Source of the DNA: Sporolactobacillus laevolacticus DSM 442
GTDB lineage: Bacteria > Bacillota > Bacilli > Bacillales > Sporolactobacillaceae
DNA: 64,000 bases
Direction: 5' to 3'
Assembly: GCF_000497245.1 (NCBI RefSeq)
Contig: NZ_AWTC01000001.1
Span: forward strand, 242,234 to 306,233
The notes under the pieces were generated by a model. That model had not been told where the DNA came from, did no database searches, and saw only the letters and a list, made by a program, of their open reading frames with translations. This document shows positions 1 through 64,000 of this stretch, in pieces; the stretch's first letter is position 1, and each line of letters starts with the position of its first letter. A program made the translations under genes and the position numbers.

Positions 1-103
1 AAGCGATTACCGTCTCCCACAGATGTCCGGTCAATGTTCCTGCCGCAATGACAAGCCAGAAAATCGGATGGATTCTGATTTTAGAAAGCAGCAGTCTAGT
101 CAA
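1..103 (-). CDS. spoIVFB: SpoIVFB, intramembrane metalloprotease (partial, N-terminus only)
   Basis: Only the first 34 codons are in the window; the rest runs off the left edge. The reading frame encodes a segment containing KIRIHP then TGHLWE, which matches my memory of the B. subtilis SpoIVFB N-terminus (KIHVHP...TGH). The start is a TTG at 103, the only candidate after an in-frame TGA, and it overlaps the spoIVFA stop codon, so the genes are translationally coupled. In the family the enzyme is a site-2-type zinc protease in the outer forespore membrane that cleaves pro-sigma-K. The HExxH motif lies outside the window and cannot be checked. Confidence 0.85.
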   Translation of the reverse strand, partial: MTRLLLSKIRIHPIFWLVIAAGTLTGHLWETVIA

Positions 104-887
104 AGGACATCACCTGTATGGGATCGATAAATTTTTCACCTTTTTTCAGCGCAAAGTAGAACGTTCCTTTTTTGTCTTTTCCAGAGGTAATGCCGATCTT
201 CTGTCCTTTTTTCACCTCCTGATACACTTTTACGTTAGCCTTATCAAGCTTCCCGTACCATGATTCATCGCTGTCCTTGTGTTGGATAACAACGGTTTCG
301 CCGATATTCTTCTTTTTGCCGACAAAAACAACAAGACCATCTTTGACTGCCCGAACTTCAGAGTGTGATGAAGTCTCGACGGTTACCCCTTTCGTAGTAT
401 TGCTATATGGAGACTTCACCTCACCGATAACCGGTTCAGCAAAGGACGAAGAATTCGTACGATTTGTACTGATCGAACGACCGCCATCTGCTGATTTCGA
501 TGTATTGTTGGAAAAGCTGGGCAGAAAACTTATTGGATCTCCCAAATTCTTTTCATACCAATTAGAAACAGCCGCAAATTGGAATTCCTGCGTCATCGCT
601 GTCTTAATCGAATTTTTCACCGCGTGAAAATGATCACCAGTACTCGTATTAATCAGATAGGTTGAGCCGACGAGCAAAGCAGAGACAAGACATTGAACAA
701 AGAAACGGCGTGATCGGTGAATAGGCGGGTGCTGCCCCTCATCCGTATGTTCCCAGTAAGGATATGGATCACGCCGATTGCTCGTTTCTCTGTATTTCGG
801 ATATGACTTGGGTGGTGCCTGCAGCATCATTAGTTTTCTCTTTTTTCGTTCTAAATGTCTCCTTTTATAATCCGTAACGTCTTTCAT
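96..887 (-). CDS. spoIVFA: SpoIVFA, regulator of the SpoIVFB protease
   Basis: The protein has 263 residues from the ATG at 887, preceded by AAAGG; a GTG at 905 is a weaker alternative. A basic N-terminal cytoplasmic stretch is followed by one membrane segment near residues 65-85, a linker, and a C-terminal degenerate M23/LytM-like domain (about 165-263: VRAVKDGLVVFVG, then VVIQHKD, then KKGQKIG). The catalytic histidines of active M23 peptidases are not apparent, as expected for SpoIVFA. In the family it anchors and holds SpoIVFB in check until SpoIVB cleaves it during engulfment. It follows minD as in B. subtilis, but a terminator and a separate promoter-like site stand between them. The C-terminus overlaps spoIVFB. 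Confidence 0.9.
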   Translation of the reverse strand: MKDVTDYKRRHLERKKRKLMMLQAPPKSYPKYRETSNRRDPYPYWEHTDEGQHPPIHRSRRFFVQCLVSALLVGSTYLINTSTGDHFHAVKNSIKTAMTQEFQFAAVSNWYEKNLGDPISFLPSFSNNTSKSADGGRSISTNRTNSSSFAEPVIGEVKSPYSNTTKGVTVETSSHSEVRAVKDGLVVFVGKKKNIGETVVIQHKDSDESWYGKLDKANVKVYQEVKKGQKIGITSGKDKKGTFYFALKKGEKFIDPIQVMSFD

Positions 888-999
888 GTTCGGCTTCCTT
901 TCCACCTTGTCCTTTTTTCTGATAAGGTTTCAATAAATGGATAGATTGATGGGTTAAAATCTGCAGGTAGCTTGGACATTGAAACAAGCTTCTATGAAC

Positions 1000-1029
1000 A
1001 CTCTATGCGCGTATCATATAAAATATGAA
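1000..1029 (-). promoter_or_regulatory. Candidate sigma-E promoter of spoIVFA-spoIVFB
   Basis: On the minus strand TTCATATT (1029-1022) and CATAGAGT (1007-1000) are separated by 14 bases. This resembles the sigma-E pattern (-35 with ATATT, -10 CATACAnT, spacing about 14) that drives mother-cell genes. It lies about 110 bases upstream of spoIVFA and downstream of the minD terminator, so it would let spoIVF be expressed apart from minCD. Confidence 0.6.
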
Positions 1030-1034
1030 CATAC

Positions 1035-1077
1035 AAAAAGCGACCATCACTCGAGAGTTTCTCGAACAATGGCCGCT
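1035..1077 (-). terminator. Intrinsic terminator after minD
   Basis: Minus-strand hairpin with arms AGCGGCCAT and ATGGTCGCT, extended by CGAGA/TCTCG, followed by TTTTTG. It ends the minC-minD transcript before spoIVFA. Confidence 0.7.
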
Positions 1078-1098
1078 ATTCGCGGTTTTATTTATTTT

Positions 1099-1896
1099 TT
1101 ATCTCATACCTAACAATGATTTAAATCGATGCAAGAATCCATTTTTTTCTTCAATCGCCATAAGCGGCACGGTCTCGCCTAAAATCCGCCTTCCAATATT
1201 TCGGTAGGCCTGCGAAGCCTTTGATGATGGATTAAGGACAACCGGCTCACCCTTGTTCGAAGATGAGATTACTCCGTCATCATCCAAAACTATACCGAGT
1301 AAATCTATTGCCAAAATGTTCATGATCTCATCAATCTCGAGCATTTCGCCCTTTTTCAGCATATGCTGACGAATGCGATTAATAATCAACCGAGGCGGAG
1401 TAATCTGCTTTTCCTGCTCAAGTAAGCCGATAATTCGGTCAGCATCTCGCACTGAAGAAATCTCGGGGGTTGTCACAACAATCGCATGATCTGCACCTGC
1501 TACGGCGTTTCTAAAGCCACGTTCAATACCTGCCGGACAGTCAATAATGATATAATCAAAATCCGCTTTCAATTCATCAACCATTTTTTTCATTTCAGAT
1601 GGATTTACGGCCATCTTATCGGTTGTCTGGGCAGCCGGAAGCATACTGAGACATTCAAATCGTTTATCTTTTACCAGCGCCTGATTCAATTTGCATCGGC
1701 CATGCGCCACATCTACAAGATCGTAAATAATTCGATTTTCCAGCCCCATAACAACGTCTAAATTACGCAAACCGATATCCGTATCCACAAGACAAACTTT
1801 CTTTCCCTGCAATGCCAAAACCGTTCCAATATTTGCTGAAGTAGTTGTCTTGCCGACACCGCCCTTGCCTGAAGTCACAACGATTGCTTCCCCCAT
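1099..1896 (-). CDS. minD: MinD, septum-site ParA/MinD ATPase
   Basis: The protein has 265 residues from the ATG at 1896, with AGAGGGG seven bases upstream; an ATG six codons further out lacks this spacing. The deviant Walker A motif SGKGGVGKTT is at residues 9-18, a switch region follows (DTDIGLRNLD), and the amphipathic membrane-targeting helix is at the extreme C-terminus (FLHRFKSLLG). The protein binds the membrane as an ATP dimer, recruits MinC and blocks division near the poles. minC lies 23 bases upstream in the same operon, and the gene order matches B. subtilis. Confidence 0.97.
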   Translation of the reverse strand: MGEAIVVTSGKGGVGKTTTSANIGTVLALQGKKVCLVDTDIGLRNLDVVMGLENRIIYDLVDVAHGRCKLNQALVKDKRFECLSMLPAAQTTDKMAVNPSEMKKMVDELKADFDYIIIDCPAGIERGFRNAVAGADHAIVVTTPEISSVRDADRIIGLLEQEKQITPPRLIINRIRQHMLKKGEMLEIDEIMNILAIDLLGIVLDDDGVISSSNKGEPVVLNPSSKASQAYRNIGRRILGETVPLMAIEEKNGFLHRFKSLLGMR

Positions 1897-1919
1897 GGTT
1901 GCACCCCTCTTCAATAAAA

Positions 1920-2612
1920 TTACATCTTCTCAAGCGCGAACGAAAAATCATGTTTCTTCAATACGGAATGCATCCGGTCAATAACGATTTTTCCAACACT
2001 TTCGTCCAGGTATGCACATTCAAGTTTCTGGTTTTCGTTCATCTCTTCAACGGGTCCGCTTTCAGCTCGGCTGATCACCTGACCTATTTTTAACTGAGTT
2101 GGCGACATGACGGAGGCACAAATCACGGCATGCTTTCCGTCACTGCCGGAACCCGCAAGTGCGATGCCCCGCAGCGCACCAAAAATATAGATATTTCCCG
2201 TCGCCGAGACGATTCCTCCCGGATTCACATCACCGATCAAAAGCAGGTCTCCCTCGACGGAAAGCGTCTGTCCGGAGCGGATAATTCGAGCAATCGGCAC
2301 AATTTTTTCTTGTGTCTTCTTTTTCGAAAATTCCTCAAACGTCATCACATTTGACTGGATCTCATCAACTTTCAGATAGTCAAAAGCATGAATCATTTTT
2401 TTGAGTTCATCTCGTTGCGATTCGCTAAGATAACGATTTCCTGCTTGAACTTTTACCGATATGACAGGACCATTCTTATAAAGATTGGCGTTTACCGTCA
2501 GTTTTTCTTTAAGTTCATGCAACAAATCGTGATAAGCGCAAGAGTCATCCATAACGAGCACAAGCCCGTCTTTCCTGCCTTTCATCGTTACAAGTGGATG
2601 ATTGGCTGACAT
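1920..2612 (-). CDS. minC: MinC, FtsZ polymerisation inhibitor
   Basis: The protein has 230 residues from the ATG at 2612, nine bases after GAGGTG. A GTG four codons earlier lies inside the ribosome binding site and is less likely. The N-terminal domain (about 1-105) is the FtsZ-inhibiting part. The C-terminal domain (about 120-220) shows glycine-rich beta-helix repeats (GDLLLIGDVNPGG, then GNIYIFGALRG), which dimerise and bind MinD. It is co-transcribed with minD. Confidence 0.95.
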   Translation of the reverse strand: MSANHPLVTMKGRKDGLVLVMDDSCAYHDLLHELKEKLTVNANLYKNGPVISVKVQAGNRYLSESQRDELKKMIHAFDYLKVDEIQSNVMTFEEFSKKKTQEKIVPIARIIRSGQTLSVEGDLLLIGDVNPGGIVSATGNIYIFGALRGIALAGSGSDGKHAVICASVMSPTQLKIGQVISRAESGPVEEMNENQKLECAYLDESVGKIVIDRMHSVLKKHDFSFALEKM

Positions 2613-2735
2613 CGGGATTTTCACCTCGATATGTTTTTATTCAATAGAGGAAGGACATAATCCTTCTTAAATAAGCAAGCAGTATCATAAGCAGTCGAAA
2701 ATTAGTTATTGATTATTTTATCGGCAAAAATGCCT

Positions 2736-3251
2736 TTATTTTTCAGGTCCATCCGAAATCCGTTCCAAATAACGTCTGAATGGGTAATAGATGATTGCCG
2801 CAAAAAGCACATTCAGCAAGATAGTTGGGATAAGATTCCATTGAAAGAAAAAGGAAGGCTGCTGGTCGGTTAAGCCAATCATCAGATAAATGACATAGAC
2901 TTCACACTGCATAATACATACACCTGCAACCACCAGGAGCATAGTCATTGCCGCATTCATGTTTACCCACCGGGAAATAATCTGAGCGCAATAGATGGCG
3001 ACTGCCAAGCTAAACGCATAGACCCCCAGCACGGACGAATAGATTATATCGATTAAAAAACCAAACAGCACGGCATATTTTAAGCCCCAGCTTATTGAGC
3101 CAAAAAAAGCAACCATGAGCAATGCAACAAGCACAAATTCGGGGACGATCTGAGCCTTACCCCAAGCATAGCTAAATGGAAAAAGGGGCATAACGGTCCC
3201 TTGAATAAGAAAGAGGAGAAATAGAAAAATGAAGACTTTGATCTGCTTCAA
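2736..3251 (-). CDS. mreD: MreD, rod-shape-determining membrane protein
   Basis: The protein has 171 residues, is strongly hydrophobic with about five membrane segments, and has the short basic ends usual for MreD. It starts at a TTG whose bases overlap the mreC stop codon (TTGA), with GGGGGAAGGG just upstream. It works with MreB and MreC in the elongasome that directs lateral wall synthesis. A gap of about 120 bases with no clear terminator separates it from minC, so read-through into minCD is plausible, as in B. subtilis. Confidence 0.93.
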   Translation of the reverse strand: MKQIKVFIFLFLLFLIQGTVMPLFPFSYAWGKAQIVPEFVLVALLMVAFFGSISWGLKYAVLFGFLIDIIYSSVLGVYAFSLAVAIYCAQIISRWVNMNAAMTMLLVVAGVCIMQCEVYVIYLMIGLTDQQPSFFFQWNLIPTILLNVLFAAIIYYPFRRYLERISDGPEK

Positions 3252-4126
3252 TTGCCCTTCCCCCCGCTACTGGACGTCTGCGCCTTTCTTTCAATGATCA
3301 TCACATAGCTTAGATCATTTAAATTGGCAGCAGGTTTGACCTCAGCAGCCTTTGTAAGTCCATATTGATCTGTCGTGACATGAGTAATTGTGCCAATCAC
3401 AAGACCTTTTGTATATTTGCCGCTTAAACCCGATGTCGTAACGATCTGACCTTTTTTCACATTCGCCTTGATCGGGATTTTCTGAAAAAGTAAAACACCC
3501 TTGTTCTGATCATATCCCTCAATCATGCCGAATACCGGTTGCGAATTTTTGTTTTCAATGACCGCGGAGATCTGGTTTACATTTTGCTGATCAGAGATAA
3601 GCGAGACCTTACTTGTAAAATTCCCGGTTTTTGAAATACTTCCGATTAGACGCCTGCCAGACGTGATCACCGGCATCCCGTTCTTGATACCGTTGACTTT
3701 GCCTTTGTCCAAAGTTATTAGCTGATTCCACTGATCGCTTGATCTTCCTATCATGGTTGCTGAATACTTTTTAAAATCTGAAAGTGCAGGATCTTTAAGC
3801 AAGTTCAACTGCGCTTTCAATTCATTGTTTTGCATCGAAAGATCTCTATTTTCTTGCTCAACACTCGCATAATCTGCTAGATTTTCTTTAAGTCGCTTAT
3901 TTTCTTTATAAGCATTATTGATATCATCGACATTCTGAAAGAAACCCGCTACATAGCGAGCGGGTACATTAACAACATATTGAAACCCTCCAACAACATC
4001 CTGAACAAATTGTTCCGTCCATGTAGAACGCGTACCCTCTTTAAGAGAGTAGCTAATCAAAGCAATCAAAACAATCAGGCTTGTTAAAAGGACAATCAAT
4101 TTTTTATTTGAGAAAAATGAAGGCAT
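3248..4126 (-). CDS. mreC: MreC, rod-shape-determining protein
   Basis: The protein has 292 residues. One N-terminal membrane segment (about 8-27) is followed by a coiled coil (about 70-115, repeated ENRxL and NNEL patterns) and an extracellular beta-barrel region with the MreC signatures KGxxNGIKNGMPV and GLVIGTI. MreC forms filaments on the outer face of the membrane and links MreB to the penicillin-binding proteins and RodA. It starts at an ATG after AGGTG and overlaps mreD by four bases. Confidence 0.95.
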   Translation of the reverse strand: MPSFFSNKKLIVLLTSLIVLIALISYSLKEGTRSTWTEQFVQDVVGGFQYVVNVPARYVAGFFQNVDDINNAYKENKRLKENLADYASVEQENRDLSMQNNELKAQLNLLKDPALSDFKKYSATMIGRSSDQWNQLITLDKGKVNGIKNGMPVITSGRRLIGSISKTGNFTSKVSLISDQQNVNQISAVIENKNSQPVFGMIEGYDQNKGVLLFQKIPIKANVKKGQIVTTSGLSGKYTKGLVIGTITHVTTDQYGLTKAAEVKPAANLNDLSYVMIIERKAQTSSSGGKGN

Positions 4127-4167
4127 AGAGACACCTGCTTAATCATTTACGTTCCATTCGAAAGGAA

Positions 4168-5211
4168 TTATTTTTTGTTTGACAATGAAATAGTATTAGC
4201 TTTAGAGCGGATCAAAGGCAAATTTTCAAGTGAACGGCCGGTACCGATTGCAACGCAATCAAGCGGATTCTCAGCCACCATCACAGGCATCTTGGTTTCA
4301 TCGCTCAGAACATGATCCAAATTTTTCAGCAGAGCGCCGCCGCCAGTCAGGACAATACCGCGATCCATAATATCAGCAGCAAGTTCAGGCGGCGTCTTTT
4401 CCAAGGTCACTTTGACCGCTTCTACAATCTGGTTGACGGAATCGCTCAAGGCTGAAGCAATCTCTTTACCGGAAATTTCAATGGTTTTCGGTAATCCGGA
4501 CAAAAGATCGCGGCCGCGGACTTCCATCTTGGCATTCTCTGTTTCTTCTGAGCCGCCAGCAGAACCAATTTGTATTTTCAAGGATTCGGCTGATCGCTCA
4601 CCAATCATCAAGTTGTACGTCTTCTTTACATATTGGATAATGGCTTCATCCATATCGTCTCCTGCTATCCGGATCGACTGGCTCGTTACAATGCCGCCTA
4701 ACGAAATGATCGCTACTTCAGTCGTTCCTCCGCCAATATCAACAACCATGCTTCCTGTCGGTTCCCAAACTGGAAGATCGGCACCGACCGCAGCAGCGAA
4801 AGGCTCTTCAATTGTATACGCCTCACGTGCTCCAGCTTGTTTTGTCGCATCTTCAACAGCACGTTTTTCCACTGCAGTTATGCCTGAAGGCACACAAACC
4901 ATTACACTTGGCTTACGTGAAAAAATCGACCTTTGTTTTTGAGCTTGATTTATGAAATATTTCATCATAGTCGCTGTCGTTTCAAAATCCGCGATCACAC
5001 CATTTTTCATTGGTCGTACCGCTACAATATTGCCCGGTGTACGACCGATCATATTCTTGGCTGGGCCGCCGACCGCCTCGATCAGACCTGAGTCTGTATG
5101 CAATGCGACGACTGATGGCTCTCTAACGACCACACCTTTGCCTTTCACATATACTAAAGTGTTGGCCGTGCCGAGGTCTATACCCATATCTTTAGAAAAT
5201 CCGCCAAACAT
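4168..5211 (-). CDS. mreB: MreB, actin-like cell-shape protein
   Basis: The protein has 347 residues, near the usual 335-347. Actin-fold nucleotide-binding motifs are clear: [10 protein letters not shown] (phosphate 1), [10 protein letters not shown] (phosphate 2) and TGGGALL (adenosine). It forms membrane-associated filaments that move with the elongasome. It starts at an ATG after GAAGGGAG and leads the mreBCD operon. A short C-terminal Ser/Asn/Lys-rich tail follows the conserved core. Confidence 0.97.
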
Positions 5212-5336
5212 CTATGTAATCTCCCTTCAAGTTGCAGAACTCATGCACTTAATTATATCTTAATTGATCTTGAATTTATAGGGCTTGGGCAAAATGTCCA
5301 CAAAAACCCATCAGTTTTCCATTACCTGCTGATCTT

Positions 5337-6023
5337 TTAGATCAAGCCTTTTTGCTTCAAGCTTACAAATTTCCGATCACCGATCACAATATGATCCAAA
5401 ACATCAACACCAAGCATTTTGCCGCAGGAAACAAGACGTTTCGTGACATCGATATCCTCCCTGCTTGGTGTTGGGTCACCACTTGGATGATTGTGAAAAC
5501 AGATAATCGATGCCGCCGATTGCCTAACCGCTTCCTTGAACACCTCTCGCGGGTGAACTATTGAGGTATTCAAGCTGCCTACAAAGATCGTTTTCTTTTG
5601 CAGGACCTGATTTTTGGTATTAAGAAATAAGGCAACAAAATGCTCTTGCTTTAAAGCACGCAACTCTTCCATCACATAATCCGCGCCGTCTTCCGGAGAG
5701 CGGATCGCATAACGGGAATCATGAACCATACGCGCCATGCGTTGGCCGATCTCGAATCCGGCCAGCAGCTGGACCGCCTTGGCTGTCCCGATACCCTTCA
5801 CGCTTTTTAGTTCTTCAATACTCGCTTCTTTCAATAGCTCTAAGCCTTTAAACTGGCTGACTAACCGTTCAGCAAGCTGCATGACTGATTCATTCTTTGT
5901 ACCTGAATGCAGTAGAATCGCTAGCAGTTCCTGATTGGAAAGCGTCGGCGCTCCTTCACGAATCAGGCGCTCTCTCGGGCGGTCCCCTTGAGGTACATCT
6001 CTCATCATCACGTTTTTGTTCAT
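5337..6023 (-). CDS. radC: RadC-family JAB/MPN-domain protein
   Basis: The protein has 228 residues. An N-terminal helix-hairpin-helix region (about 40-75, SVKGIGTAKAVQL) precedes the JAMM metal site HNHPSGDPTPSREDID, which carries both histidines and the aspartate. Family members were once called DNA-repair proteins but the biochemical role is unsettled. The ATG at 6023 follows GGGGGA by eight bases. In B. subtilis maf sits directly upstream of radC; here the upstream neighbour is spoIIB and maf is absent. Confidence 0.93.
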   Translation of the reverse strand: MNKNVMMRDVPQGDRPRERLIREGAPTLSNQELLAILLHSGTKNESVMQLAERLVSQFKGLELLKEASIEELKSVKGIGTAKAVQLLAGFEIGQRMARMVHDSRYAIRSPEDGADYVMEELRALKQEHFVALFLNTKNQVLQKKTIFVGSLNTSIVHPREVFKEAVRQSAASIICFHNHPSGDPTPSREDIDVTKRLVSCGKMLGVDVLDHIVIGDRKFVSLKQKGLI

Positions 6024-6108
6024 CTACCGATTCCCCCATTCTTTGAAGGCAATGCCATTTAAGATATACCATACCTTTTCTGGCTGACTTCTGCAGAATG
6101 GAAAAAGC

Positions 6109-6140
6109 AAAAAAAGACACGACTTTTGTGGTAGTCGTCC
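6109..6140 (-). terminator. Putative terminator after spoIIB
   Basis: Minus-strand hairpin GGACGACT...AGTCGTGTC followed by seven T. One mismatch lies in the stem. Confidence 0.5.
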
Positions 6141-6196
6141 ATTATTTTCGACGGCAAACTATAATTTATGTCAATAAAGCACAAAAATAGGGTGAA

Positions 6197-7234
6197 TTAT
6201 TTTTTTCCATTTGTGCTATTAATCATTACCCCATATTCAGAAACTGATTCAAGCAAGGATTGCTGAAATTGTACAAACTGCGCTTCAGAATGGCTGGCCG
6301 CGAGTTTTTGTGCGGCATTTTTCGACTGGTCCACACTTGCGAGAAAACGGCCAACCGTATTATCATTTGTCGACGCTGCATTTGTTCTGCACTTTTCATA
6401 CAGCTTGTCCATATTTTGCATTGTTTTTTTAGATGGACTACTTGCTCCATTCTGTGATTCTTCAGAAGCGGCCAGAAATGCCAGCATCAACTTTTTGCCA
6501 TCAAGCGCGCTATTCGCTTGTTTCTTATTATTGAGAAATCCTGTAGCCGGCTGGAATTGCATCTGTTTCTTGAAAACGGTCAGCCCTTGATCTTTATCAC
6601 GAGTAAGCAGTTGGCTTGCTCCTGCATCTGTCTCTGCGACACCGACAAAAATCGCCGTTCCTCCTGGAGTAGCCATAAGAATAGACGGCCCATGATTTCG
6701 GAGCTGGCTTGCAATTTGATCAGCTTTACTTTTTGATCCAAAAAGCCCCGCTTGTATTAAATAAACAGATAAATTAAGATCCTGGTTTTGAATAGCTTGT
6801 GATTTTTCTTCTGTTTGCGGCGATTTTCCTGAATTTGCCCACGTATCCTTCACCGCATGGTTTTGCTGACTGAAGATCGTTAACATGGACAAACCAATCA
6901 CTAATCCGACAACCACCGCAGCCGCTGCAGGTAGCCAGAAAAAACGAATGATGCGAACGGGCCCTGAAATCTGGTGTTGTTTCGGACGCCAAATTCTCTT
7001 TCCTCTGAACAAAGAATGTTTTCGTTTTACAAACGCATCCTGGTCAGTGAGCAAATGTGACGGTGCGTGCGCGTGTTCATCTACAGACTTAAGCTCAGTA
7101 GAGAAGGCAGTGCTCCAGTCAAGTGATTTATCCTTATCAGCCGCCGTCTCTTTTCTTGTCCATTCATCAAGATTATGTTTTTTTCCATTGAACGTAACCG
7201 TCACATGGGGTGCCTGTTTCTTGTTATCGGACAC
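6197..7234 (-). CDS. spoIIB: SpoIIB-like sporulation protein with SPOR domain
   Basis: The protein has 345 residues from a GTG at 7234 with AGGGGG six bases upstream. A charged cytoplasmic N-terminus is followed by one membrane segment near residues 113-135 (rich in A, V, L), then a SPOR-like domain (about 173-245, starting SVYLIQAGLFGSKSKADQIA), which binds denuded septal peptidoglycan in this fold. Position next to radC-mreB matches B. subtilis spoIIB, whose product acts at the polar septum during engulfment. Sequence outside the SPOR domain is poorly conserved, so the name rests on architecture and synteny. Confidence 0.85.
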   Translation of the reverse strand: MSDNKKQAPHVTVTFNGKKHNLDEWTRKETAADKDKSLDWSTAFSTELKSVDEHAHAPSHLLTDQDAFVKRKHSLFRGKRIWRPKQHQISGPVRIIRFFWLPAAAAVVVGLVIGLSMLTIFSQQNHAVKDTWANSGKSPQTEEKSQAIQNQDLNLSVYLIQAGLFGSKSKADQIASQLRNHGPSILMATPGGTAIFVGVAETDAGASQLLTRDKDQGLTVFKKQMQFQPATGFLNNKKQANSALDGKKLMLAFLAASEESQNGASSPSKKTMQNMDKLYEKCRTNAASTNDNTVGRFLASVDQSKNAAQKLAASHSEAQFVQFQQSLLESVSEYGVMINSTNGKK

Positions 7235-7295
7235 ATTTATCCCCCTCACAGCAAGACAAAACTCTTCTTCCGAAAATAGTAGCACACCAAGAATG

Positions 7296-7325
7296 AAAAA
7301 GGACGAGACATTTGTCGTCTCGTCC
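7296..7325 (-). terminator. Terminator after the diguanylate cyclase gene
   Basis: Minus-strand perfect stem GGACGAGAC / GTCTCGTCC followed by TTTTT. Confidence 0.75.
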
Positions 7326-7388
7326 CAAACTTTTTTCGCTGTTTTTCACGCTTCACATATATGAAACTGTGCACGTCAGTAAGCCGGA

Positions 7389-9086
7389 TCAGACAAAACG
7401 TGCAACTCGGTTCTTCCCCTTCTGCTTTGCTCCTCTGTACATCGCATGATCGGCATTGTAGATCAGTTCCGAAGGCTCAGTCGCATCAACCGGTGCTGTT
7501 GATGTTCCCAGACTGATCGTCACATAAATCTGATCGTAGCGATTCTCGGATTCATTAAAGATCATAAACGGTTCAGCCGCAACAGCTAGCCGGATCGTTT
7601 CCGCCACAGCGAAGCACAAATTACGATCAAGTCCTGGGAGCAGCACCGTAAATTCTTCACCGCCATATCTAGCCACAATGCCTTTATGTCCAACGGTTTT
7701 TCTCAGACGATTGGCGACTCCAATCAGGATCGCGTTTCCATTCTGATGCCCGTATGTGTCATTAATTCTTTTAAAATTATCAATATCCATCATGATAATC
7801 GAAAAGACTTCTATCGATGGGTTATTGTACATTTTACTGATAGCCTTCATCAAATATCTGTAGTTAAACAGATCCGTAAGCGGACAACGTTCGCTTTCCT
7901 TTTTTCGAATTTCAAAATTTTTAGCGTTTTCAAGTCCAATGGCTAAAAAATCGCCAACAATTTCCATCCCGATTCTGCTTGTTTTTGTATAGGCTTTATT
8001 TAAATGAGAAGCAATCGTCATCACGCCCATAACCTGGCCGCGATGCATCATAGGAACAGACAAATAGGACTTTGCCTGTCCATTGGAAAGCGCGTCAAGG
8101 AAAGGATACATGTCTCTCGCGCGGCCGAAACCAATAATCGCCTTGGACTGGCGATATACACTGAGACTGATATCGGCTTCCTGTTGGAAAGGAACAAACG
8201 ACTCACCCTCATCTTTACGGAACATACGAACGAGCTTTGGTTTTTCCGGATGGGTGTACAAAACAACATAAAGATAATCGACCGGCAGCATTTTCGGCGT
8301 TTTTTCAAAAAGTAGATCAAACACATGCTTCACAGAAAGTTCTTCTGTAAGCTGCTGTCCAAGATGATTAACACTTTGCAAAAAATTAATTAAGACTTGA
8401 CTATTGTTTATAAGACGAATAATAACAGAGAGCGTAACCATAGGTACGGCAATAATCATCATGCCAAGCCAGCCTTTTGTGGCGTACATGAGGTAAAAGG
8501 CGATGCCAAGCGGCATCATCAGTATCGTCATTGCAACTTCCCATACGGTGTCTTTATCGAAAAATTTCAACTTTACCGGTGGACTAAGCAACCATCTTCG
8601 TATAATATGTAGTGCAATCGTATTGACCACATAAGCTGAAAAGTAAAAGCCGATAATCGGAATAAAATTTAAATCAAGAACATTACCTGAAATCATCTCA
8701 ACTTCGCCGCCGAGCGCATAATACATCGAACCGGCAGATATGGAGACAGCGAGAAACATTAATGAATTTACAGGGATACGATGGGCATCGCTGATTCCTA
8801 TTCTCTGGGACAGCAAATAGACAAAAATGCCGAATTGCGTCAGCAATGTCTCGACAAACAAACCAAAAATAAGGAAGGAGGCAAGTCCTATTCCTTGAAG
8901 TACAATGATATCTGTTCCCTTAACTTTAAAACTGAAGAGAGCGGTTAATACAAAAACGATGCCTACAGTAGCCAATGAAGAAGGCGTAACATTTCGTGGT
9001 GGATCAGCCATGTAGATAAGAGGTAGTGTAAAAATCAATGTAAGGATCCAGATTGCGCTTACCGCTCGTCGCTTCACTTCGCTCAA
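7389..9086 (-). CDS. Membrane GAF-GGDEF diguanylate cyclase
   Basis: The protein has 565 residues from a TTG at 9086, eight bases after AAAGGAGG; a GTG two codons earlier is too close to that site. Five to seven hydrophobic segments fill residues 1-235, a GAF-type sensor domain follows (about 250-385), then a GGDEF domain (about 395-565) with an intact active site GGEEF near residue 475-479. The RxxD product-inhibition site expected just upstream is not present (TVGH occupies that place). Such enzymes make cyclic di-GMP from two GTP. It resembles B. subtilis DgcP in GAF-GGDEF order but carries membrane segments. It is transcribed alone. Confidence 0.88.
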   Translation of the reverse strand: MSEVKRRAVSAIWILTLIFTLPLIYMADPPRNVTPSSLATVGIVFVLTALFSFKVKGTDIIVLQGIGLASFLIFGLFVETLLTQFGIFVYLLSQRIGISDAHRIPVNSLMFLAVSISAGSMYYALGGEVEMISGNVLDLNFIPIIGFYFSAYVVNTIALHIIRRWLLSPPVKLKFFDKDTVWEVAMTILMMPLGIAFYLMYATKGWLGMMIIAVPMVTLSVIIRLINNSQVLINFLQSVNHLGQQLTEELSVKHVFDLLFEKTPKMLPVDYLYVVLYTHPEKPKLVRMFRKDEGESFVPFQQEADISLSVYRQSKAIIGFGRARDMYPFLDALSNGQAKSYLSVPMMHRGQVMGVMTIASHLNKAYTKTSRIGMEIVGDFLAIGLENAKNFEIRKKESERCPLTDLFNYRYLMKAISKMYNNPSIEVFSIIMMDIDNFKRINDTYGHQNGNAILIGVANRLRKTVGHKGIVARYGGEEFTVLLPGLDRNLCFAVAETIRLAVAAEPFMIFNESENRYDQIYVTISLGTSTAPVDATEPSELIYNADHAMYRGAKQKGKNRVARFV

Positions 9087-9182
9087 TCGCACTACCTCCT
9101 TTATCCTTGCATGTGCGATTTGAATTCGAAAATCTTCTATCCTATTACTTTTTTACTAAGTGTATTGTAGCAAAACAAAGAC

Positions 9183-9216
9183 AAGTTGAAAAGGTTTTTC
9201 AAAACCTTCTCAACTT
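9183..9216 (-). terminator. Putative terminator after folC
   Basis: Minus-strand hairpin AAGTTGAGAAGGTTTT / AAAACCTTTTCAACTT, followed by a weak T-rich run. It lies about 65 bases beyond the folC stop codon. Confidence 0.6.
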
Positions 9217-9281
9217 TCCACAAAAATCGCCCAATTGTTTTGTCCCTTGTTTTCTGAATATCCGGCATTTACAGACAAGAA

Positions 9282-10592
9282 TCAACGGTTTTGAAAGCAT
9301 AACAATTCATGTCGGACAGCTGAAATAAAGTAAAGCGAACCGCAAACAAGCAGCATTTCATCTTCTTTCGTCGCTTCAATTAACTGACGAAGAGCCGCTT
9401 TCCAATCCGGTTGGTTCACTTTCTTTTGATGCTGCGCGGCTGCATAGAGCAGTCCACTTTCTGCTGCACGTGGATAGTCGAAAGATGTCAGCGTAATATC
9501 GTCTGCAACAGTTTCAATCAGGTGGATCATTTTTTCATATTCTTTATCCTTTAATGCAGCATAGAGTAGATGAATAGTACGATCGGCATAGTATCTTTTC
9601 ACCGTTTGAACAAGTGCTTCAGTTCCCTGAACATTATGAGCCCCATCAATAACGACGAGTGGGGCTTTCATCATTCTCTCAAATCGGCCTGGCCACGCAG
9701 CATTCTCAAGTCCGGAGCGTATCGCTTGTTCACCTGGGTCTATCCCGCAATAATTCCTCAAATATCCAACCGCCATGAGCGCAGCAGCAGCATTCTTCAA
9801 TTGATGTTTGCCTTTCATGTGAATAGTCAGATCGGTTTCATGAATAAAATCGGATTCAAAGCTGAAATGTTCGCCTTCCTCACCATGACTAAGAGGGTGT
9901 GCATCAAATTCATGACCAAGAACAAACAGTTTCGCCTTTTTTTCTTCAGCTTTCTCACGAATTACCGCAAGCGCATCAGGGTGTTCTGCCGATGTTACAA
10001 TGCCTGTTCTGTCTTTGATAATTCCCGCTTTTTCGAAGGCAATGCTTTTGATTGAGTTTCCAAGCTGCTTCATATGATCCATCGCGACATTCGTGATAAC
10101 CGATACAAGCGGATGGATGACATTTGTTGAATCCAATCTGCCACCAAGTCCTACCTCATAGATAACCAAATCACATGGGTTTAACTGACCGAAATAGACA
10201 AAACTTATCATCGTCACGACCTCAAATTCAGTAGGTATGCCCAGATCGGTTTCCTGATCGACCGCGAGCGTAAGCGGATAAACGATATTGGCCGCTTTCA
10301 CCAAATCATCGTCGCAGATCGGCTGTCCGTTCACCATCATTCGTTCGTTAAATGAAGTGATGTACGGTGATATATAGGTGCCGACCTTTAAGCCGGCTGC
10401 CTCATAAATATGCCAGAGATAACATACGGTTGATCCCTTTCCATTGGTTCCGCCGACATGAATGGCACGTATCTTGCGCTCCGGATTGTTCAGTCTATCA
10501 AGCATCCATTCCATTCTATTTGTTCCAGGTTTGATGCCGTGCGGAATTAGCTCGTGAATCCATTGAAGTGTTTCATTAATTGTTTCAAACAT
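9282..10592 (-). CDS. folC: FolC, folylpolyglutamate/dihydrofolate synthase
   Basis: The protein has 436 residues. The Mur-ligase-type ATP loop GGTNGKGSTVCYL is at about 47-59, with the signature GRLDSTNV near 153 and the C-terminal domain GAHNVQGTEAL near 305. It adds glutamate to dihydropteroate or tetrahydrofolates, retaining folates in the cell. It starts at an ATG seven bases after GGAGGG and follows valS as in B. subtilis, separated by a terminator. Confidence 0.95.
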   Translation of the reverse strand: MFETINETLQWIHELIPHGIKPGTNRMEWMLDRLNNPERKIRAIHVGGTNGKGSTVCYLWHIYEAAGLKVGTYISPYITSFNERMMVNGQPICDDDLVKAANIVYPLTLAVDQETDLGIPTEFEVVTMISFVYFGQLNPCDLVIYEVGLGGRLDSTNVIHPLVSVITNVAMDHMKQLGNSIKSIAFEKAGIIKDRTGIVTSAEHPDALAVIREKAEEKKAKLFVLGHEFDAHPLSHGEEGEHFSFESDFIHETDLTIHMKGKHQLKNAAAALMAVGYLRNYCGIDPGEQAIRSGLENAAWPGRFERMMKAPLVVIDGAHNVQGTEALVQTVKRYYADRTIHLLYAALKDKEYEKMIHLIETVADDITLTSFDYPRAAESGLLYAAAQHQKKVNQPDWKAALRQLIEATKEDEMLLVCGSLYFISAVRHELLCFQNR

Positions 10593-10629
10593 GACTGTGC
10601 CCTCCGAATGAACAGTTTACATTGATGAA

Positions 10630-10670
10630 GAAAACGGCAGCGGGCGATTAAGCTCCCACCACCGTTTTGG
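10630..10670 (-). terminator. Terminator after valS
   Basis: Minus-strand hairpin with arms AAAACGG..TGGGAG and CGCCCGCTGCCGTTTTC; the GC-rich stem ends in TTTTC. Confidence 0.6.
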
Positions 10671-10699
10671 CCAATGATCGTACTCCTATTTTAACGCAA

Positions 10700-13336
10700 T
10701 CAAGCTTGCAATTCAGCAATTCTTGCTTGCAGTTTATCGCGTTTCTGCAGATAATCCGCTTGTTTCTCACGCTCTTGATTTACTACTTGTTCCGGAGCTT
10801 TGTCAACAAACCGAGGATTGTTTAATTTCTTCTCAACGCGCTCAACTTCAGCGTTCATTTTATCCAATTCTTTGTTCAGTCTGCTGATTTCGTCATCCAG
10901 ATTAATCAGGCCGGATAACGGGAGATAAATGTCAGCACCGGAAATAACGGCAGACACTGCTTTTTCAGGAGCTTGGATCGCTGTTCCAATTTCGAGCGCC
11001 GATGGATTGCAGAAACGTTCAATGTATGTCTTATTTTGTTCAAAGATCTTCGTTTCGCGATCCGTTGCGGTTTTGATCAGAAGATCAACCGGCTTCTTAG
11101 GCGCAACATTCATTTCAGCTCGAATATTGCGCACGGAACGGATCACGTTCTGCAAAGCAGCCATTTCTTTATCTGCTTCTGGATCACTCCACTCGGCAAC
11201 CGCAACCGGCCACTCACTATGCATAATCGTCTCACCTTCATGAGGGATATGTTGCCAAATCTCTTCGGTCACAAATGGCATGATCGGGTGAAGCAATTTA
11301 AGAATTTTATCGAGCACATAAGTCAATACAGACTTCGTTGTCTTCTTTGCTGTATCATCTTCACCATATAGCGGCAATTTCGCCATCTCAATATACCAAT
11401 CGCAGAAGTCATCCCAAATAAATTGGTACAAGTAATGGCCGGCTTCCCCAAAGTCATAGGTTTCATAAAGGGCTGTCACTTTTTCGATGGTCGTGTTCAG
11501 GCGGGTAAGAATCCAGCGATCGGCTACTGAACGTTCGCCAGACAAGTCCATATCTTTTAGCGTAAATCCTTCCAAATTCATGATGACGAATCGCGAAGCA
11601 TTCCAAATTTTATTGGCAAAATTCCAGTTAGCCTCTACTTTCGACCATTGGAAGGTAAGGTCTTGACCCGGTGTTGTTCCGGTTGCCAGCGTGTAGCGAA
11701 GTGCATCGGCACCGTATTTTGCGATGACATCCATCGGATCAATCCCGTTACCAAGCGACTTGCTCATCTTACGTCCCTGTTCGTCACGTACGAGGCCATG
11801 AATCAAGGTATCACGGAACGGTCGCTTTCCAGTAAACTCAATCGATTGAAAGATCATACGCGCAACCCAGAACGGAATAATATCATAGCCCGTCACCAGT
11901 GTATCTGTCGGGAAGTAGCGTTTATAATCCGCTGCCTCTTCATCTGGCCAGCCCATCGTAGAGAATGGCCAGAGTGCGGAGCTAAACCATGTGTCCAGAA
12001 CGTCTTCATCCTGTTTCCAGTTCTCAACATCCTTTGGTGCTTCCATACCGACATACACTTCACCGGTCTGCTTGTGGTACCATGCCGGTATCCGATGACC
12101 CCACCAAAGCTGCCTGGAAATACACCAATCGCGAATATTCTCCATCCAATGACTAAATTGCTTTTCAAATCGTTCAGGAACGAAATTAACTTTGTCATCT
12201 GACTTCTGATTATTCAAAGATGCTTCAGCAAGTGGCTTCATTTTTACGAACCATTGTGTTGATAGAAACGGTTCAACGACAACGCCGGTTCGCTCTGAAT
12301 GCCCAACCGCATGAGTATGCTCTTCAACATAGGCAAGCGCTCCGGATGCTTCAAGATCCTTCACGATTTGTTTTCGACATTCCTCGCGATCTAACCCTTG
12401 ATATTTACCTGCGTTTTCGTTCATTTTTCCGGTAATGTCGATAACGAGAATTTGAGGCAAGTTATGACGCATACCCACTTCAAAGTCATTCGGGTCATGT
12501 GCCGGTGTGATTTTAACAGCGCCGGTTCCAAACGATTGATCTACATAGCTATCGGCAACAATCGGGATTTCTCGTCCAACAAGCGGCAGAATCGCCGTTT
12601 TTCCGACAATGTCTTTATAACGTTCATCTTCAGGATGAACGGCGATAGCAGTGTCACCGAGCATCGTTTCAGGACGAGTTGTCGCAATTTGAATGGAACC
12701 TGATCCGTCGGATAGCGGATAATTCACATGCCAGAGATGGCCAGGGATTTCTTTATAAATAACCTCAATGTCAGATAACGCGGTTCGTGCTGCCGGATCC
12801 CAGTTGATAATATAGGTTCCACGATAAATCAACCCTTTATTATATAGGTCGACGAACACTTTGCGAACAGCTTTAGAGAGTCCTTCATCAAGCGTGAAAC
12901 GTTCTCTTGAATAATCCAGAGACAGCCCAAGCTTAGCCCACTGTTTTCTGATAAATCCGGAGTACTCTTTCTTCCAGTCCCAAGCAACTTCCAAAAACTT
13001 TTCCCGTCCTAAGTCGTAACGTGATTTGCCCTGTTCACGAAGCTTGGCATCAACTTTTGCCTGTGTTGCGATGCCTGCATGGTCCATACCCGGCAAGTAA
13101 AGTGCATCATAGCCCTGCATCCGCTTAAAACGAATCAGCAAATCCTGCATTGTTGTGTCCCAGGCATGACCGAGATGAAGTTTTCCCGTAACGTTAGGCG
13201 GTGGGATTACAATTGAATACGGTTTTTTCTCCGGATCACTTTCCGCCTTAAAATACCCTTCTTCCAGCCAAGTTTTGTACCATTTCTCTTCATTCTGGCT
13301 CGGATCATATTTCGTCGCCAATTCTTTTCCCATCAT
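10700..13336 (-). CDS. valS: Valyl-tRNA synthetase
   Basis: The protein has 878 residues, the usual length. Class I signatures are present: HIGH as KLHLGHAWD near residue 53 and KMSKS as [10 protein letters not shown] near 520, with an editing domain between them and a C-terminal coiled-coil arm (about 815-878) that contacts tRNA. It charges tRNA-Val and hydrolyses mischarged Thr-tRNA. Two adjacent ATG codons (13336, 13333) follow AGGAG. A T-box leader lies upstream, so expression should respond to uncharged tRNA-Val. Confidence 0.97.
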
Positions 13337-13396
13337 TTACCGCTCCTTTAACAATCTTTATCATCATGCTCTTGTTTAAGCAGGCAGAAGTAACGC

Positions 13397-13706
13397 AAAA
13401 AGGAGCCTTCTTCATCACAAGGACGAAGAAAGCTCCGTGGTACCACCTTTATTCGCGTGCAGGAAACACGCCTTATTGAATCGATAACGGAAATCCGGAC
13501 TTTCCTACTTGATCGTTAATCAATCTTTCAGAAAGACTGCTCGAGGGCTACTTCCACTCCGGCGGCTAAAGAAGCTTTTCAGCGCATCAGCTTCTCTCTC
13601 TTGTAGAGGATGTTCACAAAGTCCGGGAAATCCTCTTCTAGCTTAAAGATGTGTACTACTCCCTGTCTCAGCATTTTCACTCTGACACAGAACAATAATG
13701 TGTTTT
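13397..13706 (-). promoter_or_regulatory. T-box riboswitch controlling valS
   Basis: The minus strand has the T-box sequence GGTGGTACCACGG (13447-13435), then a terminator hairpin GGAGCTTTCTTCGTCC...GAAGAAGGCTCC ending in TTTTT at 13397. Upstream are AGTA-type stem I elements and the phrase GCCGGAGTGGAAGTAGCC typical of these leaders. Uncharged tRNA pairing with the T-box would form the antiterminator. I did not assign the specifier codon with certainty. The apical part contains a segment like the window's dispersed repeat (13604-13630). Confidence 0.92.
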
Positions 13707-13712
13707 GTACTC

Positions 13713-13742
13713 ATTATATAGATTTCATGTTCCACTAGTCAA
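13713..13742 (-). promoter_or_regulatory. Sigma-A promoter of the valS T-box leader
   Basis: TTGACT (13742-13737) and TATAAT (13718-13713) are 18 bases apart, placing the start near 13706. Confidence 0.75.
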
Positions 13743-13855
13743 TGCCAACTGAAAATTTTTCACGTCCCTGGGGTCAAGCGCACATACAGACCATGAAGCA
13801 CATAAACTATGAGCATAGCCAACCTGAAGTCTTTTTACTGAAAGGAGCAATCATC

Positions 13856-14038
13856 GTGTTCAAGAACAAACGTTTTCAACCATTTTTAAAAAAATGCCGT
13901 GAAGGATTGAGTATCGTCGTTCTGCCGCTCGCTCTTTTTCAATTAATCCGCACTATTTTTCTGCCGACATCAATGGATGTGCTACTCACCGCTCTTCTTT
14001 TCTTTATCTACGTCGGTTTTTTAAAAAAGTGGCTCTGA
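13856..14038 (+). CDS. Small membrane protein of unknown function
   Basis: The predicted protein has 60 residues from a GTG at 13856 with AAAGGAG eight bases upstream. A basic N-terminus with many Lys and Arg (about 1-15) is followed by two hydrophobic segments (about 17-33 and 36-56) and a KKWL end. I do not recognise the family. It is the only plus-strand gene between valS and spoVID and faces ysxE convergently, with only 16 bases between them. A longer frame from 13742 has no good start. Confidence 0.6.
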   Translation: MFKNKRFQPFLKKCREGLSIVVLPLALFQLIRTIFLPTSMDVLLTALLFFIYVGFLKKWL

Positions 14039-14054
14039 GCCGCAGCAGTACCGG

Positions 14055-15119
14055 TTAGGTATCATCCGATTCTTTTTTATTTTCTTCCGCCTCTTTTGCC
14101 AGAAGTTCTTCTTTTTTCTTTTGTTCTTCATTCATCACCTGTTTGATTGACGTGAACATATTCTGATGCACACGGCACAGGTTCGTCCAGCGTCTGACAA
14201 ACCACTGTTCGCTCTTCGATTCTGATTGAATGTATCTGCCGAGCAATTCGGCGTGTGCACTCGGGAACAGAAGAAAATGGAGCAGAAATTCTTTTTCTTC
14301 GTCAAACATCGGACAAGCGGATGAATAGGAAGTAAAGAAGCTGCGCCAATCTGTTTTCCCAGCGCTCAGCACTGCGCTTGCTTGTTCAAAAAGAGAGGCG
14401 GTTTCAACCACAAAAAAGCCGTCCTCACTATTTTCGAAGTTGGTTAGGCAGCTCCTTTCTTTTTCAATCAGCAAATGCAGTGGACTCAATCTTCCGTGGC
14501 AAAGCGCGCGTCTCATTTTTTTATTTTTACCATCTGCATCCTTCTCCTGTGAAAAAAAATCCTTGGCACGTTGCATATTGGTGAGATAAATGGATGCAGA
14601 CTTCATAACGACTTGTTCAAAAGGTGACGGGTAAACTTGGTGTTCCGCACTATACAAGAAGTTCTCCCAAACCATCTGCCTAGAATTAAGTACACGTACC
14701 ATACTCTGATAAAGCGCACCGCATTCCGCCTCTTTTTCCAGCGTCTGCCGATGCAGCTGACCGGCTTTAATGAAAAGATGCCGGTAACGTTCTGGGAGGT
14801 CCGAATCGTCTACTGTTTCATGAAACCAAGGCATTAAATAAAAACTCAGATTTTCTCCCCAGATAACTAGATCCCCATACTTTGAAGGAAGAGGGCAAAC
14901 GGCATCAATAACCAATCGACGTGCCAAGGCATATACCGTCTGTAAGCTGCGTATTTGGTGCTCACTTAACGCTTTCTGCTTAAGCGCAAAAGTGCCGGAA
15001 TTGGTTTCAACCTTGATCAGACTACCTTGAGAGGTAAGATTATCAGGTGAAAGATCATAGTGAAAAAGTATTCGATTGATCTGATTGTTCTCCGTTGGAC
15101 CCAAAATCCGTACCCCCAA
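14055..15119 (-). CDS. ysxE: YsxE, CotS-family spore coat protein (kinase-like fold)
   Basis: The protein has 354 residues. An APH/CotS-like N-lobe is visible (KVETNSGTFALKQK, about 36-50), then a C-lobe with LCHGRLSPLHLL (about 205-216), the place of the catalytic HxD-containing loop; the aspartate is not conserved there, so catalysis is doubtful. B. subtilis YsxE is a spore coat protein encoded next to spoVID, which agrees with this position. The most likely start is TTG at 15119 after GGAGA, which overlaps the preceding gene by 65 bases; a start further in cannot be excluded. The C-terminal 25 residues are a Lys/Glu-rich tail. Confidence 0.8.
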   Translation of the reverse strand: MGVRILGPTENNQINRILFHYDLSPDNLTSQGSLIKVETNSGTFALKQKALSEHQIRSLQTVYALARRLVIDAVCPLPSKYGDLVIWGENLSFYLMPWFHETVDDSDLPERYRHLFIKAGQLHRQTLEKEAECGALYQSMVRVLNSRQMVWENFLYSAEHQVYPSPFEQVVMKSASIYLTNMQRAKDFFSQEKDADGKNKKMRRALCHGRLSPLHLLIEKERSCLTNFENSEDGFFVVETASLFEQASAVLSAGKTDWRSFFTSYSSACPMFDEEKEFLLHFLLFPSAHAELLGRYIQSESKSEQWFVRRWTNLCRVHQNMFTSIKQVMNEEQKKKEELLAKEAEENKKESDDT

Positions 15120-16047
15120 CTGTTTCTCCGGGTTGTGGAAAAATAGTTCTGAATATGTGAATCAGCAATATTTTTTTATCCCATAATTGTTTAAATGTTT
15201 TTAGAGTCATATCATCATTCTGGCCCTCGTGCGCCTGTATTCCTGCATTCACAAGCCAGATCCATTCGTCAGGTTCAAGCCATTCCGCAAGAACCAGATC
15301 AGCGATTTTCTGATCAAAGCTTCCGCCGCTCTTTAACAATTGAAAAAGTTTGTGTACAGATTGCTCGCCATTTGCCAATGCTTCATTTAAAAAGAATCGA
15401 GCTAATATCCGGCAACCATCCGCCGGTCTCGATTGACCAAGTTCAAAAAACAAGGTATCAAAAAGCCGGGTGCATGTGCCGGGTGAAAAACCGTCAGGCA
15501 GTAAAAAAGTTTTGCTCTGAAATCGGTATGGATCGCGCAAACGATCCGCCTGCTCAGCGCGTCCACAGGCGGAAGAGAAGCAAGCGTCGATCATTTTCCA
15601 TAAGTCAAGCCCCTGAAGATTCATATTCTTAGCCTGTTCAAACACAGTGTGCACTCGTGCAGATGATGAGAAATGCCTGTCATCGACCGGCTCGCTGCGA
15701 CTTACTTGAACTAAGTGCGTGATCAAGCCTGCCCACAGTTCCTCATTTTCAGCAAGTGATGCCTGTTCCCGTGGGGCATCATGGCAAGTCACAGAATAAT
15801 GCCCTATGCGGATCGAAGGAAATCCTGAGCGTGTCACATACATACGGTCGATAAAGTACCGGTCATTTACGAGACGCTCTCGCCACTGAAGATGCAGCTT
15901 CAATAAGGCTTCATCTTCCCAAATTCTAATTTTCTTAAAGCCTCTTTCGGTTTCGATCAGAAGTGGTTGCTCATTGGCGATGCGCAAGTGGCCAAAATAA
16001 TAGTTCGCCTGCACCGCAGATAAAAGCATCGCCTGTTCATTATTCAT
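15055..16047 (-). CDS. Second YsxE/CotS-like coat-associated protein
   Basis: The protein has 330 residues from the ATG at 16047, which overlaps the end of spoVID by eight bases. The N-terminus (LLIETERGFKKIRIWEDE) resembles the kinase-like N-lobe of CotS/YsxE proteins, and the length matches. No HxD catalytic motif is evident. B. subtilis has spoVID followed directly by one ysxE; here an extra, diverged gene stands between them in the same operon, with overlaps on both sides. I infer a coat-assembly role from position; the family call is moderate. Confidence 0.65.
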   Translation of the reverse strand: MNNEQAMLLSAVQANYYFGHLRIANEQPLLIETERGFKKIRIWEDEALLKLHLQWRERLVNDRYFIDRMYVTRSGFPSIRIGHYSVTCHDAPREQASLAENEELWAGLITHLVQVSRSEPVDDRHFSSSARVHTVFEQAKNMNLQGLDLWKMIDACFSSACGRAEQADRLRDPYRFQSKTFLLPDGFSPGTCTRLFDTLFFELGQSRPADGCRILARFFLNEALANGEQSVHKLFQLLKSGGSFDQKIADLVLAEWLEPDEWIWLVNAGIQAHEGQNDDMTLKTFKQLWDKKILLIHIFRTIFPQPGETVGGTDFGSNGEQSDQSNTFSL

Positions 16048-17404
16048 CCTTGGCAGCCTTAGTGCTTTTCGGTATATACAACAGTTCGCCTGGTTCAATC
16101 TCTCCTGTAGTCAGTTCATTTTTTCTCAAAAGCGTTGTTACTGGAACATGATATCGTTCAGATATGCTTTCCAGAGACTCGCCAGACTGTACAATGCAAA
16201 TCTTGAGCCGAGATTTTTGCTCTTCTTCTTCGCCGGCGAGCACCTTGGTCAGGTAGAGGCTGGTTGCTTCAGGTGCCTTGGCCTCTTTTTCTGCTTCTGC
16301 AGTTTCTGGTTCGGCTTCTTGCGCGCTTTTAGCTACCGGTGGTGCACTTTGTTGTTGTGCAGCCTCAGGAACTGATTGTGCGGGCTGCACTACTTCTGAT
16401 CTGTCAATAGTTTCAGTACCATCTATTCCTTTGAATGCAACAAGCGGCGCGCTGTCCTCTTCGTTCTCAAAATCCGGATTCCGAAATGCCTCGTACTGGA
16501 AATCAGGGTTCTCTTCATCGCCAAGTCGATCGATCGGCATTTCATCAATATCGGACGCAAAATCCGTATCACCTAGGGGAAGTTCACTGTTCAATAATCT
16601 TTTTCCCTTAGTGGCAGGTTTCTTTTTACTTTCTGCTTTGACAGGTTTCTCCTCTTTTTTGGACGCCACTTCTTTTTTGAGGGCTGCTTCTTTCTTTGAT
16701 GCTACTTCTTTTTCTGATGCTGCTTCTTTCTTTTGGGCTGGCTTCTCTGCTGCAGGCTTTTCAGCCTGTGCTTCTATTGTAGGCTTGTTTGCCTTTTCTG
16801 CCTTATTTACAGGCGCTTCCTTTGCTGGTTTCAGAGCTTTTTCAGGCTTCTCAGCCTTCTCCTTGATTGCAGGTTTTGCCGCTGGTGCCGGCGCCGGCTT
16901 CTGAACAGGTGCCTTGATTGGTGCCTTGGCCGATTCTTTCGGTTTCTCGGTTCTGTCAACCGGATCGTTATTGGTCAACCCGGTGATCGCGATATCCGCT
17001 TGCAGCTGGATATGACGATGCTCGGACAGTTCATAGTCAAAGGAGTCAATGACAACGAATAGATTCTCCAGATTTGGCACGCGATCAGCCGGAATGGTGA
17101 TGTCAATCGGGAAATGATGCTCTAAAGTATCCGTTCCACTGCCTGTTTCCATGATTTCATCGATGGTACGAAAGGGGGCGGTCTGATTTTCCGCATCGTT
17201 TACCGCGTCCGCAGAGATTTCTGCCGGTCTGAACTCTCCTGTTAACCGGAGAAAACCCTTGATTGTAACGTCATTCCAATTTTCTTCTACTGTGATATCA
17301 GGCTCTAGAGCCATGGACAATATTTCTTCAGCAGGTGCGTCATCTCTGAGCCACACTGATTCATTTATTGAAAACTGCAATCGATCATTCGAAGATTGAG
17401 ACAT
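16040..17404 (-). CDS. spoVID: SpoVID, spore coat encasement protein with LysM domain
   Basis: The protein has 454 residues from the ATG at 17404 after GGTGGAAGGA. The N-terminal domain (about 1-150, RLQFSINESVWL then SMALEPDI) matches the SpoVID morphogenetic domain I remember. The middle (about 150-285) is low-complexity Lys/Ala/Pro/Glu sequence with repeats of the type KKEVASKKE. The C-terminus (about 400-450) is a LysM module (VQSGESLESISERYHVP, then LLYIPK). SpoVID moves coat proteins around the forespore with SpoIVA and SafA. It heads the spoVID-(ysxE-like)-ysxE operon. Confidence 0.93.
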   Translation of the reverse strand: MSQSSNDRLQFSINESVWLRDDAPAEEILSMALEPDITVEENWNDVTIKGFLRLTGEFRPAEISADAVNDAENQTAPFRTIDEIMETGSGTDTLEHHFPIDITIPADRVPNLENLFVVIDSFDYELSEHRHIQLQADIAITGLTNNDPVDRTEKPKESAKAPIKAPVQKPAPAPAAKPAIKEKAEKPEKALKPAKEAPVNKAEKANKPTIEAQAEKPAAEKPAQKKEAASEKEVASKKEAALKKEVASKKEEKPVKAESKKKPATKGKRLLNSELPLGDTDFASDIDEMPIDRLGDEENPDFQYEAFRNPDFENEEDSAPLVAFKGIDGTETIDRSEVVQPAQSVPEAAQQQSAPPVAKSAQEAEPETAEAEKEAKAPEATSLYLTKVLAGEEEEQKSRLKICIVQSGESLESISERYHVPVTTLLRKNELTTGEIEPGELLYIPKSTKAAKDE

Positions 17405-17551
17405 TCCTTCCACCCTCTCATCCGTTCTTAATATTGTTCTATGCGTGAGGTGCAGAATTATGCTCAATCATTCATTAATTGCTGGATAAGACAGCCGTTT
17501 CACCGCTTAAATCAATTTTCCGATTGCTAGTCGCATGGGTTATACAGGTAC

Positions 17552-17576
17552 AAAAAAGCGCCAATTCAAAGGCGCT
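17552..17576 (-). terminator. Terminator after the DUF421 gene
   Basis: Minus-strand stem AGCGCC / GGCGCT followed by TTTTTTG; it separates the gene from spoVID. Confidence 0.75.
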
Positions 17577-17592
17577 CGTTAAAATCATTTGT

Positions 17593-18267
17593 TTACATCT
17601 TCTCAATAAAAATGCCTTCGTCCTTTTTCCATTCACAATAAAACACGTCTTTATAATTGTGAATATGATGCATACGAAGATTTTTTAGCAGCCATTCTTC
17701 ATTAAGGCCGGCTGCTTTTAAATTTTCCCAGTCAACTTCACCGTCATCAATGATTGTATAGGGTAAGTAGACAGGCTTTTTCGGTTGCTGCAAATCCTCC
17801 AAAGTCGGCGTGGCATATTTGGATTTTTTAAGCACACTGACTGTTCCGTCGGTTTCCAAAATCGCATGCTCTACTTCGCGAATTGAGAATACACTTTTTT
17901 GTCTCAACAAATTCTGAAGCATATCGACATCGAGCTTCTCTTTTTTCATCGCATTCCTGTCCATACGACCGTGACGTATGATAATGGTCGGTTTCCCTTC
18001 AAGAAATGCGCGCGTAGAGCGGATTTTCTGCGTGCACCACTCAACGATGTAGATCATCACTCCCCAAAGTGCAATTGCAAATAGAATTGAACCAATTCCC
18101 ACATTCTTATCGTATAGCGCATTTCCGACAAACTCACCTAAAACGATAGCAGAAATAAAATCAAATGCTGTTATCTGTGCAAGGGTTGCTTTGCCAAGTA
18201 TTTTTGTCATAAGGAAGAGCGTGGAAAGTCCGACAACCAGCTCAATAGCGATTTTTACAAAGTGCAT
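17593..18267 (-). CDS. DUF421 (YetF-type) membrane protein
   Basis: The protein has 224 residues from the ATG at 18267, seven bases after AAGGTGA. Three hydrophobic N-terminal segments (about 4-85) precede a cytoplasmic domain with the family phrases ITAFDFISAIVLGEF and GKPTIIIRHGRMD. B. subtilis has several paralogues (YetF, YdfS, YkjA and others), some linked to spores and germination; the molecular function is not established. It is transcribed alone and divergently from the XRE gene at 18449. Confidence 0.88.
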   Translation of the reverse strand: MHFVKIAIELVVGLSTLFLMTKILGKATLAQITAFDFISAIVLGEFVGNALYDKNVGIGSILFAIALWGVMIYIVEWCTQKIRSTRAFLEGKPTIIIRHGRMDRNAMKKEKLDVDMLQNLLRQKSVFSIREVEHAILETDGTVSVLKKSKYATPTLEDLQQPKKPVYLPYTIIDDGEVDWENLKAAGLNEEWLLKNLRMHHIHNYKDVFYCEWKKDEGIFIEKM

Positions 18268-18375
18268 ATACGATTCACCTTCAGATGATAAAAGTCTTGA
18301 AAACATAGTTAGTATGATCAAAAACAGGATAATTATTTAATGAACGATGTCCACCACAAAAAAAGGAAAGCTAAC

Positions 18376-18404
18376 TTGACATTACCCTTTAACTCGGATA
18401 GGAT
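18376..18404 (+). promoter_or_regulatory. Sigma-A promoter of the XRE operon
   Basis: TTGACA (18376-18381) and TAGGAT (18399-18404) are exactly 17 bases apart, 45 bases upstream of the XRE start codon. Confidence 0.75.
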
Positions 18405-18412
18405 ATTCATGT

Positions 18413-18424
18413 AAAGCATGCTTT
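18413..18424. promoter_or_regulatory. Candidate operator palindrome
   Basis: AAAGCATGCTTT is a perfect 12-base palindrome just downstream of the -10 box and upstream of the XRE gene, a position suited to autorepression. This is inferred from position only. Confidence 0.4.
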
Positions 18425-18448
18425 CCATTCAATGAGAGGAGAACGTTC

Positions 18449-18661
18449 TTGAAAAATAAATTGGAGGAAATCCGAAAAAGTCATGGTATTAGGCAGGAGG
18501 ATCTCGCAGCAGCATTAGAAGTTTCAAGGCAAACCATTGGATCTCTGGAAAATGGCCGATATAACCCGTCAATTTTGCTTGCCTTTAAAATCGCCCGTTA
18601 TTTTCAATTATCTATTGAGGATATCTTCATTTACGAGGAGGATGTTAATCATGAACAATAA
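18449..18661 (+). CDS. XRE-family transcriptional regulator (small, YozG/Cro type)
   Basis: The protein has 70 residues from a TTG at 18449 with GAGAGGAG upstream. It is almost entirely one helix-turn-helix domain (HGIRQEDLAAALEVSRQTI, then LENGRYNPS), the type paired with small membrane proteins in many Firmicutes. The next gene starts before this one ends, so they form a two-gene operon. It probably controls its own promoter. Confidence 0.88.
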   Translation: MKNKLEEIRKSHGIRQEDLAAALEVSRQTIGSLENGRYNPSILLAFKIARYFQLSIEDIFIYEEDVNHEQ

Positions 18662-19070
18662 TAAGCTTTGGCCACCTGTCCTTTTGTTATTATGCAGCTG
18701 TTTTTTGATTTTCTCCGGTTTATTTTTAATTTATGACCGTATGAAAAATATCTCAGGGTTATGTATTGGCATTGGTGGCTCATTATTTAGTTTTGCCGTG
18801 ATTTGGTTCTTACAATATTTCCTTTACAAAAAAAATCCAGGAATAAAAAAACAAAAAGAAATTGAACAAAAAGATGAGCGGAATATATTAATCACAGAAA
18901 AAGCGAAAGCAAAAGCGTTTCAGGCTCTGATTGTCTTACTTATTTGTGTGTCATTCCTAACCATTTTACTGAAAGCATCACTTTGGGTGACTTTAGGAAC
19001 AGTTTGTATCTACTTGACAGGAATCGTTTTTCAAATGGTGTACACGGCCAAATATGGAAAAGAAATCTAA
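18651..19070 (+). CDS. Membrane protein paired with the XRE regulator (DUF2178-like)
   Basis: The protein has 139 residues from the ATG at 18651 after GAGGAGG, overlapping the regulator gene by 11 bases. Four hydrophobic segments (about 8-24, 35-52, 90-105, 110-128) surround a charged loop with EQKDERN near residues 71-77. The DER-containing loop and gene pairing resemble DUF2178-type membrane proteins. Substrate and function are unknown. Confidence 0.75.
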   Translation: MNNNKLWPPVLLLLCSCFLIFSGLFLIYDRMKNISGLCIGIGGSLFSFAVIWFLQYFLYKKNPGIKKQKEIEQKDERNILITEKAKAKAFQALIVLLICVSFLTILLKASLWVTLGTVCIYLTGIVFQMVYTAKYGKEI

Positions 19071-19080
19071 TCAAATAAGA

Positions 19081-19124
19081 AAAAAACTCAGGACGAAAAA
19101 CTATAATTTCATCCTGAGTTTTTT
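19081..19124. terminator. Bidirectional terminator
   Basis: AAAAAACTCAGGA and TCCTGAGTTTTTT form a perfect stem with U-tracts in both directions; it serves the XRE operon (plus) and hemL (minus). Confidence 0.85.
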
Positions 19125-19152
19125 AATGAACGTTCACTGTTCTATATGATTG

Positions 19153-20448
19153 TTATACTTCTAAATCTGCTATTACTTTAAATGCGTGTGCTGCAGCCTG
19201 AATTGTTTTTTCAATATCGTCCATCGTATGCTTCGTCGATAGAAATACACCTTCAAATTGTGACGGTGGCAAAGAAATCCCTTGTTCGATCATTTGCCCA
19301 AAATATGTCTTGAAATGACTGAGATTTGATGATTTGGACCGTTTGTAATTAATAACCTTCTGATCAGTAAAGAAGATGCCCATCATTGCGCCTGCCTGGT
19401 TGACGGTTAGCGGAATATGATATTCTTTCGCTGCTGCTATGTACCCTTCTGCTAGTCTGTCCGCCTTTTTTCTAAATTCCGGATAATCTTCGGGTGTGAG
19501 TTGGCTTAACGTCATATAGCCGGCAGCCATGGCAAGCGGATTTCCCGACAGCGTGCCTGCCTGGTAAACCGGGCCTTCAGGTGCAATTTGATTCATGATT
19601 TCCAGTCTGCCGCCGTAAGCCCCTACTGGGAGCCCGCCGCCAATTACTTTTCCAAGTGTCGTCAGATCTGGTGTAATGCCGAAATAGCCTTGTGCGCAAT
19701 TGTAGGCGACGCGAAAGCCGGTCATGACCTCGTCAAAGATTAACAGTGAACCATAAGCCTGTGTAATATCCCTCAATGCCTGCAAAAAGCCGTCAACCGG
19801 AGGTACCACCCCCATATTGCCTGCCACCGGTTCCACAATTACACAGGCAATGTCATGCCCGTACTGTTTAAAAATTTCGACAACCCGTTCAGAATCATTG
19901 TATGGAACGGTGAGTGTATCTTTGGCAAGCTGCGCAGGAACACCTGGACTGTCAGGGAGCCCGAGCGTGGCTACACCAGAGCCTGCCTTAATCAGCAGTG
20001 AATCGGCACTACCGTGGTAGCTGCCTTCAAACTTCAAAATCTTGTCCCTGCCGGTATATCCGCGAGCAAGCCGAATCGCACTCATCGTCGCTTCAGTTCC
20101 AGAGTTCACAAAACGCACTTTTTCAATAGAAGGCACGCGGTTGATCACCAGTTCTGCAAGCTTTGTTTCAAGCACATGCGGCGAACCGAAGCTAGTTCCT
20201 TTTTCTACTGTTTCTTTAATTAATTGCACGACTTTCTCATCCGCATGGCCGAGTATCAGCGGACCCCAGCTCAATATGTAGTCAATATACTCATTACCAT
20301 CCAGATCATAGATATTAGAACCCTTTCCATGATCCATATAAATTGGGCTCAGATCAACTGACGGAAACGAACGTACCGGACTGCTGACACCCCCTGGCAT
20401 TAGTGGTTTCGCCTCGTCATAAGCCGCAATGGATTTACTGAAATTCAT
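19153..20448 (-). CDS. hemL: Glutamate-1-semialdehyde 2,1-aminomutase
   Basis: The protein has 431 residues. It is a class III aminotransferase with the PLP-lysine region [20 protein letters not shown] (Lys near 268), FDEVMTGFR upstream of it, and the cofactor-phosphate region [16 protein letters not shown]. It converts glutamate-1-semialdehyde to 5-aminolevulinate. In B. subtilis hemL ends the hemAXCDBL operon, but here no hemA, X, C, D or B stands next to it; the upstream side is intergenic and then the next gene is ysxC. Start ATG follows GGGGAG. Confidence 0.94.
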
Positions 20449-20593
20449 CGTTCTTTTTCTCCCCTTAGCCTAACAGCCTGCTTTGCATTTATGTACATGC
20501 GAAGTGAATATTCTTTTTCATATAAAACAAGGTGTTTCATATTCACTCATTTAATATCTTTCAGTCTCATGTGTTGCTTTATCACGTGTTCGT

Positions 20594-21178
20594 TTAATGC
20601 AAATACGGCTCAAGTGCACGCCATGCTTCTTCCTTTCCGGTTCCGTTCAGTGATGAGAAAAGCAGCAGCGGCTCATCTTTGCTAAGTCCAAGATCATGGA
20701 TGATCATTTGTTTATGTTTCTGATGCTTGCTCTTCGGCACTTTGTCCGACTTTGTTGCAACCGTGATCACTGGATGTCCAAAATAAACCAGATAATCATG
20801 CATCTGTATATCCTCTTTGGAAGGCGGATGACGCAAATCAACTAACTGGACAACTGCGCTTAGGGAATCCCGTTCAGCAAAATAGGCTTCCAGCATGCGT
20901 CCCCATGCTTCTTTATCTGTTTTCGACACCTTCGCATAACCATAGCCCGGAACATCCACAAAATAAAAAGCCTGATTAACAATAAAATAGTTCAGTTTTT
21001 GCGTTTTTCCTGGTTTTTCAGAAGTTCGAACTAGGTTTCGCCTGTTCAACATCTTATTAATAAACGAAGACTTGCCGACGTTGGAGCGCCCAGCAAGGGC
21101 AATTTCCGGCAACCCATCTGTTGGGTACTGTGCCGGACCTACGGCACTAATCACATAGTCCGCTTGTGTAATTTTCAT
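20594..21178 (-). CDS. ysxC: YsxC/EngB, ribosome-assembly GTPase
   Basis: The protein has 194 residues from the second of two ATG codons (21178), eight bases after GAGGAG; the first is too close. GTPase motifs are clear: G1 GRSNVGKS, G3 DVPGYG, G4 TKSDK. It acts in assembly of the large ribosomal subunit. It lies between hemL and lonB, where B. subtilis also has ysxC, except that lonA is absent here. Confidence 0.95.
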
Positions 21179-21430
21179 AGTCATCTCTCCTCAGATTGCG
21201 TCTTCTAAAGAACTTGACAACAATCTGTTGTGTATACACATTCTATCTTATGTTGATTGCCTCTGTCCAATGGACGAGGCACGATGTACATGTCAAAGTC
21301 ATTGCCATCGAATACTTCGTTCACTTCACTAGTATGTCTACCTGAATTTTTGCATTGAAAAAACCAGGCTGCGCCTGGTCCTTGGATGCCAATCTTTATG
21401 CGGCTTTGATTCATCAATCTTGTGCTCAAT

Positions 21431-21560
21431 GACACTTCAGTTGCTCGCATCAACAGGGCGCGGCCGCGGGACGATCCGGAAGCCTCCTCGGACAACCTGC
21501 CGTCTGCGGGGTCTCCCTTGGCTCGCATCACTGATTCGATCCCGCTGGAGTCTCGCACTT
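21431..21560. repeat. GC-rich dispersed repeat element (Bacillaceae type)
   Basis: A GC-rich block in an AT-richer gap contains GCGGCCGCGGGAC, AAGCCTCCTCGGA, TGCGGGGTCTCCC and CCCGCTGGAGTCTCGC in that order. I recall very similar blocks scattered through many Bacillaceae genomes as non-coding repeats. A 117-codon minus-strand frame across it (21205-21558) has no ribosome binding site and repeat-like composition, so I do not call it a gene. It occupies the place where B. subtilis has lonA. Confidence 0.6.
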
Positions 21561-21629
21561 CTGTGTTTGAATATGAATCTTTTTGAACGTAACGCCGCTA
21601 ATCCTAGTTTTGGAACTTTCTTATTTTGT

Positions 21630-21660
21630 AAAAAAACCGGATCAAATGACCCGGTTTTAA
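21630..21660 (-). terminator. Terminator after lonB
   Basis: Minus-strand stem AAAACCGGGTCA / TGATCCGGTTTT followed by TTT. Confidence 0.8.
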
Positions 21661-21672
21661 GACACGATTGAT

Positions 21673-23391
21673 TTACCCTTGCTTCTCAACACCAGTTTCT
21701 GCTGAATGTGCTGAGAGTGTTCGATTTAAGAGCAGGTCAGAAAAAGATGCGCGTTCCTCGTTCTTGTTCTTTGTTTCTTCCGGATAGAGAGCAAGTTCGA
21801 GTACTTGATGCAGCGACTCGACAGGAATGATTTCTGCTTTATCATAATGCTTTAAGGTTTCCTGCATATTCTCAACCGGAATAATCACACGCTTTGCACC
21901 AGCTTCAACAGCTGCTTCAATTTTCGCCATAACACCGCCGATTGGCTTAACTTGGCCATGCAGGCCGATCTCTCCGGTCATCGCGATGTCCGGATGAACC
22001 TTCCGGCGCAAAATCGCCGAACCGATTGCGACGGCCATAGATATGCCCGCAGATGGCCCGTCTACTAATGAGCCTCCCGGAAAGTTGACATGAATATGGT
22101 AGCGATAAGCTGCAAAGCCCATTCGATTCAGCACAGTCAGCACATTTTCTACAGATGCACGCGCCATACTTTTTCGAGTAATTGATCGGCCGGATGAACC
22201 CATTGATTCTTCCTCGGCGATTCCGGTAATCGTCAGACTGCCGTCATGCCTGCTCTTGACCGCAGAGGCTTCGACCTCAAGTAATGTGCCAAGCCCAGGC
22301 CCATAGACAGCGAGTCCGTTAACTAGACCGATCTCTGGTTGAACAGGAACCTTCCGATTAGGCTTTGGCGTCATCCTGCTGGAGCGAACCACCCACTCGA
22401 TTTCATCCAAACCAATGGTGCCTGGATGCTCATCCTTGGCCGCTGCCACACCTGCAGCTATTTGCATAATATTCACAGCCTCACGCCCACTCTTCGCGTA
22501 ATCCGCAATCTTTTCCAAGCAAGCTTCCGAGACCCCCAGGTTCAGTTTTGCGGCAGCTCGTTGTGCAATTTGGCGAATGTCCGTACGGCTAAGTTCAGAG
22601 AAAAAGATTTCAAGACAGCGAGATCGAATTGCCGGAGGTATTTCCTCTGGACGGCGTGTTGTCGCGCCGATCAAACGAAAATCTGCGGGCAATCCCTTTT
22701 GAAAAATGTCATGAATATACGCCGGAATTTGGTGATTTTCCGAATTATAATATGCACTTTCTAGAAACACCTTACGGTCCTCCAATACTTTCAGCAGCTT
22801 ATTCAACTGGATCGGATGCAATTCACCGATTTCGTCAATAAACAGAACACCGCCATGAGCGTGGGTAACAGCCCCTTCCTTGGGTTGAGGAATGCCCGCT
22901 TGACCCATAGCACCCGCGCCTTGATAAATCGGATCATGAACTGAACCAATCAGTGGATCTGCAATCCCCCGTTCATCAAATCGCGCAGTCGCACCATCCA
23001 GTTCAATAAATGGCGCAGAAGGTTTAAACGGTGAGTTGGTATTTTTTTTGGCTTCCTCCAATACCAGACGCGCCGCAGCAGTTTTTCCGATTCCAGGCGG
23101 TCCATAAATGATCACGTGTTGCGGATTTGCCCCACAGAGTGCGGCACGAAGCGCCACAATTCCATCTTTTTGACCAATCACATCATCTAATGTTTTCGGA
23201 CGAATTCGTTCAGAAAGCGGTTCAGCCAACGACTGGCGGCGCATTCTGTTCAATTCGTCCATTTCCTTCTTCGATTCCTTGTCAATAGAGATTTTCTGCA
23301 CATGTTGGTTACGCAGCAAACTCCAAAAATACAGCCCGATGATTGCTCCGAAAAATATTTGTGTGAAAATCAGCAAAAACATCCAACTCAT
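21673..23391 (-). CDS. lonB: LonB, membrane-associated Lon-like ATP-dependent protease
   Basis: The protein has 572 residues from the ATG at 23391 (MSWMFLL), matching the B. subtilis start; the frame extends 11 codons further without support. One N-terminal membrane segment (about 3-25) is followed by an AAA+ domain (Walker A GPPGIGKTAAARL, Walker B GGVLFIDEIGELH) and a C-terminal S16 peptidase domain with catalytic serine in DGPSAGISMAV and lysine in GAKRVIIP. In B. subtilis it is made in the forespore. lonA, its usual partner gene, is not adjacent. Confidence 0.95.
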   Translation of the reverse strand: MSWMFLLIFTQIFFGAIIGLYFWSLLRNQHVQKISIDKESKKEMDELNRMRRQSLAEPLSERIRPKTLDDVIGQKDGIVALRAALCGANPQHVIIYGPPGIGKTAAARLVLEEAKKNTNSPFKPSAPFIELDGATARFDERGIADPLIGSVHDPIYQGAGAMGQAGIPQPKEGAVTHAHGGVLFIDEIGELHPIQLNKLLKVLEDRKVFLESAYYNSENHQIPAYIHDIFQKGLPADFRLIGATTRRPEEIPPAIRSRCLEIFFSELSRTDIRQIAQRAAAKLNLGVSEACLEKIADYAKSGREAVNIMQIAAGVAAAKDEHPGTIGLDEIEWVVRSSRMTPKPNRKVPVQPEIGLVNGLAVYGPGLGTLLEVEASAVKSRHDGSLTITGIAEEESMGSSGRSITRKSMARASVENVLTVLNRMGFAAYRYHIHVNFPGGSLVDGPSAGISMAVAIGSAILRRKVHPDIAMTGEIGLHGQVKPIGGVMAKIEAAVEAGAKRVIIPVENMQETLKHYDKAEIIPVESLHQVLELALYPEETKNKNEERASFSDLLLNRTLSAHSAETGVEKQG

Positions 23392-23499
23392 CCGTTTTTC
23401 TGCCTCCCGGAGAAACAGCCGCACCTAATGTCGGCTTGCTTCATGAAGATTCTTATAAAGGCATTATCTCCAAGCGTGAGGACAGCTAAACAGTAGTAC

Positions 23500-23539
23500 A
23501 AAAAAAACGTTCTCTCCTTTTACAGAGAAAACGTTTTTT
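23500..23539. terminator. Bidirectional terminator between clpX and lonB
   Basis: AAAAAACGTTCTCT and AGAGAAAACGTTTTTT form a strong stem; the minus-strand U-tract ends the clpX transcript. Confidence 0.8.
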
Positions 23540-23552
23540 ACGAATGCTGAAG

Positions 23553-24821
23553 TCAAGCACTTTCTTTTGGTGTTTCAACACTGACTTCTGTTCCGTCAGT
23601 CAAAATCAAAGTTGGTCGTGATTTTCCGTCAACTGTTTCTTTTGTAATCACACATTTTTCAATGTCGTCACGTGAAGGCAATTCGTACATCACATCAAGC
23701 ATCATGCCTTCAATGATGGAACGCAAACCGCGGGCACCGGTTTTACGCTCGATGGCCAGTTTGGCAATCGATTCAAGCGCGTCTTCTGTGAAGTCCAAAT
23801 CAACGTCGTCCAGCTCAAGCAACTTCTTGTATTGCTTTACAAGAGCATTTTTCGGCTTCGTCAAAATATCGACCAGCGCCTTTTCATCGAGTTGTTTCAA
23901 TGTACTGATGACCGGAAGACGGCCGATAAATTCAGGGATCAAGCCAAATTTCAGGAGATCCTCAGGAAGAACATTCTTCAGTGCGTCATCGCGGTGCATA
24001 TCCTGAGCTTTGTTTCCTGCACCAAATCCGATAACCTTTTTGCCAAGACGGCGTTTGATAATCTGTTCAATTCCGTCAAAAGCGCCTCCGCAAATAAACA
24101 AGATATTTGTTGTGTCAATCTGAATAAATTCCTGATGAGGATGCTTGCGTCCACCCTGAGGCGGAACGCTGGCAACAGTGCCTTCCAGAATTTTCAGCAA
24201 CGCCTGCTGAACGCCTTCACCGGAAACATCACGTGTAATTGAAGGATTTTCCGATTTTCGGGCTATTTTATCAATTTCATCAATGTAGATAATGCCTTTT
24301 TCAGCTTTCTCTACGTCGTAATCTGCTGCCTGAATCAATTTCAGCAGAATATTTTCAACGTCTTCACCAACATAACCGGCTTCAGTTAGCGAAGTGGCGT
24401 CGGCAATCGCAAACGGCACATTCAAAATACGCGCCAACGTTTGCGCAAGCAGGGTTTTCCCGCTACCGGTTGGTCCGATCATCATGATGTTGCTCTTCGA
24501 AAGTTCAACATCATCCGGTTTTTGCTTGCTGTTAATCCGTTTGTAGTGATTATATACAGCCACAGACAAGCTTTTCTTTGCGTCATTTTGTCCAATGACA
24601 TAGTCTTCCAAAATGGAGCAGATTTCCTGTGGCTTGGGTATATCCTTGAATTCCACTTCTTCATCTGTGCCCAGTTCTTCTTCCACTATTTCAGTACACA
24701 GTTCAATACACTCATCGCAAATGTATACGCCTGGTCCTGCCACAAGTTTGCGCACCTGATCCTGGGTTTTTCCACAGAACGAGCATTTTAACTGCCCTTT
24801 TTCTTCATTAAATTTAAACAT
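23553..24821 (-). CDS. clpX: ClpX, ATPase subunit of the Clp protease
   Basis: The protein has 422 residues from the ATG at 24821 ([10 protein letters not shown]), after GGGGTG. The N-terminal zinc-binding domain has four cysteines (CSFCGK...CDEC), followed by Walker [13 protein letters not shown], Walker [12 protein letters not shown], the RKH loop (GGRKHPHQ), the ClpP-binding IGF tripeptide (KKVIGFGAG) and sensor 2 (TGARGLRS). It unfolds substrates and feeds them to ClpP. It has its own leader and lies between tig and lonB as in B. subtilis. Confidence 0.97.
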
Positions 24822-25223
24822 TTTTTCACCCCTATTCATGCTTTGCTATTCGAAGTTCCAGACAAGAGCGAAACCTGGGCTATTTCTGAGCCGTTTACCG
24901 GCCACCCATCGCAAGATGCGAAAGCCGCATTTTAGTATCTTTCCCTGTTTCACGCAAATCGCGTACTTTTCAGGAAAGAACAATCTACAAACAGTTGCCG
25001 TTCCAGCCGCAGCGCCCTGCTATTCAGAGGTTAACGAAACAGCAAAGAACGATCTTTCAATAACTGGTAAGTTTTCTCAAATTAAAGAATCACCTAAACA
25101 TGACTTGACAGCTTGCCCTCTGGCAAGTTCTATGTAGGCATTGTAACATAAAAAAACTCTTCCGATAAGCCATATGCTTTTTGCAACAGAATATGTATCG
25201 CAAAGAAAAAATTATTAAAGGCA
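24822..25223 (-). other. Long clpX leader and intergenic region
   Basis: No gene is supported here. A minus-strand -10 box TACAAT (25146-25141) with a weak -35 (TTATCG, 17 bases away) could give a transcript start near 25134, leaving a leader of about 310 bases. A short hairpin CTTGCC/GGCAAG lies at 25111-25126. No CIRCE or CtsR-type operator was seen. Confidence 0.3.
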
Positions 25224-25505
25224 GTTCGATAAGTCCGGGAAAAAGGTAAGAAGGATCTTCTGCTAATTACATGCACGTCCTATGCATAACGCAGAAGTCA
25301 CCACATCCTGCGGAAGTTCTGCGTCAACTTGTTTATCCGCTCCTCACGTATCTCATAGGGGAACTTCAACTAAGAGCGCGTACGTCTTGTACGCAACGTT
25401 GAAGTCATCACATCCTGTGAAAGTACGCTCCGGTGCTCCAAACTGCGCTTCCTTGATCTTCTCGGCTCTTTTTGTCCTCCTTATTGAACAGACTATACTA
25501 TCTTT
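25224..25505. repeat. MITE-like dispersed repeat, long form
   Basis: The left end (GTTCGATAAGTCCGGGAAAAA) and right end (CTTTTTGTCCTCC then TGAACAGACT) match the ends of the copy at 32339-32500 in the opposite orientation. The interior has a near-direct repeat: AAGTCACCACATCCTGCGG (25304 region) and AAGTCATCACATCCTGTG (25402 region). A 65-codon minus-strand frame inside has no start signal. Terminal sequences are inverted repeats of the form GAGnnTGTTCAAAAA in the better-preserved copy. Confidence 0.7.
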
Positions 25506-25594
25506 TCTTTGCTTGATAAAAAATAATAATTGGTGGACGAACTGAATCATCGAGTCCGCCCACCAACCAATCGTTCACTTACTTATGTTCTTGC

Positions 25595-26899
25595 TTATTT
25601 TTCGTCTGCTGCTTTTTCCTTGCTGTTTTCAACAAGAAAATCAACAGCTTTGCGCAACTTAATGTCACCTTTGATCAGGTCGGTACCGCCCATTGCAGCT
25701 TTGATCTGATCAGCGGTAATCTTATATTGTTCTGCCATTTTCTTCAGTTCTTCTTCAACGTCTTCTTCAGAAGCCTCAATAGATTCTGCTTTGGCAATCG
25801 CTTCAAGTGTCAAGTTGGCACGCACGCGTTTTTCAGCATCGTCTTTCATCTGATCGCGGAGCGCATCTTGATCGGTGCCTGAAAATGATGTGTACATTTC
25901 CAGTGTCATACCCTGCGCCTTAAGACGTTGTTCGAATTCCTTCAGAATGTTGTCTTGTTCGTTTGAGATCATCACTTCAGGGATATCAATTTCAGCATTT
26001 GCTGCTGCTTGCTGCACAACACTGTCGCGCTTGCTGTTTGTAGCATCTGCTTCTTTGTGTTCTTTTTCGTGATTCTTGATCTTTTCTTTCAGAGCGGCAA
26101 GTGTTTCCACTTCGTCATCCACATCTTTGGCAAATTCGTCATCGAGTTCAGGCAGCTGTTTCTGCTTGATTTCATGAACAGTAACCTTGAATGTCGCTTC
26201 TTTACCTTTTAATTCTTCAGCGTGGTAATCTTCCGGGAAAGTTACGACAACATCTTTTTCTGCGCCTACCTCAACACCGACCAACTGATCTTCAAAGCCA
26301 GGAATGAAAGAGCCGGATCCGATTTCGAGCGAATAGTTTTCAGCTTTGCCGCCTTCAAACTGTTTGCCGTCTACGTAGCCGTCAAAATCAATGACTGCAG
26401 TGTCTCCCTTTGCCACTTCGCCGTCTTCCTTGACAACCAATTCTGCATAACGTTCCTGAAGGTGCTTGATTTCGTGATCAACATCTTCGTCTGTTACTTC
26501 AGTATTCTTTTCTTCAACTTCAAGTCCTTTGTATTCGCCAAGCTTTACTTCAGGCTTTACAGTGACATCAGCTTTGAGTACCAGTTTCTTTCCTTTGCCG
26601 ATTTCTTCAACATCAACCTGCGGCTTGTCCACAGGTTCAATGCCTGTCTGATCAATTGCTTCTGAATAGGCATCCGGAAGCACGAAATCAATCGCGTCTT
26701 CATAAAGAGCTTCTACACCGAAACGCTGTTCAAAAAGAACACGTGGTACTCTGCCCTTACGAAAACCAGGAACATTAACTTTCTTAACTACCTTCTTGAA
26801 GGCTTTATCCAGCGCCTGGTTAAAGCTTTCGGCATCAACCTCAAAAGTCAGTGTGCCGACATTGCCTTCTTGTTTTTCCCATTTTGCTTCTACAGTCAT
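25595..26899 (-). CDS. tig: Trigger factor, ribosome-associated chaperone
   Basis: The protein has 434 residues. The N-terminal ribosome-binding domain carries the signature [10 protein letters not shown] (about 44-53), a central FKBP-type prolyl isomerase domain spans about 150-245 ([14 protein letters not shown]), and the C-terminal helical chaperone domain follows. It binds nascent chains at the exit tunnel. Upstream, TGTTATAAT at about 27052-27044 is a good extended -10 box. Confidence 0.96.
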
Positions 26900-27080
26900 T
26901 TATTCTTACCTCCACCATCTATCTTCATGCTTTTTCAGCATATTGGCTTTCTGCCTGAATTACGCGCAAACATCCGCCATTTGTTATGCCGACTTGAGAA
27001 CGCCACACGTGCCGCCCTTCAGCAAAGCAATGACAACCCTGTTATTATAACATAAGAGTTTCTTGTGAAAAACTTATTTA

Positions 27081-27136
27081 TAGAGGATGTTCGAAAAATC
27101 CGTGGAAAATGTTAAAAAGGATCTTCTGCGTAAGTG
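27081..27136. repeat. Truncated copy of the dispersed repeat
   Basis: TAGAGGATGTTCGAAAAATC at its left end matches the left end of the repeats at 25224 and 32500 (reverse), and the following AAAGGATCTTCTGC is shared with the 25224 copy. The rest of the element is missing. It lies between tig and ysoA. Confidence 0.6.
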
Positions 27137-27151
27137 TTTGGATCAGTCAGA

Positions 27152-28210
27152 TTATGACCAAATTCCGTAGCCTTCCACTTCATGCAGCATTTGCTCGGCA
27201 GCCTGGTACTCCTCTTCTGTCACCCCAAACCGTTCGAGCACTTTGTATTCCTCTTCCTTAGCACTGCTTCCCATCGCCCGAATCGAGAAAACAGCAGCCC
27301 AAACCTTTACCGATGCAGGCGAAATAGGTTTGGGGTAGACATTCATCGTAAAGTAACGTTCCATGTCAACCGCCAGATCCGCCAAAGTCGGATTATCCGA
27401 ATCAAGTTCACGTCTGATCAGCATCTCAATCTGATCAGCAAAGCTTTTATTGAGAAATTCCTCGCTCTCAAAGTGAACACGATAGACTTTTCCAAATTTC
27501 TTTACAGCGATTTCCTTCGTCAGGCTGCCTTCCTTTATCGCACAAAGAAGCATCGTCTTTATTTCAGTATGCTGCTTCTCATCCAACAGAAAGCGTTTAA
27601 TTTCCGGAAGATGAGATTCTCTTAATTGATCGGCCAAATTGCGAAGTAACAACATTTGGTTTTTCGAGTCTGCTTTTTCTAAAGCGAGCCAGTCTACCGA
27701 TTGTGTACTCTTTTGTTCTTCACGCTGCCACGAAAAAACGTCGTCCATCTTCTCATCGATTACCGCTTCATTCCACGCCGGTTCATGGAGGCGAAGCTGA
27801 CAGAACTTCTTCATCTGGTGAAGAAATTCCTTTAATTCAGGAGGAAAGTTCTTTTCCTTGCTCACTTTCACGATCTCATGAAGAGCTCCTTTATAGTCCT
27901 TTCGCTCAATAAGTATGGTCAAGTAGAGCCGGAACACATCATAATAATATGGGGTGTCCTCCTCTAGAAGCAACACAACAGCTTCTTCCGCTTCGCGATA
28001 ATCGTTCAATTCTACAGAGCAAACCGCCCATCCATAGAGACCGCGTACGTCACGTTCATCTAATTCAAGCATCTTGCCGAACAAAGCACGTGCTTCATTG
28101 TATTTTTTTTCCTCAACCAGCAGCATCGCTTTGCTGAGCAAACGCTCTTCCAGACCCGGGAACATGACCAGCTTGCCATCGTCGCGGCTTGACTTACCTT
28201 TATTTTTCAT
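27152..28210 (-). CDS. ysoA: YsoA-like tetratricopeptide repeat protein
   Basis: The protein has 352 residues from the ATG at 28210 after GGGGC; an ATG seven codons earlier is possible. The N-terminal half shows TPR-type helices (KKYNEARALFGKML, then LNDYREAEEAVVLLL, then RKDYKGALHEIVKV). The C-terminal half (about 195-352) is a conserved helical region without a motif I can name. B. subtilis ysoA also lies next to tig. The function is unknown. Confidence 0.82.
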   Translation of the reverse strand: MKNKGKSSRDDGKLVMFPGLEERLLSKAMLLVEEKKYNEARALFGKMLELDERDVRGLYGWAVCSVELNDYREAEEAVVLLLEEDTPYYYDVFRLYLTILIERKDYKGALHEIVKVSKEKNFPPELKEFLHQMKKFCQLRLHEPAWNEAVIDEKMDDVFSWQREEQKSTQSVDWLALEKADSKNQMLLLRNLADQLRESHLPEIKRFLLDEKQHTEIKTMLLCAIKEGSLTKEIAVKKFGKVYRVHFESEEFLNKSFADQIEMLIRRELDSDNPTLADLAVDMERYFTMNVYPKPISPASVKVWAAVFSIRAMGSSAKEEEYKVLERFGVTEEEYQAAEQMLHEVEGYGIWS

Positions 28211-28303
28211 CTTGCCCCGTCCCGCTTCCATTTATCTTTGCTTTAAGAATATCAGTTTCGAACTACCTTAGCAATGAGAGAACGAGGATTCAGACAAGGG
28301 TTC

Positions 28304-29548
28304 TTATTCGAAAGTGAATGCCCAAGCACCCTGGCGGAATACAGGGATTCTCTCTCCGTCACTTGTAATACCATCAATGTCCAGTTCAGCAGAACCAACC
28401 ATAAAATCTTCATGAATGAGGCTGTCATTGACGCCAGCTTTATCCAGCCCTGCTTCATCCAAGTCATTTCCACCCTCGATACAGGTCGGGTAAGCTTTGC
28501 CGAGCGCTATATGACATGATGCATTTTCATCAAATAAAGTATTGTAAAAAACAAGTCCAGATTCAGATACCGGCGAATGATGAGGAACAAGTGCGACTTC
28601 ACCAAGCCGGCGTGCGCCAGGATCTGAATCCAATAGATGTTTCAGTGCGTCTTCACCTTTCTCCGCTTTGAAATCAACAACTTCTCCATCTTTAAAAGTC
28701 AGAGAAAAATGATCAATAATTCGGCCGTCAGAATTCAACGGCATCGTGCTCGAAACAGTTCCGTTGACACCACGCTTATCCGGTAAAGTAAACACTTCTT
28801 CAGTTGGGATATTTGCGTTAAATGGAACGCCTGAAGTTGATGGGCCAGAACCGCCACTCCAAATATGTCCGGATGGCAAATCAATCGTCAAATCGGTACC
28901 CGGCGCATGATAAATGAGTTGCTTGAACTTTTTTCGATTCATAAAGTCGCTTGCCTTGTGCATCGTTTCATTATGCACATCCCATGCAGCGATCGGGTCA
29001 TCATTCCCGCTTACTCTGCTGATCCGCAAGATCTCTTCCATGAGCAGTTCCTGAGCTTCTTCAACAGGCTTATCCGGAAACACTTTTCTCGCCCATGCTT
29101 GAGTGGGATAGGCAATAATTGACCACTGCGTTTCATCTTTCATAATGCTCTGCATGTACGACTTCAATCCCTGACTTGATGCTTTCATGAATGCGCCGAC
29201 ACGCGCGCCGTCAATGCCATTAAATAAATCGGGATTTGGTCCATAAATATGAAGTACCGCATAATTATCCTTTACTGCTGCATTTTGTGCCGCAAATTTC
29301 CAATCAGGGATATGTTCCAATGCATTCATTGGTGCATAATTCAAGCGCAGCCGATCGGTTCCATCGTCTTTCCAGCGCATATCAACATCTTTTGCTCCGG
29401 CTTTATAAGCTTCTTCAGCAACAAGATTTGCAAAATCCGCAGCTTCGATCGGAGCCGCAAGAAATAGGCCTTGACCAGGTTGGAGATTAACCCCTGTTTT
29501 AATGGCCAACTTCGCAAATTTTTCCAATGATTCCTTAAGCTTTTCCAT
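28304..29548 (-). CDS. ampS: M29-family aminopeptidase (AmpS/PepS type)
   Basis: The protein has 414 residues, typical of the family. M29 metal-ligand regions are recognisable near the C-terminus: EVALVPHHSPVSES, then CHIALGKAYPTC, and SLIHEDFMVGSAELDIDG. These enzymes are cobalt- or zinc-dependent aminopeptidases acting on small peptides in the cytoplasm. It is transcribed alone from an ATG after AAGGAGGGGG. Confidence 0.93.
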   Translation of the reverse strand: MEKLKESLEKFAKLAIKTGVNLQPGQGLFLAAPIEAADFANLVAEEAYKAGAKDVDMRWKDDGTDRLRLNYAPMNALEHIPDWKFAAQNAAVKDNYAVLHIYGPNPDLFNGIDGARVGAFMKASSQGLKSYMQSIMKDETQWSIIAYPTQAWARKVFPDKPVEEAQELLMEEILRISRVSGNDDPIAAWDVHNETMHKASDFMNRKKFKQLIYHAPGTDLTIDLPSGHIWSGGSGPSTSGVPFNANIPTEEVFTLPDKRGVNGTVSSTMPLNSDGRIIDHFSLTFKDGEVVDFKAEKGEDALKHLLDSDPGARRLGEVALVPHHSPVSESGLVFYNTLFDENASCHIALGKAYPTCIEGGNDLDEAGLDKAGVNDSLIHEDFMVGSAELDIDGITSDGERIPVFRQGAWAFTFE

Positions 29549-29721
29549 GTGAATCCCCCTCCTTAATCTATTGTCTTATTATAGCCGACTTGCTCCGGAT
29601 GGAAAACATTGGACGATCTATAATTAACGTTTACAAGAACATATATTCGTATATAATTAAAGAAAAAACTGATTCGCATCACCTAACCAGCTTCAAGAAC
29701 AAAAGGAAGGCGAGATCTGAA

Positions 29722-30096
29722 ATGAAAGATAATAAATTGACCACTGGATCGAACATGCGCTGGGAATCTAGCCGAATGATGCTTCCCGAGCATGTGCAGG
29801 CACTTCGCGCATTGGCTAATGAGGAAATTAAGATCAACAAACCCCACTTAGATGAACAAAAGTGGGAAGAAATCGAACGTATTGTACACGATGCGATATG
29901 TACTAAAATAAAAATCGATGTTTCTTATTATAAAGATGGAGGCATTCAATTGCTGGCGAACAGCTATGTTCTACTTAACCATAGCAAAGAACATTTGCTT
30001 TTAAACGACAACCGATCAGGTATCACCCAGACTATTTCTATAAGCGATCTTATTGATGTCCAATACAGCGGTGCAGCGGATAGAACAGACGTCTGA
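29722..30096 (+). CDS. YolD-like protein
   Basis: The protein has 124 residues from the ATG at 29722, with AAGGAAGGCGAG upstream; a longer frame from 29590 is not supported. The core (MMLPEHVQAL, and then the C-terminal region with VLLNHSKEHLLLND) fits the YolD-like family of small proteins, often encoded next to UmuC-type DNA polymerases and SOS genes. No polymerase gene is adjacent here, but an SRAP gene lies 190 bases downstream. The function is unknown. Confidence 0.75.
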   Translation: MKDNKLTTGSNMRWESSRMMLPEHVQALRALANEEIKINKPHLDEQKWEEIERIVHDAICTKIKIDVSYYKDGGIQLLANSYVLLNHSKEHLLLNDNRSGITQTISISDLIDVQYSGAADRTDV

Positions 30097-30117
30097 GAAT
30101 GGTTTTTAAAATGTATT

Positions 30118-30228
30118 TCAATTTTTCCGCCTGGCATTTCTATCTGAGTGACGTATGATCCGCAAATGAAGGGGAAGCACCAGCCAATAAATCAGCGCAA
30201 AAAGAGTAAACAACAGCATTCGCTTCAC
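30118..30228 (-). CDS. Putative 36-residue single-pass membrane micro-protein
   Basis: The frame starts at a GTG (30228) six bases after GGAG. It has one hydrophobic segment (about 4-22, LLFTLFALIYWLVLPL) and a basic C-terminal tail (IRHSDRNARRKN). It is encoded opposite the two plus-strand neighbours. I do not recognise it; the evidence is a start signal and a membrane-segment composition only. Confidence 0.45.
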   Translation of the reverse strand: MKRMLLFTLFALIYWLVLPLHLRIIRHSDRNARRKN

Positions 30229-30283
30229 CGTCTTCTCCAATTCAGAGCCACTCATTGTTATACTAGTGGAAAGGGGTGATTTT

Positions 30284-30955
30284 ATGTGCGGTCGATTTAC
30301 GATCATCGCGCCTTATGAATATATTATCTATCGTTTTCAAGTCAAGCATGATTCAGGACGAGACATGTACAAAGCAAATTACAACGTTGCGCCAGGACAA
30401 AAAATACTCACTGTAATTAGGGGTACCGATGGAAATCGAATGGGCTTTCTCCGCTGGGGACTGATTCCTTCTTGGGCAAAGGATGAAAAAATCGGTTATA
30501 AGCTGATCAACGCCAGAGCAGAAACGATCACCCAAAAGCCAAGTTTCCAGGAATCCTTCCAAAAACGGCGCTGCATAATCGTCGCCGATTCCTTCTACGA
30601 GTGGGAACATCGTGATCCGAAAGAAAAACAGCCTTTCCGAATTACGATGAAATCAGGGGAACTGTTCGCAATGGCCGGACTGTGGGAATCTTGGAAAAAA
30701 GATGATGGACAGATCATATACAGCTGCACAATCATTACGACAAAAGCAAATACGCTCATGAGCCCAATTCATGACCGTATGCCCGTCATTTTGAAAAAAG
30801 AAGATGAAGCAAAATGGCTGGACCCCTCAAGTAATCCAAAAGAACTTGCGAATATGCTTCAACCTTATGATTCCGAACACATGCAAGCGTACGAAGTTTC
30901 TCAAGACGTGAATTCGTTTAAAAACAACGCGCCATACCTGATAGAGAAGCAATAA
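30284..30955 (+). CDS. SRAP (HMCES/YedK-type) abasic-site peptidase
   Basis: The protein has 223 residues from the ATG at 30284, chosen because the catalytic Cys must be residue 2 (MCGRFT). Other active-site signatures follow: NARAET (Asn), FYEWEH (Glu) and HDRMPVI (His). Family members form a thiazolidine cross-link with abasic sites in single-stranded DNA and shield them. The AAAGGGGTG ribosome binding site is well placed. B. subtilis homologues are YoqW and YoaM. Confidence 0.95.
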   Translation: MCGRFTIIAPYEYIIYRFQVKHDSGRDMYKANYNVAPGQKILTVIRGTDGNRMGFLRWGLIPSWAKDEKIGYKLINARAETITQKPSFQESFQKRRCIIVADSFYEWEHRDPKEKQPFRITMKSGELFAMAGLWESWKKDDGQIIYSCTIITTKANTLMSPIHDRMPVILKKEDEAKWLDPSSNPKELANMLQPYDSEHMQAYEVSQDVNSFKNNAPYLIEKQ

Positions 30956-31063
30956 AACTTCTGTGTACGAAAAACACGATTACCAAATAAATCACCAATT
31001 ACAGTATCACTTGATGAGGAGATGCCTCATTGTGCGACCTGTTAAACATAAGCAACATTCATG

Positions 31064-31105
31064 CAAAAAAATTCGCCTGCTCACGAACGAGCAGACGGAT
31101 TTTTT
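31064..31105. terminator. Bidirectional terminator
   Basis: TCCGTCTGCTC and GAGCAGGCGAA form the stem, with T-runs on both sides (AAAAAAATTCGCC...GGATTTTTT). It serves the alcohol dehydrogenase gene on the minus strand. Confidence 0.85.
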
Positions 31106-31118
31106 GAATACCTTCTTA

Positions 31119-32282
31119 TTATAGTGAGGAACGATAAATGTCGAGAACATCATCACGATGCAATTTCTTAAAATTACCAAATACACCTCTTGCCATGGCA
31201 CGGTCAGCAAGCAAATCAAGTTGACTGTCATCGATATCGTAGTCGGCAAGGCGACTTGGTGCACCGATACTTGTCCAGAAGGTTCGCAGTGCTTCAATTC
31301 CTTCAAGCGCAACCTCTCGATCACTTTTTCCTTGAGCATCCACATGAAAAACACGTTCGGCCATCTGTTTGAACCGTCCGACGTTAACATCAAGATTGTG
31401 TTTCATCCAATTTGGAAAAACAATCGCAAGTCCGCCGCCATGCGGGATGTCATAAACTGCGGAAACGGCATGTTCCAGATTATGCGATGCCCAGTCTCCT
31501 GCAAAACCCATCGATACCATACCGTTCAGCGCCATCGTACCGCAATAAAGGATGGTTTCACGGAGATCATAATTTTCCAGATCCTCCACCATTTTCGGCG
31601 CCGTCTCTATCACCGTCTGCAGTATTGATTCACAAAGGCGATCTTGCAGCGGTGTATGTTCCGTAGGATGGAAATAATGTTCAAAAACATGGGCCATCAT
31701 GTCGACCATACCATAGATCGTCTGATTTTTAGGAACAGAAAAAGTGAAGGTTGGATCCAGAATTGAAAAAGCGGGATAAGAATACGCACAGCTCCATCCA
31801 TATTTTTCATGCGTATCCCAATTCGTAATGACCGAATTCGGATTCATTTCCGAACCTGTTGCGGCAAGTGTCAGCACCGTACCAAAAGGGAGTGCATCAT
31901 GGACAGGTTTCTTTCGAGTGATAAACTGCCATGGATCGCCATCAAATTTTGCGCCGACTGCAATCGCTTTAGTACAGTCAATCACACTGCCTCCACCGAC
32001 TGCCAGCAAAAATTGGATTTCTTTTTCTGCACAAATTTCAATACCTTTTTTGACGGTTGAAAGTCTAGGATTAGGCTCAACACCCGGCAGTTCATTTACT
32101 TCCGCACCGATCTCATTTAACAATTGCTTGACTTGATCATACAAACCCGTGCGTTTAATACTGCCGCCTCCATACACAAGTAGTACACGTTGGCCGTATT
32201 GCTGCACTTCTGTCTTCAAGTTTTCTAGCTGCCCCTTACCAAAAATAAGTTTTGTCGGGTTATGAAAAATAAATTGATCCAA
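31119..32282 (-). CDS. Iron-containing alcohol dehydrogenase (YugJ/butanol dehydrogenase type)
   Basis: The protein has 387 residues. The dinucleotide-binding phrase [11 protein letters not shown] (about 95-105) and metal-ligand regions ([11 protein letters not shown] and [20 protein letters not shown]) match group III iron-dependent dehydrogenases of the BdhA/YugJ type, which reduce aldehydes with NADH or NADPH. Start is a TTG at 32282, nine bases after GCGAGG. Such an enzyme suits fermentative growth. The precise substrate cannot be read from the sequence. Confidence 0.9.
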
Positions 32283-32338
32283 GATTGATCGCCTCGCTTT
32301 TCATGATAAACACGAAGAATAAATAGATTCATGTGTCT

Positions 32339-32500
32339 ATTGGAGTCTGTTCAAAAAAGAGGACAAAAAGGGCCGAGAATGTCAAGGAAACGCCGTTTCG
32401 AGCACCGAAGCGTATGTAAATAATACGTGAGGAGTGGAGAAACAAGTTGACGCGGAGATTCGACAGCAATTTTTCCCGGACTTTTTGAACACCCTCTATT
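32339..32500. repeat. MITE-like dispersed repeat, short form with terminal inverted repeats
   Basis: The two ends are inverted repeats: GGAGTCTGTTCAAAAAAG on the plus strand at 32341 and GAGGGTGTTCAAAAAG on the minus strand at 32496. The minus-strand order (AGTCCGGGAAAAA, GCGTCAACTTGTTT, CTCCTCACGTAT, TTCTCGGCCCTTTTTGTCC) parallels the copy at 25224-25505. It has no coding potential of its own. AT-rich flanks (ATT and TAT) are compatible with target duplication but not proof. Confidence 0.72.
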
Positions 32501-32738
32501 ATAAACTTGTTCCACGTGCGTTCGCACGACACAACCCTTCGCGCATCCGTCAGCTAAGAAACCCCTTCTTTTGTGTACATCTCTAATTTCAAAATAAATT
32601 TGGCCGATGAGCCGCCAATTTAAGCAGAGACACCTCAGAATTGCTCTCTTATTTTTGAAATCCAATCGATTATGATGGATAATGATCTTAGTGTCTGAAA
32701 ATTGCAAGGATCCCGTATATAAAATACATAGTTCAAGG

Positions 32739-33398
32739 ATGTGTCCCGGATTGTCTTTATCTGCATACCGCTTCTTTCAGCTTATTTTAGCACTCAGTCT
32801 CGCACTTTTCATCATCTGTTTTGCTATCGAGCTAACGCTTCTTTTCACACCGTTGTACTATGCTGATATTCAGCATCTGAACATTGCAGAGCAGTCCGGC
32901 ATCAACCGCGCTCGGATTATTGAGAATTATAACTACATGATCCAATACCTTCTTAATCCGTTCCCCCAGGTATTTGATCTGCCTTCTCTTCACTATTCGA
33001 TGGCAGGAAAAATTCATTTTCAAGACGTTAAGCGTATCTTTGTATTTATTGATTTCCTGCTCGTAGTAACGGGGATCATCAGTGCTGCCGGTATCTGGGT
33101 GAAAACGAAAAACAGAGACTTTTATTTTCTCAAGCCTGCTGCGGTTGCTCTAGCTATATTCACAGTGGTTCCATTGATTGCATTTGCAATTGACTTTAAC
33201 GGAACGTTCATACTCTTTCATAAACTGTTTTTCCGTAATAATTACTGGATATTCGACCCACGCACCGACCCGGTCATCACGATTCTGCCGGAAACCTTCT
33301 TCCTCCACGCCGCGCTGCTCATCCTTGGCATCATTGTCTTAGGTATAATCACGTTAATCCTGATTTATAAGAAAAATAAGCAAAAGATCTTTCGCTGA
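32739..33398 (+). CDS. DUF1461 (TIGR01906-type) integral membrane protein
   Basis: The protein has 219 residues from the ATG at 32739; the start is uncertain because no clear ribosome binding site is present. Five hydrophobic segments are predicted (about 10-35, 103-125, 138-158 and two near the C-terminus). Family phrases include LLFTPLYY near the N-terminus and the long extracytoplasmic loop with NYNYMIQYL and FHKLFF. Function is unknown; in lactic bacteria and related Firmicutes the gene is often near lipid or wall genes. Confidence 0.8.
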   Translation: MCPGLSLSAYRFFQLILALSLALFIICFAIELTLLFTPLYYADIQHLNIAEQSGINRARIIENYNYMIQYLLNPFPQVFDLPSLHYSMAGKIHFQDVKRIFVFIDFLLVVTGIISAAGIWVKTKNRDFYFLKPAAVALAIFTVVPLIAFAIDFNGTFILFHKLFFRNNYWIFDPRTDPVITILPETFFLHAALLILGIIVLGIITLILIYKKNKQKIFR

Positions 33399-33536
33399 TC
33401 CGACCACCAGCATCTTGTATTGATCAAGACGAAATTTGTTCGCATTAACCGGCACGGCCGCGGTGTTACGCGAACCATTAGAATATAATTCATAAGGCAA
33501 AGTCTGTTTAGACTTATGAAATTCACTCGTCGTGTT

Positions 33537-33571
33537 GAAAAATGGTCCGGTTCTCCTACTCGAACCGGACC
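33537..33571 (-). terminator. Terminator after fbp
   Basis: Perfect stem GGTCCGGTTC / GAACCGGACC on the minus strand followed by ATTTTTC. Confidence 0.88.
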
Positions 33572-33578
33572 CTAATTC

Positions 33579-35513
33579 TCACATTAATGTATATCTATAT
33601 TCCAGAAGATCATTTAATACGGCAATCTGTTCTAATAATTTTTTGCCGATGTTGGTCTCTAAAACCTTTTTCCGCCTAAGTTCACGATCCACAAGCCTTT
33701 TAACAGATAATACATCCGTGCCTTTCAGAAGCACATCTTCTTTTGATGTAAATCGTTGATGCGCCACGAGCTGCATACCATACGAATTATAGAGGAGCGT
33801 ATAGCCGGCTATTCCGGTCTTCGATTGGTACGCCTTTGAAAAGCCGCCATCAATCACAATCATCTTGCCATTTGCTTTAATCGGGTTCTCTCCATTAATT
33901 TCCTCAACTGGTGTATGACCATTGATAATATGACCCTCATCAGGGTCCAGATCAAATTCACTAAGTATCTTGCGGCATGTTTCCTCACGCTCACGCAGCT
34001 GATAATATGGATTCTTTTGTTCAACATGGGTTTCCTTATTCTCGATGAAATACCGTTCAAACGTTGTCATCTCTTTCTTCCCAAAGAGCGAAGAATTTTC
34101 GCCCGTCCATAAATACCACACCATATCGGTCGCAAAGTCATCCGACACTTCTGGGTGCGCGCAACTGTACCGCAAATAATTTTCAAATAAATCGAGCAGC
34201 CCTTTTCCAGAGTATGCCTTTCCCATAATCATCATTTTCTTCATGCTGCCGTCTTCATTTAACGGAATACAGCCGTGAATGAGCAGATTCCCATTGTATT
34301 TCAGATAAAGGCTGCCGTTCCCGATCAAAAAATTCATATGTCTGGCCAGCTTCTCAGAATGCTGAATGGAGAATAGCAATTTCTCAATAACCTGTTCTTC
34401 CTCTTTCATGAGCTGTTCAGGATGATCAGGATTAACCGTTGCAAAACATGTATTTTTTAACGCATAGGTTTTGCCATTAAGGCTAATGGTCTGGCGTGTA
34501 TAATTAATTTTTTCAAGCAACGAACGATGAGCCATCTTGAAATCAGGACACCGCTTGATGATCGGCATTTCCAGCTTAAACTGAATCATTGAAATTGCTT
34601 GATGAATTTTCGTGATCTGCAGCTTTTCATTTTCCGAAATACGAGCATCTGAGTTAAGTTTCGGACGAAAAGCAGGATTGTCATCGTAGTATTTTTCCGC
34701 AAGATTCAATAGAGGAATCAGATTGATACCATAAACATCCTCGATGATGTCGAGGTTATTGTATCTAGCGCAAATGCGGATAATATTGGCTAAGCACACT
34801 TTTGATCCGGCATAGGCACCGATCCAAAGCACATCATGATTGCCCCATTGCAGATCAACCGAATGGTAGTTCATCAGCGTATCCATGATTTTTTCCGGAT
34901 GTGAGCCGCGGTCGAAAATATCCCCAACGACATGGAGATGATCGACGACCAGTCTTTGAATCGTATACGCAAGACCTGTAATCAGCTTGCTGGCCTGGCC
35001 AAGTGAAATGATACGGTTGATGATTTTCGTATAGTATTCCTTTTTGTTCGTCAATTCATCGGTTTTGTATAAAAGCTCTTCAATGATATAAACAAATTGC
35101 TCAGGTAACGCCTTGCGCACTTTTGAACGCGTGTATTTAGAAGAGGAAAAAGCAGTCAATTTGATCATGCGTTCAATGGTTTTCACATACCACTGATTTA
35201 ACAGCTGTGTGCTTTCAAATGTCTTTTTGACCAATTGCAGCTTTTCTTCAGGATAATAGACGAGCGTGGCAAATTCATTGAACTCATTCTGCGACAGTTC
35301 TTCCTTAAACAAATCTTTGATCTTTTCTTTAACATTCCCGGAACCGTTCCTTAAGACATGTTGAAAAGCGTGGTATTCCCCATGCAAATCACTTACAAAA
35401 TGCTCCGTTCCCTTCGGCAAGTTCAATATCGCCTCAAGGTTGATGATTTCCGTCGCGACTTTTTCTTCACAATCGTATTTCTCTGCAAGTAAATCCAGAT
35501 ACTTTGTGTCCAT
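33579..35513 (-). CDS. fbp: Class III fructose-1,6-bisphosphatase
   Basis: The protein has 644 residues from the ATG at 35513, six bases after AAGGGG. It is close over its whole length to the B. subtilis class III enzyme: [41 protein letters not shown] and GHTPVEEI are the calcineurin-like metal-site blocks. It removes phosphate from fructose-1,6-bisphosphate in gluconeogenesis. A catabolite-responsive-like site lies 48 bases upstream, which fits repression when sugar is present. Confidence 0.96.
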
Positions 35514-35560
35514 GCGCATCCCCTTAACCCGATGGATTGTCAATTTCCAGCAGTTATTCA

Positions 35561-35574
35561 TGTAAACGATTGCA
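35561..35574. promoter_or_regulatory. cre-like site upstream of fbp
   Basis: TGTAAACGATTGCA matches the CcpA operator pattern TGWAANCGNTNWCA at all but one position and lies 48-61 bases upstream of the fbp start codon. Confidence 0.55.
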
Positions 35575-35835
35575 ATTAATTGATAAAAAAGTTTTACTCA
35601 ATTGATTAGAATCAACAAACCTATCATTTTTTAGCTCTATATGTTTTCTTATGAACAATAACGCATTAAGTATAACACAAATAACGTTTTTTCTTATATA
35701 ATGTTTACCTATATTTTTAATTGTGCCATCATATTTATATACATTATGGAAAAGGATACGAATTGAGAAAAACGTCACATACGTGTAACAGATGATCTGG
35801 TCATAAATAAGAGTTCGGAACTATACTTTATTTAG

Positions 35836-35865
35836 GGTATCACTTATACTTATGTAAGCGATACC
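35836..35865. promoter_or_regulatory. Inverted-repeat operator candidate upstream of the DoxX gene
   Basis: GGTATCACTTA and TAAGCGATACC form 11-base arms with one mismatch around an 8-base centre; a -10-like TATACT lies inside. The remaining stretch 35575-35835 is AT-rich and shows no gene. The site is 26 bases upstream of the DoxX start codon and looks like a repressor target of unknown owner. Confidence 0.5.
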
Positions 35866-35891
35866 AACGATCAAGAAGGAGATGAGTGAAA

Positions 35892-36416
35892 ATGGTTAAC
35901 TGGTTACGTACAAGTAAGACAGCATCCTTTGTATTATTAGTCTTACGCGTTTGGTTAGGCTGGCAGTGGTTGAAGGATGGTTTTGAAAAAGTCTTCGGCG
36001 CTAAACCGTTCGATGCTTCGGGTTATTTAAAGGGAGTCATTGCCAATCCGGTTAAAGGGCCCGATCACAACGTGCTTTACGGCCCATATAACGCTTTCAT
36101 TCAACACATTGCCTTACCCGGATCAGGATTCTTTAGTTTCTTGGTCAAATGGGGAGAATTGCTCTGCGGCTTAGGTTTGCTTCTTGGTACATTGACAACA
36201 GCCGCCGTATTTTTCGCCTTACTCATGAACTTTATGTATTTATTCGCCGGTACTGTATCAAGTAACCCGCTCTATATTCTCGTTGGTGGAATCATTCTTT
36301 TTGCCGGATTTAATGCAGGTAAATGGGGCGGAGACTACTGGCTGATCCCATGGCTTCGTCAAGCATTTGGCAAGAAGATTGGAAAAGAGACAGTTAATTA
36401 CAACCGTGGGCAATAA
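35892..36416 (+). CDS. DoxX-family membrane protein
   Basis: The protein has 174 residues from the ATG at 35892, ten bases after AAGGAG; a GTG two codons earlier is possible. Four membrane segments are predicted, with family features LRVWLGWQWLKDGFEK near the N-terminus and KWGELLCGLGLLLGT in the middle. DoxX proteins are small quinone- or thiosulfate-related membrane proteins; in B. subtilis relatives respond to thiol or quinone stress. The palindrome upstream suggests dedicated repression. Substrate unknown. Confidence 0.85.
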   Translation: MVNWLRTSKTASFVLLVLRVWLGWQWLKDGFEKVFGAKPFDASGYLKGVIANPVKGPDHNVLYGPYNAFIQHIALPGSGFFSFLVKWGELLCGLGLLLGTLTTAAVFFALLMNFMYLFAGTVSSNPLYILVGGIILFAGFNAGKWGGDYWLIPWLRQAFGKKIGKETVNYNRGQ

Positions 36417-36459
36417 CATTTTTACTGATGTTTTCGTTAAAAAAGTATATTTGCAATAA

Positions 36460-36501
36460 AAAGGCTGCACATCAATCATTTCTGACTGGTGTGCAGCTTT
36501 G
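36460..36501. terminator. Terminator, duplicate of the scfB terminator
   Basis: AAAGGCTGCACATCA and TGGTGTGCAGCTTT form the stem. It closely resembles the hairpin after scfB (39007-39055), including the following TTTACATA, and it lies next to an scfB relic. Confidence 0.8.
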
Positions 36502-36503
36502 CT

Positions 36504-36690
36504 TTACATAACTTTTTGCTTATCCTGGAAGATTACTTTCATGGAATGTGCGATTTTAATCACAATGGTACATTCAACATCTTGCGATGATTTAACAAAG
36601 TTGAATTTCCGGAAGATTCACAGGTATTTATTAGTGAAAATTAATTTCCTTCAACTCCTGAGTAATACAGTGAACTATTGGGTTTCTTGA
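36504..36690 (-). pseudogene. Relic of a second SCIFF maturase gene (scfB 3' end)
   Basis: On the minus strand the frame ending at the TAA (36506-36504) reads VECTIVIKIAHSMK then QDKQKVM, against VECAMMIKVAQSMR then QDKQAVNN at the end of scfB. Upstream DNA keeps further matches (CTGTGA-ATCTTCCGGAAA for the CDIFRK codons) with single-base deletions, stop codons and a small internal insertion. The following terminator is also a copy of the scfB terminator. No earlier part of the gene (radical SAM CxxxCxxC region) is present. The adjacent 36691-36926 shows no gene. Confidence 0.75.
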
Positions 36691-36926
36691 CAAAAGAAAA
36701 GGTTATTGAAACAATAGATATAGGCTTTTTCCCATAATTTACGTTGAAAATTATTTTTTTCCGCGTTTTTTCTTTTAATAAAAAATCCTCTTTCCACCCT
36801 TTTAATTATCTAATTTCCATTTGCTGCAATACTGCGGCAATTGTTACCTTATGACTAATTTTCAGGAGGCGATGAATTAGATCGGCCAGACTTATGCGAA
36901 TGTCTCGAAAACCTGGAGGTAAGACA

Positions 36927-37856
36927 ATGACAGAAAACCTGAACAATCCACATCGATGGCTGGAAATGTTTTTAAAATCAATTTTATCGTTTATCGGCGT
37001 TGCAATCCTTGCGATCGGAGCGATGCTTTGCAAGGAAGGAAATGTCGGGCTTGATCCGTTTACCGCGCTCAATATCGGCGTATCCGGCAAAATACATCTG
37101 AGCCTAGGCACATATCAGTTGCTTACCAACGTGTTTATTATAATATTTGTCATCCTGCTTGATCGGAAAAAAATTGGAATCGGCACGATTATCAATATGG
37201 TGTTCGCCGGTTTTATGATTGATTGGTTCTCAGCATTTTATAATACGGTCTTTCATTATCATCTAACATTCCTGACAGGAATTGCAAATGGAATTTTGGG
37301 GTTGCTCTTGTTTACACTTGGCACGTCGCTCTACATGACTGCAAACCTTGGTGTTGCCCCATATGATGCGCTTGCGCCGATCGCTTCCAATCGACTGCAT
37401 ATTAAATATAAATATTGCCGTATGATACAGGATATCGGATTTATGATTGCCGCACTAATCATGGGCGGTCCGATCGGCCTTGCCACGATCATTATTTCAT
37501 TCTTCGCAGGCCCATTAATTACATTTTGGGATAACCATGTCAGTGATAATTTAGTAAACACGCTTGTCGAATTCAGCAAGAACCCTTCAAGCAGAAAAAT
37601 TGGACATGGGTTCGATATCGCTGGAAAGTCCACCTATAATCTTGTTAAACACAGCTATAATCATACGGTTGAAATCCAGGAAAAGCTGTCCCACTATTCA
37701 GACCAGCAACTGCAACAGAAAGAAAAACAGATACGCCGAACATTAAAAGACGCAAGAATCGTGCTTAAGAACTCGATCATTCAATACGGTATGGTCAAAA
37801 AGGAAGAGCGCCGGCGAGAAAGAGCAGAGAATCATGAAAGCTACGAAAAAAAGTAA
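36927..37856 (+). CDS. YczE/YitT-like integral membrane protein
   Basis: The protein has 309 residues from the ATG at 36927 after CCTGGAGG. Five membrane segments fill about 12-200, with the repeated family phrases KEGNVGLDPFTALNIG and TANLGVAPYDALAP typical of the YczE family. A charged C-terminal region (about 215-309, Lys/Glu/Arg-rich and helical) is longer than in typical members. Function is unknown; in B. subtilis YczE is linked to surfactin/bacillaene production. It precedes the zinc dehydrogenase gene by about 90 bases on the same strand. Confidence 0.8.
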   Translation: MTENLNNPHRWLEMFLKSILSFIGVAILAIGAMLCKEGNVGLDPFTALNIGVSGKIHLSLGTYQLLTNVFIIIFVILLDRKKIGIGTIINMVFAGFMIDWFSAFYNTVFHYHLTFLTGIANGILGLLLFTLGTSLYMTANLGVAPYDALAPIASNRLHIKYKYCRMIQDIGFMIAALIMGGPIGLATIIISFFAGPLITFWDNHVSDNLVNTLVEFSKNPSSRKIGHGFDIAGKSTYNLVKHSYNHTVEIQEKLSHYSDQQLQQKEKQIRRTLKDARIVLKNSIIQYGMVKKEERRRERAENHESYEKK

Positions 37857-37943
37857 GGGAATAATGCAGTAATCAAGAATACACGCAGTTGTACGTTGAA
37901 CTGAATTGGAGGATGACGTCTCATCGAAAGGAGATTTTTCTAC

Positions 37944-38945
37944 ATGAAAGCACTTGTACTGACAAAGAAAGAACATTTGAAACTTCAGGAACTTCCGGAT
38001 GTGCCCTTAAAAAGTCATGAAATCAAAGTGAAGGTGAACTATGTTGGGGTTTGTGGAACCGATAAGCACCTCTATCAGGGTTTGCCAGGCTCCGGAGAGG
38101 CAAACATGCCGGTCGTCCTGGGACATGAAATTTCCGGAGTGGTTAAGCAATTAGGATCTGAAGTCAACAGTCCTCTAAAAATTGGGGACAGAGTTGCCAT
38201 AGACCCGAACATTCCATGCGGGTTCTGCCAATACTGTCAGGAAGGGCGGCCTCAACTTTGTGAACATAATCAGGCGGTCGGCGTGACCCGCCACGGAGGC
38301 ATGGCTGAGTTCGTAAATGTTCCCGAGTCAAACGTATTCAGGATTCCGGACAGCCTCAGCCTGAAAGCGGCAGCAATGGTTGAACCGGTCAGTTGCGCGG
38401 TACACGGACTTGATGAGCTGATTGTGAAACCCCACTACACCGCACTCGTTATTGGCAACGGTTTTATTGGCCAGATTTTCACTGCTATTCTTGCGAAAAG
38501 TGGTTTAAAAAAGGTTGATGTCAGCGGCCGCAATCCTAAAAAAGTTGATTTATTGAGAAAGATCGGAGCAACCGAAGTCTTCAATCCCGAAAAAGAGCAG
38601 CATGATGAAACTTATGATATCGTCATAGAATGTGTCGGCTATACAGGCACACAGGAGCAAGCAATCGCTTCCGCGCGCAGAGGCGGCCAGATACTCATGT
38701 TCGGTGTTTCAGGGCCCGACGATCTCATTAAGATCAATTCCTATGATATCTTTTTTAAGGAATTAACGATCAAAGGGGCATTTATCAACCCCCATGCAAT
38801 GCTGGACGCGATTCAACTTATGGCTGAAAAACGATTGGATGTCGAGCCGCTGATTACGCATGAAATGAGACTTGAAGACATTCCCGATGTTCTGGGCGGA
38901 ACTATTGACTATAAAATCACAAAAGCTGTTATCCGAATGGATTAA
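37944..38945 (+). CDS. Zinc-dependent medium-chain dehydrogenase (sorbitol/threonine dehydrogenase type)
   Basis: The protein has 333 residues. Catalytic zinc ligands are in GVCGTD (Cys near 38) and GHEISG (His-Glu near 60), the structural zinc cysteines are in CGFCQYCQEGRPQLC, and the Rossmann motif is VIGNGFIGQI. The family oxidises polyols, threonine or related alcohols with NAD. Substrate cannot be fixed from the sequence. An AAAGGAG ribosome binding site precedes it. It converges on scfB with a shared bidirectional terminator. Confidence 0.9.
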   Translation: MKALVLTKKEHLKLQELPDVPLKSHEIKVKVNYVGVCGTDKHLYQGLPGSGEANMPVVLGHEISGVVKQLGSEVNSPLKIGDRVAIDPNIPCGFCQYCQEGRPQLCEHNQAVGVTRHGGMAEFVNVPESNVFRIPDSLSLKAAAMVEPVSCAVHGLDELIVKPHYTALVIGNGFIGQIFTAILAKSGLKKVDVSGRNPKKVDLLRKIGATEVFNPEKEQHDETYDIVIECVGYTGTQEQAIASARRGGQILMFGVSGPDDLIKINSYDIFFKELTIKGAFINPHAMLDAIQLMAEKRLDVEPLITHEMRLEDIPDVLGGTIDYKITKAVIRMD

Positions 38946-39006
38946 CAGTCTGTGATCTGATTCCCGAGTAAACGCGGTGTTTCTCACCTGTTGTTTTTTC
39001 ATAGAA

Positions 39007-39055
39007 CAAAGAAGCTGCACATCAACCATTCCGAATGATGTGCAGCTTCTCTTTT
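39007..39055. terminator. Bidirectional terminator after scfB
   Basis: GAAGCTGCACATCA and TGATGTGCAGCTTC form a 14-base stem with T-rich tracts on both sides. Confidence 0.88.
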
Positions 39056-39063
39056 ACATAGAT

Positions 39064-40479
39064 TTAATTATTCACTGCTTGTTTGTCTTGGTCCATATCC
39101 CTCATGGATTGAGCAACTTTAATCATCATGGCACATTCAACGCGCTTGCGGAAGATGTCACAGCTGAATTCAAAGTTTCCATTAAGAGAACCTGTCGCGT
39201 GAAGTGAGTTTGCGGGACAGCCGCCACTGCAATAGAGCTTTGCCCAGCAATCTTTGCATTCCGGCTTGGAATAACAGTTGGTTTCTTTAAATTGATCCTG
39301 CAGTTCCGGCGTTTTGATCCCATCCCATATGTTGCCCATACTATAGGCTTCATCACCAACAAATTGGTGGCAAGGATAAAGCTCGCCCCAGGGAGTGACC
39401 GCAAGATATTCGGTACCTGATCCACAACCGGAGATTCGCTTATGAATGCATGGACCTTCGGACAAATCAAGCATGTAATGGTAGAAAATAAAGCCTCTGC
39501 CCTCTTCCTCACGCTTCAGCATTTCTTTGGCTAGAATCTCATACTGATTATAGATTTCAGGAAGGTCCTCTTCCTTCAATGCATAAGGTTCCTTTGGATC
39601 ACAGATAACTGGTTCCATCGAAAGCCGATCAAAGCCAAGGTCTGCCATATGGAATATATCATTCGTGAAATCTACATTGTTATGTGTGAACGTTCCGCGG
39701 ACATAATACTCCTTGTCCCCACGCTTTTTAACGAAGTTCTGGAACTTCCGAACGATGTAATCGTAACTGCCTTTTCCGGTAATCGTTTTGCGCAGATGAT
39801 CATGAACTTCCTTCCGTCCATCAAGGCTTAGAACAACATTGTGCATTTCTTTATTCAGAAAATCGATAACCTCATCATTAAGCAGCATCCCATTCGTCGT
39901 GAGCGTAAATCGGAAATGCTTGTTGCACTCCTCTTCTTTGCTTCGCGCATAGGCTACAAGCTGTTTTACCACTTTCCAGTCCATCAAAGGCTCTCCGCCA
40001 AAAAAATCGACATCAAGGTTTCGATGAAAGCCGCAATTCTCAAGCAAAAAGTCAATCGCTCTTTTTCCCACTTCATAACTCATGATCGCACGATCACCAT
40101 GGTACTTGCCTTGACTGGCAAAACAGTATTCACAGGAGAGATTGCAGGTATGTGCAACATTTAAACAGAGCGCTTTTGTATAGGTCTTGCGTTTCTTCAA
40201 GTCAAATGAAAGATCTTTGAAAGCATCCTCTGTAAAGAGCTGCCCATCTTTTTTCAGTTTATCAACATCGGCAATCGTTTCACGAATGCTCTCTTCTGTA
40301 ACATCCTCTTGATCCGCATATTTATCCAGCATCATCGAAACAATCTTGTCAGGTGCAGTTTCTTCAAAAAGTGCAATGACATCATAAGCAAGATCATCGA
40401 CAACATGCACTGCTCCACTATAGGTGTCGAGCACAATATTGTATCCATTTAATTTATATTGATGAATCATAACTTGCAA
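39064..40479 (-). CDS. scfB: SCIFF (ranthipeptide) maturase, radical SAM/SPASM protein
   Basis: The protein has 471 residues. An N-terminal peptide-recognition region (about 1-95) precedes the radical SAM core with CNLSCEYC (Cys 112, 116, 119) binding the SAM cluster. The C-terminal SPASM region has the expected cysteines (CGSGTEYLAVTPWGELYPC, then CYSKPECKDCWAKLYCSGGCP) for two auxiliary clusters. Family members (CteB, Tte1186) form a thioether in the SCIFF peptide. The start is a TTG at 40479 after AAGGAG; an ATG three codons later is possible. It lies downstream of its precursor gene scfA, separated by a hairpin. Confidence 0.93.
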   Translation of the reverse strand: MQVMIHQYKLNGYNIVLDTYSGAVHVVDDLAYDVIALFEETAPDKIVSMMLDKYADQEDVTEESIRETIADVDKLKKDGQLFTEDAFKDLSFDLKKRKTYTKALCLNVAHTCNLSCEYCFASQGKYHGDRAIMSYEVGKRAIDFLLENCGFHRNLDVDFFGGEPLMDWKVVKQLVAYARSKEEECNKHFRFTLTTNGMLLNDEVIDFLNKEMHNVVLSLDGRKEVHDHLRKTITGKGSYDYIVRKFQNFVKKRGDKEYYVRGTFTHNNVDFTNDIFHMADLGFDRLSMEPVICDPKEPYALKEEDLPEIYNQYEILAKEMLKREEEGRGFIFYHYMLDLSEGPCIHKRISGCGSGTEYLAVTPWGELYPCHQFVGDEAYSMGNIWDGIKTPELQDQFKETNCYSKPECKDCWAKLYCSGGCPANSLHATGSLNGNFEFSCDIFRKRVECAMMIKVAQSMRDMDQDKQAVNN

Positions 40480-40494
40480 TCAGACTCCTTCTTC

Positions 40495-40533
40495 CAAAAA
40501 ATTGCCGCCCATCTGCATCAGGCAGTTGGGCGG
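40495..40533 (-). terminator. Terminator or attenuator between scfA and scfB
   Basis: Minus-strand stem CCGCCCAACTGC / GCAGATGGGCGG followed by CAATTTTTT, sixteen bases before the scfB start codon. Partial read-through would give more precursor than maturase. Confidence 0.75.
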
Positions 40534-40635
40534 TACAGTCCTGTTTCTTACACGACAAGGTACATTTCAGCACGTTTTAGTATAAGGACAGTTTAAAGGG
40601 AACTAACCAAAGACTTACCAGTCGGCAAGTTTACT

Positions 40636-40785
40636 TTAGCGGTTCGTTGGATCGGCACACTTCTGATTAGCAACACCGCAAGATGTTTTGCAGGCTGACT
40701 GGCAGGAAGTCTGACATTCACCGTGTCCGCCATGATTTGCGGATTCTCTCAGGTTCATTGTGTTCAGCGTTACGATTCTTTTCAT
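40636..40785 (-). CDS. scfA: SCIFF-type ranthipeptide precursor with five cysteines
   Basis: The peptide has 49 residues (start ATG 40785; an adjacent ATG at 40788 is equally near AAGGGG). The leader MKRIVTLNTMNLRES and the core ECQTSCQSACKTSC, then VANQKC, match the SCIFF family. Typical SCIFF has GCGECQTSC; here the first cysteine is replaced (GGHGECQ), leaving Cys 24, 28, 32, 36 and 43. The residue after Cys36 is Gly37, where I recall Thr as thioether acceptor in the characterised CteA. The C-terminal tail is ADPTNR. It lies directly before its maturase. Confidence 0.92.
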   Translation of the reverse strand: MKRIVTLNTMNLRESANHGGHGECQTSCQSACKTSCGVANQKCADPTNR

Positions 40786-40788
40786 CAT

Positions 40789-41195
40789 ACACGACCCCTT
40801 TTTACAACATATTTTAGAAAAATAATCGTTCATGATTCTTTGTTTGCATCCATTATCCGATCATGTTCGCAATACCAGGTTTCATTTTGTCCTGAACATC
40901 CATCAGAGCAAACGTAAAGAAAACCTACTTTGCTCATTATACAAAAAGGAATCGATCCTTACTGTGATGTTTGACATAGAAAAAACAGAGGAAAAGAAAA
41001 ATCACACGATTCAAATCGCCAAACTTTGTTGGTTTGAAATTTATTCGATAATATCTCTGTATAAATAAAGCTGCTTAACCGGCAAGTTTTGTGAACTTTT
41101 GTCTCTAAAAAGCTATTTTACCTATTCATTTGTCCTGCGCACTTTCCCTAACTATGAATATGATGAATTAATACGTGATAAGGAGGGGGATCAAG
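40789..41195. other. Divergent intergenic region between scfA and the first yjcZ gene
   Basis: I find no gene that can be supported in these 407 bases; the open frames lack start signals. A weak minus-strand -10-like TAAAAT lies near 40818 ahead of scfA. Confidence 0.4.
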
Positions 41196-41294
41196 ATGAC
41201 TGATTCTTGCCACCCGAAGAGAGATTCTAGCTTTGCTTTAATCGTTGTGTTGTTTATTCTTTTGATTATTGTCGGTACTGCATTCTGCTATTAA
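41196..41294 (+). CDS. YjcZ-family sporulation micro-protein, copy 1
   Basis: The peptide has 32 residues from the ATG at 41196 after AAGGAGGGGG. A short polar N-terminus (MTDSCHPKRDSS) precedes the conserved hydrophobic segment [20 protein letters not shown], the YjcZ-type signature. It is too short for usual ORF callers. In Bacillus these peptides are made late in sporulation and found in spores; their role is unknown. Its own terminator follows. Two paralogues lie at 42180 and 45977. Confidence 0.88.
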   Translation: MTDSCHPKRDSSFALIVVLFILLIIVGTAFCY

Positions 41295-41354
41295 TGCCAC
41301 TCCATCGTTAGCACCCATGCGCTTCACCACACCTCATCAATACGCTTAATTAGA

Positions 41355-41381
41355 GAGCACCTAGCACCAGGTGCTCTTTTA
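41355..41381 (+). terminator. Terminator after yjcZ copy 1
   Basis: AGAGCACCT / AGGTGCTCT stem followed by TTTT; the loop TAGCACC recalls the terminators of the other two yjcZ copies. Confidence 0.82.
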
Positions 41382-41570
41382 TCGATGAATTTTTATTAAT
41401 CCGTACCTTCCTAACTAACTCCCAACTTATATATGCAGGAAGAGTTTTCATGGTTAAGAAATGATTATTTTTATGAGTGTCATGTATCGCTTGCTTAGGT
41501 AAGTTTTTGAGAAATGAACACATTTCCTATTAGGTGAATATCCTGTTCATTGCAAAGGAGGAATGCACTG

Positions 41571-41933
41571 ATGGATCAAAATGCCAATCAATTTTATGAT
41601 TATCGAAATGTGCCCAACAACTACCCAATGCAAGGAAGTTCAAACATGAGCCCTGATAACAAGGAGATCAAAGCAATAAGCGAGAAATACTTACACCATT
41701 ATGTTATCGGACATTTGACAGACGGAAGAGTCATTGAAGGGATCATTTTAGACGTGGATAATGATTCTGTTACCATTCTTGTTGTTGAAAGAGATGAAAC
41801 CCAAAAAGAAGATGACAGCAGACAAATGGGGCGTTTTCCTGGATTTTTCCGTTTCACTCCCTTTAGATTCCCGTTTCGATTTTTCAGACGCCCATTCTTT
41901 TTCCCTTTTATCTTTCCTTTTTTCTGGATCTAA
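41571..41933 (+). CDS. Small Sm-like protein with Phe/Arg-rich tail, probably spore-associated
   Basis: The protein has 120 residues from the ATG at 41571, eight bases after AAAGGAGG. Three parts are visible: a Asn/Tyr/Gln-rich N-terminus (about 1-30), a beta-rich segment YVIGHLTDGRVIEGIILDV (about 44-62) that resembles an Sm-like barrel strand pair, and a tail of Phe, Arg and Pro (about 90-120, FRFTPFRFPFRFFRR). Such composition is common in coat-associated peptides. It lies between two YjcZ genes. I do not recognise a named family. Confidence 0.7.
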   Translation: MDQNANQFYDYRNVPNNYPMQGSSNMSPDNKEIKAISEKYLHHYVIGHLTDGRVIEGIILDVDNDSVTILVVERDETQKEDDSRQMGRFPGFFRFTPFRFPFRFFRRPFFFPFIFPFFWI

Positions 41934-41947
41934 TGAAACAATGTATT

Positions 41948-41971
41948 GCCCCGCTCATGCGGGTTTTTTTT
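41948..41971 (+). terminator. Terminator
   Basis: CCCCGC / GCGGG stem followed by eight T, directly after the gene at 41571-41933. Confidence 0.82.
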
Positions 41972-42179
41972 ATTCACCCAAGTTCTAGAAGCTTCCCGCT
42001 ACTGGATTTTTACCGAGCCGCACAGGTATTGTATTACTTTGCAAACAGTTGAATATCATCTGAAATTTTGCAGAAAAATCGTGCTTTTTTCACCTTGCAT
42101 TAATTGGGCAATTTAATCATTCCGCATTCATCCCAATACTCATATACTGCATAATCACGTGATGAGGAGGTGTTCGCAT

Positions 42180-42296
42180 ATGAGTTCTCCTGATGGTGGC
42201 GGATATAGTGGCGGCTACGGATCTGGCAGCGGCTTTGCATTAGTTGTTGTTCTTTTCATTCTTTTGATCATCGTTGGCACCGCATTCTGCTATTAA
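42180..42296 (+). CDS. YjcZ-family sporulation micro-protein, copy 2
   Basis: The peptide has 38 residues from the ATG at 42180 after GAGGAGG. A Gly/Tyr/Ser-rich N-terminus (MSSPDGGGYSGGYGSGSG) precedes [20 protein letters not shown]. The leader contains ATCACGTGAT just ahead of the ribosome binding site, also seen in shortened form at the other copies. A terminator follows. Confidence 0.9.
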   Translation: MSSPDGGGYSGGYGSGSGFALVVVLFILLIIVGTAFCY

Positions 42297-42350
42297 TGCC
42301 TTGTCTTTCTGTCAGCACCCATACATTACCTCTACAGCACCTCATCAATT

Positions 42351-42381
42351 AAAGGGCACCTAACACCCGGGTGCCCTTTTT
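42351..42381 (+). terminator. Terminator after yjcZ copy 2
   Basis: AAAGGGCACC...GGTGCCCTTTTT stem with U-tract. Confidence 0.85.
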
Positions 42382-42438
42382 ATTGATCAGATCACTTGTA
42401 ACAAAGAAAAAGCACCAACTGAGGTGCTCTGACAACCA

Positions 42439-42945
42439 TTACTTAAATGATTTATTGTATAATACGGTTACTTTTTTCTGAGAAGTTCTTCCCGCTTTTT
42501 TAGTGTATGCTACAAGTCGAATGATATCCTGACAACATTGTTTTGCTCCAAACACTAGCAGCGGTACGCCGATAAAATCTATTTTTAGCCATCTGGAAAG
42601 TAACCCACCCATTGTCATCGCAAATGGAACAGTTGGTGATGTGTTAGAGAAAATAATTTTTTCACTGCCATCATATTTCTCTTGTAACAGTAAACTTAAA
42701 TTATTTAGAGCCGGGAGCAAGTGTTTTGAAGCACCACGTCCAACTGTATAAACTGAATTCCCATCATCATCGATGCCATGAAAAACAATTTTACCCATAT
42801 CTGAAGAGTTTAATTTATTGAAATAAGGCGTAGCTAAAATTTCTTCTTTGGTTAATTTATGGTCTGTAGATAATTTTTTAAGATGATAAGCCGCAGCTAA
42901 TGCAGTAGTATGTGTCCCACCAAAATCATTATATATGTAAATCAC
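42439..42945 (-). CDS. DUF3189 family protein
   Basis: The protein has 168 residues from a GTG at 42945 with AAAGGATG upstream. The N-terminus MIYIYNDFGGTHTTALAAAYHL and the central GRGASKHLLPAL are what I associate with DUF3189, a family of uncharacterised Firmicutes proteins. No catalytic motif can be named. It converges on yjcZ copy 2. Confidence 0.75.
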   Translation of the reverse strand: MIYIYNDFGGTHTTALAAAYHLKKLSTDHKLTKEEILATPYFNKLNSSDMGKIVFHGIDDDGNSVYTVGRGASKHLLPALNNLSLLLQEKYDGSEKIIFSNTSPTVPFAMTMGGLLSRWLKIDFIGVPLLVFGAKQCCQDIIRLVAYTKKAGRTSQKKVTVLYNKSFK

Positions 42946-43355
42946 AGGATCATCCTTTTTTAATTTGATGTCATCCCAATAATTGTTACCATTTCACCAT
43001 GCAATTATCCAAGTGTTAATACCAAACACTGCAAATGGTTTTTTTCAACAAATTTTCTATCTCAACATCGTGATCACAACTGTAGAATTTAATTTATGAA
43101 ATTATCAAAGTTAGCAAGTAGTCACTAGGATCGGTTTTTTATAATTTAATGTTTAATTTGAGTTTGCTCGTATCCTATATATTCAAATATCCATAATTTA
43201 TATAATGTTCTAAATATTTAAGTCGCATAAGTCGAATACCATTCAAGTTTTCTTAACTTAAGTCCAACTTCCTCTCCATTGTTCACGGAGCCAATCCAGC
43301 TTATATTAGATTTATCAAAGGGATTTTTGAATTGAAAAATCTGGGGGGATCCAAT
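42946..43355. other. AT-rich intergenic region
   Basis: No gene is supported in this 410-base AT-rich gap between the divergent DUF3189 and XRE-TPR genes. Promoters for both presumably lie here but no convincing -35/-10 pair stands out. Confidence 0.4.
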
Positions 43356-44432
43356 ATGAACAGATTAAATATTGGAAAAACAATTTTACAGTTAAGAAAA
43401 GAGAAAAACATTACCCAAGAACAATTAGCCATTATGGTTGGTGTTTCGGCAGGAGCAGTCAGCAAATGGGAAACAGGAAATTCAACACCAGATATTTCAT
43501 TGCTAGCCCCCTTGGCCCGTGCATTAAATACATCCCTAGACATCTTATTGTCCTTTCAGCAGGAACTTTCTGAAACAGAGATTGCCAATATCAAACAGAA
43601 ATTAACAGAAGAATTTCTACTTGAAGGTTATGCCGTTGGAGAAGCAAAATGTCAAGAGTACCTAAATGAGTATCCCAACAGTATTCATTTAAAATTTACT
43701 GTTGCCAGTTTGCTCCAAATGTATTTGATGATGTCGAATGAGTGTTCTGAAGAACTTATTAAAGCGAGGATGTATCATTCCTTAGCCTTGTTCCAACAAG
43801 TAGTTGAAAGTAGAGAACCGAAATATGCACCACTAGCGTTGTTTTCCGTCGCCAATATTCAGATGATATTAGAGAACTATGAAGAGAGTGAAAAAGCACT
43901 TAAGGAGCTTCCACAGTCACCGATAAATCCCATGACTTTGTACCCAACCCTTTTTCTAAAGCAGGGTAAGACCAAGGAGGCGATAATTCTTTGCAACAGG
44001 ATGTTAATGCAGGATGTAAACCAAAATTATCTTACGCTAACTACACTGGCAAACATTTCAAAAACAGAACAGAATTATGATAAGGCATTCTTCTATCTAG
44101 ATGCCGTTTATAAGATGCAGAATCTATTTGGAACGGGGTTACATTCAGCAGCATACAACTACTGTCAATTACACATAGAAACCGGTAATATGGAGGAGGC
44201 GGCCAAATGGTTCCAAACATATGTGGAGGGACTGCTCTCTTCAGGTTATGATTATCAGGGCAACCCTTATTTTGAGAATTATGACTTGGAAGTAAATCCA
44301 ATAGGACAGAAGATAATAAGAAAAAAAATGATCGATTCACTGATAGATGATGATAGTTTAAAACTGTTAGCTGGAATTCCCGAGTATGAAAAAGCGATTA
44401 AAGAATTAAAAAATACCGTTGCTAAAATGTAA
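43356..44432 (+). CDS. XRE helix-turn-helix regulator with TPR-like C-terminal domain
   Basis: The protein has 358 residues from the ATG at 43356 after GGGGGGATC. An XRE domain fills about 1-65 (NITQEQLAIMVGVSAGAVSKWE), followed by about 290 residues of helical repeats (for example NYEESEKALKELPQ and GNMEEAAKWFQTYVEGL). This is the layout of Rgg/PlcR-like or YvaF-type regulators, some of which bind peptides; no partner peptide gene is evident here. It is transcribed alone. Confidence 0.82.
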   Translation: MNRLNIGKTILQLRKEKNITQEQLAIMVGVSAGAVSKWETGNSTPDISLLAPLARALNTSLDILLSFQQELSETEIANIKQKLTEEFLLEGYAVGEAKCQEYLNEYPNSIHLKFTVASLLQMYLMMSNECSEELIKARMYHSLALFQQVVESREPKYAPLALFSVANIQMILENYEESEKALKELPQSPINPMTLYPTLFLKQGKTKEAIILCNRMLMQDVNQNYLTLTTLANISKTEQNYDKAFFYLDAVYKMQNLFGTGLHSAAYNYCQLHIETGNMEEAAKWFQTYVEGLLSSGYDYQGNPYFENYDLEVNPIGQKIIRKKMIDSLIDDDSLKLLAGIPEYEKAIKELKNTVAKM

Positions 44433-44609
44433 AGAATCAACGTATTGTATAATCAGTTAAATTAATTTATTCTTTTTTTTAATACCACAACTGTCCAAGA
44501 AAATGGATTTAATTCAATATTAAAGTTTAGTAGTTTTTTGATCTCTTACATTTAGTTGTTCTGATGCCGGATCGCTTGACATGTAGCCATAGAAATCCCT
44601 CCAATAAAA

Positions 44610-44657
44610 TAAAAAATGGCACAAATCAAGCACATAAACGCTCAAACAGTGTCCTCA
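44610..44657 (-). terminator. Terminator, 3' module copy 1
   Basis: Minus-strand hairpin GGACACTGTTTGAGC / GCTTGATTTGTGCC with mismatches, followed by ATTTTTTATTT. Confidence 0.5.
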
Positions 44658-44677
44658 GGCTTTCCTATCTTGGACAA

Positions 44678-44890
44678 TTATTTTTTACTTTTAATTACAA
44701 ACCACGGATACCAAAATGCTCCAACTATATTCACAACAATAATAGCTAAGACTATTCCAAGAATATAACCAAACCTACTATTTCCAAATAAATAGTACGG
44801 TACAGGCCAAACAAAAATAATCATGATGATAAGATTAACAAGATAAGCGATCTTATGATGTGCTTGAAAGTATTCTCTCGATTTTTTCAA
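44678..44890 (-). CDS. Small membrane protein, two or three segments
   Basis: The protein has 70 residues from a TTG at 44890, eight bases after AAAGAGAG. It has a basic N-terminus (LKKSREYFQAHHK) and hydrophobic stretches at about 13-30 and 36-58, ending WYPWFVIKSKK. I do not recognise a family. The sequence directly after its stop codon (TTGTCCAAGATAGGAAAGCC and on) recurs after two other small genes nearby. Confidence 0.6.
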   Translation of the reverse strand: MKKSREYFQAHHKIAYLVNLIIMIIFVWPVPYYLFGNSRFGYILGIVLAIIVVNIVGAFWYPWFVIKSKK

Positions 44891-44997
44891 TGACAGCACT
44901 CTCTTTCGCTATTTTGAGTTCTAAAACACTTCCCCTTCGTTAGACTTAATTTTAGCAATTTTTCCCTTTGCTGTCTCGATAATATCTCCATTGTACG

Positions 44998-45034
44998 AAA
45001 AAGGCACTGAACGGCATTAATGCGCGATCAGTGT
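44998..45034 (-). terminator. Terminator, 3' module copy 2
   Basis: Minus-strand stem GGACACTGA / TCAGTGCC followed by TTTTTCG. Confidence 0.65.
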
Positions 45035-45063
45035 CCTCAGGCTTTCCTATATTGAACAAGTAT

Positions 45064-45252
45064 TTAATTACTAATAATACTAAGAATGATCACTAATACC
45101 GTGCTTATAACTACACATGATATTAAAAAATAACCAAGGATCCGAATAGGCTTCGGCAGTGTCTTCATTTCGATTTTTTCTAGTCTACCGCCCTCAATTT
45201 TGTCGAGATGATCAATCACATCATTGAAGGGTTCCTTATCTTTTTCGAGCAT
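45064..45252 (-). CDS. Small single-pass membrane protein
   Basis: The protein has 62 residues from the ATG at 45252, six bases after AAGGGTG. The first half is charged (LEKDKEPFNDVIDHLDKIEGG), and the second half is one hydrophobic segment (about 36-60, ILGYFLISCVVISTVLVIIL). Unknown function. It is followed by the same 3' module as the gene at 44678. Confidence 0.6.
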   Translation of the reverse strand: MLEKDKEPFNDVIDHLDKIEGGRLEKIEMKTLPKPIRILGYFLISCVVISTVLVIILSIISN

Positions 45253-45327
45253 CGCGATCACCCTTAACTTATTATTATTTTGTGTCCATTCCATTACTTA
45301 GTGTACTCAGGTTTCTTGGACAACTAT

Positions 45328-45546
45328 TTATTCATTTAGATCTGATTTTTCTCCCTTATAAACTGCAATCTTGTTTGTCGTTGCAAATACCCAAAGAACG
45401 TAATTACCCTTTTTCATAAACGTTCACGTTACCTGCTTGATTCTTTTTCCCCCATCCCCTCAAAGCTATTCTATACCTCAGTGGAAGTCCATTTTCCTCT
45501 TGCGTATTTCCCCGATGTAATACAATGATTTCTCTCCCTGTTCTGT
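45328..45546 (-). pseudogene. Broken small gene
   Basis: The minus strand encodes two adjoining pieces in different frames: one reading LPLRYRIALRGWGKKNQAG up to VYEKG, then, after a one-base shift in an A/G run near 45413, NYVLWVFATTNKIAVYKGE to a TAA at 45328. No start codon with a ribosome binding site is present and the 5' part runs into the gene at 45547. A degenerate 3' module (TTGTCCAAG...) follows. The tail alone could start at an ATG near 45417, but I favour a decayed gene. Confidence 0.45.
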
Positions 45547-45798
45547 CTAAATAAACACAACAGAAGTAACAAAAAGAAGCAACCCAATAGAAATGACTAG
45601 GGCCTTATTTATATACCAAGGCAATATACTTAGTAAACCTAATACAACAAATTCAATGATGAAGCCAATAATCCCATCACTAAATGTTCCTGAATTAATA
45701 TCACTGGAAAAGTGCTTCTCGTGATAAGATTTGCTGTAAAGTAGACCTACAATTGTAATAACTATGCCTAATAGCATTATTATAATTTTAATAACCAT
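45547..45798 (-). CDS. Small membrane protein
   Basis: The protein has 83 residues from the ATG at 45798, nine bases after GGAG. Three hydrophobic segments (about 1-20, 40-60, 64-83) flank a polar loop (SKSYHEKHFSSDINSG). Unknown function. A 25-codon frame just upstream on the same strand (near 45875-45798) overlaps its start and may be a further remnant. Confidence 0.6.
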   Translation of the reverse strand: MVIKIIIMLLGIVITIVGLLYSKSYHEKHFSSDINSGTFSDGIIGFIIEFVVLGLLSILPWYINKALVISIGLLLFVTSVVFI

Positions 45799-45976
45799 AC
45801 TTCAATTCTCCAATCATGAATCCAATACCTGCAACAGAAATAGTTATTGCTAAGAGTACCAACATAATCTTAATAAAAAGTTCAAAACAGGCTTTTTCCC
45901 TCAGACATTTATCCCTTACACTCTTGTGCTAGGTCTCATATGATGTTTTATCACGTGGCAAAGGAGGTGCTCATTT

Positions 45977-46096
45977 ATGGGTTATTCTAATGGTGGGTAC
46001 GGCGGATACGGTGGCTTTGATTGTGCAAAAAGTTTCGCCCTGATCGTCGTATTGTTTATTCTGTTGATTATTGTTGGGGCAACGTTCTGCTATTAA
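45977..46096 (+). CDS. YjcZ-family sporulation micro-protein, copy 3
   Basis: The peptide has 39 residues from the ATG at 45977 after AAGGAGG. A Gly/Tyr-rich N-terminus ([19 protein letters not shown]) precedes [20 protein letters not shown]. The leader has TATCACGTGGCA next to the ribosome binding site, as in copy 2. A terminator with the GCACC motif follows. Confidence 0.9.
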
Positions 46097-46142
46097 TCTA
46101 GCCGCCGCATTCTTCGGCATCTATTAGTCACTCCTTTGAGTC

Positions 46143-46171
46143 AGGGCACCTTGCACCAGGTGTCCTTTTTT
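46143..46171 (+). terminator. Terminator after yjcZ copy 3
   Basis: AGGGCACCT / AGGTGTCCT stem with the loop TGCACC, followed by TTTTTT. Confidence 0.82.
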
Positions 46172-46217
46172 CATTTCAGAACAGCTATCCCTGATAAAAT
46201 TCTGTCTGCACTTCCTA

Positions 46218-46665
46218 TTATGAGAAACTACCGTCAATAAGTAGCGTGCCATTTTCTCTATCTTCGAACTCTTTCAAGATGCCTTCATTTATGACAAACT
46301 TCTCCTCATCCCTGATGAATATCAGAGAGTTTTTCAAAAGCATAATCACAGGAAACTTCTTTCAGCACTTCCAGATCCGTATCATCGGATAAATATTTCA
46401 CATCGCTTTTAACCGCTTCTGTTTTTGTGGCTGCTGGATCAAGCCATAATACGGTTCATAAAATTCAAAGTATTGCACAGGACTATGCATCCCATACAAC
46501 GCAATTGGATTGCATGGAGGTCCTGAGAGCAAGATTGTTTGCTTAATCGGCAATTCTGCCCTCATCTAATAAATCAAACTGATTTCGCTCATATACAAAC
46601 GGCTTGATTGCCCCTTTGACATAAGCATCCATATTATATACTTCAGAATCGTCGTAAAAGCATTT
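46218..46665 (-). pseudogene. Decayed gene of unknown identity
   Basis: Three coding-like blocks lie in order on the minus strand but in different frames and with stops: FVYERNQFDLLDEGRIAD, then YLSDDTDLEVLKEV with FEKLSDIH, then FVINEGILKEFEDRENGTL ending at a TAA (46220-46218). The blocks are separated by frameshifts and in-frame stop codons, so no intact product is possible. I do not recognise the ancestral family. Confidence 0.6.
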
Positions 46666-46695
46666 CGCTCAATAAGATATTTTTTTTAAAATACA

Positions 46696-46738
46696 AAACG
46701 CCCAAAACCATTGATTCACAAGGTTTTGAGCGTTTTTC
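46696..46738. terminator. Terminator after tRNA-Arg
   Basis: AAAACGCTCAAAACC / GGTTTTGGGCGTTTT stem with T-runs on both strands, six bases beyond the tRNA 3' end. Confidence 0.82.
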
Positions 46739-46744
46739 TATTAG

Positions 46745-46818
<74 letters not shown>

Positions 46819-47028
46819 AAAATAATAATTATGACGACCTTTATTATTTTAGAGAATGAAAATACATCTGTCAATGGTTGATCTTAAATAACTTTTGTTT
46901 CGCTTCTTTTTCATAAAACACTCTCAATACCAACAGTTTCGCATTTGTTACGAATATCGCATATAGAAACCGTTTACATTGATTTATGATAAGATATATC
47001 TGTAAATATTATTTGGGGGATGATGAAC

Positions 47029-47334
47029 GTGACTGTGGAACCCGAAACAATAAAAGCATATCTTGAAAATCCAATCAAGGCAATTGAGGATGCCAAAAAT
47101 AATGTGTACACAGAGACAGACATCCAAGTGATGATTGATGATGTTTACAAACAGCTGGATCCTTCGTATAAAAACCTGGGACCCTATCAGAAATTGATTT
47201 TCGGATGGTCAATGAATGCGCCAAAGATGCTGATGTCGCAAAACTATCTGGATGAAGTGATTAAGCCCTTTATTAAAAAGGTAAACTCGGAATTAAACTG
47301 GCAGCTAAGAACGCCTGCTGACTTTATGAAATAA
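47029..47334 (+). CDS. Hypothetical protein, about 101 residues
   Basis: The likely start is the GTG at 47029, eight bases after GGGGGA; ATG codons at 47020 and 47023 overlap that site. The protein is acidic and helical without membrane segments (VEPETIKAYLENPIKAIEDA at the start, FGWSMNAPKMLMSQNYLDE in the middle). I do not recognise the family. A terminator follows at 47468. Confidence 0.65.
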   Translation: MTVEPETIKAYLENPIKAIEDAKNNVYTETDIQVMIDDVYKQLDPSYKNLGPYQKLIFGWSMNAPKMLMSQNYLDEVIKPFIKKVNSELNWQLRTPADFMK

Positions 47335-47467
47335 GGACAGCTTACCGTATCTGGTTCATTAACCTTTCACTCGTGTGGGGGTCTATTACTTCATATTTTT
47401 AGATAGGATCAATCTTTGAAAAATCAAGTTAAATTAAATGGTTTCTGCTCTATAAAGATACTACTTC

Positions 47468-47495
47468 CGCCAGTACTAATATACTGGCGGTTTTA
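47468..47495 (+). terminator. Terminator
   Basis: CCGCCAGTA / TACTGGCGG perfect stem followed by TTTTATC, 130 bases after the gene at 47029. Confidence 0.78.
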
Positions 47496-47625
47496 TCATC
47501 TTCGTCGTTTAACTTTCACTTGTCCTTTATCAGACTTTTTGCTCAAAAGGGGTTGACTGAACAACTGGTCGTACTATAATGGGCATTACAAAAATTTTTT
47601 AAAAATAGAAAAAGAAGGCGTAAGG

Positions 47626-48396
47626 ATGTTGTTTACAAAGGATGATTTATCAGAACAGTTGTACCACGCATTAAGCAAACGCGAACCGCTTGCATGGAAG
47701 GATGCTGATCACTCGGAATTGACTCCGGAACTCGCCTATAACGTGCAGCATGCGTTTAATCAAAAGAAAGGCGAAGCTGTGAAAGGCTACAAGATCAGTC
47801 TGACAAGCAAACAAACTCAAGACATGTTTCATTCTGATTCACCGCTCTATGGCCAGATTGTTGCCTCTAGCCTATTGAAAGACAATGCAGAGGTTGAGCT
47901 TGCTTCTCTCAACGAACCTCTACTGGAACTTGAATTGGAGTTCACTGCCTTGGAAGACTTGTCTCCGGAAGATGATGAACAGGCTTTGCTTGAAAAGACC
48001 GAAGTGGCTCCAGGCATCGAAGTTCCTGATTCACGCTTCAAAGACTGGTTCCCAACATTACCGCTTGAACTTGTAATCTCCGATAGCGCTGTCTGTGGCC
48101 GCGTAGTTGTCGGCAAGGCAGCCCAAAAGCCATTCGTAGAAGAATTGGCAGATGTTCACTCATCCGTCACGTTGAACGGTGAACCATTAACTTCGGGCGT
48201 TTCCTCCGAGGTGCTCGGCAACCCGCTTCATGCTCTGAAATGGCTCGTTCAACGTCTTGCCCAGGAAGGAAAGACGTTAACTAAAGGAACTACGGTATCA
48301 ACCGGAACCTTCTGCTTGCCAAAGAAATTGACCAAAGGAACCTATGTCGCAACCTTCGACCATCAATTGGGCAGCGTCACGGTTCATGTAAAATAA
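47626..48396 (+). CDS. FAA-family hydratase/decarboxylase (2-keto-4-pentenoate hydratase-like)
   Basis: The protein has 256 residues. The N-terminal part (AYNVQHAFNQ, then GYKISLTSKQTQDMF) and the metal-site region (LLELELEFTALED with the acidic triad) match the MhpD/XylJ-type branch of the fumarylacetoacetate hydrolase family. These act on 2-keto-4-pentenoates in aromatic breakdown, but no other pathway genes are adjacent, so the substrate is open. Start ATG follows AAGGCGTAAGG. Terminator at 48407. Confidence 0.82.
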   Translation: MLFTKDDLSEQLYHALSKREPLAWKDADHSELTPELAYNVQHAFNQKKGEAVKGYKISLTSKQTQDMFHSDSPLYGQIVASSLLKDNAEVELASLNEPLLELELEFTALEDLSPEDDEQALLEKTEVAPGIEVPDSRFKDWFPTLPLELVISDSAVCGRVVVGKAAQKPFVEELADVHSSVTLNGEPLTSGVSSEVLGNPLHALKWLVQRLAQEGKTLTKGTTVSTGTFCLPKKLTKGTYVATFDHQLGSVTVHVK

Positions 48397-48406
48397 ATCA
48401 ATTAAT

Positions 48407-48444
48407 AAAAAGGCCGGATCTCTCTTTCAGGGATTCGGCCTTTT
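48407..48444. terminator. Bidirectional terminator
   Basis: AAAAGGCCGGATC / GATTCGGCCTTTT stem with T-runs both ways. Confidence 0.82.
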
Positions 48445-48478
48445 ACTTATGCTTTGACTAAGACAGAAAGTTATCTAT

Positions 48479-48679
48479 CTAGCTTTTAACTCTTAAAAGT
48501 TCGTCTAGTAAGTAACTACTTCCAGGTAAGAACAAGATGAGTGAAAAAATCACAAACACTATTCCAATAATGAATAGCAAGATAACTATTTTGACAAATC
48601 GAGAAACATCTTTTCTCGTTAATCCTATTACAATAAGCAAAATACCTGTAACAAACATCAACATGTACCAAAATCCCAT
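48479..48679 (-). CDS. Small membrane protein, two segments
   Basis: The protein has 66 residues from the ATG at 48679 after TTGAGG. Two hydrophobic segments (about 2-19 and 28-52) are joined by RKDVSRFVK; the end is LLDELLRVKS. I do not recognise it. It lies 94 bases after the DUF4173 gene on the same strand. Confidence 0.6.
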   Translation of the reverse strand: MGFWYMLMFVTGILLIVIGLTRKDVSRFVKIVILLFIIGIVFVIFSLILFLPGSSYLLDELLRVKS

Positions 48680-48773
48680 TTGAATTACCTCAATTTAATT
48701 TTTATTGTTGCAACGATACAACATAACTAGACAGTGCGGTATCAATAGCCAAAATTCTCTCTTTTGGCGCGAC

Positions 48774-50348
48774 TTAATACTGATCCGATTCAGAGCTATG
48801 GGCATAACGTGCATTGTAGCTGAGGTCATAACGATCCAATACGTGCATCGCACGGTACTGAGAGAGATTAAAGGATTGCCACGACCGTTTCTTGGCAAGT
48901 TCCCGCTTTCTTTCAAATAGATAATTTTCGATTTGTCCGGCAACGGTATCATCCTTTGCACTAAGGAGCACAGTCATTGTCGGAATGGCATCGTCGGAAA
49001 GTGTTGCCAGATAGTTGACATCAATTTTCCCGGTCTGCTCATATCTGTCGATGTTCCATTTGGTAATCAGTACATCAATATTCATGTAGTTGATGATTAC
49101 CAGAGCAGCGATCGCGGCAAGCAGATAAAATTTATAGAGCCGTAAATTTTCTTTCCAGATGCGGCAAAGCGTTACGATAAAGAGACCAAATAGGAAGATC
49201 ATAAACGCGTGGGTAAGCACACGAAGATATGTGTAGCCGTACATCTGCTCATAGAGGAACATACGAACAAACGCGGAAAGCAGCATAACCAAGGTGCAGA
49301 AGACAAGCAATGATTCTAATAGCTGCATCGCTTTATTGATCGCTTTGCCGCCTTTTTTTGTGCAAGAGACGATCACCAGTAAAATACTAAAATTAATCAA
49401 TGTGACAACAACCAACTCGAAGAATCCCCTGCGTGCGTACTCAGCATAAGTGAATTCAGCAGGCAGCGCGAACGAGAAACTGCCGAATAAATAAGAAAAC
49501 TGGATCAGCGTGAATAACACGTAGATGGCATTGATCAAACTCAGAATGGTCACAGCAATCACATGATCCACGCGATTGTTCACGGTCATCGGTTCACTCA
49601 TTTTCCAAAAAGGGGCTGAAGTTGTTTTCGGCTTCATTAAGCTCCAGATATAACTGAACGATAGCAGAGCTATAATCGCAGCAAACAGTGTTCTCGGAAC
49701 AATGGTGTCCAGATTAATCGTGACAAATAAATTTGGGATTCTGTCAACAAGATAGCTGAACACTTGGTCCGCTGATGCAAGCAGTGAAATGATCAAAATA
49801 AGCAGCGGCACCGCCACGAGCACTCCAATAATCACTTTTAAAAACGTACTGTCTTTCCTTATACCCACTCTTGCTGTAGCCTGCTTGATCACAACGCGAA
49901 AAGGCAGAGCAATGAACGCAAATGGACGATAAAAGAAGCCTAGAAAAAGATCGCCGATAAATTTTATGGAATACCATTTTTCATTGGCTCTCCTTGTAGT
50001 CAATGTCGTTTGCATGACAATGAGCACAGGAATCGCCATAAAATTCAGTGCATAAAAAATAAGATTAGAAAAAACGAAATACGATAGCGATAACAAGAAA
50101 ATCGGGATCAGCAATAACCATCCGAAATCTACTTTTACATGCAGCTCGTCGCGCGCATTCCATAAAAATACGCAATAAAATGCAATAACAAAGATCGGAT
50201 AGGATATGCCTGGAAATTGATCGAAGAACAAAACATTGGCTAGAATTCCGAGCAAAACGGTACATAACAAAAGCATGCTGCTCCGATTATGTACAAACAG
50301 ACGATTGCTGCTGTTTTTCACTTTGTATGTCGTTGATAAATCTACCAT
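48774..50348 (-). CDS. DUF4173 membrane protein
   Basis: The protein has 524 residues with about twelve hydrophobic segments and a C-terminal soluble part ending in RYDLSYNARYAHSSE. The phrases GFFYRPFAFIALPF and the C-terminal region containing YMNIDVLITKWNIDRY fit DUF4173, a family often encoded with DUF2975 and YozG-type regulators. It is the last of a three-gene operon (51058 to 48774) with 23- and 9-base gaps. Function unknown. Confidence 0.83.
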   Translation of the reverse strand: MVDLSTTYKVKNSSNRLFVHNRSSMLLLCTVLLGILANVLFFDQFPGISYPIFVIAFYCVFLWNARDELHVKVDFGWLLLIPIFLLSLSYFVFSNLIFYALNFMAIPVLIVMQTTLTTRRANEKWYSIKFIGDLFLGFFYRPFAFIALPFRVVIKQATARVGIRKDSTFLKVIIGVLVAVPLLILIISLLASADQVFSYLVDRIPNLFVTINLDTIVPRTLFAAIIALLSFSYIWSLMKPKTTSAPFWKMSEPMTVNNRVDHVIAVTILSLINAIYVLFTLIQFSYLFGSFSFALPAEFTYAEYARRGFFELVVVTLINFSILLVIVSCTKKGGKAINKAMQLLESLLVFCTLVMLLSAFVRMFLYEQMYGYTYLRVLTHAFMIFLFGLFIVTLCRIWKENLRLYKFYLLAAIAALVIINYMNIDVLITKWNIDRYEQTGKIDVNYLATLSDDAIPTMTVLLSAKDDTVAGQIENYLFERKRELAKKRSWQSFNLSQYRAMHVLDRYDLSYNARYAHSSESDQY

Positions 50349-50371
50349 ACTGAATCACTCCTTTACAAAAC

Positions 50372-50587
50372 TCACTTTTTATCTTCGTCCTCAAAAGCCA
50401 GCAAATCTCCTGGCTGGCAGTCAAGCGCCTTGCAAATCGCTTCAAGTGTTGAAAAACGGATCGCCTTCGCCTTATTGTTTTTCAGAATGGAGAGATTGGC
50501 CGGTGTAATCTGCACTCTCGCTGCCAGTTCAGAGGCGCTCATTTTCTTTTTCGCCATAACAACATCTAGATTCACAACAATAGCCAT
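50372..50587 (-). CDS. XRE-family regulator (YozG type)
   Basis: The protein has 71 residues and is a single helix-turn-helix domain (SASELAARVQITPANLSILK, then FSTLEAICKALDCQPGDLL), the HTH_26/YozG type. It starts at an ATG after GAGGTG and lies between the DUF2975 and DUF4173 genes, its usual partners. It probably regulates this operon. Confidence 0.9.
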   Translation of the reverse strand: MAIVVNLDVVMAKKKMSASELAARVQITPANLSILKNNKAKAIRFSTLEAICKALDCQPGDLLAFEDEDKK

Positions 50588-50596
50588 CTCGCACCT

Positions 50597-51058
50597 CTAT
50601 ATCGTTAAGTCATTTTCTTCTTTGACCATCACAGCCTGGTGGAAAACTTCAGAAAGGATAATGGAAAAAAAGCCCGTAATAATAAACACCATAGCGAGAA
50701 CAATCGTTAAAAAGGAATTGAAACAAACCACTTTCACAAGATAAGCGATTGAAATAAGAAAAGATGCGATCGCTATTCTTTTTAAACTGTTCACATTATC
50801 CATCATGAATGGATTGCGTCTGTTCAGTGTTTTGAAGATTCTTCTGATTTCGTACACAATCTGCAAGGCAAAGAAACCTGTCACATACAGAAAAATGAGT
50901 AGAAACCAATAATTTCTGCTTGTTTCTTCGTACAACTGGCTCATGTACCACTTTACTGACCATGGTAAACTTAGAAAAATTCCGATTCCGCCAATAAAGA
51001 GTAAATCAAGCATGCGTTTGACAAGGCCTGAGAGCCCTTTTTCATCAAGAATGATCAT
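50597..51058 (-). CDS. DUF2975 membrane protein
   Basis: The protein has 153 residues with four hydrophobic segments (about 13-35, 50-70, 92-112, 118-140) and the family stretch RRIFKTLNRRNPFMMDN between the second and third. It leads the operon with the XRE and DUF4173 genes. Start ATG follows AGAGGTGAG. Function unknown. Confidence 0.87.
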   Translation of the reverse strand: MIILDEKGLSGLVKRMLDLLFIGGIGIFLSLPWSVKWYMSQLYEETSRNYWFLLIFLYVTGFFALQIVYEIRRIFKTLNRRNPFMMDNVNSLKRIAIASFLISIAYLVKVVCFNSFLTIVLAMVFIITGFFSIILSEVFHQAVMVKEENDLTI

Positions 51059-51210
51059 TCTCGCTCACCTCTGATTTAATTTCCAAAGTGATTATACCAT
51101 ATCATTTATTGAAAAACAGTATTTATTTATCGTTTTTCGATATATTTTTGTTGTTTATTGATGTATAAAAACTCATATGACAACAAGAGCGCTTATCAAA
51201 TATATAGTAA

Positions 51211-51244
51211 AAAAAGACATTCATCCTGTTAAGAACAAGATGAA
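51211..51244 (-). terminator. Orphan terminator-like hairpin
   Basis: Minus-strand stem GGCATTCATCTTG / CAGGATGAATGTC followed by seven T. No minus-strand gene ends just before it, so it may terminate a short unannotated RNA or be a relic. The rest of 51059-51299 shows no gene. Confidence 0.55.
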
Positions 51245-51299
51245 TGCCCCCAAAAAAACTTCAAAGGAATATCCGCCCCTTTTTTGCATTCTGCTTGAT

Positions 51300-51345
51300 T
51301 TGGACAAAGAAAGGGGTGTAAAATATATTTGCGAAAGCGCTAACA
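51300..51345 (+). promoter_or_regulatory. Promoter with overlapping cre-like site
   Basis: TTGGAC (51300-51305) and TATATT (51324-51329) are 18 bases apart. CGAAAGCGCTAACA (51332-51345) matches the CcpA pattern TGWAANCGNTNWCA except at the first base and would cover the transcription start, a repressing position. Confidence 0.5.
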
Positions 51346-51371
51346 TTTAATTTCTTAGGAGTGTGATTTTT

Positions 51372-51467
51372 ATGGTTATCATCGGTATTTTCGGCTCAGT
51401 TTGCGTTGCCATTCCGGTTATTGCCGCTGTCATTTGGGATCGTTATCACACAAAAGTTCAACAATGA
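51372..51467 (+). CDS. Putative 31-residue membrane micro-protein
   Basis: The ATG at 51372 lies ten bases after AGGAG. The peptide has one hydrophobic segment (about 2-22, IIGIFGSVCVAIPVIAAVIW) and a polar tail (DRYHTKVQQ). A promoter with cre-like site precedes it and a terminator follows, so it is a complete small transcription unit. I do not recognise it. Confidence 0.6.
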   Translation: MVIIGIFGSVCVAIPVIAAVIWDRYHTKVQQ

Positions 51468-51510
51468 AGGATGCTAAACGCATCATTAGAATACTAAAAA
51501 AAAATTAATC

Positions 51511-51548
51511 GCTCATGTCTTCCACTCGTGGACATGAGCTTCTTCTTT
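51511..51548. terminator. Bidirectional terminator
   Basis: GCTCATGTC / GACATGAGC stem; T-rich on the plus side (CTTCTTCTTT) and TTAATTTTTTTTT on the minus side. It serves the micro-protein gene and the 3D-domain gene. Confidence 0.8.
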
Positions 51549-51571
51549 ATTGATCTTATTCAATTAACCAA

Positions 51572-51934
51572 TCAATAACTATAGACTTTGATTTTAATCT
51601 TTTTTCTTCCCCAGGTAATGGCTTGTTTTCGCGTTTTAAAATGAACATCGATGATTTTCCCTTTAATACGTCCGCCTACATCCCTCGCGATCGCGGTTCC
51701 ATAACCCGGTACATAAACCTTTGATCCAAGCGGAATGACACGCGGATCAACGGCAATTGCCTTTGCTTTCGGATTTGTTCTATAATCAAATCCAGTTGCT
51801 GTACGTCCAAGTTCACAATAAGAAGTTGCGCTGACTGTTATGTTTTTATATTTACTTTTCGCTGTTGCAGAGTTTTCTGGAAGGCCTGAGAATAACACAG
51901 TAATCACGGCGAGTAACAAAATGATCTTTTTCAT
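51572..51934 (-). CDS. Secreted 3D-domain protein
   Basis: The protein has 120 residues. A signal peptide (about 1-24, MKKIILLLAVITVLFSG, cleavage near SATA-KS) precedes a 3D domain with the three conserved aspartates in AVDPRVIPLGSKVYVPG, ARDVGGRIKG and IDVHF. The fold is that of lytic transglycosylases (YocH, YuiC, Sps-type stationary-phase proteins). No LysM or other wall-binding module is attached. Likely a secreted muralytic or resuscitation-type protein. Confidence 0.88.
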   Translation of the reverse strand: MKKIILLLAVITVLFSGLPENSATAKSKYKNITVSATSYCELGRTATGFDYRTNPKAKAIAVDPRVIPLGSKVYVPGYGTAIARDVGGRIKGKIIDVHFKTRKQAITWGRKKIKIKVYSY

Positions 51935-52112
51935 ATTATCGACATCCTTTGTTTTCCGTCTGACTACAATTTACCAATTTTATATAACAGCCATGTATCA
52001 TAACTGTTCTTGTTTGATTACAACAGCATGACAAGTTGATTGCGCGTTGCATTATTCATTCATGGTACAAAACCGATAAAAGATTATGAATTTGATGAAG
52101 GAGGCATTCAAT

Positions 52113-52426
52113 TTGGCAAAGCAGCAATACATTTACGTCCTTAAACTCATTCCTTATTTCATGGATGACAACAATTGGACCATCAAAGAAGAAGAAATCA
52201 TCAATCGCCACTTTACCAGACTGCAATGTATGCTTTCGGATGGCCGGTTAATTCTGCCGGAAGAACATTAGAAAAAACCTTTGGACTTGTCATATTTGAA
52301 GCAGAATCTGAGGTAGAGGCTCGAAGACTGATGAACGATGATCCGGCAGTTACTGAGGGCATGATGACCGCCGAACTCTTTCCTTATCATGTCGCATTGA
52401 TCAGAGGCGAAAAACAAGCGGACTGA
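52113..52426 (+). pseudogene. YciI-like (YCII domain) gene with a frameshift
   Basis: From a TTG at 52113 (eight bases after AAGGAGG) the frame reads QQYIYVLKLIPYFMDD through LSDGRLI and then stops at 52271. The continuation is in the next frame from about 52250: AGRTLEKTFGLVIFEAESEV to GEKQAD. Restoring one base near 52252 joins them into one protein of about 105 residues with the usual YCII layout. Either the gene is inactivated or there is a sequencing error. Confidence 0.7.
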
Positions 52427-52523
52427 CCTCTCTAAATGTCGGCCAATGAACATTTTTCAGTGTCAGAAAAACAGGCATTCCCCCATATACTATCCTGAAC
52501 AAATCTGTGCAGGGGGCCTTCGA

Positions 52524-52871
52524 ATGTTAGATGAATTGCAGAAATTGGTGGGCAAAACGTTTAAGCCCCATGAGCTTGATGACCTTTGCGCCAAAATCAC
52601 CGGGGGGCAGAAGGAGTTTAGGAGGTTATACTGGGAAGATATTGTCGGGCTTGAGAACATGTCTTACCCAACCAAATTAGGTGTCACCTATGTGGTTGAA
52701 TTTAATTTATATAAAGATGAAGGGGAATATGACAGTATAATAGAGGTTTGGGAAGTTAATGAACTTGATCGGAATGCACACAACAGAAACTTTGACAAAT
52801 TATATCTGATTCTTATTGCAGTACTTATTTTTGCAGTCTCTATCTATTATTTGTTTTCCTTTTTTCATTGA
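52524..52871 (+). CDS. Hypothetical tail-anchored protein
   Basis: The protein has 115 residues from the ATG at 52524, seven bases after GGGGG. A soluble N-terminal part (about 1-90, LDELQKLVGKTFKPHELDDL at the start) is followed by one C-terminal hydrophobic segment (about 93-113, LYLILIAVLIFAVSIYYLF). I do not recognise a family. Confidence 0.65.
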   Translation: MLDELQKLVGKTFKPHELDDLCAKITGGQKEFRRLYWEDIVGLENMSYPTKLGVTYVVEFNLYKDEGEYDSIIEVWEVNELDRNAHNRNFDKLYLILIAVLIFAVSIYYLFSFFH

Positions 52872-53070
52872 TGTGAATGCTTGACTTATGATCAGAGTTT
52901 ACCGCTTTTGTCATTCACGAAAATAATTTACATAAATCCTCGGAAAACAAGTAAAAAAAGTCCCGAATTCTTGCGTTCGACTCGATGCTTGGTTCATAAT
53001 GATAGTGTCTGAAGAGCGATTGTAAAAAGAAACCTGAAATCTTCCGATAAAGTATATATGAGGTGCGGCC

Positions 53071-53532
53071 ATGAATGCCGCCATTAAGCACGTGAATTAC
53101 GATTTGGGGGTCTTTAAAATTCAACTGGAACCAACGCGAGTCGTGAGGCTTCCTTTTGTCACCAATCTGAAACAGGGACAATTGATTCAGGATGGATCGA
53201 AGAATCGCGACAGTTTATATCCGTACACAGTACACGAAGGCGAGCATGTCTTCCCGAAAACGTTCGCATTGGATAGTCTTAATGTAAACATTACTGATTT
53301 CATCGGTATAAAACACTTTCCTGTGTGGATCATTGAACCGCGCAATCTCTTTATTGAAGGTGACCGCGTCATTATACAGACAACCGATCATCGCCTATTC
53401 GCTGGGAAGTCTAAACTGCTTACGAATCAATCACTCATCCTCAGGAATAATGAGGATGTCAATTGTGAAGTGCTGGATTTCTCGTCCATTCATTTCATCG
53501 GACGCTTTGCGCGCGGAATCAGTATGATATGA
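53071..53532 (+). CDS. Hypothetical protein, 153 residues
   Basis: The ATG at 53071 follows GAGGTG by five bases. The protein is beta-rich and soluble without signal or membrane segment (GVFKIQLEPTRVVRLPFVT, then VIIQTTDHRLFAGKSKLL). I do not recognise it. It is a single gene with its own terminator, upstream of which the gap 52872-53070 shows no gene. Confidence 0.68.
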   Translation: MNAAIKHVNYDLGVFKIQLEPTRVVRLPFVTNLKQGQLIQDGSKNRDSLYPYTVHEGEHVFPKTFALDSLNVNITDFIGIKHFPVWIIEPRNLFIEGDRVIIQTTDHRLFAGKSKLLTNQSLILRNNEDVNCEVLDFSSIHFIGRFARGISMI

Positions 53533-53556
53533 TTGGAAACCGTATATTTGGCTGTA

Positions 53557-53596
53557 AAACAACAATAAGCCCTATTTGGGGCTTATTGTTGTTTTC
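53557..53596. terminator. Bidirectional terminator
   Basis: AACAACAATAAGCCCTA and GGGGCTTATTGTTGTT form a long stem with A/T runs on both sides. Confidence 0.88.
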
Positions 53597-53635
53597 TATT
53601 CCGATTACGCCAAAGTATGGCTAAACCATGTTTCA

Positions 53636-54625
53636 TTAGTTTTCAAAATGGATGGATTGATTTCGAACAAAATCATAGGTCTTGATTGTCTTTGCATCAA
53701 GATCTTCGTGAAAAAGGTTCACTGCTGTTATCTGCCGATTATCATACCCGTGATAATAAAAAGTTCCGGATTCAGCGCACATCGCGGACGTATAAATCGT
53801 CACATCTTCAAGACCTTCAGGTGTAACAACAGCTCCTTTTGGAAGATCACAGGTCGATAAAATGTGAAAAAGTCCAGTAATCCCATCTTGTTCTGTATCA
53901 ATATTGGTAATGTTATTTTTCCAGTATGCAGCGCGAACAAAACGTGATGGAGGTGTAAAGTCTCCTGGAAGACCGACCGAACCTGAACCTTGGCTGAACG
54001 CCGATAAATCAAGATTCTCCCATCGCACAGGTTCAAACTGACGCGGACGCAATCCGATAAATTGTCTTAAATAAGTCAGATGCCATGGAAAGTCGGGACT
54101 GTTGGTCATGACACCAACAGGATTGTCATAGATTTTAATCCCCTTATCAATAGGTTCAACAACAATACTCTTTCCGGTTTTATCGGATAAGATCCAGTGT
54201 AGCGGAGGAGTGACTTGCAACGCTGCCAATGGGAACTCAACCAAAGAAACATTTGCGAGTGCATCTTTGACTTCCTCGATACTGCCATAGCGGGACAGAC
54301 TCCAAAACACAAAATCATGCGGAGCAACCGCTTCTTTTCCATCAGTTGCGTGATCGCTGTAATCTGCAAACCCAGGCAGATATAGCGTTGCGCATGTCAG
54401 ACCCGCTTCGTTTATGCCGTCCGCATATACCACGAGGTCCTGATCTACCGATGCCATGCCAACAATTCCATACTTTGTTTTGATTAAATCATCGGAAGCT
54501 GCAGAACGCCATGAATAATTTCGTGGAACGATTGTGACTGCCTGTCCAAGATCAATCGCAAAATCCATCGTTCGTCCAAAAAGATGATGTCCGTCTGCTG
54601 TTTCCAATGTCAGGCTTGTACACAT
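53636..54625 (-). CDS. Choloylglycine-hydrolase family, penicillin V acylase type
   Basis: The protein has 329 residues with the Ntn-hydrolase catalytic set at the family positions: Cys2 (MCTS), Arg18 and Asp21 (GRTMD), Asn175 (TNSPDFPWH) and Arg228 (SRFV). Residue 82 is Tyr (LYLPGF), as in penicillin V acylases, whereas bile salt hydrolases usually carry Asn there. The initiator Met must be removed to expose Cys2. It hydrolyses amide bonds, perhaps penicillin V, bile salts or N-acyl homoserine lactones. Start ATG follows GAGGGGG. Transcribed alone. Confidence 0.92.
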   Translation of the reverse strand: MCTSLTLETADGHHLFGRTMDFAIDLGQAVTIVPRNYSWRSAASDDLIKTKYGIVGMASVDQDLVVYADGINEAGLTCATLYLPGFADYSDHATDGKEAVAPHDFVFWSLSRYGSIEEVKDALANVSLVEFPLAALQVTPPLHWILSDKTGKSIVVEPIDKGIKIYDNPVGVMTNSPDFPWHLTYLRQFIGLRPRQFEPVRWENLDLSAFSQGSGSVGLPGDFTPPSRFVRAAYWKNNITNIDTEQDGITGLFHILSTCDLPKGAVVTPEGLEDVTIYTSAMCAESGTFYYHGYDNRQITAVNLFHEDLDAKTIKTYDFVRNQSIHFEN

Positions 54626-54730
54626 GCCGGATTCCCCCTCATCATGCCCCGACTGAAGCCGGAAGCTGAGTTTTCCTCAGTATAGCATAACTTCCGGGCA
54701 ACTTAATGCAGTCCGCCACTTTTCACAGCT

Positions 54731-55636
54731 TCAGTCAATCTCCATATTCTTAAGCTGGTTGATGATTGGGATCAGTGCGCCATTCTCCTGCTCAAAATAG
54801 CCGTGCATCGGGTCAACACCCTGTGAAAGCCGTTCAAGAACAGTTGGAATTGTAAAATCCTCTATACGCAGCAAATCATTGACTTCATGCCAGAATAATG
54901 GCGCTGCGACCGTCGCTCCTTCTTTGCCTCTTGGTGAATACGGACAGATGAGCGTTTTTCCTTCTGCATGCTGCACATAATCAACGTAGAGCCGGCCGCC
55001 GCGATTCTTTTTCAGCCGTTCAATAGTAAAAGCGTCTGGGAACTGTTGCACCAGAAGTCGAGCGATTGATGAAGTAAAAAGCCTGGTGTCCGCATAGCTA
55101 AGCCCCAGTTTTGCAATTGGAATGTGAATCTGAATACCTCTGCTTCCCGACAGTTTCGGGAAACTGACAATTGAGAGCCGATCAAATACAGCCTTTATTT
55201 CTCTTGCAGCTTTAATAGCGAGGGAGAAGGCCGACCGATCTGGGGGATCAAGATCGAAAACAATCTCAACTGGTCGGTCCGATCCGATTCTTCCAAAGGG
55301 AACATGGTACTCAATTGCTAGCTGATTGCCAAGCCAGAGTAATGTAAGTAAATCATCACACACAATATAGCGTGTATTGTCCTCCTCGACTGTGTGAATG
55401 TATTCAGGCGCGTAATCCGGACAATTTTTTTGAAAAAATGATTCTCCTAGAACCCCGTGAGGAAAACGAATGGTTGTTAATGCCCTGCCGGATAGGAATG
55501 GGAGCATAAAGGGAGCAACCAATTTCAAATAATCGATCAGCTGCTCTTTATTAATCGGCGGATTGATCCAAATCGGTTTTTCTGGGTGAGTGATCTGTAG
55601 TTTCTTATCAATGGTTAGTGGGGCTGCTGTTGTCAT
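54731..55636 (-). CDS. ligD-pol: LigD-type polymerase/primase domain protein
   Basis: The protein has 301 residues corresponding to the POL domain of LigD. The catalytic metal aspartates are in VFDLDPPD (Asp128 and Asp130), and the nucleotide-binding phrase is SGSRGIQIHIPI (about 163-175). These archaeo-eukaryotic-primase-fold enzymes fill gaps at broken ends, often with ribonucleotides. In B. subtilis the domain is fused behind the ligase (YkoU); here it is a separate gene whose ATG overlaps the ligase stop codon (ATGA). Confidence 0.92.
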   Translation of the reverse strand: MTTAAPLTIDKKLQITHPEKPIWINPPINKEQLIDYLKLVAPFMLPFLSGRALTTIRFPHGVLGESFFQKNCPDYAPEYIHTVEEDNTRYIVCDDLLTLLWLGNQLAIEYHVPFGRIGSDRPVEIVFDLDPPDRSAFSLAIKAAREIKAVFDRLSIVSFPKLSGSRGIQIHIPIAKLGLSYADTRLFTSSIARLLVQQFPDAFTIERLKKNRGGRLYVDYVQHAEGKTLICPYSPRGKEGATVAAPLFWHEVNDLLRIEDFTIPTVLERLSQGVDPMHGYFEQENGALIPIINQLKNMEID

Positions 55637-56583
55637 GATTTCACTGCCTCGATTCTACATTGTTTTGGATCCAGATGAACGAATGCCTGAATACTCGGCT
55701 GTCTTAACACATGACCTTCAGTCCACTCGCTGAACGCCACTTTTACAGTCAAAACCGGTTTCAGCCATTGTGCCGTTTTGACTCGTTCAGGTTTGTTCAG
55801 AAACGGCCTTTCTTCACTTTTCAACGAATCGGCAATTTGGGTGATTGCTCCCCAATCCTCATCAGTCAGCTTGCCCGTGCCCGCATGACCAATATAGACC
55901 AATTCTCCATGCTGATTATAAAGTCCAAGTAGCAAAGCGTTTACTCGGTCTGCACGATAGGTTACACCACCGATGACGGCAATCAAATCCTCGATCTTTT
56001 TTATTTTCTTCCAATTTCCGTTTTTACCGTTAATTAGGTAAGGGCTATCCACTTTTTTGGATATAATCCCTTCCAGCTTTTGTTTCTTGGCACTCTCAAA
56101 CAGCGCCTTGCCATCTCCAAAAAATGGGACGACTTGAATCTTGTCATTGCCTTGTGCCAGTTGTTTAAGCCGATGGGCACGTTCGATGAATGGATGATCA
56201 TTAATCCACTCGCCGTTACAGTAAAGCAAATCAAAAATCATATAAAAAATGGGTACGGTAGTCACTAATGCGCGAGCCCGTTCACTATTTCGAATGCCAT
56301 CCCGCTTCATCACTTCATGGAAGGAAGGTTTCCCATCGGTGTCCAGTGCAATGACCTCACCATCAATGATAAATGATTCCGCTTTATAGGCGGAGGCGTC
56401 AGCCAGTTCAGGAAAAATTAATGTGCGTTCATTTTTCTTTCGATTGTAAAGCCGGACCTCTTTCCCATCGCAGTAGGTCAGTACCCGGACGCCGTCCCAT
56501 TTGATCTGATGTACCCATTCTGATCCTTCGGGAATTACTTTTTCCTGTACCGGTTCAAATGGCACAATCGGCTGGAGTTCCAT
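55633..56583 (-). CDS. ligD-lig: ATP-dependent DNA ligase (LigD ligase domain)
   Basis: The protein has 316 residues. The adenylation lysine is in motif I KWDGVR (Lys28), with DGEVIALDTDG as motif III, EGIISKKVDS as motif IV, and an OB-fold C-terminal part ending in the WTEGHVLRQP region. It seals breaks in non-homologous end joining. The gene begins three bases after the ku stop codon and overlaps the polymerase gene by four. Its length equals the ligase half of B. subtilis LigD. Confidence 0.93.
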   Translation of the reverse strand: MELQPIVPFEPVQEKVIPEGSEWVHQIKWDGVRVLTYCDGKEVRLYNRKKNERTLIFPELADASAYKAESFIIDGEVIALDTDGKPSFHEVMKRDGIRNSERARALVTTVPIFYMIFDLLYCNGEWINDHPFIERAHRLKQLAQGNDKIQVVPFFGDGKALFESAKKQKLEGIISKKVDSPYLINGKNGNWKKIKKIEDLIAVIGGVTYRADRVNALLLGLYNQHGELVYIGHAGTGKLTDEDWGAITQIADSLKSEERPFLNKPERVKTAQWLKPVLTVKVAFSEWTEGHVLRQPSIQAFVHLDPKQCRIEAVKS

Positions 56584-56586
56584 TAC

Positions 56587-57408
56587 TCAGACCGTCTTCT
56601 TGCTGCGCGCAGCCGTTTTTCTTCTTGGTTTCGGCTTGGCTTCTTTTACGCTCGCTTCCAGAGCAGAGAGCAAATCCACCACATTTTGTTGCGGCGCTTT
56701 ACCTTTCTTCCGTTCGGTGGGCATTCCTGCGACTTTGTCTTCGATCAATTTCTCAAGTTTCAGACGATAGTTATCCTTATACTGATCCGGTTTAAATTCG
56801 GTTGTCAGCTGGTCAATCAATTGATTTGCGATATCCATTTCCTTCGGTGCATTATTGACCGAAAGATCGCCGAGACCAGGCACTTCATTCATGCTTCGCA
56901 CTTCATCCGGATAATATAACGTCTCCAGCAACATGCCGTTCTCAAAGCTTCTGATAGCGGCTAGGTGCTGCTTGGAACGGATAATGATATTGGCGATCCC
57001 GATTCTGTCCGAATCTTGAATCGCTTGCTTTAGTAGAGAAAATGCACGTAAACCGTTGCCGCTGTCAGGTCCGATAAAATAAGACTTCTCATAATAAATG
57101 GGGTCAATTTCGCTTAGTTTGACAAAATTGATGATTTCAATGTGTTTATCTACATCTTCTTGAAGCTCATTCATTTCCTGTTCACTGATTGGCACAAACT
57201 GATCCGGTGCGTATTCATAGCCTTTGATAATGTCTTCGTTTCCAACCGCTTTGCCGCATTTCGAACAGGTACGTGTGTAATTGATCGGCGACATGCAATC
57301 CTTATGCAGCATCCTTAAGCGGACATCCTTATTTTCTGTGGCTGTGTATAGCTTGATCGGTATATAGACAAGTCCGAACTGTATCGAGCCCTTCCACATT
57401 GTTCGCAT
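56587..57408 (-). CDS. ku: Ku, DNA end-binding protein of bacterial NHEJ
   Basis: The protein has 273 residues from the ATG at 57408 (MRTMWKGSIQFGLVYIP), eight bases after GAGGTG, the conserved Ku start. The core continues with KGYEYAPDQFVPIS and SEIDPIYYEKSYFIGPD, and the C-terminus (about 245-273) is the usual Lys/Arg-rich tail that binds DNA and recruits LigD. It forms a homodimeric ring on double-strand ends. In spore formers it is made in the forespore. First gene of the ku-ligase-polymerase operon. Confidence 0.96.
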   Translation of the reverse strand: MRTMWKGSIQFGLVYIPIKLYTATENKDVRLRMLHKDCMSPINYTRTCSKCGKAVGNEDIIKGYEYAPDQFVPISEQEMNELQEDVDKHIEIINFVKLSEIDPIYYEKSYFIGPDSGNGLRAFSLLKQAIQDSDRIGIANIIIRSKQHLAAIRSFENGMLLETLYYPDEVRSMNEVPGLGDLSVNNAPKEMDIANQLIDQLTTEFKPDQYKDNYRLKLEKLIEDKVAGMPTERKKGKAPQQNVVDLLSALEASVKEAKPKPRRKTAARSKKTV

Positions 57409-57460
57409 GGCGTTCACCTCGAAGTTAGTATGCACGCATCTCCTTGGACTATTAAAAACG

Positions 57461-57529
57461 AAAAAAAGCCGCTTCGTAAAGACACGAAGCGGAACAAAAA
57501 AGGATGTTGCATATCAGAAACAGAAGGCA
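57461..57529 (-). ncRNA. Candidate small RNA A (tandem unit, about 70 bases)
   Basis: A minus-strand promoter (TTGTGG 57565-57560, TATAAT 57541-57536, spacing 18) is followed by a short transcript and a terminator CCGCTTCGT / ACGAAGCGG with TTTTTTT ending at 57461. The 5' part reads ACTTGCCTTCTGTTTCTGA. There is no start codon with a ribosome binding site inside. A paralogous unit lies exactly 200 bases away at 57658-57729 with the same 5' motif. Confidence 0.6.
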
Positions 57530-57535
57530 AGTCAT

Positions 57536-57565
57536 ATTATATAACTTGGATTTATTCATCCACAA
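57536..57565 (-). promoter_or_regulatory. Promoter of candidate small RNA A
   Basis: TTGTGG and TATAAT separated by 18 bases; the same geometry and the sequence TATAATATG recur at unit B. Confidence 0.6.
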
Positions 57566-57657
57566 GTATTTTGATTCGTTTTCATTTATTTTATGGCTTA
57601 AGGGATCTAATCTATTGTGTATTGAATCTGCCTTGCTTCTTTTATTCTTTCTTAGCT

Positions 57658-57729
57658 AAAAAAAAGCCTCCTCGCAAATGATGCAAGGAGACGGATGGAA
57701 AAGGATCTTGCTGTCAGAAACAGAAGGTA
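57658..57729 (-). ncRNA. Candidate small RNA B (tandem unit, about 72 bases)
   Basis: A minus-strand promoter (TTGAAA 57765-57760, TATAAT 57741-57736, spacing 18) is followed by AATTACCTTCTGTTTCTGAC, a variable middle and a terminator GTCTCCTTGC / GCGAGGAGGC with eight T ending at 57658. The segment CCTTCTGTTTCTGA is shared exactly with unit A, while the terminator stems differ in sequence, so the units are paralogues rather than a recent duplication. Confidence 0.62.
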
Positions 57730-57735
57730 ATTCAT

Positions 57736-57765
57736 ATTATACAACTAGGTTTAATTAGATTTCAA
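57736..57765 (-). promoter_or_regulatory. Promoter of candidate small RNA B
   Basis: TTGAAA and TATAAT separated by 18 bases, ending TATAATATG as in unit A. Confidence 0.65.
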
Positions 57766-57792
57766 GAGTTCTTTAATTTTTTTCAAAAAAAT

Positions 57793-57818
57793 AAAAAAAA
57801 GTCCTTGAAACAAGGACC
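57793..57818 (-). terminator. Terminator after queH
   Basis: GGTCCTTG / CAAGGAC stem followed by TTTTTTTT on the minus strand. It separates queH from the small-RNA units downstream. Confidence 0.85.
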
Positions 57819-57927
57819 TAAAAGGGGGGTTATTGCTTTCACGAGTTACAAGTTTAGCATAACAGAGAAAAAACAATTTTTCTATATATTTTTGAAAATA
57901 TTTTATTATAATAATGTTTTTTCTTTA

Positions 57928-58695
57928 TTAATTTTCGATTGCAACATTTCCTTCATTTTCAGTCAAAAATTTTGCGTCTTCTACAGCCTTCAAAGCTTGT
58001 TTCGCATCATGAACTACTTTCACTAAATCAACCCCTTGCTGTAATGCCGCAAACACACACCCGCAGTAACATTGTCTGTAAACATCGTATTCTTTGCACA
58101 TCTCAATCGAACGCTGATAGCCGCCTCTCTTTTTGAAGTCGGCAGGAAGGTAAGGAAAATCATCGGTTTTCTGAAGCATTAATCCGATTTGATTGATCAC
58201 CTGACTGTTCTTATGAGGACTGATCGTCAGTGCTGTTGCGAAATAGTCGAAATTCAGTTCCTTCGCTTTCTTTGCAGCCAAATCCAAGCGCATTTCAAAG
58301 CATACACTGCATCGTTTTCCGCACTCCGGTTCTTTTTCCAACCCTTTCGTCTTCGCAAAATAATCTAGTGGCAGGTAAGGGGCCGCAAGAAACGCTACAT
58401 GATTGCCGGTACGTTCATTAAAATCGTTGATGAACTTCTCCTGTACATACTTTCTGCGCTCGTACTCCACCTTAGGATGAATGTTGGAATTAGTAAAATA
58501 AATAGTAATATCTGCGCGTTGAGAAAGAAATTCCAGCACGTAGGTACTGCATGGCGCGCAACAACTGTGAATTAGAATTTTCGGGCGCTCACCATTCTTT
58601 TTCCATGCGTCAATCATTTTTCGCAAAACATCATCATAGTTTATTTTTTGATTCGGTTGTAATTTGCTCAATATTTCTTCAGCATTGATCAACAA
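57928..58695 (-). CDS. queH: QueH, epoxyqueuosine reductase (DUF208)
   Basis: The protein has 255 residues from a TTG at 58695, nine bases after AAAGAGG; the frame continues upstream through a repeat footprint but without a start signal. Cysteine motifs of QueH are present: HSCCAPCSTYVLE near 60, ECGKRCSVCFEMRLDLA and CYCGCVFA. It reduces epoxyqueuosine to queuosine in tRNA using an iron-sulfur site, replacing the cobalamin enzyme QueG. No other queuosine genes lie nearby. Confidence 0.93.
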   Translation of the reverse strand: MLINAEEILSKLQPNQKINYDDVLRKMIDAWKKNGERPKILIHSCCAPCSTYVLEFLSQRADITIYFTNSNIHPKVEYERRKYVQEKFINDFNERTGNHVAFLAAPYLPLDYFAKTKGLEKEPECGKRCSVCFEMRLDLAAKKAKELNFDYFATALTISPHKNSQVINQIGLMLQKTDDFPYLPADFKKRGGYQRSIEMCKEYDVYRQCYCGCVFAALQQGVDLVKVVHDAKQALKAVEDAKFLTENEGNVAIEN

Positions 58696-58719
58696 TTTTT
58701 TAAACCTCTTTACTTTTGA

Positions 58720-58746
58720 GGAGTCTGTCCAAATTTGAACACCCTC
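58720..58746. repeat. Footprint of the dispersed repeat (two ends joined)
   Basis: GGAGTCTGTCCAAA and TTTGAACACCCTC meet directly: these are the two terminal inverted repeats of the element at 32339-32500 with the whole interior missing. It sits just upstream of the queH ribosome binding site. Confidence 0.6.
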
Positions 58747-58804
58747 TTGAAACGCATTTTCTTTGATTGTATCAAGCTTAAAAAAACTGAGCAATGGCGA
58801 ACCA

Positions 58805-58900
58805 TCACCATAATGCAATCAAAAGACAGATCACAACGACCCAGAATGGAATGCAAATCATCATTGCCCACAGTGCGCCTTTAAAAAAGTTCCCTTCCAT
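58805..58900 (-). CDS. 31-residue membrane micro-protein
   Basis: The ATG at 58900 follows GAGGTGG by five bases. The peptide MEGNFFKGALWAMMI continues into one hydrophobic segment (about 8-30, IPFWVVVICLLIAL) and stops at a TGA. I recall similar small single-pass peptides in Bacillales but cannot name the family. It lies upstream of queH on the same strand. Confidence 0.65.
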   Translation of the reverse strand: MEGNFFKGALWAMMICIPFWVVVICLLIALW

Positions 58901-58917
58901 GAGACCACCTCATTTTG

Positions 58918-59145
58918 TCATTTCACCGGTCTTTTCCGGTTGTGGGACAGGGTTTGATATTCGGCAGTATGTCCATTCATCCGTGTATAGATACTGTCTT
59001 TGACTATTTCAGAATCCAAAAAAGGCATTTTGGCTCGTTCATTTCCCCATTCAATTCGTTCTGAATAAACATAATATGTATCATCAGGCAAAAGAGTTAA
59101 AGATGTCTGATAACCGCCATATGAGTGCCCCTCCTCATCACTCCC
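58918..59145 (-). pseudogene. C-terminal gene fragment without start codon
   Basis: A minus-strand frame of 75 codons ends at 58918 and opens after a TAA near 59148. It contains YQTSLTLLPDDTYYVYSERI and WGNERAKMPFLDSEIVKDSI but no start codon with a ribosome binding site, and the sequence looks like the C-terminal part of a larger protein. I do not recognise the family. Confidence 0.5.
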
Positions 59146-59169
59146 TTACGAAGCGGTGCGTTCCGCAAT

Positions 59170-59207
59170 AAAAAGAGAACCGGACTGGATATCCGGTTCT
59201 CTTTTTT
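59170..59207. terminator. Bidirectional terminator after ysnB
   Basis: AAAAAGAGAACCGGA and TCCGGTTCTCTTTTTT form a perfect stem; the minus-strand run of T ends the racE-to-ysnB cluster. Confidence 0.88.
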
Positions 59208-59219
59208 GTACCTATAGAA

Positions 59220-59741
59220 TTAATTTTTTAAATTATAGGACTTGGAAAATGCTTCAACAGGTACACCCGCAAAGTTGTAATAGGTAACATGAACTTTATT
59301 CTGCTCCTCATTATGTTCAAAAATCACATAGGTACCTTCTTGATAATTTCGAGGAAGCCGCAAGCTCCCAGGATTAATCACAATCATGCCTTCTTCTTCA
59401 AAGGTTCCCGCATAGTGGGTGTGCCCGAAGCAAACCACATCTGCCTTTTCCTCAAGTCCGCGATAACAGAGCCGGGCAGGTGACTGACGAACACCCAGAA
59501 GATGCCCATGAACGACTAGAAATTTCAGATTTTCGAACTTTTCTATGCGCTCATTAGGGTATGTACCCGGATAGTCGCAATTTCCTTCCACTGAAAGAAA
59601 TCCTTCCATTTCCTGACGATCTGACTGCAGCTCAGAGTCTCCGCAATGGATCATAAAATCTAATTGCCCCTTGTAGCGTTCCTTAAGTTCCAGTAATTCA
59701 TTTGTAAAGCCATGCGAATCGCTGACAATAAGGCCTTTCAT
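59220..59741 (-). CDS. ysnB: YsnB, YfcE/MJ0936-type metallophosphoesterase
   Basis: The protein has 173 residues with the calcineurin-like metal motifs SDSHG, HCGDSE, GNCD, VVHGH and GHTHYAG. Family members hydrolyse phosphodiesters in vitro; the natural substrate is unknown. Its ATG overlaps the rdgB stop codon by one base. The gene order racE-gerM-rph-rdgB-ysnB is that of B. subtilis. Confidence 0.94.
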   Translation of the reverse strand: MKGLIVSDSHGFTNELLELKERYKGQLDFMIHCGDSELQSDRQEMEGFLSVEGNCDYPGTYPNERIEKFENLKFLVVHGHLLGVRQSPARLCYRGLEEKADVVCFGHTHYAGTFEEEGMIVINPGSLRLPRNYQEGTYVIFEHNEEQNKVHVTYYNFAGVPVEAFSKSYNLKN

Positions 59742-60343
59742 CAGCCTTCACCTACCCAGCTCGTCCATTTATCCTGTAACTGCCGAAGAGCGCGTGCGCG
59801 ATGGCTAATCAAATTTTTTTCTTCTTCACCCATTTGAGCAAATGTCAGATTCTTGTCTGGTATCAGAAAAACCGGATCATAGCCAAAGCCATCATCGCCT
59901 CGCCGTTCATTCGTAATTTGTCCGTCGCAGCGTCCTTCAGCAAAATGTGTCGGGTGATTCGGCCTGCTAATGGCCAACACGCAGACAAAGTGAGCGGTTC
60001 GCTCATCAGCCTGAACGGACTCCAGTTTACTTAGCAGCAGATCAATGTTGTGTTCACTGTTCTTATCCGGTCCCGCATAACGCGCGGAATAGATGCCCGG
60101 CTCACCGTTAAGCGCATCAACGCATAAGCCGGAATCGTCGGCAAGCGTGATCATGCCTGTCTGTTTCGCCAGTGTTTCGGCTTTCAGTGCCGCATTTTCA
60201 CGAAAAGTTGTGCCTGTTTCTGGAACATCAGTATCAATTCCCATATCTTTCAAAGAGAAAACTTCCGCGCCAAAATCCGCCAACAAGGTCTTAAACTCCT
60301 TGATTTTTCCAGAGTTATTGGAAGCAATTAAAACCTTAGTCAC
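59741..60343 (-). CDS. rdgB: XTP/dITP pyrophosphatase (Ham1/RdgB)
   Basis: The protein has 200 residues. N-terminal [10 protein letters not shown], active-site [20 protein letters not shown] and C-terminal [10 protein letters not shown] are the Ham1 signatures. It removes non-canonical purine nucleotides such as dITP and XTP from the pool. Start is a GTG at 60343 that overlaps the rph end by four bases (B. subtilis ysnA). Confidence 0.96.
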
Positions 60344-61092
60344 TTGCTCGTTCCCACCTTTTGCTCTGTGAATAAATCGCCAAGAACTGCTTTCTCGGCT
60401 TCAATCAGCTGATGAATACCCTTCTTTGCTAAACTTAACAAGGTCGCCAATTCTTTCTCACTGAATGTTGCTTCCTCACCGGTGCCTTGGATCTCAATGT
60501 ATTCATCCTGACCATTCATCACAATATTCATATCTACATTGGTTGTAGAGTCTTCTTTATAGCACAGATCAAGAATCGGTCCATAAATCGGATGGACACC
60601 AACTGAAGTAGCAGCAAGATAAGACTTAATCGGCAGTTTACTGATCTGCTTATGTTCCAGTGCACGCTTAAAGGCAAGAACCATAGCGACAAATGCACCT
60701 GTAATGGACGCTGTGCGCGTCCCTCCATCCGCTTGGATAACGTCACAGTCGATCCAGATTGTCCGCTCACCTACGTCTTCGAGTTTAACCACTGAGCGAA
60801 GTGCGCGACCAATCAGCCGCTGAATTTCCATTGTCCGTCCGGTCACCTTTCCCTTTGACGACTCGCGAATGTTCCGCTCCGGAGTCGCACGCGGCAGCAT
60901 CGAATATTCTGCTGTGATCCAGCCTTTTTTCTGACCGCGCATAAAGGGCGGCACTCGATCTTCGATACTCGCATTGCAGATGACTTTCGTCCTGCCGATC
61001 GTAATTAGGACAGATCCTTCAGGATGTATAATAAAATCCGGCTGTATTTGAACAGACCTCAGTTCATCACTTGCTCTGCCATCTGGTCTCAT
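60340..61092 (-). CDS. rph: Ribonuclease PH
   Basis: The protein has 250 residues. [12 protein letters not shown] at the start, [19 protein letters not shown] and [14 protein letters not shown] are characteristic of this phosphorolytic 3'-5' exoribonuclease, which trims tRNA 3' ends as a hexamer. It forms an operon with rdgB and ysnB; a terminator separates it from gerM. Confidence 0.97.
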
Positions 61093-61135
61093 TGTTCCAT
61101 TAGCCTCCGTGTCACAGTTATTTAGAATAAAATAT

Positions 61136-61164
61136 CAAAAAGAGGAGCCTTTTTGCTCCTCTTA
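61136..61164 (-). terminator. Terminator between gerM and rph
   Basis: AAGAGGAGC / GCTCCTCTT stem followed by TTTG on the minus strand. Confidence 0.75.
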
Positions 61165-61189
61165 CTATACCATATTTCGCTTTTTTAAA

Positions 61190-62209
61190 TCATAAACCAG
61201 TGGCATCCACCATTTCACGGGAAACGGGACCAGTCAACGTTTTCCCGGACTCCAACGTCATTTTTGTGGAAGTCCCTACCCTGATTGACACTTTTTGAAT
61301 GGTCGGCTCCCCCGTTAAGGTCAGGACAAGACTGCGGACCACCTGGTCATTAATCGTTTTCGCTTTTTTGTTATCATAAATCGCGTCATTAAAATGCAGA
61401 TAAACGGTCCCATTCTTAATCTGCGGCTTTCCAATCAACTGGATGTTCGGATTAAATGGTGAGATCAGGTCGCTTGTCGCCGGCTCATGCACCAGTGCAT
61501 TGACTAAACTCGTCACACGATCGACACTCCCGTCTGCCCGAACAGTGACCGGTACATCGTATGTTTTTCCCTTGTTGGCAGCCATATAGTATACAGTTAA
61601 TGGTTCACTGCCGGTAAAATCCGCAATATCGCCGACTACTTGATTGATGCCATCCGCGCGTGTCAGCGTTCTTCCCACTTCATTCTTGCTTGAAGGCCAC
61701 ATGTCGAGCGGCTTGCCATCGACACTGATGGTTACCGTTTTTACCGATTGAAACTGAGTCAAGGTCCAGACAATCGATTGGACAACCTGGTTTTGATTAC
61801 TTGCAGGTGTATCCAATAATTCTTTTGAAAAGTCGGCGGTCAAATTGCCTCGTTGGTCGGTAGTCACATTCCTTACTTCTGTTCCTGGAGGAAGTGTCGC
61901 TTGAAAACCGTTTGGTAATAGATTGGAGACTGGACCATCTTCAACCAAATAATCCAAGACTTGCTTTACGGATGTATTTGTATTCGGAAGACCTACCATC
62001 TGCGGTGCGACAAAACCATTCGCGTCAATTAAGTACAACACTTTTTCCGTGTATTGCTGATGCTTAGCGGTTTTGGCAAGATCCACTTTGCTGTTCACAT
62101 ACTTTACACTGTCCGGTTCACGGTCAGCCATGCTGCCGCAGCCGGATAGAAGTGCCATTGATAACACTAGCGATGCGCCGGTTACAATGATCGATGTTCG
62201 ACGATACAT
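61190..62209 (-). CDS. gerM: GerM, sporulation/germination lipoprotein
   Basis: The protein has 339 residues. A lipoprotein signal peptide ends in LLSGC (Cys24). Two GerMN domains follow (about 55-185 and 200-330), each with the family phrase of the type TVTISVDGKPLDMWP and QKVSIRVGTSTKM. In the family GerM is required for engulfment-stage peptidoglycan and later germination. It lies between racE and rph as in B. subtilis. Confidence 0.95.
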   Translation of the reverse strand: MYRRTSIIVTGASLVLSMALLSGCGSMADREPDSVKYVNSKVDLAKTAKHQQYTEKVLYLIDANGFVAPQMVGLPNTNTSVKQVLDYLVEDGPVSNLLPNGFQATLPPGTEVRNVTTDQRGNLTADFSKELLDTPASNQNQVVQSIVWTLTQFQSVKTVTISVDGKPLDMWPSSKNEVGRTLTRADGINQVVGDIADFTGSEPLTVYYMAANKGKTYDVPVTVRADGSVDRVTSLVNALVHEPATSDLISPFNPNIQLIGKPQIKNGTVYLHFNDAIYDNKKAKTINDQVVRSLVLTLTGEPTIQKVSIRVGTSTKMTLESGKTLTGPVSREMVDATGL

Positions 62210-62295
62210 GGTGTACCCTCCTTGATCCCTATAGGTTGTACTACCATGTATACGAGCTATCCATTCGAATAGACCTTTCTTATGGAAAAAGTTGT

Positions 62296-63102
62296 TTATT
62301 CCATATCAATACGAACCGTCCGTACCTCAGGCTTATAACCGAGCAACTGCCCCCCGATTGCTTCCATCATTTGTGCTGATCCCGTTGTATAAAACTGATG
62401 CACAGGCTGGCTGCGGTCTTTTCTCGTTAAATTCTTATGATAAAGCACGGTACTCACTTCTAGCGCGGTCTCCTCACCGGAATCAATCAACTTTATGGCC
62501 GAACCCATTGCTTTCTGAATTAACGGGCGCAAAATCGGATAATGCGTACAACCTAAAATCAAGGTATCCATTTGCGCATCCGATTTCAATATATTTAACC
62601 GTTCAGCAACCGTCTGATAAGCCTCCGGACTGCTGAAATTATTGGCTTCAACAAGCGGAACAAACTCAGGGCAGGCAAGACTATTTATGACGCTTTCATT
62701 ATTGATATCGAGAAGTGCCTGCTGATACGCATTACTTTTTATCGTGCCGAATGTGCCGATGACACCAATGTGGTAAGAGCGGCTAACCTTCAGTGCGGAC
62801 CGTGCTCCAGGGCGGATAACACCAATTACGGGAATATTAAGTTCTTTTTTTATTTGCTCATAGGCAGCTGCAGTCGCCGTGTTGCAGGCAATCACCAGCA
62901 TCTTAATCGAATGATGTTTGAGCAGGTACCGAATCATTTGCCATGTATAGCTGCGCACTTCCTCAACTGGCCGAGGACCATAGGGACAGCGCTGATTATC
63001 GCCAAGATATACTATTTTTTCTTTCGGTAATTGTCTCATGATTTCTCGGGCAACGGTTAAACCGCCGACACCGGAATCAATAACACCTATTGGTTGATTC
63101 AA
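62296..63102 (-). CDS. racE: Glutamate racemase
   Basis: The protein has 268 residues from a TTG at 63102 (nine bases after GAGG), giving the conserved start NQPIGVIDSGVGGLTVA; an ATG five codons earlier lies on the ribosome binding site. The two catalytic cysteines are in ACNTATAAA (Cys73) and LGCTHYPIL. It makes D-glutamate for peptidoglycan. Confidence 0.96.
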   Translation of the reverse strand: MNQPIGVIDSGVGGLTVAREIMRQLPKEKIVYLGDNQRCPYGPRPVEEVRSYTWQMIRYLLKHHSIKMLVIACNTATAAAYEQIKKELNIPVIGVIRPGARSALKVSRSYHIGVIGTFGTIKSNAYQQALLDINNESVINSLACPEFVPLVEANNFSSPEAYQTVAERLNILKSDAQMDTLILGCTHYPILRPLIQKAMGSAIKLIDSGEETALEVSTVLYHKNLTRKDRSQPVHQFYTTGSAQMMEAIGGQLLGYKPEVRTVRIDME

Positions 63103-63447
63103 GAAAGTTCGCCTCATTCACTATGTTTCTCGCTGCCATTGATCGAGACATTTGTGAAACCACAAGTCATTTCTCTGTCTAATTATGAAAGTCTTCAAAA
63201 TGCCTTTACCATCTTATCACAATCATTGATTCTGAGTGAGAACAATGGAAAAGCAGACATGATCTTCGCAATGGCAGATAAGCGACACTTCAGGAATTCT
63301 ATTTTATTAGCGTATGATGGACCCATGTTTTTTGACTTTTTATAAACAGTAAGAAAATTTTGTCACATCATGGTATACTCAATTTAATGAGTATAAAGTC
63401 CTGTTTTTCGCATAACATCACCGCTTATTCATACGGGAGGAACGTAA
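63103..63447. other. Intergenic region with a candidate chemoreceptor promoter
   Basis: Between racE and the chemoreceptor gene no gene is supported; an 83-codon plus-strand frame (63094-63345) has no ribosome binding site and overlaps the racE start. An extended -10 box TGGTATACT at 63371-63379 may drive the chemoreceptor gene. Confidence 0.4.
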
Positions 63448-64000
63448 ATGTTACGGTTTAAAAAAAATACGCAAAACACAATTGATACATCCGAACAATC
63501 TACTGAAAAAGGAGAATCCATCGGCAGAATTCAGGTCGCCGCCGATCAATTAAAAGGCATTGTAGAACAGCTGAAGCATGCTGCCGATGCCTTGAGTGTG
63601 ACATCCAGTTCAAGCCAGTCTAGTGTCTCGGAATTTAAAGTGCATACAGGCCGTACGGCTGACGATACATCGCAAGTAAATGAACAAATGCAGCGGATCC
63701 AGAACTCCGCACAAAAAATTCTATCCATTGTCACTGGTGTTCAAAAGGATAGCGAACAGACCTATCAAGATCTTATCCTATCCTTAAAGGCTGTTGATAC
63801 ATTGGAAAAAACAATGAATGCAATTCTGAATGGTCACCGCGAATTAATCAGCCAAATGAATGAGCTTGTCGAGCATTCAAAAAAATCGATCAAGTCTTTA
63901 AATTGATTGGATCGATTTCGGAGGAGACAAATATACTTTCGCTTAATGCCGCGATCGAAGCCGCAAGAGCCGGTGAAGCGGGTAAAGGTTTTTCCGTTGT
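63448..64000 (+). pseudogene. Soluble methyl-accepting chemotaxis protein, frameshifted and cut by the window edge
   Basis: The ATG at 63448 follows GGGAGG. The first frame is a helical domain without membrane segments (about 150 residues) and stops at 63906. The conserved signalling hairpin continues in another frame: [19 protein letters not shown] then [14 protein letters not shown] to the window end. Adding one base to a run of seven A at 63879-63885 joins them. The lack of membrane segments resembles soluble receptors such as B. subtilis YfmS. It may be broken, slip-prone or a sequencing error. Confidence 0.78.

Follow-up and report, generated by a model that had tools for sequence, protein, structure and literature searches.

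A precursor gene, scfA, and an adjacent maturase gene, scfB, form a SCIFF (ranthipeptide) locus in the stretch of 64,000 nucleotides from Sporolactobacillus laevolacticus DSM 442 analysed here (the window; Table 1). Taking the sequence and the comparative analyses together, we consider it rather probable that the two genes constitute a functional system whose product would carry a Cys32–Thr34 thioether, that its clade, with Gly in place of Thr at precursor position 37 (Gly37), was moved laterally, and that the cysteine at precursor position 21 (Cys21) is dispensable. The initial annotation had regarded the thioether acceptor as lost, a claim that is not supported, as Thr34, the acceptor in co-expression work according to the available parts of two reviews (PMC8326336, PMC8172795), is present.

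Table 1. Features of the scf locus, in window coordinates.
Feature	Position	Strand	Evidence or occurrence
scfB, radical SAM/SPASM SCIFF maturase, 471 aa	39064..40479	-	TIGR03974, 757 bits
Terminator-like hairpin and T-run, between scfA and scfB	40505..40533	-	21/21 Bacilli Gly37 loci
Extra stretch of 88 bases, between scfA stop and hairpin	40548..40635	-	without counterpart in the other 14 genus loci
scfA, SCIFF precursor, 49 aa and stop	40636..40785	-	TIGR03973 and Pfam SCIFF profiles, translation

Translation of the minus strand of the scfA interval gave MKRIVTLNTMNLRESANHGGHGECQTSCQSACKTSCGVANQKCADPTNR, while the plus strand of the same interval encodes no SCIFF peptide; the coordinates proposed for the precursor in the initial annotation stand, with the addition of the strand that it lacked. 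The start codon is the ATG at 40785, with additional in-frame ATGs at 40788 and 40833. In profile searches the peptide scored 74.8 bits on TIGR03973 (cut-off 50) and 76.9 bits on Pfam SCIFF (PF13165; cut-off 27), and a TIGR03973 search returned it as the single SCIFF peptide of its own genome and had no match in 14 control genomes. A search of the PDB with the peptide gave no match. ScfA contains five cysteines (24, 28, 32, 36 and 43), with His at position 21, the place of the family's first cysteine, so that the proposed loss of one of six cysteines is upheld, at position 21 of ScfA numbering rather than 20. It retains the donor Cys32 and, of the two candidate acceptors, Thr34 without Thr37. 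Five cysteines, in the window as in all 15 host-genus peptides, fall short of six in about 45 residues, but six is the family name and not a criterion of the TIGR03973 model, and four other five-cysteine peptides (L017, L018, L025 and L026) score over its cut-off.

The gap between scfA and the downstream scfB is 156 bases, and scfB starts at a TTG codon with an AAGGAG site upstream. ScfB exceeds the TIGR03974 cut-off of 425 bits, aligns with CteB (PDB 5wgg/5why) over residues 3–456 (E 1.3e-160) and possesses all of the cysteines 105, 112, 116, 119, 344, 352, 370, 408, 411, 417, 421 and 440, positions with little or no variation across 199 aligned rows (including the window copy), in agreement with the earlier description of the maturase as intact. 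It is the one ScfB match in its genome, and its membership is sustained by a score of 541.9 bits on the exception model NF040492 (orphan), which is under that model's cut-off of 855. TIGR03974 matched in 14/14 control genomes, over cut-off in none. The reading frame is open in 15/15 host-genus genomes, with 431–471 aligned residues, some being clipped by the ends of the fetched stretches. Searching a plasmid collection yielded distant maturases only (31 records, all <60% identity). A ScfB-like frame with 51% identity was observed at NZ_CP154629.1:933151-934500; this Acetoanaerobium record of 2.6 Mb is listed as a plasmid but is probably a chromosome.

The G+C-rich hairpin with its T-run recurs between the genes of every Bacilli Gly37 locus, and 6 of 420 dinucleotide shuffles scored as high as the real sequences, each of the six belonging to one of the two weakest loci. 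Comparable hairpins were present in all five further loci that were tried, of which four are Thr37-type, and RNAalifold on 20 hairpins gave seven pairs with little covariation. The hairpin is likely a partial terminator, predicted to hold the precursor above the maturase; because it parts the genes, ScfA would be produced in excess of ScfB. It begins 102 bases after the scfA stop in the window, compared with 12–22 bases in the remaining 14 loci of the genus. The 88-base stretch found there was considered as a repeat element and rejected, as it is single copy in its own genome. No convincing sigma-70 promoter was found before scfA (one weak site against a shuffle mean of 3.0). Only scfA and scfB are common to all 20 loci compared; spread within a larger gene cluster was rejected, with no third gene in 20/20 loci and every other real gene confined to 7 of the 20 or fewer, some loci ending at contig ends. 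The window also encodes, at 42439-42945 (minus strand), a DUF3189 protein (131 bits) with no match listed among the 20 loci compared.

Gly37 had been taken as a peculiarity of the window peptide, a view that the sampled genomes contradict. In a class sample of 398 genomes, TIGR03973 matched in 19, over cut-off in 13 (two from the host genus), a patchy occurrence in Bacilli that bears out the earlier remark that SCIFF is notable in a Bacillales-type genome; 16 peptides from outside the genus were retained (L032, partial, and L033, containing a stop, were dropped), and Gly37 is present in 6 of them. In the phylum sample, with a match in 319/398 genomes, 4 of the 210 peptides read from 209 genomes have Gly37; these peptides comprise the 30 best, 40 listed below them and 140 from 160 low-scoring genomes that were re-searched, among which the unread include the partial matches G553, G647 and G763. 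A Bacilli family (f19) had a SCIFF match in 22/295 genomes, 21 over cut-off, and all 18 of its peptides not read before contain Cys21, Thr34, Cys36 and Gly37; one genome of this family carries a weak SCIFF match with two internal stops, perhaps a remnant (L402, G865:C4:194146-194241). The exact Gly37 pattern occurred in at least 119 stretches across 84,980 genomes, with Faecalibacterium, Gemmiger, Emergencia, Anaerococcus and many uncultured Clostridia among the matches listed. As this pattern demands Thr34 and leaves position 21 free, it is no evidence on Thr34; Cys21 was found in 122 of 123 aligned copies among the matches listed, the other (L152) having an unread base there. Gly37 is a minority state, and in that sense not common in the family alignment, yet it is widespread, occurring in Clostridia and several Bacilli genera. 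A private change is ruled out by the pattern scan, the phylum sample, family f19 and the ScfB tree below. In three uncultured Clostridia with Gly37-type ScfB, a single open frame encodes two complete SCIFF modules in tandem, each with leader and core (L117:1300-1475, minus strand; L129:1136-1311 and L134:2414-2589, plus strand).

In a FastTree phylogeny of 141 ScfB rows, a single branch (support 98) separated 59/59 Gly37 rows from all 82 Thr37 rows, corresponding to one change in all. The host genus contributes 15 of the 59 rows, other Bacilli 6 and the pattern scan 37 (of the roughly 100 ScfBs that it gave), the remaining row being L060; the clostridial Gly37 rows come from a scan that preselected Gly37, and of the four Gly37 peptides in the phylum sample, three have no ScfB in the tree. 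In a quick IQ-TREE analysis of 46 rows (24 Clostridia, 14 host genus, 4 of the 6 other Bacilli and 4 Thr37), the 18 Bacilli rows formed a clade (97) nested within clostridial Gly37 rows (supports 95–99), which indicates transfer from Clostridia to Bacilli. Anaerococcus rows took differing positions in the two trees, and both outputs carried long-branch warnings. The trees are consistent with the hypothesis that position 37 changed to Gly once, in one ScfB clade and most likely in Clostridia, and that the cassette would have entered the Bacilli by lateral transfer. ScfBs of the Gly37 clade have residues of their own, namely Tyr335 (mostly Phe elsewhere), Met336, Ser354, Thr356 and Gln123; position 354, two residues from Cys352, is Ala in 81/82 Thr37 rows. 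Since these residues trace to the same single event, they may reflect ancestry or adaptation.

In-vitro and co-expression work disagree on where the SCIFF cross-link lies, and the Gly37 clade, which lacks Thr37 yet is accompanied by a normal-looking ScfB and maintained by selection, lets natural sequences settle the dispute. In ranthipeptides the thioether of the product attaches to a beta or gamma carbon and in sactipeptides to C-alpha, and SCIFFs are placed outside the sactipeptides by the two reviews, according to whose available parts the Cys32–Thr37 bond was assigned in vitro, with Tte1186a and CteA, whereas co-expression of CteA with CteB gave a Cys32–Thr34 bond via the gamma carbon (PMC8326336, PMC8172795). 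The Cys32–Thr37 linkage that the initial annotation gave for CteA matches the older assignment and not the co-expression result. Gly37 is unable to carry a gamma bond because it has no side chain. Thr34 was found in 15/15 host-genus peptides, 15/16 of the class sample, 210/210 of the phylum sample and 18/18 of the f19 peptides; among these 259 peptides from model-based searches, 43 have Gly37, all with Thr34 and Cys36, and none lacks both Thr34 and Thr37. Conservation alone does not single out Thr34, since hardly any variation occurs anywhere in the SACKTS block, with Ser30, Ala31, Lys33 and Ser35 as invariant as Thr34 in the 210-peptide sample. The reverse of the Gly37 state is seen in L027 (match at 1501-1626; 46.5 bits, below the TIGR03973 cut-off), which has Ser34, no Cys36 and Thr37; no further Ser34 relatives were available, its family and order in the collection consisting of that genome alone.

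On the basis of the retained residues and the CteA/CteB co-expression result, as summarised in the reviews, the ScfA bond is best read as Cys32–Thr34, a reading that we hold to be somewhat better supported than not. ScfB would bind the leader and form a single thioether that joins Cys32 to Thr34 at its gamma carbon. For the clade as a whole, the chances appear about even that it represents a natural Thr37 knockout that has persisted in Clostridia and in several genera of Bacilli while its maturase changed alongside, and in which the native bond would not be Cys32–Thr37 C-gamma and would instead be Cys32–Thr34 or a bond to a new unactivated acceptor such as Val38. If Cys32–Thr34 is the native bond of the Gly37 clade, the in-vitro assignment would be overturned as the native bond of the family. 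Some observations count against Cys32–Thr34 as the ScfA bond: L027, with Ser34 and Thr37, could mean that Thr37 serves as acceptor elsewhere; the ScfB residues Ser354, Tyr335, Met336 and Thr356 could mean a changed reaction; and in-vitro work on two SCIFFs assigned Thr37, as reported in the parts of the reviews available (PMC8326336, PMC8172795).

That same assignment, made on two Thr37-type SCIFFs, is the starting point of the alternative that Thr37-type SCIFFs natively form Cys32–Thr37 and that the Gly37 clade shifted the bond to Thr34 with changes in the maturase. The clade-specific ScfB residues, of which 354 and 356 are near SPASM cysteine 352 in sequence, and the presence of at least one of the two threonines in every sampled peptide would fit such a switch. 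It is nonetheless unlikely, as a Thr37-type pair gave Thr34 on co-expression, again as far as the reviews report it (PMC8326336, PMC8172795), and the ScfB residues amount to one tree event and so may be mere ancestry. Less probable again is a different bond in the Gly37 clade, in which Cys32 or another cysteine would be joined to a C-alpha or to a residue without activation, for instance Val/Ile38, as could be prompted by the lack of a side chain at Gly37, by the clade-specific maturase residues and by Val or Ile at position 38 in all Gly37 peptides readable there. However, position 38 is Val in 198, Leu in 11 and Ile in 1 of the 210 phylum-sample peptides, family-wide and thus no special feature, and Thr34 is retained in all 43 model-sampled Gly37 peptides. 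The earlier suggestion of a different cross-link in the product is therefore possible, but with Thr34 kept there is no need for one, and Cys32–Thr34 is preferred.

Cys21 loss, and not Gly37, is the trait peculiar to the host genus. A SCIFF peptide is present in 15/15 host-genus genomes (including its own, and counting the near-identical loci L004 and L005), with His at residue 21 in 14 and Arg in one (L009), and with Gly37 in all 15, so that the Gly directly after Cys36 noted at first is real. Outside the genus, Cys21 occurs in 243 of the 244 peptides read, and the sole exception (L315) has a Cys one position earlier; no SCIFF was found in the same family outside the genus (11 genomes, nine other genera). 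Since the host genus as one clade was not rejected against the other Bacilli rows on the ScfB tree (p-AU 0.399), a single loss is likely, and the Arg21 codon of L009, CGC, is one base change away from Cys TGC and one from His CAC. Within residues 19–44, positions 21, 25 and 42 are the only ones at which the protein differs between genomes, while all 26 codons are written in at least two ways; this constancy of the protein alongside variation in each codon argues that selection maintains ScfA. It is consistent with a history in which Cys21 would have been replaced by His (Arg in one species) in the host genus after the transfer, with function retained. With Cys21 replaced and then conserved, and Gly37 fixed in the clade, both Cys21 and Thr37 would thus be dispensable for maturation in this lineage.

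In the CteB crystal, Cys21 could interact with an auxiliary cluster though it is not cross-linked, according to the excerpts of the two reviews (PMC8326336, PMC8172795), and a genus without Cys21 suggests that this cysteine is not needed in nature. His21 may instead have taken over a role of Cys21, for example by coordinating the open iron in the auxiliary cluster, an idea compatible with the other readings; it would suit the His found in 14/15 genomes, but is improbable given Arg21 in one species and given that Cys21 is reported in review, in the part available, as a proposed mimic of donor Cys32. A decaying or non-functional precursor, or the sequencing error that the initial annotation had allowed for, would account for the absence of a family cysteine but is rejected as most improbable, because 15/15 genus copies share the change with synonymous drift and a constant protein, the ScfB frame is open in all 15, and the genus contains no six-cysteine Thr37 homologues, every copy having His/Arg21 and Gly37. 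No paper linking Sporolactobacillus with ranthipeptides or radical SAM enzymes was found, and no discussion of Gly37 or Cys21-less SCIFFs was found in the literature consulted; Haft and Basu 2011, Grove 2017 and Hudson 2019, known to us via reviews, may well show such members.

Among known systems, the locus is closest to the SCIFF family TIGR03973/PF13165 (CteA, Tte1186a), with which it shares the leader, the ECQTSC-SACKTSC-VANQ.C core, Cys32, Thr34 and an adjacent ScfB, and from which it differs in having five cysteines, with Cys21 lost, and Gly37 for Thr37. Its maturase resembles CteB of the TIGR03974 family in its full-length match and its radical SAM and SPASM cysteines, while possessing Gly37-clade residues such as Ser354, Tyr335 and Met336. 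Five cysteines are also found in the Cys36-less SCIFFs (L017, L018, L025–L031 and 15 of the 210 phylum-sample peptides), but these show the opposite combination to the window, keeping Cys21 and Thr37 and losing Cys36; of the 241 model-sampled peptides, 24 have Ile, Leu, Ala, Met or Val in place of Cys36, all 24 with Thr37, and 14 of the 24 have a ScfB in the tree. Freyrasin (PapA/PapB), as described in the available parts of the reviews (PMC8326336, PMC8172795), is likewise of the ranthipeptide class with a QhpD-like maturase, but has six Cys-X3-Asp beta bonds, and the window maturase scored 273 bits on the PapB model NF047865, under its cut-off of 340.
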